Shown piece by piece: positions 1 to 35,710 of a stretch of DNA of 35,710 nucleotides; within the stretch, counting starts at the first letter, position 1, and every line of letters begins with the position of its first letter. The notes below the pieces were generated by a model. The model saw nothing but the letters and a program-made list of their open reading frames with translations, searched no databases and was not told the origin of the DNA. The stretch lies in contig JAKAJH010000022.1 in assembly GCA_021813905.1 (NCBI GenBank), positions 11,599-47,308 on the forward strand, in the 5' to 3' direction. The DNA comes from Bacteroidota bacterium (GTDB taxonomy: Bacteria; Bacteroidota; Ignavibacteria; UBA10030). The translations under genes were made by a program, and so were the position numbers.

Positions 1-137
1 TCGACGTCACCAAATGGGTCCCCCTCGTCCAGTCAGGAGGGTATATCATTTTTGACGACATCGGCTGGTTTGAAGAGGAGATGGTCACCAATGCACGCGC
101 CGTAGAGTATCTGAACACCCATTGCATTACGCCCTGA
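1..137 (+). CDS. C-terminal end of a probable class I SAM methyltransferase (partial)
   Basis: The reading frame is open from the window edge (codons begin at base 3) to a TGA at 135-137 and gives 44 residues starting DVTKWVPLVQSGGYIIFDD. A Trp/Pro-rich strand followed by GGYIIFDDI is the pattern seen near the C-terminus of Methyltransf_24-like class I SAM-dependent methyltransferases, where the acidic pair follows a beta-strand close to the active site. The N-terminal SAM-binding part lies outside the window, so the assignment rests on this short match. The next gene begins 67 nt downstream on the same strand. The frame itself is convincing; the family is a moderate-confidence inference from memory of such C-termini. 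Confidence 0.55.
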   Translation, partial: DVTKWVPLVQSGGYIIFDDIGWFEEEMVTNARAVEYLNTHCITP

Positions 138-204
138 CCGCCTCCGCGCGGCCGGGCTCGGCGTTGCCCTCAACAACATCAGCCACTCATCACGGAGGAG
201 TGCC

Positions 205-525
205 ATGGCGTACACCTACGCTGAACTGAGCAAGATGACGGTTGCGGCATTGCGCGAGATCGCGATCGGAACAGGCCGCGAGGAGCTGAAAGGCGTCGCA
301 ACGATTCACAAGGAGCAATTGCTGCCGCTCCTGTGTCATACGCTGAGCATCGAGATGCCTCACCATCATGCCGTCGGCGGCAACAAGACGGTACTGAAGC
401 AGAAGATCCGGCAACTGAAGGCCGAGCGCGACGCGGCGGCCGGGAAGCGCGATGCGGAAGCGATCATCCGGATCCGCCATCAGATCCACGACCTGAAGCG
501 GCAACTGCGCCGGCTGATGGTCTAG
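205..525 (+). CDS. Small basic protein with Rho-N/SAP-like N-terminus and coiled-coil C-terminus
   Basis: A 106-residue protein with a strong ribosome site (GGAGGAG, 6-7 nt before the ATG). Residues about 8-50 (LSKMTVAALREIAIGTG...IHKEQLLPLLC) follow the helix-turn-helix pattern of Rho-termination-factor N-terminal/SAP-like modules: 'L..mtv..LR.iA......l.g...h.KeqLl..lc'. Residues 57-106 are a Lys/Arg-rich helix with heptad-like spacing (KTVLKQKIRQLKAERDAAAG, then RIRHQIHDLKRQLRRL), likely a short coiled coil. Such modules usually bind nucleic acid, which fits the high basic content, but no function is established. It is a stand-alone small gene followed by 92 nt before the nucleoside transporter. 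The coding call is firm; the role is inference. Confidence 0.8.
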   Translation: MAYTYAELSKMTVAALREIAIGTGREELKGVATIHKEQLLPLLCHTLSIEMPHHHAVGGNKTVLKQKIRQLKAERDAAAGKRDAEAIIRIRHQIHDLKRQLRRLMV

Positions 526-544
526 AAGAACATCATTTGTTTCG

Positions 545-550
545 TATATT
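545..550 (+). promoter_or_regulatory. Possible -10 element for the nucleoside transporter gene
   Basis: TATATT preceded by TTTCG. The same TTTCGTATATT string occurs on the minus strand in the promoter region of the DUF1385 gene (30286 to about 30296). No -35 hexamer is recognisable at 16-18 nt here, so this is weak. It would give a leader of roughly 60 nt before the ATG at 618. Confidence 0.3.
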
Positions 551-617
551 GACCGGCACGCACTCCACGGCCCCGGGCCAGGGGGCGTTCAGGAATCACT
601 ACTGACGCAGGAGCAGC

Positions 618-1940
618 ATGGACGTCGTTTCCGTGGCGCGGGGCCTTGCCGGCCTCGCCTTCGTTACCTTCCTCGCCTATCTCTTCTCATCGAGCCGCCG
701 CGCGATCAATTGGCGAATGGTCGGCATCGGCATTCTCCTCCAGTTCGCATTCGCGTTCCTGGTGGTCCGAACGACGTTCGGCCGTGAGATCTTCGACTTC
801 GTCAGCCGGATGTTTGTATATCTGTTCAGCTTCGCGGCGGACGGCGCGCAGTTCGTGTTCGGCGCGCTTGCCAAGGGTCCCGGGCAGCCCGACAGCCTCG
901 GAATGATCTTCGCCTTCCAGGTCCTCCCCACGATCATCTTCTTCGCCTCCTTCATGGCGATCCTGTACTACCTCGGCGTGATGCAGCGGATCGTGCAGGG
1001 GATCGCGTGGTTCATGGCGCGGATGATGGGGACCAGCGGCGCAGAATCTCTCGACGTTGCGGCGAACGTGTTCATCGGACAGACCGAGGCGCCCCTGGTG
1101 ATCCGGCCGTACATCGCCTCCATGACGAATTCCGAGCTCTTCACGATCATGACCAGCGGGATGGCGCACATTTCCGGGGGCGTGCTGGCCGCGTACATGC
1201 AGATCCTCGGGCTCGCCTTCGCGAAGTGGCAGGGCGTACCGGTGGACGCTGCGCAGGTCTACTTCGCGGGGCATCTGCTGGCCGCCAGCATCATGGCCGC
1301 ACCGGCGACGATGGTCGTGGCCAAGATGCTCATTCCTGAATCGGGCGAGCCGCTGACGCGGGGAACGGTCCGGATCACGGTCGAGCGCACGCAGCACAAT
1401 GTCATCGAAGCCGCGGCGTCCGGCGCATCGGACGGTGTCCGTCTCGCTATCAACGTTGCGGGCATGCTGATCGCGTTCATCGCCGCCATCTATCTGCTTA
1501 ATTCCATTCTCGGCTACTTCGGAGATGTCAGCGGACTGAACGCCGTCTGTCAGGCGCAGTTCGGCAAACCGCTGTCGCTGGAGCTGCTGTTCGGGATGGT
1601 CTTCCAGTTCATCGCCGTGGCCATCGGCGTGCCGTGGCACGATGCACTGAATGTCGGCAGCCTGATGGGCGTCAAGCTGGTCGTGAATGAGTTCGTCGCC
1701 TATCTGCGCATGGCCGACCTGGTCGCCGCCGGACAGCTTTCGTCGAAATCGATCGTGATCGCGACGTACGCGCTGTGCGGGTTCGCCAATTTCTCATCGA
1801 TCGCCATCCAGATCGGCGGGATCAGTCCACTGGCGGAGAACCGGCGCAGCGACATCGCGAAACTGGGACTTCGGGCCGTGCTGGGAGGAACCATCGCCAC
1901 GTGGATGACCGCATCGATCGCGGGACTTCTGGCCAGTTAG
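618..1940 (+). CDS. Concentrative nucleoside transporter (CNT/NupC family)
   Basis: A 440-residue polytopic membrane protein that should import nucleosides with Na+ or H+. The substrate-site loop of CNT proteins is clear: residues 138-166 carry GTSGAESLDVAANVFIGQTE, with G154-Q155-T156-E157 matching the Gly-Gln-Thr-Glu quartet that contacts the nucleobase and ribose in the structurally known Vibrio transporter. The second half has the conserved VVNEFVAY segment (sodium/ribose-site Glu) and a GFANFSSIAIQIGG segment with the NxxS nucleoside-binding motif. TSGMAHISGGVLAAY is another family signature. Length is close to the family's ~400-430. The start has AGGAG 5 nt upstream. It is followed after 51 nt by an NCS2-like permease, so the two may be co-transcribed for nucleoside and nucleobase salvage. 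Confidence 0.93.
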   Translation: MDVVSVARGLAGLAFVTFLAYLFSSSRRAINWRMVGIGILLQFAFAFLVVRTTFGREIFDFVSRMFVYLFSFAADGAQFVFGALAKGPGQPDSLGMIFAFQVLPTIIFFASFMAILYYLGVMQRIVQGIAWFMARMMGTSGAESLDVAANVFIGQTEAPLVIRPYIASMTNSELFTIMTSGMAHISGGVLAAYMQILGLAFAKWQGVPVDAAQVYFAGHLLAASIMAAPATMVVAKMLIPESGEPLTRGTVRITVERTQHNVIEAAASGASDGVRLAINVAGMLIAFIAAIYLLNSILGYFGDVSGLNAVCQAQFGKPLSLELLFGMVFQFIAVAIGVPWHDALNVGSLMGVKLVVNEFVAYLRMADLVAAGQLSSKSIVIATYALCGFANFSSIAIQIGGISPLAENRRSDIAKLGLRAVLGGTIATWMTASIAGLLAS

Positions 1941-1991
1941 GGCATTCTCAACGCAGACCAATCGACTCACCAACCACGCGATATCACCGCT

Positions 1992-3593
1992 ATGAACTCC
2001 TCTCCGGGCAAGTACAAGTGGTTCGTGCTGGGGGATCTGAACGGATTCTTCGGCCTGATGTTCGACAATCTCACCGTCCTGTCGTTCCTCGCGGGCATTC
2101 TCATCTTCGTCTTTGGATTCCCCGCAGATATCGTGTACACGCGCATGTTCCCCGGCACGGCTTTCGGCGTGCTCTTTGGCGACCTGATCTACACGTGGAT
2201 GGCGTTCCGGCTGTCAAAGCGCTCGGGAAATCCGCACGTGACGGCCATGCCGCTGGGACTGGATACGCCTTCGACCATCGGCATTGCGCTGGTCGTGTTG
2301 GGCCCTGCCTTCCTCAGCTTCAAGGCGCAGGGCATGCCGGAGCGGGACGCAGCGCTCATGACGTGGTACCTCGGCATGGCCACGATGGTCATGATGGGCG
2401 GAGTGAAGCTGGTGTTCTCCTTCCTCGGCCGATGGGTGCAGAAGGTGGTACCTCAAGCCGGACTTCTGGGGTCGCTGGCGGGCATCGGGTTAGCATTGAT
2501 CGGATTCACGCCGCTGATCGACATCTTCGGCATGCCGCTCGTCGGCCTTGTCGCGCTTGGGCTGGTGTTCTACACGCTCGTAGCGGGGATCAAGCTGCCG
2601 GGCCATCTTCCCGGTGTCTTTGCGTCCGTTGTCCTCGGCACGGCGCTGTACTATGCGCTTGGCCAGACGGGACTGATCGGAGGAACGTACGCGGGTGCGC
2701 CGCCGATGAACCTGCATTTCGGACTTCCGCTGCCCACGTTCGAGTTCCTGAAAGGGATCGAGCCGGCGCTGAAGTATCTTCCCATCGCCATTCCGTTCGG
2801 GCTCCTGACGATCGTCGGCGGGATCAACGTGACGGAAAGCGCCCGGGTGGCCGGAGACGACTACAACACGCGAAACATTCTGCTCACCGAGGCAATTGCC
2901 ACGATCGTAGCTGGATTGTGCGGCGGTGTTGCGCAGTCGACGCCGTATATCGGACAGCCGGCGTACAAGCACATGGGATCGCGGGCCGGATACACGCTGC
3001 TGACCGGCGTGTTCATCGGATTGGGCGGAATGCTCGGCTATGTCTCGTTCATCGTCGAGCTGATCCCGCGTGCGGTGCTGGCACCCATCCTGATCTTTGT
3101 GGCACTGGATATCGTGGTGCAGTCTTTTCAGGCGTGCCCGGCGAAACACGGACCCGCAGTGGCGTTCGCGTTTCTGCCAACGGTGGCACGGCTCGTATCG
3201 ATCAAGTTCGGCAATCCCGACGTGGTTCCCGTCGATATCTTCAACAAGCTGCTGACATTGCCGGGGAAGGCGTTGCCTGAGTGGCTGGTGACCGTGGCCG
3301 TCGGGAACGGCTTCATCATCACCGCCATGCTGTGGGGAGCGTTCCTCGCCGAAATGATCGATCGGCGATTGCGGCGGGCGGCGTGGTACCTTCTGGCGCT
3401 CGGCGTGCTGACATTCTTCGGAGTCATCCACTCCGCGATGCCGGACGGCGTGATGTACTTGCCGTGGACGCTGACGGAGCCGTTCCGTCAGATCCCGTAC
3501 CAGTTCACGCTGGCATACGTGATGTTCGCCGTGCTTCTGTTGGGGCTGTCATTCACGAAGGCGAGCAAGGAAGCAGGAATTGCGCACTCGTAG
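1992..3593 (+). CDS. NCS2-like permease (probable nucleobase/xanthine-uracil type transporter)
   Basis: A 533-residue hydrophobic protein with about 12-14 membrane segments. The N-terminus (YKWFVLGDLNGFFGLMFDN) and GNPHVTAMPLGLDTPST resemble the group of xanthine/uracil-permease-like proteins that carry 'TA(M/L)P.G(I/L)(N/D)TPS' in the half-helix region. Further on, LTIVGGINVTESARVAGDDY and QSTPYIGQPAYKHMGSRAGY fit the second inverted repeat of the NCS2/UapA-UraA fold, including a glutamine and a substrate-side acidic residue. Length is above the usual 430-460 because of a C-terminal extension with two more membrane segments. Coupling with the CNT transporter just upstream supports purine/pyrimidine uptake, but the substrate is not determined and other anion permeases of the same fold remain possible. 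No strong ribosome site is seen before the ATG. Confidence 0.75.
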   Translation: MNSSPGKYKWFVLGDLNGFFGLMFDNLTVLSFLAGILIFVFGFPADIVYTRMFPGTAFGVLFGDLIYTWMAFRLSKRSGNPHVTAMPLGLDTPSTIGIALVVLGPAFLSFKAQGMPERDAALMTWYLGMATMVMMGGVKLVFSFLGRWVQKVVPQAGLLGSLAGIGLALIGFTPLIDIFGMPLVGLVALGLVFYTLVAGIKLPGHLPGVFASVVLGTALYYALGQTGLIGGTYAGAPPMNLHFGLPLPTFEFLKGIEPALKYLPIAIPFGLLTIVGGINVTESARVAGDDYNTRNILLTEAIATIVAGLCGGVAQSTPYIGQPAYKHMGSRAGYTLLTGVFIGLGGMLGYVSFIVELIPRAVLAPILIFVALDIVVQSFQACPAKHGPAVAFAFLPTVARLVSIKFGNPDVVPVDIFNKLLTLPGKALPEWLVTVAVGNGFIITAMLWGAFLAEMIDRRLRRAAWYLLALGVLTFFGVIHSAMPDGVMYLPWTLTEPFRQIPYQFTLAYVMFAVLLLGLSFTKASKEAGIAHS

Positions 3594-3613
3594 TCGCGCG
3601 CGGAACGTGGACT

Positions 3614-4633
3614 TCAATCCGGCGATCCATGTGAATTGAACTCCGCCAATGCCCCGAAGAACGCGTCGAGGTTCGCCGGCGGTGTGCCGGGCGGAATATC
3701 GCAGCCCGAGGAGAGGATGAAGTTGCGGTGCCGCCGCACGGATTCCAGCAGCGCGAGCGTCTGACGGCGAACCAGTTCCGGCGATCCCATCTTGAGCGTA
3801 CCGGCGGGATCGATGTTTCCGAACACAAGCACATCTTCCGGGATCATCTGAAGCGCCTCGGTGATCGTACAGCGATTGCCGAAGTGCAGTCCCCCCGCCC
3901 CCGTCCCGACCATCGACCCGACCAGTGAGTCCGTCTCTCCGCAATTGTGGAGGATCACAAGGAAGTTGTCGTCCTGGAGTTCCCTTACGATCCGCCGCAC
4001 GAAATCCGACGAGAACATCTCGCACTGATCCGGGGAAAGCATCCCGGCCACCGGCTCCGCCATCAGCACGGCGTCCGCGCCCGCCGACTTGAAATCACGG
4101 CAACACTCCGTCAGCAATGCCGTGGACTTCTCAAGCAGGTCCAGCATGACCTCCGGCTGATCGTACAGGGCCATCATGGCTTCGGAAACGTCGAAGAGCC
4201 GGGCAGCCAATGAGATCGGTCCGATACAGCCCGCCACCAGCGGCCGATCGGCAACATGCGCACGGCTCAGACGCACCGCCTCCCGTCGCTGTCCCAGCCG
4301 ACCCGCTCGGGCGTCGGGCACGCGGAGCGCACGAACCGAGGCCTCGTCCTGCACGACGCGGAAAAGCACCGTGGGGACCTCGTCGTCGGCGAATCGGACG
4401 GGAGCGCCGAACGCCTCCGCTTCCACCGAAAGATCCATGATCGTGGTAGCCGCGGCGACCGGAAAATTCTTCGCGACCGCTGCCACTGCCTCCGCGTGAA
4501 CATCCGCCCTGCTGACGGCCTCGCGCACCGTGTGTCCTGTCAGGGCGATCCCCGGTTGCGTCATGACGGGCATCGTCAGCCGGCGAGGTGAACTGAGGAT
4601 CCTGCGTTTCCATTCCGCGGCGTTCAAGCTCAT
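3614..4633 (-). CDS. UroD/MtaA-like protein, probable zinc- and corrinoid-dependent methyltransferase
   Basis: The frame is open further upstream but the start MSLNAAEWKRRI at 4633 is chosen because it lies 20 nt after the stop of the preceding gene; the protein is then 339 residues, the usual size for the family. The body follows the methylcobalamin:CoM methyltransferase branch of the uroporphyrinogen decarboxylase fold: MDLSVEAEAFGAPVRFADDE (about 66-85), LHNCG with H229 and C231, and SSGCDIPPGTP with C311. The His-x-Cys...Cys trio matches the zinc ligands of MtaA/CmuA-type enzymes and is not found in haem-pathway HemE. It lacks a signal peptide, so it should be cytoplasmic. It is the last gene of the minus-strand carbohydrate locus. 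A role in demethylating a methylated sugar or related one-carbon substrate is inference; no corrinoid protein gene is in the window. Confidence 0.8.
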   Translation of the reverse strand: MSLNAAEWKRRILSSPRRLTMPVMTQPGIALTGHTVREAVSRADVHAEAVAAVAKNFPVAAATTIMDLSVEAEAFGAPVRFADDEVPTVLFRVVQDEASVRALRVPDARAGRLGQRREAVRLSRAHVADRPLVAGCIGPISLAARLFDVSEAMMALYDQPEVMLDLLEKSTALLTECCRDFKSAGADAVLMAEPVAGMLSPDQCEMFSSDFVRRIVRELQDDNFLVILHNCGETDSLVGSMVGTGAGGLHFGNRCTITEALQMIPEDVLVFGNIDPAGTLKMGSPELVRRQTLALLESVRRHRNFILSSGCDIPPGTPPANLDAFFGALAEFNSHGSPD

Positions 4634-4653
4634 CGTGCGATCCCGGAAGCTCT

Positions 4654-5775
4654 TCAGCGGTACCACTCGTCGAATTTCTTCCAGGCCGAGGAGACGGCGC
4701 GACGCATCTGCCCGTCGGCCTTGGCAATCTGCCGCTGCTGGAAATGGGACGTCAATTGCTTCTCGTCCAGATCTTTTGCCGCGAACGCACACGCTTCCCA
4801 GTTGAGGATCGATCGGACAATCCGGTCGAGTACCTGTGAATCCGTTTCGTAGGGTCGGGGCGTGATCGGATGGGCCTTCCAGCGCCGGTATCCGCTTCGC
4901 TCCATAAGACCCGCCGCCGCGATGGTCAGCGCATTAATCGTCGCACCGGCATCAGTCCCGCCGGGAGGCTGCAGTCCGTCGCCAAAGCCGCTTGACGCGC
5001 TCCAATGGACCAACGCGTCATGATAAACGCATTCGACCAGGTCGGATACCCGCCCGAGCCCGTCCGACCCCGGATGAGCAAGGGACAGAGCCACTCCTTT
5101 GCGATTCAGCTTGATCCCGAACTCATCCTCCAGCTTCCGCCAGAACAACAGCGTGCTTGCGGATCCCGGCAGGATTCTCGCCTGCCCGGTCTCAGATACT
5201 GCCGGCCGGATGGCGACGAACATCTTTCCGCCCCGGCCTTTTTCGTACCTGCACAGCCGCGCAACGCTCTGCATCAGGCGCTCGTACATCATCCCGACGG
5301 GGGCTGCGGCGGAATCGTAGGTCCACGAATCATTCCAGAGCATCAGTGTCGGCGCCAGAGACCTGTCGCGCTGCCATGCCCGCGCGAGTGGTCCGTAGGC
5401 GAGGTCCACTGCCTTCGTACCGAGCTGCAGCGCCTGATCCCGTTCCCGGTCGTCCGGAGATGCAAGGCCGCCGTAGCTGAACCGTGCAGGCGCATCCGGT
5501 GCGACCAGCGCAAGCGCGATCCGGTGACCTTCGAGTGCCTCGGCGAGTTCATCCGCTGTGCGCTCCTGCACGCCGGCTTTGTATCGCACTTCAAATCCCA
5601 GCTGAATGTGCTCCGGCAGCCGCGGCACCACTTCTTCACTCAGCAGATGCACGACTCCCGCCGCGTGCAAACGTTCCGGACTCCAGGAGGATCGCGCGTG
5701 GTCGGGATTTGCCTCGTCTGATTCGCTTGTGAAGGTCCAGCGGCAGACGCTATGAAAAGATGTCCTTCCGCTCAT
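4654..5775 (-). CDS. Xylose-isomerase-like TIM-barrel protein lacking the metal ligands
   Basis: A 373-residue protein starting 18 nt after the GH3 stop, with GGGAG 7 nt before the ATG. The architecture parallels XylA: LMLWNDSWTYDS (144-155) sits where XylA has its 'LWGGREGYDS', and FVAIRPAVSETGQARILPG (186-204) lines up with the XylA segment 'FAIEPKPNEPRGDILLP', including the ILP end. However, the metal-binding Glu of that motif is Arg190, the 'EVGHEQMAG' ligand segment is LSLAHPGSDG (only the His kept), and the 'HIDLN' aspartate strand is VHWSASSG. It should therefore not act as a metal-dependent sugar isomerase. No signal peptide is present, so it is cytoplasmic. Being between a GH3 and a UroD-like methyltransferase suggests it binds or converts a sugar product, but the activity is unknown. 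The alignment is from memory. Confidence 0.7.
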   Translation of the reverse strand: MSGRTSFHSVCRWTFTSESDEANPDHARSSWSPERLHAAGVVHLLSEEVVPRLPEHIQLGFEVRYKAGVQERTADELAEALEGHRIALALVAPDAPARFSYGGLASPDDRERDQALQLGTKAVDLAYGPLARAWQRDRSLAPTLMLWNDSWTYDSAAAPVGMMYERLMQSVARLCRYEKGRGGKMFVAIRPAVSETGQARILPGSASTLLFWRKLEDEFGIKLNRKGVALSLAHPGSDGLGRVSDLVECVYHDALVHWSASSGFGDGLQPPGGTDAGATINALTIAAAGLMERSGYRRWKAHPITPRPYETDSQVLDRIVRSILNWEACAFAAKDLDEKQLTSHFQQRQIAKADGQMRRAVSSAWKKFDEWYR

Positions 5776-5793
5776 TTCAGACTCCCGCTCGTA

Positions 5794-8460
5794 TTACCTG
5801 CGGTTTCGCGATCTGGGCTCTCCGATCTCGAATGTGGTCCGGAGCCGGACATCTTCCGAAGAACTCCCGACCATCACTTCCATCGTTCCGGGCTCAACCA
5901 CCGGACGCAGCGAACGATCGAGGAAACGAAATTGTTCGGGGCCGATCGTGAATTCCACGCGCCGAGAGTCTCCGGGTGCCAGATGAAGGCGTCGAAATCC
6001 TTTGAGCTCTTTAACGGGACGAGTGACGCTGGCCACGGGATCATGCAGATACAACTGAACGACCTCGTCTCCCGGCCGATCTCCCGCATTCTTCACGAGG
6101 ACGGAGATCGTCGTCGATCCGTCCGGAGCGATGCGGGTCGGTGAACACTGTAGATCACTATACGCGAATGTTGTGTAGCTCAGTCCGAACCCGAACGGAA
6201 ATTCGGGCTTCCCGCTCATGTCGCTGTAGTCATTCCCGCGTCCCGTCGGCTTGTGATTGTAGTACAGAGGCACCTGTCCGACGAACTGTGGAAATGTCAC
6301 CGGAAGTCGTCCTCCCGGATTAGAGCGACCGAAGAGCACATCCGCCACCGCATTGCCTCCCTCCTCCCCCGGGTACCACGCATCGAGGATCGCCGGAACA
6401 TCATCCTTCCATCCGCGCATGGTCACGGCGCTTCCTGCGACCAGCACGACGACAGTCGGTGTTCCAGTGGCGGCGACGGCCCTGATCAACTCTTCCTGAT
6501 TGCCGGGAAGGTCGAGATTCGCGCGATCGTACCCTTCACCCTCGGTGATGCCGACGGCGACAACGGCCACATCCGATGACTTCGCGAGCGCCAGTGCCGG
6601 GGCCATCCGGTCCCGAATGTCCTGCTGCAGTTCCCACACGAGCGCAGCATACGCCCAGCCGGTGTTCTCGTAGTATTCGATCTTCACCTGGTACGTTCTT
6701 CCGGAATCGAGCGGCAGCGTCATGGCGTCGAGCGTCGCGCCGCGGTCGAACCAGCTGTCCACCAGCAATCTTCCGTCGAGCCAGAAGCGCACTCCGTCAT
6801 CCGTACTCACGCCGAGGCGATACATCCCCGTCGTCGACGGGACGAGCGTACCCGTCCAACGCACTGAGAAGTGATCCGAGGGGAGCATCGTATCGGGTGA
6901 ACTCATGGCCCATTCAAAGCGGATGGTCGAATCGATGCGCGTGAGGACCGGGGTACCCTGCAGGTCTTTGTTCGCAAAGTACTCGCCGCGCAAGCCGTGC
7001 TCGCCCGGCTTGCCGTTCGCCGGCCGGAGATTCGCAGCCGGGATCGGTGGGAGGGCTCCGAATCCCACCTCGCATCCTTTGTCGTATCGCACGCGCACGC
7101 TGGTACCGGCGGCATTTTTGATCCCTTCAAGAATGCTCACGGTGCGCATACCGAATCCGCTGTAGCCGCCCAGCCACGCCTCGTCGGCGCGCGGACCGAT
7201 GACGGCGATCGAACGCACGGAATCCGGCAACGGAAGGAGGTGGCGATCGTTCTTGAGCAGGACGATGGCTTCGCGTGCCGCCTGCAGCGCGAGCGCGCGG
7301 TGCTCCGGCGAGTCACTGACCCGTGCCGCTTCGGCGGGATCAATGAACGGATGCTCGAAGAGTCCGAGGCGGAACTTGGCCCGCAGAACGTTCCGCACCG
7401 CGTCGTTCAGCGCAGCCACGGAGATCGATCCATCCTTCACGCCCGCCTGCAACGGTGTCGCGTAGATGGAAGCCTCCGGCAGCTCGACGTCCATCCCGGC
7501 TTCGAGAGCCAGCTTCGCCGTCTGCGTGTCGTTCTCTGACACGCCATGCATGTTGTGGATGCCAGAAACCGAACCGTAATCCGAGACCACGAATCCGCGG
7601 AAGCCCCACTCTGAACGAAGGACGGTGCGAAGCAGCCACGGATTCGCGGAACAGGGCAGACCATCGAGAGAATTGTACGACGCCATGACCGACTGGGCGT
7701 GGCCCTCGGTCACGCACGCTTCAAACGGAGGAAAGTAGACCTCACGGAGTTCCCGCTCGTCGAACGCCGCCGGGTAGCTGTCTCTGCCCCCATCCCCTGC
7801 ATTCGCCACGAAATGCTTCGGCGTGGCGATGACGCCCCCGGCTTCGACGCTGCGACAAAAGGCCACACCCATGCGGGATGACAGCAGCGGATCTTCGCCG
7901 TACGTTTCTTCCACTCTTCCCCACCGGACGTCGCGCGCAATATTCACCACCGGTGAGAGCACTTGTCGGATGCCGCGGGTGCGCGATTCGCGACCGATGG
8001 CCGTTCCGATGCGTGCCATGAGCTCCGGATCCCACGTCGCGGCCAGTCCGATCGCCTGGGGAAAGCTCGTGGCGCCGTTCCCCATCAATCCGTGCAACGC
8101 TTCATCGTGAATGATGACCGGTATGGCGAGCGGCGTGTGGGCAAGCGCGATCCGCTGGATCTCGTTCGCAAGGCGGGCCGCTTCTTCCGGCTTCAGTGAG
8201 CGGAGGACCGGACCGATCCCGCCGATGCAGTCTCTCTGGAGTTCTTTGCGCCAGTAATCTCGCCGAAGCTCGCTCTCGAGCTGTGCGACCTTCTGTTCGG
8301 CGGTCATGCGGGAGAGAAGATCTGTCACCCGTTGCTCTAACGGCAGCGCCGGATCCAGATACGTTGGCTGCGCGGTTTGCGCGAATACGCTGCCTGCCGA
8401 ACACAGAAGCAACACGGCGAACCGCGTCACGATGGCACACGAGCGCCGAGTTCGGTTCAT
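5794..8460 (-). CDS. Exported GH3 beta-glycosidase with PA14 insertion and Fn3-like C-terminus
   Basis: An 888-residue glycoside hydrolase family 3 enzyme, probably beta-glucosidase or beta-xylosidase. A signal peptide ends near VFAQ (28). The N-terminal TIM barrel has KHFVAN (215-220) and GFVVSDYGSV, giving D294 as the catalytic nucleophile. The second alpha/beta domain begins near 395 (AREAIVLLKND) and is interrupted by a PA14 domain at about 489-612 (HGLRGEYFANKDLQG ... DDGVRFWLDGRLLVDSW), as in BglX-like and yeast KlBgl1-type GH3 proteins. It resumes with EGYDRANLDLPGNQEELI. The last ~100 residues form the usual fibronectin-III-like domain. The barrel GH3 acid/base, supplied from the second domain, was not pinpointed. 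The protein should act in the periplasm or outside, removing terminal sugars from oligosaccharides. It follows the LacI-type regulator by 58 nt. Confidence 0.95.
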   Translation of the reverse strand: MNRTRRSCAIVTRFAVLLLCSAGSVFAQTAQPTYLDPALPLEQRVTDLLSRMTAEQKVAQLESELRRDYWRKELQRDCIGGIGPVLRSLKPEEAARLANEIQRIALAHTPLAIPVIIHDEALHGLMGNGATSFPQAIGLAATWDPELMARIGTAIGRESRTRGIRQVLSPVVNIARDVRWGRVEETYGEDPLLSSRMGVAFCRSVEAGGVIATPKHFVANAGDGGRDSYPAAFDERELREVYFPPFEACVTEGHAQSVMASYNSLDGLPCSANPWLLRTVLRSEWGFRGFVVSDYGSVSGIHNMHGVSENDTQTAKLALEAGMDVELPEASIYATPLQAGVKDGSISVAALNDAVRNVLRAKFRLGLFEHPFIDPAEAARVSDSPEHRALALQAAREAIVLLKNDRHLLPLPDSVRSIAVIGPRADEAWLGGYSGFGMRTVSILEGIKNAAGTSVRVRYDKGCEVGFGALPPIPAANLRPANGKPGEHGLRGEYFANKDLQGTPVLTRIDSTIRFEWAMSSPDTMLPSDHFSVRWTGTLVPSTTGMYRLGVSTDDGVRFWLDGRLLVDSWFDRGATLDAMTLPLDSGRTYQVKIEYYENTGWAYAALVWELQQDIRDRMAPALALAKSSDVAVVAVGITEGEGYDRANLDLPGNQEELIRAVAATGTPTVVVLVAGSAVTMRGWKDDVPAILDAWYPGEEGGNAVADVLFGRSNPGGRLPVTFPQFVGQVPLYYNHKPTGRGNDYSDMSGKPEFPFGFGLSYTTFAYSDLQCSPTRIAPDGSTTISVLVKNAGDRPGDEVVQLYLHDPVASVTRPVKELKGFRRLHLAPGDSRRVEFTIGPEQFRFLDRSLRPVVEPGTMEVMVGSSSEDVRLRTTFEIGEPRSRNRR

Positions 8461-8518
8461 TGTCCGACCCTCTTCATTCAGTGAAGCTTCGATATTCCCG
8501 CCGTTGGCCGCGAGGCAT

Positions 8519-9592
8519 CTATCCCCGCCGGATCCCTTCCGAGGGTTGGCATCCGCAGCTACGCCGAAGGACGAGATCCGCCCCCAGCGTGATCAGGTCC
8601 CTCTGAGGCGGGTTCCCCTCGATGATGTTCACCAGAGCCTGCGCCGCCTGATTGCCGACCTCGTACGCCGGCTGGCAGACGGTGGTCAGCGGGATCGGCA
8701 TGAGCGACGCACGGATGTCGTCCGAAAAGCCGCCGATCGCGATGTCATCCGGAATGCGGAGTCCCGCCTCAAGGATCGCCATCATCGCGCCGAAGGCCGC
8801 GGGATCGTTCACTGCAACCACGGCGCGCGGCCGACGCTCGGGCGGAAGCGCAAGCAGCATCCTCATTGCCTTATACCCGCCGGTCTCATGGAATCCGGAA
8901 TACACGACAAATTCGGGCGGGACTGACAGTTGGTGGTCGTCCATCGCATTCCGGAAACCTTCGAGCCGCGCCCGCCCGATGGATACGCGGGTCGGGCCCG
9001 AAAGGTGGGCGATGCGCCGGTATCCGTGCCCGATCAGATGATTGGTGAGCATGCGAGCGCTTTCCTTGTCGTCGATGCTTACGCATGTCGCGCCAATGCC
9101 GCGTACAACGCGATCAAAAAAGACCAGGGGCACGCCACGACCGATCGCCTCACGATAGACGGAATCATCCGTGACCGACTGCGCGGTCGAGATGAGGATA
9201 CCATCAACACGCTTCGACTCGAGGGTGCGCAAGGCATCGTGTTCCCGCTTCGCATCCTCCGCGGAATGGGTGAGGATCAGGTGGTAGCCGGATCGGTATG
9301 TCACCTCTTCGATGCCGCGGATGGCTTCCGGAAAGAACGAGTGCGTGATCTCCGGGACGACCACGCCGATCGTGTGCGTCTTTCGCAGCACAAGACTCCG
9401 GGCCACGTGGTCGGGACTGTATCCCAGCTTTCGCGCCGCGTCGAGCACCTTCTTGCGGGTCGCTGCATCCACGTTTCCGCGATTGTTCATCGCGCGGGAT
9501 ACGGTCATAACCGAGACTCCGGTCTTCTTCGCGACGTCCTGCGCAGTGACACGGCGCGCGGGATCCGGTTGTCGACTCTGCTTCTGTTTCAT
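8519..9592 (-). CDS. LacI-family transcriptional regulator
   Basis: The frame opens upstream but the start at 9592 (MKQKQSRQPDPARRVTAQDV) is preceded by AAGGAG at good spacing, giving 357 residues. The DNA-binding head is canonical: VTAQDVAKKTGVSVMTVSRA (helix-turn-helix at about 14-33), then the hinge helix LGYSPDHVARSL, whose Leu normally intercalates at a central CG of the operator. The rest is a periplasmic-binding-protein-like effector domain (IGVVVPEITHSFFPEAIRGI through IGGFSDDIRASLMPIPLTTV), so a sugar ligand is likely. It is embedded in the carbohydrate operon between a large six-hairpin hydrolase and GH3. A 14-nt operator-like inverted repeat with central CG lies at 23147-23160 ahead of the operon; repression of its own operon, relieved by a sugar, is the simplest model. 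Confidence 0.95.
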   Translation of the reverse strand: MKQKQSRQPDPARRVTAQDVAKKTGVSVMTVSRAMNNRGNVDAATRKKVLDAARKLGYSPDHVARSLVLRKTHTIGVVVPEITHSFFPEAIRGIEEVTYRSGYHLILTHSAEDAKREHDALRTLESKRVDGILISTAQSVTDDSVYREAIGRGVPLVFFDRVVRGIGATCVSIDDKESARMLTNHLIGHGYRRIAHLSGPTRVSIGRARLEGFRNAMDDHQLSVPPEFVVYSGFHETGGYKAMRMLLALPPERRPRAVVAVNDPAAFGAMMAILEAGLRIPDDIAIGGFSDDIRASLMPIPLTTVCQPAYEVGNQAAQALVNIIEGNPPQRDLITLGADLVLRRSCGCQPSEGIRRG

Positions 9593-9638
9593 TGCCGCTC
9601 CTTTTGGTTCCGATAAGAAAGGGCAAATCCCCCAAAGT

Positions 9639-12600
9639 TCATTTGATGCAAAGCACGACCGTCGATTTGCTGAATCGTTCGTCAGACTGGGCAAAATCCA
9701 CCGTCAATCGAAGGAATCTCCGGTCCTTGTCCGGCCCGAGAACGGCTCCCCGGGCCTCGACGGGCTCACTGCCGAATGATCGCAGCCTGAATGTGTACGA
9801 AGTGCCGGACCGTCCCTCGAGTGTCACACTGTAGCGCGAGGAATCGACCGATTCGGAGACGATGCGATAGCCGGCGGAACTGTCGCCGGGCGTCGGACGC
9901 AGAATGACCGGACACAGGCCGATGCCTCCCCCGTGACCGAGCAGGACGCGAACCGTATCGGCCAGACGGAAGCGTATCGCCTCGCTCAGAACGCCTCGAC
10001 GGAGACCCGGGGAGACGGCCGCCCTCTCTCCGTTCACCCGTATCGAAGTGACATGCATCCCCGGAGGAATTCCCGGCGCAAGCGCGATCTCGACCGGCGA
10101 ACCCTCCTGCAACACGAGGGTGTATCCGGTCGATGAGTTCGTTCGCTCCATCCTCAGCGCAATTCGCGAGTCACCGACACGAAGCCCGGAGGCTGCGACT
10201 GTATCCCAGTCGAGCGGGAATTGGGGCCGGAGTTCCGCCGAGTGTGCAACGGCATCGGGCCGCCAGCCGAGCATACCGGCGATGAGGGGATGAATGATGT
10301 TCGTTTCCGACCAGCACTGGTGCGGACACACACCGGACGGCCGGTAGATTGCTCCATGCATGACCTCCTCGACGAATCCAAGTTCCCAGTGGTTCTTGAT
10401 CAGCATGTTTTCCATGACATGCGTGAATCCGGACAACGGCGCGCCGTACGCATATTCTCCGAGCGCCGCCCAACCCGTAAAGAGCGGCCAGATACTACCG
10501 TAATGATAGCCCGCAGGATTGAACAGCGGCGACGCTGCGCTGAGGATCCGAACACCCCAGTCGGCTGAGAATCCGTTCCCCGCAAACGCCTGGAGCATTG
10601 CGCCAACGTTCCCCTCGTCCAGGACATCAAAATACATTGCGACGGCCGGCATGACGGTCGGTTCGGGGTTGAACGTCCCGTCTTTGAACTTTCCGAAGTC
10701 ATAAAAGCGGGTCGACGGATTCCAGAATTCCTTGTTGATGATGGCGCGTACTTGCCGGGCGTCCGATTCGTAGCGATCGCCGTCCTTCGAATAGCCGAGC
10801 GCCCGGGCGATGTATGCCATCTCAGTGAGCGCGCGCTGCCACGCGGCGGCCAGATAGAGCTCCGTGTGCACGCCGAACAGCTTTCCTCCTTCCACCCATC
10901 CATGGCCGACATTTGTGTCTTCGATGAGATGATCACCGTCGGTGTCGGTGGAATACAGGAAGTGCATGGCGCGCTGCAGATGCGCCCAGCTTTCGCGCAC
11001 AAATGCCAGATCGCCGGAAGACCGGAGATAGTGACCGGCCAGCACGACGTACAGCGGCATCGCGTCGGACGCGTCATAATTGACGACTCCGCTTGTGGAA
11101 ATCTCATGGAAGATCTTGCCGCCGGCGTCCTGGAACTTCTGGAGCAACTGGAGCTGTGCCCGGACCATCCCGTGATCGCCGTAATCATCGATGGCAAATC
11201 CGGACCATTCCGAATCCCGACCAAAATACCACGCATAGCCGGGGCGGCCGCTGTTCTTCTGCTCCCCGTCCCAGCCGCGATCACTCGTGGCGAACCCGGC
11301 GACCAGTCCATCTCCCACACCCGGCGTGGAAGTAAAGAACCGATCGACGCCGACGAGAGCCCAACGGTAGAGGCGGTTGAATTCTTCATCGGGAGAGGTG
11401 AGTGAAACCGTTTTGGCAAACAGATCGCGGTAGTGCCCGTCCTGCTGCTCATAGATCTTCTGTGGATCTTCCTGAAGTGCGCGATAGGTCGTCATCGCCT
11501 CGGCGGCACCCAAACTGGTACCGACGATCGTGAAGTTCAATGCGCCTTTGGGAGAAGGCTGAAGGTCATATTCCAGGAACGTCGAGACCCGGTTCTCGGT
11601 GGTAGGGACACCGTTCGGACCTTTCGGCGTCCAATCAATGCGCTGGAACTGACCTTCCGCGTGTCCGACCGGCAGTCTGTTCCCTCCGATCACGCACGAA
11701 AAATCTCCCGACCGGTCGCGCAAACGATGTGCCCCGATGCCCGCATCAAAGCTGTAGTGGACATCTCCCAAGGCGTTCGCGTCATAGGGCCACATCCATC
11801 GGAGGTCCGCCGAGTAGCGAACCGCAAGACGAACCGGTTTCTCGACGGAGATGTGGAGAATGCAGCCCGGCTTGTCGATGGAGCCAAAGATGATCTCCTT
11901 GATCCTTCCCGCGGGCGTCGAGTAGCGCCGAGTGAACGATTCCGGCCTGGCTTCGACATCGACGGGGTACGATTCGAGCCACGTGACGGAGTCTGCGCCG
12001 ACGATGCCGACCTGAAGGTCCCGCAGCACACGAAACGGAGGGACCCAGAATTCTTTGATGCCTCCGTCTTCATTGCCCATGACGAGCGCCCGGCGTCCGC
12101 CGACATCGAATGCATCCGTTCCCGCATTCCGCCGTGTGAGGACAAGCCCGGTTGAGGGCAGATCGTGCTCGTCCAAAAATCCCGGCCGGATGGGCGCGGA
12201 TGTCGATTCAAACCGTTTCGGGATGTTGTCCGAAGGATCCCAATATGTGACCGGACCATCCGTGTTCTTCCCCGCAAGATATTCGATGGTGTTGGCCATG
12301 AAGCGCTCCAGATTTCTTCTCAGCGCATTCCCACGGCCGAAATAGACGCTGCTGCCAACCGCGACCAGTTTGCCGCTCCCCTTCGCGTATTCGAAGACCA
12401 CCTTCCGCTTCGCATAGACGAAGACGTACGCGCGATCGACGGCAATGACGCGACCCGACTCCGGAAATGAACCATCGAAGTATCCGACCATCGGCAGGAC
12501 CTGGTCCTCATCCGGATCCCAGACGTATTCACCTCCCCACATTCCGCGGAACAGCGGATGCCCGCGGAAGCTCTGGAACCCCCGCTTGTCGAACAGCCAG

Positions 12601-13019
12601 TCATTCTTGATCGAATCCCGTTCGACCTGAAGGGGCTTCGGCTCGAGCTTCAGATCATTCAACAGGAGCGACGCGAAATCCGTGAGCAGAATCCGGCTTC
12701 CGTTCTCGAAGCAGGTCGCGATGAGTCTGTTCCCGGAGGGAGCGGCCTTCCATCGAGCGTATGCCGAAGAATCCGGCAACTGGAGCCACACGACCGAGCC
12801 GGAAGGAACGGAAGCGCGCGGACTGGACAGCGCGACGACCTTCGTGTCGAACTCCGGAACGGAACGAAGCCACGCCACAGCAGCGCTGTCTTCGCGGCTC
12901 AATGTCGGGCCGCTCGTCAGATATGCCACCGTGATGCGCGCAGGAATTCCGGCGACTGTCCACGAGTGGCCCGCAACAACCAGGAGAACCAACGCTGTCA
13001 CAACACGTGCTGTTTGCAT
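9639..13019 (-). CDS. Giant exported six-hairpin glycosidase with GATase-like N-terminal domain
   Basis: An 1126-residue protein with a signal peptide (TALVLLVVAGHSWTVAG). Residues about 26-250 look like a class I glutamine-amidotransferase/ThuA-like Rossmann domain (strand RITVAYLTSG, later GSGKLVAVGSSVYFGRG), without an obvious catalytic Cys. A beta-sandwich follows (about 290-500). Residues about 540-960 form an (alpha/alpha)6 barrel of the amylo-alpha-1,6-glucosidase/GH15-like kind: GYAWYFGRDSEW (594-605), NYDASDAMPLYV (647-658), GHGWVEGG (705-712) and YHYGSIWPLFTGW (838-850). Acidic residues such as D602 and E711 are candidate catalytic groups. The C-terminus is a further beta domain. 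The enzyme should cleave alpha-linked oligosaccharides in the periplasm; linkage and substrate are undetermined. It precedes the LacI gene by 46 nt and follows the GH63-like gene by 17 nt. Confidence 0.85.
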   Translation of the reverse strand: MQTARVVTALVLLVVAGHSWTVAGIPARITVAYLTSGPTLSREDSAAVAWLRSVPEFDTKVVALSSPRASVPSGSVVWLQLPDSSAYARWKAAPSGNRLIATCFENGSRILLTDFASLLLNDLKLEPKPLQVERDSIKNDWLFDKRGFQSFRGHPLFRGMWGGEYVWDPDEDQVLPMVGYFDGSFPESGRVIAVDRAYVFVYAKRKVVFEYAKGSGKLVAVGSSVYFGRGNALRRNLERFMANTIEYLAGKNTDGPVTYWDPSDNIPKRFESTSAPIRPGFLDEHDLPSTGLVLTRRNAGTDAFDVGGRRALVMGNEDGGIKEFWVPPFRVLRDLQVGIVGADSVTWLESYPVDVEARPESFTRRYSTPAGRIKEIIFGSIDKPGCILHISVEKPVRLAVRYSADLRWMWPYDANALGDVHYSFDAGIGAHRLRDRSGDFSCVIGGNRLPVGHAEGQFQRIDWTPKGPNGVPTTENRVSTFLEYDLQPSPKGALNFTIVGTSLGAAEAMTTYRALQEDPQKIYEQQDGHYRDLFAKTVSLTSPDEEFNRLYRWALVGVDRFFTSTPGVGDGLVAGFATSDRGWDGEQKNSGRPGYAWYFGRDSEWSGFAIDDYGDHGMVRAQLQLLQKFQDAGGKIFHEISTSGVVNYDASDAMPLYVVLAGHYLRSSGDLAFVRESWAHLQRAMHFLYSTDTDGDHLIEDTNVGHGWVEGGKLFGVHTELYLAAAWQRALTEMAYIARALGYSKDGDRYESDARQVRAIINKEFWNPSTRFYDFGKFKDGTFNPEPTVMPAVAMYFDVLDEGNVGAMLQAFAGNGFSADWGVRILSAASPLFNPAGYHYGSIWPLFTGWAALGEYAYGAPLSGFTHVMENMLIKNHWELGFVEEVMHGAIYRPSGVCPHQCWSETNIIHPLIAGMLGWRPDAVAHSAELRPQFPLDWDTVAASGLRVGDSRIALRMERTNSSTGYTLVLQEGSPVEIALAPGIPPGMHVTSIRVNGERAAVSPGLRRGVLSEAIRFRLADTVRVLLGHGGGIGLCPVILRPTPGDSSAGYRIVSESVDSSRYSVTLEGRSGTSYTFRLRSFGSEPVEARGAVLGPDKDRRFLRLTVDFAQSDERFSKSTVVLCIK

Positions 13020-13036
13020 TGAGTCGGTCTCGCGGT

Positions 13037-15187
13037 CTAGTGAGGGCCGTACATGTCGATCAGCAGCTTTGCCATGATCGAATCCCAGATATAGTTGGAG
13101 GGACTCTCCTGAACCGGATAGTCCGGGCTATACGATTCCCAGAGATGATGATTGATGCGCAGCTGCGTCGAAACCGCCAGCAGCATCTTCTTTCCGACCT
13201 TGTCCGCAACATCATGATAGCCGTAATTCCGCAGTCCCTGATACACCATATAGTTCCAGAGAAGCCAGACAGGGCCGTTCCAGCGGCAACAGCCGTCCAC
13301 GAACGGTGTGTAGTGCGGATCATCCGCCGCAAGCGTCGGAATGCCGAAGGTGCGCCAGAACGACTTCGTGTCGGTCAGGTGACGGACGAGGCGGGCCGCA
13401 TGTTCTTTCGTGGCGACATGCGCCCACATCGGCAGAAATCCGATCAACTCCTTTCGCTTCAGACTCTGTCCCTCGAATGCAAATGAATGATCCGACATCG
13501 CGATGTTGTAGTAGAATCCGTCCTTCGGATCCCACATGTACCGGTTGACCAGGTCCGCCGTGCGTCGGAACTTTCCGTTCCACTCCCTGGCTCCGGCATC
13601 ATCCTTCAATTCCTTCGCCATCGACGCAAGCGCGCGCATTTCGTTCGCGGCCTCCGAAGTCAGGTCGAGTACGTCAAGCTCATGCGAGATATCACGGCCC
13701 TCATCTTCCCCGTTCGAGAAGAGTTGGAACACCACGTTCCATCCATCCCGCACATTTTCGATGATGCCATACGGGCCCCACTCGAACATGCCGTCGTGGT
13801 CCTGATCGCGATTGACTTCGAGCCAGTGGACGAATTTCGCGCCGGAAGCGTACGCCTGACGGAGAAACGCCGTGTCGCGGCTGACGCGGTAGATCTCCCA
13901 GTTCGTCCACGAGAAGAACGGTGCCGAGGTGGTCGGTTGGCCGTTGTGCGGATACACTTGCGGTCCGCGTGGACCGTGGCGGTACGCGATGAGGCCGTCA
14001 TCGTACTGCTGATCGATGTACACGCGCTGCGATTCCTCCGCCGATCGCCAGTCGAGCTCGGCGTACGGGATCATCGAGATCGACTCATGCATCACCTGGT
14101 GGCCGTGTCCCCATCCCCAGATCGGATTGCGGGAAAACACGTAGAAGTTGTGCGTCGTCAGTCCGCTCGGCGGCAGCATGCACTGGCGCACGAGATTGAA
14201 GGCGCTCAGATAGACCAGATGTTCCTCTTTCGTCCGGAATGGCAGACGCGGTACCGAGCGGAACAAAGCCACATCTGAATCGACGATGCCCTGGAGGTCC
14301 GCGGTCATCGCGGCTGACACGTCTGCCTGCAGCTCCCGCTCCGGTTTGGCCGCATCCTGCACACCGCGGACAAACCGCAGCCGTGCCTGCTCGCCCGGTT
14401 TGAGCCCGACGTTTCGCTGGAGCGCCACGAGCATCGCCGGTCCGGATGCCTGTTCGTTCAAGGCGTCGACGTTCTCGTGCACCTTGCTCAGCCGCTTGAC
14501 GCTGAAGTAGAAATCGTCCATCCGGCAACTGTTTGCAGTGCCGAAGCTTTGCGGGAAGCGATCGGTCGCCAGCATGTCGCGAAATTCGGTCGGATATCCG
14601 CGATCCTTGTAGAGATCGCTGTGAAGCCGGATCAACGACTCATGGTGGGTGAAGACGTATCCGCGTGCCGTGGAATCGTACCGCACGACGTTGAGCGTAT
14701 CCTCCTGCAGATGCAGGACCGGATAGATCGCCAACGAGTAGGTTCGCGTTCCACGGTTCTTGATGGAGAGATCGATCACCGCGGCCCCAGAGCTGTAAAC
14801 GCAGAAGACCTCCTGGACTTCAAGGCCTGCGAACGGCTGGTATTCCAGAATCACGAGGTCAGGAAATGAGGCGCGGACCGCGGGGGGCACGGCAAAATCC
14901 CGCGTGCGGCTAATGACGACGTTATTGACCTTCCAGATCACCGACAGATCTCCGGCGTACTGACTCGAGTATGTGATCGGCCGGTCGGAGGTGAAATAGT
15001 CCATGAAGTACGCTTTGTCGGCGAACAATCGCGAGCGCTCCATGGGGGCGGCGTACGTGGTGAACAGCGGGTCGGTCGCTCCGGCATGAATGCGGAGGAA
15101 CGGATCATTCACTCTCACCTGACCCTCAAGTCCGCAGACGAGCGTCGCCAGCAGCAGCCAGGGCGTGAGCAGGAACTTCGACTTCAT
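13037..15187 (-). CDS. Exported GH63-like (alpha/alpha)6 hydrolase, copy A
   Basis: The start at 15187 (MKSKFLLTPWLLLATLVCGL) is chosen over an upstream in-frame ATG because AAGGAG lies 8 nt before it and it opens a signal peptide; the mature protein is ~690 residues. The C-terminal half has the features of the mannosylglycerate-hydrolase/GH63 clan: WGWGHGHQVMHES, a DQDHDGMFEWGPYG linker rich in acids, RKELIGFLPMWA, WRTFGIPTLAADD, WNGPVWLLWNYMVYQGL and HLWESYSPD near the end. The N-terminal ~330 residues are a beta-sandwich. It is a paralogue of the gene at 18060-20810, sharing almost all these motifs in order. Candidate substrates are small alpha-glucosides or alpha-mannosides, but the family is too diverse to choose. 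Position inside the operon (gap 17 nt to the next gene) supports joint use with the other hydrolases. Confidence 0.87.
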   Translation of the reverse strand: MKSKFLLTPWLLLATLVCGLEGQVRVNDPFLRIHAGATDPLFTTYAAPMERSRLFADKAYFMDYFTSDRPITYSSQYAGDLSVIWKVNNVVISRTRDFAVPPAVRASFPDLVILEYQPFAGLEVQEVFCVYSSGAAVIDLSIKNRGTRTYSLAIYPVLHLQEDTLNVVRYDSTARGYVFTHHESLIRLHSDLYKDRGYPTEFRDMLATDRFPQSFGTANSCRMDDFYFSVKRLSKVHENVDALNEQASGPAMLVALQRNVGLKPGEQARLRFVRGVQDAAKPERELQADVSAAMTADLQGIVDSDVALFRSVPRLPFRTKEEHLVYLSAFNLVRQCMLPPSGLTTHNFYVFSRNPIWGWGHGHQVMHESISMIPYAELDWRSAEESQRVYIDQQYDDGLIAYRHGPRGPQVYPHNGQPTTSAPFFSWTNWEIYRVSRDTAFLRQAYASGAKFVHWLEVNRDQDHDGMFEWGPYGIIENVRDGWNVVFQLFSNGEDEGRDISHELDVLDLTSEAANEMRALASMAKELKDDAGAREWNGKFRRTADLVNRYMWDPKDGFYYNIAMSDHSFAFEGQSLKRKELIGFLPMWAHVATKEHAARLVRHLTDTKSFWRTFGIPTLAADDPHYTPFVDGCCRWNGPVWLLWNYMVYQGLRNYGYHDVADKVGKKMLLAVSTQLRINHHLWESYSPDYPVQESPSNYIWDSIMAKLLIDMYGPH

Positions 15188-15224
15188 GCGCCGACTCCTT
15201 TTCCGTCTTCCCGCATCGGCGGTG

Positions 15225-18041
15225 TCATTTCGCATCCTTCGCGCAGCGGAATCCGACTGTCGCGGCACGGTCGAATCCGGGCGCGACCATCAGCAGGATT
15301 TGAGGATTGTCGACCGGCTGAGGACCGCCCTGCACGTACCACCAGCTCGACGTGGGATGGAAGTAGCAGCCGCCGCGGAGCATTCCGAAGATGAATGTCC
15401 CGTTGGTGTACAAGTCGTTCATCAGCTGCCAGACGTTGCCGACCAGATCCATCACACCGAACGGACTCGCGCCGGACGGGAAAGCAGCCACCGCCGTCGT
15501 GTGACCGGCGGACGCGTTGCATCGTGTCGAGTCGAAGGAATTGCCCCACGGATACTTCCGTCCGTCGGTGCCTTGCGCGGCATACTGCCACTCCGGCTCC
15601 GTCGGGAGACGCTTTCCCGCCCATTTGGCGTACGCGCGGGCATCATCGCGACTGACCCACACCACAGGGTGGTCTTCCTCCCCGTTCGGCGGCTTTCCCG
15701 CGATCCAGTGCCGGAGGAAGTTCGTCGTATCGGCCGGGCGATACCGAGTGAAGCGGAGAAATTCGGCGAACTGCCGGTTCGTCACGGGATATCGATCCAT
15801 GAAGAACCGCGTGAACGTAATCCTGCGGGATGTGGAATCACCGGGATAGGGCACGGTCTCGTTGGGGCTGAGGAAATTGCGGGACGGTCTGTAGACGAAC
15901 GTTCCGGCCGGGATCTCGACCATCCCTGGCGGCGCGATCGCTGCGGGCGTCGTTCGCTCCGGCGGCGTCAGCAACCGGGGAATCGCGAGCGGCAGTTCGA
16001 TGTCCCGCTCGTCCAGCAATTCCGTTCCGTCGAACGCCTGCACGACCACCGTCCCCTCGAATGTGCCGACCGCCTGCAGGAGCGGGATGGTTCGTGCGCC
16101 GATCGGATACTCTTTGTGAGGAGTGTGATACGATGGATTCCCGGCCCAGACGACAATCTTCGTTCCTGCCGATGCGCCGATCTCCAGTGAGTCGAGCATT
16201 CGCCGCACGGAGAGAGTACGCGGCAGCGCCGCAATGCAGTCCACGCCACCCTCCCGGCGTGTGTCGAGCCACGCGCGGTTGAATCCGTCGGTTGTCGCGG
16301 AGATCCAGATGCGACCGTCGATCGGCGTCGGCTGAAGCTCGCGGTGATTCCACAGACTCACATAGTGGCGCTCGGAATCCGCCGGAACCTCGAACAACGG
16401 TCCGTTCCATCCCTCCGGACGGAGACTGTACACCGTGTAGATGGTCTTGGCGGGCGTCGGCCAACGGTTGACCCAGATGCTGTCGGCCCGCGTCGGAATC
16501 AGCGGCGTCCACTCGCGGCTGAGAAACGCGGACGAGTTCGCCCGGAGGATCTGCGTCGATTTGCCGAGATATGCGAGCTCTTGGTCGATCCAGTCCGGTC
16601 GGCCCGGCCGCATGATGTTCAGCTCGCAGCCGTAGCCGTTGAAGAGAGAGATCGCCACTTCCCGGTGAATGCGTCCTTCCGCAAGCTGAATGACACGGAA
16701 GATCGCAAACTCCGGCTTGATGAGTTTATTCAGGTTCAACGGCGGCGGAAGAGAGATCGCGTCGTGCACTCGACCCGCGACGATGCCGGGCATGTCCTTG
16801 GGCACCGCCATGCCCTCGCTGTAGAGGATGACGCCGGGCTTCACGCTGTCGGCCGCCGCCTGAAAGGCTCTGCTCGATTCCCCCCACGTGTCGAGCACGA
16901 CACCATCCGCATCGATCGCACGGAGCATCCGGGTGAGCCCGGCCAGATGATCCTCCATCCGCGTGCTTTCGTCCCACGGATTGTAGGAGATGAAGTAGCG
17001 GGTGCCGCGCGACTGAGCGAAGTGCGCCTGGCGACGCAGCTCCGGAAGTCCGCCCGGCAGATCGCGGTACATGTCCCACTGATTCCGGGGATCGAGACCG
17101 AGACGCGGCCACGTCGGCCAGATCATGTGGGCGTCCCACACGCCGATGAGGTGATCGTACTTGCCGAGAAATGCGTCGAAGCCGGAGCGATGCGCAAGGG
17201 CATCGTAGTACTCGCGGTCCCACGCGAACTGGAGAAGAAGAAGATAACTGTGCCGGATCCACTGAAGATCGGACCGGTCGAACAGTGAGTTGTCAAAGGA
17301 GGCACGATCGTAGATCCAGCGGTCGCGGAAGACAAGGCGCAGTCCGTCATGCCAGTCGCCCGCGTGTTGTGCGGCGTGCAGCGAGTACTGCACCGATCCG
17401 CCGGGCTGCAGGATCGTGAAGAAGCGCCGCTCCTCGGCATTCGCCGAACCTGTGCGGCGTGCGACCGCAGCAAGACTTTGACCATCGCCTGCCGGCGCAT
17501 CGCAAAATCCCATCTCCCACGCGTCGTCCGGCAAAACCACACCAACCGGACCCCGTCCGGGAATGAACAGGTGCGACCGGCTGAGCCGGTGGTTGTAGTC
17601 CGACGGTCCCCACGACTTGATGAAGGCCCGTTCCGGCGACTCGCCAAGCGGCACCACGTTCCCCACCCGGGTCTTCGCGCCGGACGGATTTTCGATCGTG
17701 AGAGAGGCGGTCCAGTCGCCCGACGCCGCCGACGCCACGCGGAACCATCCTTCGATGCGTCCCCCCAGATCCCAATGGAGACTGTCGCCGTCGCTGCGGA
17801 TGCGCGCGTTGGACGATGAGAGGATCGTATCGTTCACTTCAACGGAGAAGAGCGGAAGGATCTGCGCGAACCGGTGTTCAGTTCCGCTCGAGGCTATGAA
17901 GCCGGAGACGGACAGTCCATTTGTCGTGTCCACGGTCAGCGCTGTTCCAACCTGTGCGCGAGCAGAAGCCGTCAGCAGCACGGCGCAAGTGACAATGGCA
18001 CGGGCCTTCGCGCCGGTTGGTCCGCTTCTCGCCTTCATCAT
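15225..18041 (-). CDS. Exported TIM-barrel glycosidase-like protein fused to an FGE-sulfatase (SUMF1) domain
   Basis: A 938-residue protein; AAAGGAGA lies just upstream, and either of two adjacent ATGs (18041 or 18036-18038) could start the signal peptide ending at ARAQ. Residues about 30-235 are a beta-sandwich; about 260-500 look like a (beta/alpha)8 barrel of GH36/GH31-like style, with GTRYFISYNPWDEST (346-360) and DADGVVLDTWGESS (377-390), D384 being a possible nucleophile. Residues 705-934 are an FGE-sulfatase domain: GMVEIPAGTFVY, MDRYPVTNRQFAEFL, HPVVWVSRDDARAYAKWAGK, RLPTEPEWQYAAQG, YPWGN, LVGNVWQLMND and a final VGFRC. The tandem Cys pair used by true formylglycine-generating enzymes is absent; the RGG segment reads RGGCYFHPTSSWW, so C892 is shifted. 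The domain is therefore probably structural or ligand-binding. The barrel's family is tentative. Confidence 0.78.
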   Translation of the reverse strand: MMKARSGPTGAKARAIVTCAVLLTASARAQVGTALTVDTTNGLSVSGFIASSGTEHRFAQILPLFSVEVNDTILSSSNARIRSDGDSLHWDLGGRIEGWFRVASAASGDWTASLTIENPSGAKTRVGNVVPLGESPERAFIKSWGPSDYNHRLSRSHLFIPGRGPVGVVLPDDAWEMGFCDAPAGDGQSLAAVARRTGSANAEERRFFTILQPGGSVQYSLHAAQHAGDWHDGLRLVFRDRWIYDRASFDNSLFDRSDLQWIRHSYLLLLQFAWDREYYDALAHRSGFDAFLGKYDHLIGVWDAHMIWPTWPRLGLDPRNQWDMYRDLPGGLPELRRQAHFAQSRGTRYFISYNPWDESTRMEDHLAGLTRMLRAIDADGVVLDTWGESSRAFQAAADSVKPGVILYSEGMAVPKDMPGIVAGRVHDAISLPPPLNLNKLIKPEFAIFRVIQLAEGRIHREVAISLFNGYGCELNIMRPGRPDWIDQELAYLGKSTQILRANSSAFLSREWTPLIPTRADSIWVNRWPTPAKTIYTVYSLRPEGWNGPLFEVPADSERHYVSLWNHRELQPTPIDGRIWISATTDGFNRAWLDTRREGGVDCIAALPRTLSVRRMLDSLEIGASAGTKIVVWAGNPSYHTPHKEYPIGARTIPLLQAVGTFEGTVVVQAFDGTELLDERDIELPLAIPRLLTPPERTTPAAIAPPGMVEIPAGTFVYRPSRNFLSPNETVPYPGDSTSRRITFTRFFMDRYPVTNRQFAEFLRFTRYRPADTTNFLRHWIAGKPPNGEEDHPVVWVSRDDARAYAKWAGKRLPTEPEWQYAAQGTDGRKYPWGNSFDSTRCNASAGHTTAVAAFPSGASPFGVMDLVGNVWQLMNDLYTNGTFIFGMLRGGCYFHPTSSWWYVQGGPQPVDNPQILLMVAPGFDRAATVGFRCAKDAK

Positions 18042-18059
18042 CCTTCTCCTTTCTTCCGA

Positions 18060-20810
18060 CTACTCAGCCACCAGGCGCATCATCGCGGCGATCATTCCGG
18101 CCCAGATGTACACCTGGTGGTATCCGCCCCACTGATCGTCGGGACTGTAGAATTCCCAGAATGTATGATCGTTCTTCAACTGCGCGATCATATTCGCGGC
18201 GACGTGATCCACAAGTTCCTTCGCCTCCGCACGATAGCCGTAATCCAGCAATCCGCGCTCGATCAGGTAGTTCCACTCCACCCAGACCGGTCCGTTCCAG
18301 TACCCCTCGGGATTGTAGTAGAGATCGTCTGCGGCAAGTGACGGGACCCCGTAGCGACGCCAGAACCTGCTCGTGTCGGTGAGAACGTCGACCAGGCGCC
18401 GGGCGCGAACCGAGTCCGCAACGCCCGCCCAGAGCGGGAGAAATCCGATGATCTCCCGGCGCTTCAGATCCCCGGCATGTTTGAAAGAAAAGGAATGCTC
18501 CTTCTTCGTCACATGGTAGTAGAATCCCGTGGAGTCATCCCAGAAGACAGAATTGATCTTCCGGCTGCGCTCATCCGCATCTTCTGTCCATCGCGTGGCC
18601 TCATCCGGCTTGCCCAGCTCGCCGGCCATCGATGCGAGTGATCGCGCTTCCTTCACGAGCATGCAGTTGAGGTCGAGCGCTTCGAATTCATCCGGCGGAC
18701 CGACCTGATCCCACACGGCCACTCGCGCATCACGCACGCTCTCGAGCACTCCGTCCCCTCCCCACTCGCACAGTCCGTCCCCGTCGGCGTCACGATGGCC
18801 GACGTAATAGCGATAGAATCGCGCGGACGACTCGTACATTTCTTCCAGGAATGTCCGGTCCTGCGTGATCTCGTAGAGTTCCCAGTTCGTCCACGCGTAC
18901 CACGGCGCGGAGGTCGTCCGCTGACCATTGGTGGGGATGGTCTCGTCCAGGTATGGCCCGGTGCGATAGTTGATGTATCCGTCAGGCGCTTGCCGCTCAC
19001 GGTACACGCGCTGCGAATTCATCGCGGCTGTCGGATCCATCAGCGCGTAGGCGAGCATGGAGAGACTTTCGTGAAACACCTGTCCCCCGTGTCCCCAGCC
19101 CCACTGCGGCTCACGCGAAAACACGTAGTAGTTGAAATGAGATTTGCCCTCGGGAGGAAGCATCACCTGTCGCATCAGCGTGAACGCGCCGGTGTACAGC
19201 AAGGACTTGCCAGGATCGGCCGTGCGCAAGGGAGGGACTTTTGCCATCAACTGGCGGTCAGCTGCCGCATACGATGCCAGATCGGTATGAAGCAGCCCGG
19301 TGCATTGCTGCAACAGCACCGCGGCAGAATCCTCCGGGCGCCGCACTCCCCGGACGATGCGCAGCTCTACGCTCGTACCGGGGACAATACGAAACGTCTT
19401 CGCCATCGAAATGACCCGCACAAGGTCCTTCGCATCCCCCTTTACCTGACCCGGATATTTCACGTCCGTCAGGAAATCACTTCCTTCGATATTGTTCACC
19501 TCGTTGGAATGTGCACTCCCGCGGCCGTCGCGATTCACAGCCACGACCACATAGCCGAAGACCTTCCCGTCCGGCAGATTCTTGTCCGTGAAGAACGGAT
19601 GCGTGATGCCGTCGCCCAACAGGTCGTACTCTCCCGACGACAGATAGTCGCGGCGGTACACCCGGTATGTCACGTCGGGCGGACCCGGCCTCCAGTAGAG
19701 ACGAAGTTCCGTCCCGCTTCCCCAGATGTCCCGACGAACCTCGCGCGGGGGCTCCGGCGCCGATCCGGATTCCAGCCGAACGTCCTGTCGAAGATCGTGG
19801 ATCGCCGACGTATCGCCGACAACCGCACGGATGACACTTTCCTCTCCGGTTGCCTCGCACCGAACATGGATCGTGAAATGCTCGCCGGTCTTCAATCCCT
19901 GAAGATTCGCAAGCTCGACCCCGTAGTAGCCATAGTCAGTGATATTGCTCTCCGCGCTTCCCCACCGCGGCGCGCTTTCCGTCAGCATCCGACGCGCATC
20001 GTCGTCCGGCATGACGGTGAGCGTTGTGACCGTCGGCCGATGCCGACAGGGCTCACCGCCGGCGTGAACGATGCGGCCCCAAACCAGAAATCCCTGCTTC
20101 CGGTCGAGGGCAAACTCCTGAGGGATCTGCACGTCCCCCCAACGATAGCTCAGGAAGCTGCCGCACCGGTCCGCCGTATCCGACATCAGGAAGATATCAT
20201 GCACATCCTTCACGTACGGAATGGCGTGCTCCACGGTCCAATCGTCCGGGAGCTCCTCGTGTGAAAAGGCGAAGCCGTTCCCCGCCGCGAGTCGTTCGAC
20301 CCTGGTGAATGCCCGGTACGAATTGCGGAGGAACGGAAGGACCTCCACCGAGACCACGCTCGAGCGTTCGTTGCGGATGATCAGATGCTGCACCGCCAGA
20401 TGCGAGCTGTGGACGAGGAATGTGGCATCGACGCGGAGAGAATCGAACGGAGAGAAACGGTATTGAACCAGATCAGGGTATGACGCCGTCAGAATGGGCG
20501 GTCGCGCAAGATCCTTGACGGCTTCCACATACCGGGGGCCCATCCGGAAACCGAGGCACCAGTCACCGGCATTGTCGGTGGTGAATGCCGGTGCGAGATC
20601 GGGATCCGAAAACCGGAAATGATATCCCTCGTCCAGCGTGAATTCCGAACGCTCCGGAGCGGCGGCGTACGTCGTGTATACCGGCGAATCCGCCGTCATG
20701 TCACGCAGCGCGCCGGACGAGTCCGGGGTCTGCGCGATTGCGACCAGTCCGAGGCTGCCGAGCAACCACCCGGCGACAATCATCATCACCGATTGGATCG
20801 CATGGACCAT
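18060..20810 (-). CDS. Exported GH63-like (alpha/alpha)6 hydrolase with Fn3-like insertion, copy B
   Basis: The start at 20810 (MVHAIQSVMMIVAGWLLGSL) avoids overlap with the preceding gene (stop at 20822) and yields a signal peptide ending near AIAQ; no strong ribosome site is visible, so translational coupling is likely. The 916-residue protein is a paralogue of the 13037-15187 product: shared motifs include VYTTYAAAPERS, MRQVMLPPEGKSHFNYYVFS, WGWGHGGQVFHES, TTSAPWYAWTNWELY, RREIIGFLPLWA, RRYGVPSLAADD and WNGPVWVEWNYLIERGL. It differs by an insertion of ~90 residues at about 350-440 (PEPPREVRRDIWGSGTELRL ... SAHSNEV), which has the strand pattern of a fibronectin type III domain. Such insertions may aid binding to a polymer. 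It acts in the periplasm or outside. The two copies are separated by the FGE-fused protein. Confidence 0.85.
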   Translation of the reverse strand: MVHAIQSVMMIVAGWLLGSLGLVAIAQTPDSSGALRDMTADSPVYTTYAAAPERSEFTLDEGYHFRFSDPDLAPAFTTDNAGDWCLGFRMGPRYVEAVKDLARPPILTASYPDLVQYRFSPFDSLRVDATFLVHSSHLAVQHLIIRNERSSVVSVEVLPFLRNSYRAFTRVERLAAGNGFAFSHEELPDDWTVEHAIPYVKDVHDIFLMSDTADRCGSFLSYRWGDVQIPQEFALDRKQGFLVWGRIVHAGGEPCRHRPTVTTLTVMPDDDARRMLTESAPRWGSAESNITDYGYYGVELANLQGLKTGEHFTIHVRCEATGEESVIRAVVGDTSAIHDLRQDVRLESGSAPEPPREVRRDIWGSGTELRLYWRPGPPDVTYRVYRRDYLSSGEYDLLGDGITHPFFTDKNLPDGKVFGYVVVAVNRDGRGSAHSNEVNNIEGSDFLTDVKYPGQVKGDAKDLVRVISMAKTFRIVPGTSVELRIVRGVRRPEDSAAVLLQQCTGLLHTDLASYAAADRQLMAKVPPLRTADPGKSLLYTGAFTLMRQVMLPPEGKSHFNYYVFSREPQWGWGHGGQVFHESLSMLAYALMDPTAAMNSQRVYRERQAPDGYINYRTGPYLDETIPTNGQRTTSAPWYAWTNWELYEITQDRTFLEEMYESSARFYRYYVGHRDADGDGLCEWGGDGVLESVRDARVAVWDQVGPPDEFEALDLNCMLVKEARSLASMAGELGKPDEATRWTEDADERSRKINSVFWDDSTGFYYHVTKKEHSFSFKHAGDLKRREIIGFLPLWAGVADSVRARRLVDVLTDTSRFWRRYGVPSLAADDLYYNPEGYWNGPVWVEWNYLIERGLLDYGYRAEAKELVDHVAANMIAQLKNDHTFWEFYSPDDQWGGYHQVYIWAGMIAAMMRLVAE

Positions 20811-20821
20811 TTGTGGCAGCG

Positions 20822-21847
20822 TCACTGTCCGTCGGGGAACCGCGGAACACCGTTGGCAACGCTCAGTTCCAGCTCCCATGTGAGTTCTCCGTCCGGTGCG
20901 ACAACCGAATGTTCACCACGCCGCATGGCTTCCGCGAGCGAGTCGGGACGTCCCGTGCCGGGCTCCAGAGCGACGGTCAGATGGCCTGTTGCTCCGGCAT
21001 TGGGCCAGCCGCCATAGCAGAGCCATACGCCGAGGTAAGGCAGTTTCCCCGCATCGAACCGGAAGACGATGCTCCGGTCCGCGCCCGGATCGTACAACGC
21101 TGCTGAGCCGTTGCGAAGACGATCCGTAAAGAACTTCACCGCCCGGCGCACACGGGGATCCGGAACGACCGAATAGTCGACGGTCGGCTGTTGCGGATCG
21201 AGGAACGGCCACGATCGTCGATCGCCCAGTCTGCCGAGGTAATCGTTCGAGCTCCAATTGATCAGCACATCGCGGACGTCGCCGGGGAGTACGACCCTGT
21301 GGCCGGGGTGAACGATCAGCAGCGGGTGCCCCGCCCAGAGAAACGGCATGGGCTCCGGTGAGAGATTCACCACGCGGTATGACAACACCGCCGATCTGCC
21401 GTTCAGACGAATCCGCCGTTCGAACTGATACGGCCACTGAGCACCGCTGAGCGTGCAAAGGACGTCATCGCCGTCGGAACGCCAGTTCCACGATCTGGAC
21501 CACAATTCGCCATGGTCGGGCAGATCCCAGCCGGACGAAGGCATCGCCGCCGGCATGCATCGGCAGGCCTCGATCGTCGGGAAGCATTCATCAAAACCGC
21601 TCGTATCATACGCTTCGTATCGGGCGCCCGCAAATGCGCGCGCGTACGGAGGGCTCGGACGCTGCGGGGGAAGGAGAAGTTCGCGGTCGCTTTCGAGATC
21701 CTTCAGCGAGATGATCTTGGCGCCGATATCGGGAAGGATTTGCAGCTGCAGGTGCTTGTCGCGCAATTCCACGCACGGAAATCCGTGGACCGTACGGTGT
21801 TCGACGCGTCGGCGTTCCTCGGGAGGGTTGGCCGTTGGCATGCTCAC
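20822..21847 (-). CDS. Aldose 1-epimerase (galactose mutarotase)-like protein
   Basis: A 341-residue protein beginning with GTG at 21847, one base after the TGA of the M24 gene, so the two are translationally coupled; an ATG two codons later (21841) is an alternative start. The beta-sandwich pattern of the galactose mutarotase superfamily is visible: LQLQILPDIGAKIISLKDLE near the N-terminus (31-50), GFDECFPTIEACRC, LPDHGELWSRSWN with a His that fits the catalytic His-Gly motif, FLWAGHPLLIVHPG, and a late VALEPGTG segment whose Glu matches the catalytic base. There is no signal peptide, so it is cytoplasmic or handles sugar after import. It may interconvert anomers released by the glycosidases; a close relation to DUF4432-like or glucose-6-phosphate epimerase-like members cannot be excluded. 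Confidence 0.82.
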   Translation of the reverse strand: MSMPTANPPEERRRVEHRTVHGFPCVELRDKHLQLQILPDIGAKIISLKDLESDRELLLPPQRPSPPYARAFAGARYEAYDTSGFDECFPTIEACRCMPAAMPSSGWDLPDHGELWSRSWNWRSDGDDVLCTLSGAQWPYQFERRIRLNGRSAVLSYRVVNLSPEPMPFLWAGHPLLIVHPGHRVVLPGDVRDVLINWSSNDYLGRLGDRRSWPFLDPQQPTVDYSVVPDPRVRRAVKFFTDRLRNGSAALYDPGADRSIVFRFDAGKLPYLGVWLCYGGWPNAGATGHLTVALEPGTGRPDSLAEAMRRGEHSVVAPDGELTWELELSVANGVPRFPDGQ

Positions 21848-21848
21848 G

Positions 21849-23087
21849 TCACCGGACGAGAATACCCGGCTGCGGATACGACTTCCCGTTCAGGGTGACG
21901 TCGATCATCGGCCAGCCGTCGGAGATGGTCACAACCTCGCAATGATCCTTGAACGCGATCATCGTGTCTTCCACTTTCGCACCGGTGATCGTCGGATTCC
22001 ATGCGAACGGCTGACGGTCCTGCACCACCTCGGCAATGCCCGGGTAGATGACGTACTCGCGATCATCGTATCCGATGGCCCCGCCCTGGTGGTGCTTCAT
22101 CCACTTGCCTTCATATCCCGCATCGGCGTACCATTGCTTGCACTTTTCGAAGATCGACGCACAGAATGCGCCGGGGACGGTTGCCTCTTCGTAGTGTGCC
22201 ATCACCTCGGCCGACTTCCGGACTTTCGTCGCAAGTTCATCCGGCAATGGACCGAAATGCACGAACCGCGTCACGGCGACGGGCATGCCCCATTTCTCCG
22301 CAACGACATTCACCATCGCGTAGTTCTTCAGAATGGCGCCGGCGGGAAGCGCGTGGCGGTACTTCGCGATCCGCTCGTCCGCACCGATGAGAAGGACCGT
22401 GGGCATGATGCCCCGTGCCCGGAGCGCATCGGAGGTAAGCGCTTCGATCTCGAATTCCGACATCCCCGGCTCGATGGCGCGGCACACTTCCGCGACCGCT
22501 TCGGTCGTCTGCTTGCCAAGCCACCGGTAGCGCTTCAGCTCACCGTCCGTAAATGAATACCGCAGTTCCTTGAACCGGTCGCCGATAGCCACTGTTCCGG
22601 GGAACGTTGCGTCGCTTCCGATCGTGCCGTTACCGGCGACCGAGCGCAGCACCTTCTCCCGCACGTCCGTGACGGGATTGGCTTCGTACCACGGGTATTG
22701 GAGCAGCGTGTAGCCGAGTTTTCCGAGGGATTCATCCATCAGCCGCGGACCTTCACTCCCGCTGCAGATTACGTACTTCTTCCCCCCCCGGAGGATGAGC
22801 AGCGACGCGGCGCCCACGTCCTTGTTGAGGACGATCTGCGTATTGGCGGTGCCGGCAGTGATCCAGTAGACATTGCGGACCTGAGTGAGGAGAATACCGT
22901 CAAGGTGCTGCCGCTCGAGATACGCTGCGATCCGAGCATCCTTCTCGCCAATCTCGGCCCTGATCTCTTCGTCAGTGTTCACGACGGCGGGATTGCCCGT
23001 CCATTCCGGGACGAGCCGGCGTTGCTGCGGCTGACAGCTGAGAAGCGCGAACAGCGACAGAGAAAGAAGTACGGGACGGATCTTCAT
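21849..23087 (-). CDS. Lipoprotein with M24/creatinase-like pita-bread fold
   Basis: A 412-residue product with AGGAG 8 nt before the ATG. MKIRPVLLSLSLFALLSC gives a lipobox with C18, so it is lipidated and held at a membrane. Residues about 45-190 form the N-terminal creatinase-type domain (IAAYLERQHLDGILLTQVRN). The catalytic half begins near 195 (KTTEAVAEVCRAIEPGMSEFEIEALTS). In metal-dependent aminopeptidase P enzymes two Asp residues in 'D.G....Y..D.TRT' bind metal; here that region is MVNVVAEKWGMPVAVTRFVH, lacking both. His in HHQGGAIGYDDREY and the Glu of VEDTMIAFKDHCEVVT remain. This matches creatinase-like, metal-free members rather than Xaa-Pro peptidases. It heads the ten-gene operon behind the operator. 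The natural substrate is unknown; loss of metal ligands was judged by eye. Confidence 0.8.
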   Translation of the reverse strand: MKIRPVLLSLSLFALLSCQPQQRRLVPEWTGNPAVVNTDEEIRAEIGEKDARIAAYLERQHLDGILLTQVRNVYWITAGTANTQIVLNKDVGAASLLILRGGKKYVICSGSEGPRLMDESLGKLGYTLLQYPWYEANPVTDVREKVLRSVAGNGTIGSDATFPGTVAIGDRFKELRYSFTDGELKRYRWLGKQTTEAVAEVCRAIEPGMSEFEIEALTSDALRARGIMPTVLLIGADERIAKYRHALPAGAILKNYAMVNVVAEKWGMPVAVTRFVHFGPLPDELATKVRKSAEVMAHYEEATVPGAFCASIFEKCKQWYADAGYEGKWMKHHQGGAIGYDDREYVIYPGIAEVVQDRQPFAWNPTITGAKVEDTMIAFKDHCEVVTISDGWPMIDVTLNGKSYPQPGILVR

Positions 23088-23120
23088 GCGAACTCCTGCG
23101 ACTGGTGGGGCCGAGGTCGG

Positions 23121-23146
23121 AGTCCTCCGTCGGGAGGCGGAGGACT
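23121..23146 (-). promoter_or_regulatory. Perfect 9-bp hairpin in the 5' leader of the operon
   Basis: AGTCCTCCG (23121-23129) and CGGAGGACT (23138-23146) are exact inverted repeats with an 8-nt loop. The stem abuts the operator at 23147 and would sit at the 5' end of the transcript. No U-run follows, so it does not look like an intrinsic terminator; a 5' stabilising stem or a fold that modulates initiation is possible. Confidence 0.6.
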
Positions 23147-23160
23147 TGTTAGCGTTAACA
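23147..23160. promoter_or_regulatory. LacI-family operator-like inverted repeat
   Basis: TGTTAGCGTTAACA reads as TGTTA-n-CG-n-TAACA on both strands (12 of 14 positions symmetric, central CG). This is the format of CcpA/PurR/GalR-type operators. It lies over the predicted transcription start of the promoter at 23169-23197, an ideal place for repression. A LacI-type gene is encoded in the same operon. I saw no second copy in other intergenic gaps of the window. Confidence 0.7.
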
Positions 23161-23168
23161 GTCGATGG

Positions 23169-23197
23169 AGTATAACGCTGCGGGCAGAAAGATGCAA
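23169..23197 (-). promoter_or_regulatory. Sigma70-like promoter of the ten-gene operon
   Basis: On the minus strand, TTGCAT (23197-23192) and TATACT (23174-23169) are separated by exactly 17 nt. The -10 matches the consensus at 5 of 6 positions; the -35 keeps TTG. The expected start (about 7 nt past the -10) falls at the edge of the operator-like repeat, leaving a leader of about 75 nt before the ATG at 23087. Confidence 0.65.
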
Positions 23198-23230
23198 GCG
23201 CTGTCTTTGTCCCGCTTTAAACGCGTGCCG

Positions 23231-24457
23231 CTAGCGCTTCGTCGCCGGAGCGATGCGCTTCGCGAGTTCCTTTGCGGTCGGCGGCTTCCAATCGGATGAC
23301 GCCGAGGCCCCCGGGATGACCACATACACGTCCAGGCTCTTCCCCTTCGCAAGGGAAAAGTCGTATGCAGCCGCACCCGAGACCATTCCGCCGATGTGAA
23401 ATGCGGCCTGATCCTGCGGCACGATCCCGCGCTCCAGATAGGCAGTGATGTCGCCGTTGCTGAGCGGCGAAATGCCGGCCTTCGCGGGCTTGCCCACCGG
23501 ATAGATCCATGTCGATCCATTCACGTCGAAGCGTCCACGGCCGAAGGCCATGCGCTGCAGTCCCTTCCCTTCCGGCTGCGCGGACCCGATCGGAAGTCCG
23601 AAGGGTCGAACGGTGAGAAAGAGTTTTCCGCTCTGCTTCGCGGCGCTGGCATTCTGCACTTGGTACCGGAGTACCAGCATCGACACGCCGCCCGACCGAT
23701 GGTATGCCGGAGTGACCGTCAGTTTCACTCCCTTGAAGCTCATCGTAGTTTGCAGCTTCCCCGCCGTGTCGAGACGCCGGCTTGCATCGGCCCATGTCAA
23801 CAGCTGCTTGCGAACGTACAGGAAGGGTTCGATGGCCCCGGGGAGTCCGGAAGGATAGGCACTCCCTTCATCGGAAAGGCGAACTGCCTGTCCGCTGGCG
23901 CTGTCCGTCAGCACTCCAAGTGCAGGCGTCTGCCCGACCAGCGCTCCCGGGAACAGCCCTTTGCGGGCATCCGCAACCAGTCGCGCTTCGTACGGCGCCG
24001 GCGTCCTGGTCACATCCTCTGAGAGCACGTCAATCGACTGCAACACCAACGGACCTTCGGTCTGCGGCTCCTTGCATTCCACGAGAATGGCTCGTGTCCG
24101 TTGATGCGGGATTACGATCATCCGGTCACCGCCGAAGGCATTCTTTGAGCTCGCCGCCGGCTGCCATTTGCGCCCGTCCGACGAAGTGTACACGATCGTT
24201 TCGCCCGGATACGCACGGGAATCCCAGCGCAGGATCACGCCACCCACCTCGCGATCTCCGCCGAAGTTGAAGCTGATGTAGTCTGTGCTCCCGCGCTTCG
24301 GCACACGCATGATCGGGGCTACGGTACCGTCCACCCGGACGGAATCCCGCGTGAAGCCGTGCACGTCGCGGGTGGCGTGAACGAGGATCGCTTCGGCGCC
24401 GAACGAAGGGAGGGAAAGGATCAGTGTCAGCGCAATGGTCAGCACGTTGGTTCGCAT
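23231..24457 (-). CDS. Exported discoidin-like (F5/8 type C-like) protein of unknown function
   Basis: Of two in-frame ATGs the second (24457, MRTNVLTIALTLILSLPSFG) is preferred because GAAGGA sits 6 nt before it. The 408-residue product has a signal peptide ending near FGAEA. Residues about 25-150 resemble a discoidin-type beta-sandwich (YISFNFGGDREVGGVILRWD ... IVYTSSDGRKWQPAASS). The remainder is a second beta-rich domain (LKLTVTPAYHRSGGVSMLVLR-like strands, then LFLTVRPFGLPIG and YDFSLAKGKSLDVYVVIPG). This layout recalls the N-terminal, non-catalytic half of long 'coagulation factor 5/8 domain' proteins that continue into an (alpha/alpha)6 hydrolase; here the reading frame stops after LAKRIAPATKR and no such domain follows. 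It could bind carbohydrate, or be a shortened relict. Located between GH36-like and M24 genes, upstream of the operator promoter. Confidence 0.72.
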   Translation of the reverse strand: MRTNVLTIALTLILSLPSFGAEAILVHATRDVHGFTRDSVRVDGTVAPIMRVPKRGSTDYISFNFGGDREVGGVILRWDSRAYPGETIVYTSSDGRKWQPAASSKNAFGGDRMIVIPHQRTRAILVECKEPQTEGPLVLQSIDVLSEDVTRTPAPYEARLVADARKGLFPGALVGQTPALGVLTDSASGQAVRLSDEGSAYPSGLPGAIEPFLYVRKQLLTWADASRRLDTAGKLQTTMSFKGVKLTVTPAYHRSGGVSMLVLRYQVQNASAAKQSGKLFLTVRPFGLPIGSAQPEGKGLQRMAFGRGRFDVNGSTWIYPVGKPAKAGISPLSNGDITAYLERGIVPQDQAAFHIGGMVSGAAAYDFSLAKGKSLDVYVVIPGASASSDWKPPTAKELAKRIAPATKR

Positions 24458-24477
24458 CGTCATTCCTTCATCACATG

Positions 24478-24489
24478 AGTACTAGTACT
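24478..24489. repeat. Perfect 12-nt palindrome in the gap before the discoidin-like gene
   Basis: AGTACTAGTACT is its own reverse complement (and contains a direct repeat of AGTACT/AGTACT halves). It lies about 20-30 nt before the preferred ATG at 24457, in an AT-rich 71-nt gap (TTTAAAC nearby) that contrasts with the GC-rich surroundings. It could be a repressor site or part of a promoter; no convincing -35/-10 pair was found. Confidence 0.45.
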
Positions 24490-24528
24490 TTAAACACAGA
24501 CTAATTCGCGTTCGTTTCATTCACCTGT

Positions 24529-27324
24529 TCAGCGCCCGGGAGCGGCAATCCGGATCGCCGCCGAGCCGAGGTGAATCGTGCGGTGCGTCGTGCCATCGGC
24601 CCACGCCTGCGGAAGCATCGGGCGGAGGCTGAAGGCCGTCGTTGGCCGCAGCCGGATCTCTCGGGCCGGATCCATCTGGCGCACCAGCAGCCAGCAATCC
24701 GCTTCGCCGTTCCAGGCGGCACCGGAATTCCCGGCGGCGTACTGGATCGTGCAGCGATGCTTTCCCGGAGGCAACGAGACCGTGGACCAGCGTGATCGGC
24801 TTTCCGCATTGCCGTTGCGGACGTCGACACTGCGTCCGTCGACGATCGCGCGAATGACCGGAGCGTTCTTCGCTTCCCCCGCCGGACCGGTGGAGAGGAT
24901 GGCGAGCATCGCATCCGGGCAGTCCGGCGGGATCTCAACCGTTGCCTCGAAGGAATACTTGCCGGCCGGCGTCTGGTCCTGCCGGACGGAACCCGACAGC
25001 GTGCGCGCCGATTCCTCACGCACATCACGCACCAGTTGCGCAAGGGACTGCTCCGCAGCGGCCGCACCGGCCACCAGCCGGGGATTCAGCAGCTTCACCT
25101 CCGAATCCGCCGACCGGAACCGGAAGACGTACTCGCCGGACCTCGCGATCGTCTCATCGAAGACCGCACCCGCCAACAGCGGCGCCTTTGCCTCCTGAAG
25201 AGGATAGAGCTCGTAGATGGCGGTTTCATATCCGTCCAGCGGCAGTTCGACCTTTTCCCCTTGCGCATACAATTTGGGCGAGACCCAGCGGTCCGGGTAA
25301 ACGCGCTCGATCACAAGATCATGGGCGCCGGCCGTCATTCCCAGGGTCGTCGTCAGGTCGACGTTGAGCGTTTGGGGGATGATGAACGGATTCCGCGCCG
25401 CCAGGATCGCCCGCGAGCCGGCGCCATGGAAGTACCCGTAGGCCTCCCGTCTGAGCGGATTGCCTCCGATCATATCCGTGCGCATAAGCGTCGGGAACCG
25501 ATCCCGGGCCCAGAGGAGCGATTCGCCCAGCACGCGCCATTCGCCTTCACTCAGGATATCCGGCGAGACATACAACTCATACATCGCAATACCCCGCGCG
25601 ACATACAGGACGACGTCGTCCGCGAACTTGTCGAGCGATTCTTCCGGACTCCCGAGCAGCTCCAGCTTTCCCTTGATGATGCCGTGTGTCATCAGATTCG
25701 ACATCGGGAACCAGAGGTCCTTCTGCCGAAAATCGTCGTAGAGCACGAAATCGCGGTACGTGATGGCGGCGTCGCGGTCGCTGATGGACGGCACGTCCGC
25801 ATAGCCGTAATCCTCTCCCTGCATCCAGATCGTGTTCGCGTACTGCACCCACCACGGACTGAGCCACGTGCCGGAGGTGATGTTCAGGAACACCGCCGGA
25901 TTGACCGCGCGGACATCGCGGCAGAGAGTGACCACCGAATCCATGATCGCCGTCCGGGAGTATACGTCGATCGGATGCCCGTGATCCGGCTCGCTGCAGG
26001 AGAACTGAATGCCATCCCATTTGAAATACGTGACGCTGTCGTCGCGGACCATGTCCGTGACGCGGCGATCGAGGAGCGCATGGTAGTTCTTCCCTCCGAC
26101 ACACATCTGATCGCCGACAATCTCATAGCCGTGCTCTTTCATCCAGCCGATTCGTTGACGGTGGAAGGAGTATCCTCCGGTGGGACCGTACCAGATGCCG
26201 AGCCCCGTCCCCGAGGTTGCAAGGTCCTCCGCAAGGGGCTTGAGACCGTTCGGCCATTGCGCGGCGCGAAGCTGCCAGTCGCTCTTGTACACGTCCCAGC
26301 CGTCATCGAGAACGAACGCATCGAGGCGGATGCCGTATTTGTGCATCATCTTCGTGCGCAGCAGCTCCGCCATCGCCCGTGACGAGCGCTCGCTCATGTA
26401 ATTCTCGGGGGGAACGCGCGGGTATTCGGGGGAGCGAAGGTCGTACCACGTATTGTACAGCGTGAACGGCCGGGGTGCGGCTATCTGAATATCGTCCACG
26501 TACTCGAAGAAATGTCGCTTGACGTTCGCATCGGGCGTCAATCCGACCACCGCCGTTCCGCTCTCGCGCCATTCGCCTCTAATGCGATGTCCGACATCTA
26601 CCCCGCACCGGACGAGTACGCCCGAAGTCCCCGATACCGACCGATTCTCCCCGACAGGATTCTCCAGGCCAAAGAACGCGCCGCCGGTGCCCAGGCGTAC
26701 GGCGATCGGCTGTCCGAAGCCGCCGGCATGGATCACGTCTTTCACGTCGCTGCAGATGAGATTCAGCGGCCAGAGCTGACGGAGGAAATGATGGCCGAAC
26801 GACGTATCGCGCACGGCGATCGAACGACGACAGTAGTTCTTTCCGGCAGGCAGCTCGTAGACGACGCGCAGCAGGATGGGATGCTGATCCCCTTTCATCA
26901 GAATTTCAAGCTGTCTTCCGCCGTCCGGCAGGTTTGAAATCTCCGCGCGCTCGACGGCGAAGAATGCTTTCGTCAGCGCAACGGGATTCTCGGCGTTGTT
27001 GATCGTCCCCGGCGCCTGCCAGTCGGTGAACATCACGTTCACCTCAAAGTCGGCGTCCGTTGCAAGCGTGACGGCGGGTCGGCTTCCGTTGCGCAGCAGT
27101 TCCTCTCGATCTCCGGCAATTGCCTGCCCGCGAGTCTCGACCGTCACGCGCAGTACGCCGTTGTCGATCACATAGGAACGCACGCCTTCGGTCGCTGTCG
27201 TTTGAGCAGCGGCTGGCGGCGTCGCGCACAGGACGATCGCCGTGATGAGCGACAGACACACGGTTCGCAGCTTCCGGCGCATGAAACCGGCTGTGGCGCA
27301 ACGCGAAGCACGGATCACGCTCAT
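24529..27324 (-). CDS. Exported GH36-like (alpha-galactosidase/melibiase-like) glycosidase
   Basis: The start at 27324 (MSVIRASRCATAGFMRRKLR) follows GAGGAGAG at good spacing and opens a signal peptide ending near PPAAAQ; the protein has 931 residues. After an N-terminal beta-sandwich, the TIM barrel shows LYNTWYDL, then FVLDDGWD (about 337-344) and TYFKWDGIQFSC, where D437 matches the nucleophile of the 'KWD' motif in clan GH-D (GH27/GH36). WMQGEDYGYADVPS (about 500-513) holds acidic residues that could be the acid/base. The C-terminal ~200 residues form beta domains, the last (YSFEATVEIPPDCPDAMLAI ... PPGKHRCTIQY) resembling a carbohydrate-binding module. It should hydrolyse terminal alpha-galactoside or related alpha-linkages outside the cytoplasm. 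Whether it belongs strictly to GH36 or a neighbouring family cannot be settled by eye. It is the first gene of the minus-strand run. Confidence 0.85.
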   Translation of the reverse strand: MSVIRASRCATAGFMRRKLRTVCLSLITAIVLCATPPAAAQTTATEGVRSYVIDNGVLRVTVETRGQAIAGDREELLRNGSRPAVTLATDADFEVNVMFTDWQAPGTINNAENPVALTKAFFAVERAEISNLPDGGRQLEILMKGDQHPILLRVVYELPAGKNYCRRSIAVRDTSFGHHFLRQLWPLNLICSDVKDVIHAGGFGQPIAVRLGTGGAFFGLENPVGENRSVSGTSGVLVRCGVDVGHRIRGEWRESGTAVVGLTPDANVKRHFFEYVDDIQIAAPRPFTLYNTWYDLRSPEYPRVPPENYMSERSSRAMAELLRTKMMHKYGIRLDAFVLDDGWDVYKSDWQLRAAQWPNGLKPLAEDLATSGTGLGIWYGPTGGYSFHRQRIGWMKEHGYEIVGDQMCVGGKNYHALLDRRVTDMVRDDSVTYFKWDGIQFSCSEPDHGHPIDVYSRTAIMDSVVTLCRDVRAVNPAVFLNITSGTWLSPWWVQYANTIWMQGEDYGYADVPSISDRDAAITYRDFVLYDDFRQKDLWFPMSNLMTHGIIKGKLELLGSPEESLDKFADDVVLYVARGIAMYELYVSPDILSEGEWRVLGESLLWARDRFPTLMRTDMIGGNPLRREAYGYFHGAGSRAILAARNPFIIPQTLNVDLTTTLGMTAGAHDLVIERVYPDRWVSPKLYAQGEKVELPLDGYETAIYELYPLQEAKAPLLAGAVFDETIARSGEYVFRFRSADSEVKLLNPRLVAGAAAAEQSLAQLVRDVREESARTLSGSVRQDQTPAGKYSFEATVEIPPDCPDAMLAILSTGPAGEAKNAPVIRAIVDGRSVDVRNGNAESRSRWSTVSLPPGKHRCTIQYAAGNSGAAWNGEADCWLLVRQMDPAREIRLRPTTAFSLRPMLPQAWADGTTHRTIHLGSAAIRIAAPGR

Positions 27325-27345
27325 GTTTCTCTCCTCAGCCGCCCG

Positions 27346-27374
27346 TTGCACGCGGCGCGGATTCTGAGTATATT
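27346..27374 (+). promoter_or_regulatory. Sigma70-like promoter of tRNA-Arg
   Basis: TTGCAC (27346-27351) and TATATT (27369-27374) are 17 nt apart, placing the start about 5 nt before the mature tRNA 5' end at 27386. The arrangement copies the TTGCA(T)-17-TATACT promoter at 23169-23197. On the opposite strand the same AT patch reads TATACT (27372-27367), which may serve the GH36-like gene, although I find no matching -35. Confidence 0.65.
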
Positions 27375-27385
27375 GGAGTGGTTTT

Positions 27386-27459
27386 GCACCCATAGCTCAA
27401 TTGGATAGAGCATCAGACTTCGGATCTGAGGGTTGAGGGTTCGACTCCCCCTGGGTGCA
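27386..27459 (+). tRNA. tRNA-Arg (anticodon TCG)
   Basis: A 74-nt cloverleaf: acceptor GCACCCA/TGGGTGC (perfect), D arm GCTC/GAGC (27395-27398, 27408-27411), anticodon stem TCAGA/TCTGA with loop CTTCGGA placing anticodon TCG at 27420-27422, 5-nt variable loop, and T arm GAGGG/CCCCC with loop TTCGACT. The T stem has one mismatch (A27436 against C27450). The discriminator is A, and CCA is not encoded. It reads CGA codons. A degraded 3' half-copy lies 15 nt downstream. Confidence 0.93.
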
Positions 27460-27473
27460 CAAGTTCCGGCCCT

Positions 27474-27586
27474 GCATCAGACTTTGGACTTGAGAGTTGG
27501 TGGTTACCCGCCAAATCACGTGGCGGGCAGATCCGCCTGCCGGTGAGACACAGCTTGGGGCAGGCGGGGCTCCCTCAGAGTGCACA
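27474..27586 (+). pseudogene. Decayed 3' half of a tRNA-Arg copy, split by an inserted element
   Basis: Bases 27474-27505 repeat the anticodon arm through the start of the T loop of the neighbouring tRNA (GCATCAGACTT identical, then TGGACTTGAGAGTTGG with scattered changes). The match resumes at 27570-27586 (CTCCCTCAGAGTGCACA against CTCCCCCTGGGTGCACA). The 5' half of the tRNA is missing and the anticodon stem carries substitutions, so it cannot fold as a functional tRNA. Between the two parts sits a 64-nt palindromic element. Confidence 0.75.
27506..27569. repeat. 64-nt palindromic element inserted in the tRNA remnant
   Basis: It contains two exact stems: CCCGCCA/TGGCGGG (27507-27513 and 27521-27527, 7-nt loop) and CCGCCTGCC/GGCAGGCGG (27533-27541 and 27559-27567, 17-nt loop). 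The GGCGG...CCGCC halves can also pair with each other across the element. This looks like a REP/MITE-type dispersed palindromic unit. No second copy is visible in this window, so dispersal is inference. Confidence 0.55.
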
Positions 27587-27597
27587 GCAATGCGATT

Positions 27598-27623
27598 CGG
27601 CCCGCAGCATCTCGCGCGGGCCG
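27598..27623 (+). terminator. Terminator-like hairpin after the tRNA region
   Basis: CGGCCCGC (27598-27605) and GCGGGCCG (27616-27623) form a perfect 8-bp GC stem with a 10-nt loop, followed by TGTTGTCTG. The T content after the stem is poor, so termination would be weak or the stem may protect the 3' end of the tRNA transcript. It lies between the tRNA remnant and tadA. Confidence 0.4.
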
Positions 27624-27656
27624 TGTTGTCTGCGAACCGGTCAATGACACTGTCCC

Positions 27657-28127
27657 ATGACGACGTATGAACGCTGGATGAAGCAGGCGCTCCGCGAAGC
27701 GCAGCGCGCTGCCGAACTCGATGAAGTGCCGGTCGGCGCCGTCGTCGTTCATGACGGACAGATCATCGGCCGCGGCTACAATCAGATCGAGCGACTCAAA
27801 GACCCCACCGCCCACGCCGAGATGATCGCGATAACGGCAGCGGCAGCTCACCTGCAATCCCGCCGGCTGGAAGACTGCACGCTCTATGTCACGCTCGAGC
27901 CGTGCCCAATGTGCGCCGGGGCAATCGTACTCGCCCGCATTCCCACGCTTGTGTTTGCCGCCTACGACCCCAAAGCCGGTGCGGCCGGCACCCTCCACAA
28001 TATTGTCGAAGACAAGCGGCTCAACCACACCTGCCACGTGGTGGCCGGCGTCTGCGACCGCGAAAGCGAAGAGCTGCTCAAACGTTTCTTCGGAAGAGTC
28101 CGCGCCCTTCCGCGGAACAACGCCTGA
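27657..28127 (+). CDS. tadA: tRNA-specific adenosine deaminase
   Basis: A 156-residue cytoplasmic enzyme that converts the wobble adenosine of tRNA-Arg(ACG) to inosine. The zinc-site motifs are intact: HAEM (His ligand plus proton-shuttle Glu) in [11 protein letters not shown] at about 54-62 and PCPMCAGAI with the two Cys ligands at about 84-90. [19 protein letters not shown] and [16 protein letters not shown] are typical of TadA, as opposed to guanine or cytidine deaminases. Length is in the usual 150-170 range. It starts about 200 nt after the tRNA-Arg(TCG) gene, which is not its substrate because that tRNA has T at position 34. Only a weak ribosome site is seen. It is convergent with prfA, with a 3-nt gap. 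Confidence 0.95.
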
Positions 28128-28130
28128 ACT

Positions 28131-29201
28131 TCAGCTCGCGGCCTGCTGAAGCTTGTCCGCGCGGTCGGCCAGCCGGAGCTGTTCCAGCAGTTCATCGAGT
28201 GCTCCATCGATCACGCGGTCCAGATTGTACGCCGTGTACCCGATGCGATGGTCCGTCAGGCGGTTCTGGGGAAAATTGTAGGTGCGGATCTTGTCGCTGC
28301 GGTCCCCGCTTTTGACCATCAGGCGCCGCGCTTCCGCCACCGACTTGTTCTGCTCCTCCACCTGCATCTCGTAGAGCTTCGCACGCAGCATCTTCATCGC
28401 CCGCTCGCGATTCTGGAACTGTGAGCGCTCCTGCTGGCATGCGACGACGATGCCCGTCGGCTTGTGCGTGATCCGGACAGCGGTCTCGACCTTGTTGACG
28501 TTCTGTCCTCCCTTTCCGCCCGAACGGTATGTGTCAAACTGAAGGTCGGCCGGATTGATCTCGATTTCCACTTCCTCCACTTCCGGCAGCACGACGACCG
28601 TGGCTGCGGACGTGTGCACCCGCCCCTGCGCCTCGGTCTCGGGCACACGCTGCACCCGGTGGACGCCGCTTTCGTATTTCATCATGCCGTAGGCGCCCTC
28701 CCCCGCCACCGCAAACACGATCTCCTTGAATCCTCCCTTCCCGGTTTCATTCCAGTCGAGAAGATCCACACGCCAGTTCTTGCGTTCCGCAAAGCGCGTG
28801 TACATCCGATGAAGATCCGCTGCGAACAGCGCCGCTTCCTCGCCGCCGGTGCCGGCACGGATCTCCATGATGAAATTCTTCGTGTCGTTGGGATCCTGCG
28901 GCACCAGCAGGAGCTTGAGCTCTTCCTCGAGCGTGGCCACCTCCTGCCGGAGCGTGTCGAACTCTTCCTGCGCCAGCTTCTTCATCTCGGGATCGTTGGT
29001 CGTCTCGAGCAGTTCCTTGCTCCCTTCGAGGTCATGGAACGACTTCTCGTAGCGCCGGCCTGTCCGGATGATCGGCTCGAGGGTACGCAGCTCCTTGCCG
29101 AGATCACGGCCGCGCTGCGGGTCTGCAGCGACTGCAGGATCGCTCAACTGCGACTGCACTTCCGCGTACCGTGCAAAGATCTTTTCGAGTTTGTCGAGCA
29201 T
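28131..29201 (-). CDS. prfA: Peptide chain release factor 1
   Basis: The true start is [20 protein letters not shown] at 29201, although the frame is open further upstream inside the DUF1385 gene; this gives 356 residues, standard for RF1. RF1 recognises UAA and UAG in the ribosomal A site and triggers peptide release. The catalytic loop [20 protein letters not shown] contains the universal [43 protein letters not shown]-like sequence (here [13 protein letters not shown]) and [12 protein letters not shown] are RF1/RF2 landmarks, and [20 protein letters not shown]-like C-terminal sequence ([17 protein letters not shown]) fits RF1. It follows the DUF1385 gene by 11 nt, so both are likely in one transcript. 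No prmC methylase gene is present in the window. Confidence 0.97.
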
Positions 29202-29212
29202 GAGAGATCGGC

Positions 29213-30259
29213 TCAGGATCGTGCGTCGGACATCGCTTCGGGCGCCGGGGCGAGTGCGTACGCACGGGGATCCGCCAGACCGAGGGCACACTTCAGCGCG
29301 ACGACCGCGACTTCGATCTGCGATGCGTCGGGTTCTTTTGTGGTCAGACGCTGCAGCCAGAGCCCCGGAGCGATCAGCAACCGTCCCCACCACGTCGTGG
29401 TGTGTTTGGCGGAGAACCGGATCACCTCGTACGCCGCTCCCGCCACGATGGGAATGAGCGGGATGTGGACAGCCAGACGGACCGGCAGTGAGATGCCGCC
29501 GAGGATGGCGATGAGGACGGCGTCGAGGAGCGCAAAGAGGACGATCGCCACCGCCACGACGATGAGCAGAAAACTCGTTCCGCACCGGGGATGGAAGCGG
29601 CTGAACGGTTCGACCGACGTCGGCGCCAGATCCGCGCCCAGCTCGAACGCAAAGACCGATTTGTGCTCCGCTCCGTGGTACTCGAAGAGCCGGCGAATGT
29701 CTTTCATCGCGGAAATAGCGGCGATGTAGCCGATGAGCATCACGGCGCGAATGAGTCCGGTGACCAGATTGAACGCGACGGCACTCTGCTCAATCGGCAG
29801 GAGGTGCGTTGCAAGATAGAGGGGGGCGACAAAGAAGAATCCCACGCCCAGCACAAGGGCGATGATCACGGAGAATGCCACGGCGACGTCGGTCCTGCGT
29901 TTCACCGAGGCGCCGGTCGTTCCGTTTCCGCCGGCATGCAGGATTTCTTCGTCCCGCAGCGCCACGTCGGCGGAAAAATTCAGCGATTTGATGCCGAGAA
30001 CCATCATTTCGATCAGTCCCACGGCTCCCCGGAGGATCGGGACTTTCAGCCACCGGTAGCGACGCGCCAGTGGCCGGTATTCAATCTGGTCCACGACGAT
30101 CGATCCGTCCCGGCGCCGTACTGCCGTCGCCACGGCGTCCCGGCCGCGCATCATCACCCCTTCCAGCACCGCCTGCCCGCCCACCTGCATCGGCTCGGCG
30201 GGATTGTAGTCCGGATTCGTCGGAACCCACTTTTTTTGCTCTTCGTTCAGTCCGCTCAC
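29213..30259 (-). CDS. DUF1385 family membrane protein (YqhQ-like)
   Basis: A 348-residue membrane protein starting with GTG at 30259; an in-frame stop (TGA at 30278-30280) lies just upstream, so few other starts exist. Family landmarks are [20 protein letters not shown] (27-46), [18 protein letters not shown] (about 190-207) and [13 protein letters not shown] (about 222-234), containing the conserved His/Glu/Cys residues that led to predictions of a metal-binding enzyme. About five membrane helices are visible ([29 protein letters not shown] and others). The function is not known. In several bacterial groups DUF1385 genes lie beside prfA/prmC, and that neighbourhood is repeated here with an 11-nt gap. 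Confidence 0.92.
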
Positions 30260-30285
30260 GCTTGCTTCATCCCTTCGTCATCACT

Positions 30286-30314
30286 AATATACGAAAGAAG
30301 TGCAGGGGGAGCAA
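30286..30314 (-). promoter_or_regulatory. Sigma70-like promoter of the DUF1385-prfA unit
   Basis: On the minus strand TTGCTC (30314-30309) and TATATT (30291-30286) are 17 nt apart. The predicted start is near 30279, about 20 nt before the GTG. The TTTCGTATATT context is shared with the site at 545-550. Confidence 0.55.
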
Positions 30315-30359
30315 CGGCTGTACCTGCGCCACGACGCATGCTCTCCCGCGGGAGATGCC

Positions 30360-31115
30360 ATGTCCTCCACGATCCATGTGCTGGTACGGTGCTACGCGGA
30401 GCTGAACGATCTGCTCCCGCCGGAACTTCGCTTCCGGGACATTACACTCCGCATGCCGACGCCCTGTTCGGTGGCAGATGTGCTGACCGCGGTCGGTACA
30501 CCGGAATCCCGCGTTGATCTCGTCCTCTGCAACGGCACATCGGTCACATCGGAGGCGAGTCTTGCCGACGGCGATCGTCTCAGCGTCTATCCGGTCTTCG
30601 AGACGTTCGATGTTTCGGCCATCACACGCATGCGGGACCGAGCGCTCCGCACCACCTGCTTCGTCGCCGACGTACATCTCGGATCGCTGGCGCGCTTCCT
30701 TCGAATGCTCGGTTTCGACACGTTCTACGAGCACACCTGCACGCCGGAGACCCTTGTGGCCGTTTCGGTCAGCGAAGGACGGGTGCTGCTGAGCCGTTCC
30801 CGCTCGCTCGTTCGCGACCCGCGCGTGAGCCACTCCCTCTTTGTCGAATCGCCCGATCCGCGCACGCAGCTGATCGGCGTGATGCGTCACCATCACCTCA
30901 CCTCATCCATTCATCCCTTCACCCGGTGCATCGAGTGCAATAGTCCGGTCGTGCCGATTGACCGTCAGGCGGTTCTGAGCCGGTTGCCGGACTCCGTGCG
31001 ATCAAGGGACCTTGATTTCAGGATGTGCCGCCGCTGTGACCGCATCTATTGGGACGGGTCGCATGTGGCGCACATGCGAACGTTCATCGATCGGGTGATT
31101 GCGGAGGCAGGCTAA
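30360..31115 (+). CDS. ThiS/MoaD-like domain fused to a Mut7-C RNase-like domain
   Basis: The start at 30360 (MSSTIHVLVRCYAELNDLLP) has GGGAGA upstream and is preferred to a GTG at 30300. The 251-residue protein has an N-terminal ubiquitin-like module (about 1-80; VADVLTAVGTPESRVDLVLC and SLADGDRLSVYPVFETFDVS), lacking the terminal Gly-Gly needed for sulfur carriage. Residues about 98-235 are the Mut7-C PIN-like domain: CFVADVHLGSLARFLRMLGF with Asp105, LLSRSRSLVRD, and a zinc ribbon CIECN...CRRCDRIYWDGSH. Fusions of these two domains are known widely and are thought to be RNases or toxins of PIN type, but biochemical roles are not settled. It converges with the flippase gene, the stop codons overlapping by 3-4 nt. 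Confidence 0.88.
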   Translation: MSSTIHVLVRCYAELNDLLPPELRFRDITLRMPTPCSVADVLTAVGTPESRVDLVLCNGTSVTSEASLADGDRLSVYPVFETFDVSAITRMRDRALRTTCFVADVHLGSLARFLRMLGFDTFYEHTCTPETLVAVSVSEGRVLLSRSRSLVRDPRVSHSLFVESPDPRTQLIGVMRHHHLTSSIHPFTRCIECNSPVVPIDRQAVLSRLPDSVRSRDLDFRMCRRCDRIYWDGSHVAHMRTFIDRVIAEAG

Positions 31116-32620
31116 GAGGCCGCGGGAGGATCCGGTGGAGAAGCCGGGGGACGGGAGAACCAACCGAGGATCATCTTCCGCGTTGCAGCAATCTCGGCCG
31201 CATCGATCACACGGGTGAACCACAGAAGCAGCGGAAACGCGAGGAACAGCGCCAGCTTGAGCGCCAGTCCGGAAGACGCGAGCGGCGGCGGGTTGATCCA
31301 CTGCAGGATGGCGAACAGGCCGAGCGCAAACGCCATCGTCCGGGTCACTTTCCCCCATTCGTAACGAACAGGATAGAACCGTTGGGAGGATCCGTACATT
31401 CCCACGGCCATCACCATGTAGCTGAGCAGCGTCGCGATCGCGGCGCCCATGATGCCCATCCGCGGGATCAGGAACAGATTGGCACCCACGTTGACGGCTG
31501 CGCCGGCGCCCGTGATGAGCGGCAGGTACTGCGTCTTCTTCTCCAGATAGACGCCCACCACGAAAACCACGTAGATGCCGGTGAACACGTACGCGAGGAG
31601 CACCACCGGTACGATCGCGGTGCCGTCCCAGTATGCCGGCGGAAAGAACTGCCTGCCGAACACCGTCATCCGGACCGCATCCTCGATGAACAACGACACG
31701 CCCAGAAAGATCGTCATCATCATCAGAACGAAGTACGTGAAGACGCGCGCAAACAATTCCTTGGCGTCGGGGTCCTTGGCATGCGTCAGGAAAAACGGCC
31801 GCCACGCATAGTCGAACATGCCCACGATGAGCATCATGAAGATGCCCAGACGGTAATTCAGCTGGTAGATCCCGAGGGTCGCATCGTTCGTCAGGGCTTT
31901 CACGATCGGCCGATCGATGACCTGATTGGCCATGCCGGCCAATCCCGCCGGGATGTACGGAATGCCGAACTTCAGGATGTGCCGGTAGAGATCTTTCGGC
32001 AGCGCGAAGGTGATGTTGCGCCGCACGACCGGCACCAGTGCCAGGAAGGTCACCACGGAGGCCAGCAGGTTCGCCAGGAACACCCCCTGCATCCGCATGT
32101 GCAACCCCACGATGAGCACCACGTTCAACGTGAGGTTCGTGAAAATATTCAGCAGCTTGATGCCGGCGAACGCGGACGCCCGATGGTCCATCCGCAGCGA
32201 GGCGAACGGCACCACGGAGAGCGCGTCGAAGCAGAGGATCCATCCGGAATAGCGCACCAGATCGGCGTGGGATCGTCCGATGCCGATCAGCTCGGCAAGA
32301 GCCGGCGCCGTGCCGTGCAGGCCGACGGCAAGCAGAAGAGAACTGGAGACGAGCGAGAAGAACGGGACAGAGAAGTTCTGCCGGCGGTCGCCGATCTCCA
32401 GCGAGGCGACGTACCGCATATAGGCCGGCTCCATGCCGTAGCAGAACACCACGAACGCGAACGCGATGTAGGCGTAGACATTCGAAACGACGCCGTTTTC
32501 GGCCGGAAGCAGGACGTTCGCGTAGAACGGGACGATGAGGAAATTCAGAAGCCGGCCGGCGATCGTACTGAGGCCGTAGACGGCCGTCTCCTTCCCCAGG
32601 CGGACGATCTTCTCAATCAT
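31112..32620 (-). CDS. Wzx-type lipid-linked oligosaccharide flippase (MOP superfamily)
   Basis: A 502-residue membrane protein with about 12-14 hydrophobic segments and the N-terminal signature of polysaccharide-export flippases: LGKETAVYGLSTIAGRLLNF, followed by LIVPFYANVLLPAENGVVSN. Mid-protein VFLANLLASVVTFLALVPVV and FGIPYIPAGLAGMANQVIDR are typical 'polysaccharide biosynthesis protein' segments, with the IDR arginine at the pore. It would translocate undecaprenyl-PP-linked O-antigen or exopolysaccharide units across the inner membrane. The Pro-rich tail (SRPPASPPDPPAAS) is a hydrophilic extension. No clear ribosome site precedes the ATG. Its proximity to a sugar transferase fusion at the right edge is consistent with a surface glycan pathway, though accA and a thioesterase intervene. 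Confidence 0.88.
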   Translation of the reverse strand: MIEKIVRLGKETAVYGLSTIAGRLLNFLIVPFYANVLLPAENGVVSNVYAYIAFAFVVFCYGMEPAYMRYVASLEIGDRRQNFSVPFFSLVSSSLLLAVGLHGTAPALAELIGIGRSHADLVRYSGWILCFDALSVVPFASLRMDHRASAFAGIKLLNIFTNLTLNVVLIVGLHMRMQGVFLANLLASVVTFLALVPVVRRNITFALPKDLYRHILKFGIPYIPAGLAGMANQVIDRPIVKALTNDATLGIYQLNYRLGIFMMLIVGMFDYAWRPFFLTHAKDPDAKELFARVFTYFVLMMMTIFLGVSLFIEDAVRMTVFGRQFFPPAYWDGTAIVPVVLLAYVFTGIYVVFVVGVYLEKKTQYLPLITGAGAAVNVGANLFLIPRMGIMGAAIATLLSYMVMAVGMYGSSQRFYPVRYEWGKVTRTMAFALGLFAILQWINPPPLASSGLALKLALFLAFPLLLWFTRVIDAAEIAATRKMILGWFSRPPASPPDPPAAS

Positions 32621-32692
32621 GCGGGGCCGGATCAGCTGCGGACGGGTGATGACGGACGGAAACGGGGACGACTCGGGGAACGCGCACGCCGC

Positions 32693-33121
32693 TCAACGTC
32701 CTTCGGACGATGCCTTCATCGCTTCTTCCATTCCCTGCACGAGAAATGCGGGTGCGCGGGTCGGCTTCCCCGTCGAAGCGGCCAGGAATGAGTGGACCGT
32801 GTATCCCTCCACAAGCGGCTCGGGGTCGCCGTCACGCCAGACCTTGTAGTCGATGCGAAAGCGCGCAACCGGGATCTCCGGCACCGTCGTTTCGATCTCG
32901 ATCAGCTCGTCGTATGCGGCGGACTTGCGGTATTTCGCGTACGCTTCGATGACCGGGATGTGGTATCCGTGCGATTCAATCTCCGGATACGGCACGCCGA
33001 TCTCACGGAGAAGATCCGACCGTCCCTGTTCGAAGTATTCGAAGTACTTCGCGTAGTACACATACTTCATCTGATCCGTATCCGCATAGCGCACCCGGAT
33101 CTTTGATCGGTGTTTAAGCAT
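32693..33121 (-). CDS. 4-hydroxybenzoyl-CoA thioesterase-like acyl-CoA thioesterase (YbgC type)
   Basis: A 142-residue single-hotdog-domain protein. The catalytic region RVRYADTDQMKYVYYAKYFE contains the Asp (D15-D17 area, YADTD) used by the 4HBT/YbgC class, followed by YFEQGRSDLLREIGVPY. The rest (ARFRIDYKVWRDGDPEPLVE, GYTVHSFL) is the usual central helix and strands. It hydrolyses acyl-CoA or acyl-ACP thioesters in the cytoplasm. AGGGAT lies close to the ATG at 33121. It is 56 nt downstream of accA on the same strand, so a link to fatty-acid metabolism is plausible. In many bacteria ybgC sits with tol-pal genes, which are absent here. Confidence 0.92.
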   Translation of the reverse strand: MLKHRSKIRVRYADTDQMKYVYYAKYFEYFEQGRSDLLREIGVPYPEIESHGYHIPVIEAYAKYRKSAAYDELIEIETTVPEIPVARFRIDYKVWRDGDPEPLVEGYTVHSFLAASTGKPTRAPAFLVQGMEEAMKASSEGR

Positions 33122-33177
33122 GATCCCTGTGTGGTGGTGATGAGGTCGGCGGACGGCGCATCCGTCCTGTCGTGTAC

Positions 33178-34128
33178 CTATTCTTTCCAGCTTCCCATGG
33201 CGCTGAACTTCGCGATGCGCTCCTGCACAAGCTTCTCCGGCTTCACTTTCTTGAGCGCGCGGAGCTCTTCGAGGAGGATCGCCTTCAGCGTCTGCGCGGC
33301 CTTCTCGGGATCCCGATGGGCGCCGCCCATCGGCTCCGGGACAATCCGATCGACGATCCCCTGTTCCTTCAGGTCTTCAGCGGTGAGTTTGAGCGCTTCC
33401 GCTGCCTGCTCCTTGTATTCCCAGCTCCGCCACAGGATACTCGAGCATGACTCGGGAGCGATCACCGAATACCAGGCGTTCTCGAACATCAGGATACGGT
33501 CGCCGACCCCGATGCCGAGCGCGCCGCCGGAAGCTCCCTCACCGATAATCACCACGATGATGGGCACCGGGAGATGCGACATTTCGAGCAGATTGCGCGC
33601 GATCGCTTCCGCCTGTCCCCGCTCTTCGGCGCCGATGCCCGGGTACGCCCCCGGCGTATCGAGCAGCGTAATGATGGGCTTGCGAAACTTCACGGCCAGT
33701 TGCATGAGCCGGAGCGCTTTGCGGTATCCTTCGGGATTCGGCATCCCGAAATTCCGTTCGATGTTGGACTTGGTGTCGCGTCCTTTCTGATGTCCGACGA
33801 TCAGCACCGCTTCCTTGTCGATGCGGCCGAAGCCGGCCACGATGGCCTTGTCGTCCGCGAAGTGCCGGTCGCCGTGCAGTTCGGTGAAGTCGGTGGTTAT
33901 CAGGCGGATGTAGTCCAGCGTGTACGGACGATCGGGGTGGCGGGCCAGTTGAACGCGCTGCCAGCGGGTCAGATTCGAGTAGACCGTCCGGCGCACCTGG
34001 TCAACCTTTGCCTCGAGCTTGTTGATCTCTTCCGCGATATCCAGATTGTCCGAATAGCTTCGCATCTCGGCGATCTTCTGCTCAAGCTCGATAATCGGTT
34101 TTTCAAAGTCCAGTATCACTCGTGCCAT
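33178..34128 (-). CDS. accA: Acetyl-CoA carboxylase carboxyltransferase subunit alpha
   Basis: A 316-residue cytoplasmic protein that, with AccD, transfers the carboxyl group from biotin to acetyl-CoA in the first step of fatty-acid synthesis. The N-terminal helix ([20 protein letters not shown]) and the body ([39 protein letters not shown]-like segment at [74 protein letters not shown]) are diagnostic, with the oxyanion-forming Gly pairs in [10 protein letters not shown]. Length is normal for the family. AGAGGAA lies before the ATG. The upstream gene ends 21 nt before it, so the glycosyltransferase fusion, accA and the thioesterase may share a transcript. No accD is in the window. Confidence 0.98.
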
Positions 34129-34149
34129 ACGTTCCTCTTCGTCACAAGC

Positions 34150-35710
34150 TCACCGACGGCCATTCGCACCCTGCAGCCAGGTCTTCAACAGGATCTCCAG
34201 GTCGAACACGACCGACTGGTTGCGGGCATAATACAGATTGTACTGATCGATCTCCTGCGGTTTCAGATCCCTGCTTCGCTGCAGCTGGACCAGACCCGTG
34301 AGGCCCGGCGTGCCCAGAGAAACCGCGGGGCTCTCCGGCAGTCGCACGGACAGCTGAGACATCTGTGCGGGGGGACCGACGAGACTCCTGCGTCCCCCAA
34401 GGACGGAGGGTAACGCGCGGAAGAAATCCGGCACGGGCTTGCCTCCCAGCAGAGACCTGACATAAAAAATAGGATATCCCGCGGTCAAGAGCAATCCCGC
34501 CCCTGCGAGGTCGAACAGGCGCTTGGCAACGCGATTCCGCAGGCGATGAATGTTGTAGCTGATCTGCACGAGCGCCAGGTCGTCCAGATGATCCACGCTC
34601 GCTTTGCCCACGAGCACTTCCAGCGTGGACGGAACCAGGTGAACGGTCGCCGGTGTCGATCGGAGCCGCCCGACCATACCGAGGATCTGGGCGTAGCTCA
34701 GCGCCTCCGGCGCAACGATCAGATCGCTGATGCGATAATCGCGCACGATCTTCCCCACATTCTCCAGTGTGCCGAGGATCGGCGCTCCTTCAAGCGTCTC
34801 ACCCACGCGCCGGTGAGTCACGTCAATGAATCCCATGACCTCATACCCCTTCGCCGGTCGCACCCGGATGCGATGCAGAAGTTCCTGCGCCGCAGCGGTC
34901 AATCCCACAATCAGCGTGCGCTTGCCGAACACACTCCCGCGCCCCACCGTGCCGATGCGCGACTTCCAGCGCAGCACCATCCGCCATCCGGGAATCAGGA
35001 CCAGGCTGAGCAGACCGGAGATGACCACGATCATCCGGCTGAAGGCATACGTCTTGATGAAGGCCGTCAGCGCGGCAATGAGAAGATAGGCCAGCCCGGT
35101 GGCCACCATGGCACGCGTCAGCGACATGCGACGGTACGTGTACACGCCCGCAAGCGCCAACTGAAGAATGACGAGCAGAGCCGGCACCACGAACACGGCC
35201 GGATAGGCATAAGAGGGATACAGAAACACGCCTCCGCGCCACAGGAATTCCGCCAGCACGAGACTGCCGAAGACCAACACGCCGTCCACCGCCGACATCC
35301 AGAGCGGACGCACCAGGTTCCCCAGCCAGGCCGCCAGGGAGACCAACAGGATCGAGAGCCGGAGGATCGCCGCGGTCATAGCCGACGACCCATGATGTTT
35401 CTTCACGAACAGGTGCATCGCCGTGTAGAACGTCTGTCCTTCGTCGATGCCGCTCCGCCGTGTGCTTTCCCCTTTGTAGTGAATGATCTTCGTGGAGTGA
35501 ACGTAGTAAATGAGCCAACCGGCCTGCTGGATCCGGTAGCACCAGTCAAGATCTTCGCCGTACATAAAGAACTGTTCATCGAGTCCGCCCACCTTCTCCA
35601 GTGCTTCCCGGCGAATCATCATGAACGCGCCGCTGACCGCATCCACCACATACGTGTCGTCCGGATCCCGATAGGTCAGGTTGTATTGACCGAACAGCCG
35701 TGTCCGGGAG
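34150..35710 (-). CDS. GT2 glycosyltransferase fused to a degenerate polyprenyl-phosphate sugar transferase (partial)
   Basis: The frame is open through the right edge, so the N-terminal part of the protein is missing; 519 residues are visible. The first ~90 residues are the C-terminal half of a family-2 glycosyltransferase (DAVSGAFMMIRREALEKVGG, then DEQFFMYGEDLDWCYRIQQA). Four to five membrane helices follow (VDGVLVFGSLVLAEFLW, YPAVFVVPALLVILQLALAG, MIVVISGLLSLVLIPGW). A Rossmann-like module (TLIVGLTAAAQELLHRIRVR to TLEVLVGKASVDHLDDLALV) is the CoA-binding-like domain of WbaP/WcaJ-type enzymes. The C-terminus starts as a sugar transferase (RVAKRLFDLAGAGLLLTAGY) and ends DQYNLYYARNQSVVFDLEIL, but the central catalytic section (the KFRSM-type and DELPQ motifs) is missing, leaving only GGRRSLVGPP. 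The phosphoglycosyl transferase part is thus probably inactive. Confidence 0.8.
   Translation of the reverse strand, partial: SRTRLFGQYNLTYRDPDDTYVVDAVSGAFMMIRREALEKVGGLDEQFFMYGEDLDWCYRIQQAGWLIYYVHSTKIIHYKGESTRRSGIDEGQTFYTAMHLFVKKHHGSSAMTAAILRLSILLVSLAAWLGNLVRPLWMSAVDGVLVFGSLVLAEFLWRGGVFLYPSYAYPAVFVVPALLVILQLALAGVYTYRRMSLTRAMVATGLAYLLIAALTAFIKTYAFSRMIVVISGLLSLVLIPGWRMVLRWKSRIGTVGRGSVFGKRTLIVGLTAAAQELLHRIRVRPAKGYEVMGFIDVTHRRVGETLEGAPILGTLENVGKIVRDYRISDLIVAPEALSYAQILGMVGRLRSTPATVHLVPSTLEVLVGKASVDHLDDLALVQISYNIHRLRNRVAKRLFDLAGAGLLLTAGYPIFYVRSLLGGKPVPDFFRALPSVLGGRRSLVGPPAQMSQLSVRLPESPAVSLGTPGLTGLVQLQRSRDLKPQEIDQYNLYYARNQSVVFDLEILLKTWLQGANGRR

Follow-up and report, generated by a model that had tools for sequence, protein, structure and literature searches.

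Downstream of an intact tRNA-Arg(TCG) gene, in a 35,710-nt stretch of a Bacteroidota genome of the Ignavibacteria (hereafter the window), lies what looks like a second, damaged part of the same gene. How did it come to be there? A sequence-only reading had seen in it the decayed 3' half of the adjacent tRNA, cut by a palindromic element, and had offered two origins: a tandem tRNA array that shrank and was hit by a REP/MITE-like unit, or an old attachment-site scar of an integrative element. The analysis reported here points to a third origin. The half-copy probably belongs, as a decayed form lacking an ORF, to a class of very small homing-endonuclease elements that target tRNA genes. Genomes (G), contigs (C) and loci (L) are cited by our own handles, G000 being the window's own genome.

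RESULTS

A broken half-copy of tRNA-Arg(TCG)

Table 1. The tRNA-Arg(TCG)-tadA locus, in window positions
Feature	Position	Strand	Basis
Intact tRNA-Arg(TCG), target gene	27386..27460	+	ARAGORN; Rfam RF00005, 66.8 bits
Truncated copy, left part (tRNA positions 25-56; ends GGTT, T loop)	27474..27505	+	81% (26/32) identical to 27410-27441
T-loop insert, 64 nt, two hairpins	27506..27569	+	DNA fold, z = -4.67; single genome copy
Insert hairpin 1	27507-27527		arms CCCGCCA/TGGCGGG
Insert hairpin 2	27533-27567		arms CCGCCTGCC/GGCAGGCGG
Truncated copy, right part (T-loop end, T stem, acceptor 3' strand)	27570..27586	+	82% (14/17) identical to 27445-27461
tadA-like deaminase ORF; synteny anchor, outside the element	27657..28127	+	ORF list

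The presence of a decayed 3' half of the adjacent tRNA-Arg was borne out by the two direct repeats listed in Table 1. Indeed, alignment of the tRNA with the 196 nt that separate it from tadA gave a self-alignment score of 17, a value reached in 0/5000 dinucleotide shuffles (maximum 12.5). The short 3' piece was weaker by itself, its score being reached in 40/5000 shuffles. The break in the T loop, after GGTT, was read directly from the sequence, and the 64 nt that cause it folded as DNA into two hairpins, with 0/200 shuffles equally stable; here too the earlier description held. An intact tRNA followed by a loop-broken truncated copy is the arrangement of the tRNA-targeting GIY-YIG class proposed below. 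The downstream ORF, which from its sequence we take to be tadA, shows 74-81% identity to most of the family members that matched in full. The tadA relatives listed come from several phyla, Ignavibacteria-type genomes being among the nearest.

ARAGORN found the intact tRNA-Arg(TCG) and no second tRNA at the locus. With E up to 1, Rfam returned the tRNA-Arg, an antisense Plastid-ycf2 match below cut-off and a sub-threshold gyrA match, and no intron family across 26800-28400. A group I intron in the tRNA was not supported, since no Rfam intron matched and the tRNA-Arg itself is intact. Likewise, a functional RNA at the half-copy was supported neither by Rfam nor by the RNA fold, as the 140-nt stretch showed no unusual stability as RNA (z = -0.44).

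The insert occurs once in the genome

The REP/MITE-like unit of the sequence-only reading had been tied to further copies of the insert, for which a whole-genome search was to be made. The search returned a single copy: in the 3.08-Mb genome (G000), the 140-nt stretch matched itself, its parent tRNA and five short, weak places, and the first hairpin, used as a pattern, was found in one place only. With a single genomic copy each of the whole insert and of its first hairpin, the REP/MITE reading is not supported. Eight comparable stretches at other tRNAs of this genome, searched as one joined query (E 0.01), matched only their own places or tandem neighbours. A REP/MITE family was rejected because neither the window insert nor any of these eight stretches had dispersed copies.

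The same locus in relatives is empty, ORF-less or occupied by a nuclease gene

We compared 15 loci in which tRNA-Arg(TCG) precedes tadA, one of them the window's own, with 196 nt between the two genes. The search took in a single congeneric genome, G001, which at 55% completeness yielded no usable locus. Three states were observed. In G046 and G051 the locus is empty, with a single intact tRNA and 83 and 80 nt, respectively, up to tadA. An ORF-less state was found in G041, from the genus of G046 (171 nt, with a T loop interrupted by a 30-nt double hairpin and an 18-nt 3' copy free of mismatches), and in G018 (777 nt, an exact 18-nt copy and a hairpin, no GIY-YIG motif). Finally, G009 has 1082 nt, with a GIY-YIG gene and again an exact 18-nt copy. 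No copy scoring 14 or more was seen in G002, G006, G007, G013, G021, G023, G024, G026 and G030. By eye, the T arm in G007 looks hairpin-broken despite this score.

In G009, the sequence 3' of the copy aligned with the sequence directly 3' of the tRNA in its congeners G024, G026 and G030 (233/288, 201/283 and 202/283 identical), with scores of 175, 112 and 110 as against 26, 16 and 21 (about 16-27) for an element-body control. The post-copy sequence of G009 therefore continues the native flank, and the insertion is a clean one of 385 nt, taken up by the GIY-YIG gene. The flank upstream of the tRNA aligned weakly (36, 36 and 13).

Comparison with relatives lacking the insert thus bears on part of the earlier reading. 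Because G046 and G051 carry a single intact tRNA at 83 and 80 nt from tadA, a shrunken tandem array is not needed, though plain duplication keeps a low probability. The scar kept its mobile-element look, but the relatives suggest a small GIY-YIG nuclease element and not one of the integrase type.

Truncated self-copies are frequent beside tRNA genes

To place the half-copy in a wider frame, tRNAs called by ARAGORN were each aligned to their own 500-nt flanks, in which intact tRNAs were masked, and flanks scoring 14 or more were counted; mismatched tRNA/flank pairs served as control. The survey covered 41 tRNAs in G000 (41/41 Rfam matches, complete), 37/43 in G022, 39/44 in G041, 42/46 in G033 and 38/45 in G098. 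Self-copies were found in 11/82 flanks of G000 versus 10/910 mismatched pairs, in 10/74 versus 5/826 in G022, 14/78 versus 10/868 in G041 and 5/84 versus 2/935 in G033. In G098, which belongs to another order, the figures were 1/76 versus 0/849, and the pattern was present at one tRNA only.

In the window's own genome, a truncated self-copy lies no more than 500 nt away from 10/41 tRNA genes, where the control rate predicts about one: Arg(tcg), Arg(tct), Arg(cct), Gly(ccc), His, Leu(tag), Met, Pro(cgg), Ser(tga) and Thr(cgt). tRNA-Asn is an eleventh case, with its copy beyond 500 nt. At His, Met and Arg(cct) the copies form tandem ORF-less units of 131, 69 and 126 nt that match at 98-100%. The copy at Leu(tag) is exact over 60 nt, and other exact 3' copies measure 14-35 nt. 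In no case did we see an ORF enclosed by a tRNA and a self-copy less than 500 nt away.

Copies elsewhere are modified in other ways. In G041, the Val and Gly copies have their anticodon arm replaced by a well-formed hairpin. The near-full copies at L364 (G009 tRNA-Pro cgg) and L378 (G041 tRNA-Val tac) show another GC hairpin in that place. At L278 (G041 tRNA-Ala cgc) and L249 (G022 tRNA-Val tac), a second copy broken by a hairpin is divided into a 5' and a 3' part, and the intact tRNA lies between them as if nested. The 5' copies at L078, L074, L253 and the G027 5' flank (L069) have in common a two-hairpin module, CAAAA..TTTTG then ATCCCG..CGGGA, which by eye resembles the inverted form of a module found 3' of tRNAs. 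An interrupted-looking tRNA-Arg in G027 turned out to be a run of N, with no intron.

GIY-YIG nuclease genes lie between tRNA and copy

Small GIY-YIG ORFs were first met on reading the stretches between a tRNA and its truncated copy in relatives, and PF01541 was confirmed in 4/4 related proteins scanned, one of which (L365) is not tRNA-linked. A PF01541 search of six genomes listed 45 matches, 30 of them with loci; half of these (15/30) adjoin a tRNA, and 14/15 of the latter have a self-copy scoring 13.5 or more. The four loci with frames of 593-853 aa, the size of UvrC, lack this arrangement. Leaving out these four, one locus of 423 aa and one same-array duplicate, the unbiased part of the set comprises 24 loci, of which 14 are tRNA-adjacent and 13 bracketed by tRNA and copy.

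For a search across the phylum, alignment A1 was made of 11/15 tRNA-adjacent loci (without L353, L358, L359 and L378, L358 belonging to the same array as L368) together with L365, which has no tRNA. As A1 holds mostly tRNA-linked nucleases, the search is biased towards them. It gave matches in 191/296 genomes. When the best locus of each of 30 genomes was inspected, 26 had a tRNA, and 26/26 of these a self-copy of 13.5 or more. Among 40 further loci chosen from the matches listed, 36 were no more than 600 nt from a tRNA, and 33 showed a self-copy scoring at least 14. The pooled set, enriched for the tRNA-linked type, holds 90 entries for 89 places (L395 and L415, without tRNA, being one place entered twice), and the ORF was re-found in 89 entries, that is, 88 places. 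The nuclease lies within 600 nt of a tRNA in 73 of the 88 places, with a self-copy in 69, and in 64 it is enclosed by the tRNA on one side and the copy on the other. Of these 64 bracketed entries, 48 have the copy on the 3' side and 16 on the 5' side. Counted by entry, 16 of the 89 are not tRNA-adjacent and 9 are tRNA-adjacent without being bracketed.

Some elements are arrayed in tandem. G375 has five units, 315 nt apart, after tRNA-Asp; the spacings are 323 nt in G220 and 450 nt in G321, and G009 has two units after tRNA-Ser(gct). The window's own genome has one full element, at L354 (C50), in which tRNA-Asn is followed by a GIY-YIG gene and then by a 3' copy that is exact over 20 nt; by eye, a hairpin stands just 5' of that copy. 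The same genome also has a GIY-YIG gene of the tRNA-linked type at C53:76882-77121 (L392/L365) that has neither a tRNA nor an Rfam family less than 1.5 kb away; this element possibly lost its target or has another. No family reached the gathering score of Rfam at the loci lacking an ARAGORN tRNA (L386, L392, L408, L415, L433, L440, L447, L349, L360, L365).

Outside these sets, a Candidatus Neomarinimicrobiota contig (L153) has tRNA-Ser(cga), a GIY-YIG frame and a self-copy scoring 15. Loci from named organisms gave a self-copy of 13.5 or more at 4/58 tRNAs. Phage relatives of one nuclease amounted to 7 records, all under 60% identity.

At the window, the 126-nt gap is too short for a GIY-YIG gene, a motif scan found none there, and the nuclease profile run against the whole window gave no match better than E 2.5. 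For these reasons we filed it as a remnant or ORF-less form. No GIY-YIG gene stands between its tRNA and the copy, while G009 has one at the same tRNA; likewise, the GIY-YIG catalytic domain, as in SegB, is present in the relatives' proteins and none is encoded in the window.

Copies break in tRNA loops and nucleases follow their target

From 138 distinct partial copies we derived 178 internal ends, 125 of which fall in the D, anticodon or T loops as against 60.2 expected if uniform (p = 5e-23, an optimistic value because the rows are related). The count covers loci up to L408 except the named-organism loci L138-L217, with loops placed by a simple rule. Copies scoring 17 or more gave 78/117 ends in loops versus 39.6 expected. 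In the T loop, 22 copies have R57 as their first position and 14 have C56 as their last, which places the peak at GTTC^RA.

The phage T6 enzyme SegB, also of the GIY-YIG type, cuts within tRNA genes (PMC13096335). Its sites share RAWTSGAAC in 23/83 cases, a motif that helps cutting and is not required for it (PMC13096335). RAWTSGAAC is the reverse complement of the T-loop sequence GTTCSAWTY, which implies the very site where the copies break. By analogy, the coincidence of motif and breakpoints may be taken as an independent pointer to GTTC^RA.

On a quick tree of the nucleases, the target isoacceptor required 25 changes over 82 rows (shuffled mean 63.8, minimum 59), and the host family 43 changes over 85 rows (57.5 when shuffled, minimum 51). 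Reducing the set to a single row for each combination of host family and isoacceptor gave 22 changes versus 38.3 shuffled (minimum 34). In these counts, 18/105 rows without a tRNA label were left uncounted and labels held by a single row were dropped. The nucleases thus follow the target tRNA more than the host, with some host signal present, and by this quick tree they show the target-specific spread across hosts expected of a free-standing homing endonuclease. By sequence profile, the closest solved chains are 1zg2 (E 2e-18) and 1ywl (3.7e-17), then SLX1 (1.1e-8 to 1.1e-6) and I-TevI (0.005), which places the tRNA-linked nucleases nearest to UPF0213 proteins and SLX1, then to I-TevI. SLX1 is a cellular, structure-specific repair enzyme.

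ORF-less and full forms have similar hairpins

The T-loop hairpin of the G009 GIY-YIG element aligned with that of the ORF-less G018 element, at the same tRNA, with a score of 26, the maximum in 2000 random palindromes being 16. The full Ser(gga) and the ORF-less Thr(cgt) elements of G033 have identical double hairpins of 30 nt, from which that of Pro(ggg) differs by one base. In G041, the double hairpins of the full Ser(gga) and the ORF-less Ser(cga) elements differ by one base. Homology of the window's own hairpins to any other insert would be conjectural.

A pattern search for the double hairpin in seven genomes, one mismatch allowed, gave 15 matches in 5/7 genomes, of which 9 adjoin tRNAs and 6 do not; four of the latter look like double hairpins with another second hairpin. 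Since 6/15 matches are away from tRNAs, hairpin insertion may be a separate process. A strict scan of the fetched loci found 7 distinct places, 6 of them in tRNA copies (reversed-sequence control, 1). The seventh, L068 2250, belongs to a stretch of 17 kb with a single tRNA, 6 kb from the hairpin. Copy number is low, too, for the two-hairpin module that follows tRNA-Arg in G031, with 8 matches in 5/6 genomes and none in G000. Four further double hairpins of the form TCAGCC...GGCTGA-TGCGCC... (L458, L463, L464 and L465, in G022 and G033), with no tRNA in the 3-kb locus, perhaps make up a separate low-copy palindrome family.

DISCUSSION

How a tRNA gene may acquire a broken copy of itself

The full form of the proposed element would read, in order, intact tRNA, spacer, GIY-YIG gene of about 80-110 codons, and loop-broken truncated copy of the same tRNA; insertions at the 5' end would be its mirror image. 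By eye, the spacer of some full forms contains a terminator-like hairpin. We infer the following course of events. Cutting by the nuclease would fall within one of the loops of the tRNA gene, in many cases at GTTC^RA in the T loop, and repair of the break would install the element, which brings along the missing tRNA part. Since the element carries that part, the tRNA would stay whole, and the displaced remnant would retain the native flank. Palindromes in the loops of the remnant would destroy the cleavage site, and the remnant would presumably escape re-cutting because its loop is broken in this way. Loss of the ORF would then lead to forms like that of the window, whose element could be a remnant of a full form or could have arisen without an ORF.

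A wider proposal is possible, and we advance it tentatively: the tRNA genes of the phylum may have been colonised by tiny "self-rebuilding" homing elements whose nuclease lineages are specialised by isoacceptor, with the remnant-loop palindromes acting as an immunity mark against re-cutting and ORF-less versions, the window's among them, still being amplified in trans by the nucleases. The last point is suggested by tRNA-His, tRNA-Met and tRNA-Arg(cct) of the window's genome, where tandem units without an ORF are nearly identical to one another. If the class of elements proposed here is real, many small chromosomal GIY-YIG genes of the phylum would be selfish elements living in tRNA loops, a niche among the most conserved stretches of a genome, in which the problem of hitting an essential gene is solved by rebuilding the tRNA. 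It would also account for tRNA genes that are accompanied by tandem repeats and by truncated copies of themselves, and provide a chromosomal counterpart of phage SegB with the same apparent target sequence. A single locus with empty, ORF-less and full states would make a ready test system. Our searches of an open-access library turned up no description of tRNA-linked chromosomal elements that combine a GIY-YIG gene with a truncated copy of the tRNA.

Other origins of the half-copy

Could ordinary tandem duplication of the tRNA, by slippage or unequal crossing over, have been followed by decay, the hairpins being later, unrelated insertions? The tandem ORF-less units at His, Met and Arg(cct) and the exact 60-nt copy at Leu(tag) are in favour of it. 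However, duplication leaves unexplained why GIY-YIG genes stand between tRNA and copy in 64/88 places, why breakpoints pile up at C56|R57, and why, in G033, near-identical 30-nt inserts occupy one and the same T-loop position in tRNAs that differ. We therefore regard it as unlikely.

Quite unlikely, too, is a palindromic double-hairpin element that inserts by itself into tRNA loops, with the GIY-YIG elements as independent visitors. The window insert is itself a double hairpin, the motif recurs away from tRNAs (6 of its 15 matches in 5/7 genomes), and the L068 hairpin is 6 kb from the nearest tRNA, all of which would agree with such autonomy. Yet the same inserts are found inside elements bearing a GIY-YIG gene, the tRNA-linked ones sit in truncated tRNA copies, and the window insert and the eight stretches of its genome lack dispersed copies.

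The half-copy as the attachment-site scar of a classical island or phage, integrase-borne, at the tRNA 3' end appears very improbable. tRNA 3' ends are common integrase targets, and exact 3' copies of 14-35 nt do occur in the window's genome; against this, the whole units measured are small (spacings of 315, 323 and 450 nt, and the 385-nt insertion in G009) and filled by a GIY-YIG gene, and the copy is on the 5' side in 16/64 bracketed entries. A functional tRNA-like RNA, for instance a decoy or regulator kept by selection, is hardly credible: well-formed hairpins do replace arms in several copies, such as the anticodon arm of Val and Gly in G041, but the window copy is decayed, no such copy was seen in G046 and G051, and the 140-nt stretch has no excess RNA stability.

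Relation to known systems

For the homing-element origin that we favour, SegB would be, by analogy, the closest parallel in action. This free-standing GIY-YIG homing endonuclease of phages T4/T6 is, like the nucleases described here, coded beside tRNA genes, within which it cuts (PMC13096335), and it drives tandem amplification of a tRNA-plus-segB unit (PMC2988022), to which the arrays found here may be likened. SegB is phage-borne, whereas the present elements are chromosomal, isoacceptor-specific, located at many tRNA genes, and have ORF-less forms. The consulted parts of the SegB accounts, whose survey concerns phages and archaeal viruses, describe no rebuilt tRNA with a palindrome-broken truncated copy.

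As for the proteins, UPF0213 and SLX1 are the closest solved chains, a likeness seen by sequence profile. Double-hairpin or repetitive hairpin-forming elements of mitochondria resemble the window insert in having small adjacent hairpins and no ORF (PMC2800124, in the part consulted). The window insert is a double hairpin without dispersal, with related low-copy motifs in relatives; unlike the mitochondrial elements, the hairpins here are tied to a truncated tRNA copy and a T-loop site, at low copy number. Fungal mitochondria rich in homing endonuclease genes (HEG) offer another likeness, namely truncated extra gene copies in a GIY-YIG-rich genome (PMC4162613). The difference is that protein genes of an organelle are concerned, and the consulted part of that source states no causal link to the nucleases (PMC4162613).

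The tyrT/tyrV repeats of E. coli K-12 (rttR/tpr region; L450) have a similar look. Counted from the end of tyrT, the final 19 nt of tRNA-Tyr are found again at +156, +453, +631 and +809, with a spacing of 178 nt in the latter three, and the break is in the T loop, with a GC hairpin shortly before it (by eye). At this one locus, the annotated features of 2.4 kb include no GIY-YIG gene, and the break is at G57|A58, whereas in the elements described here it is at C56|R57.
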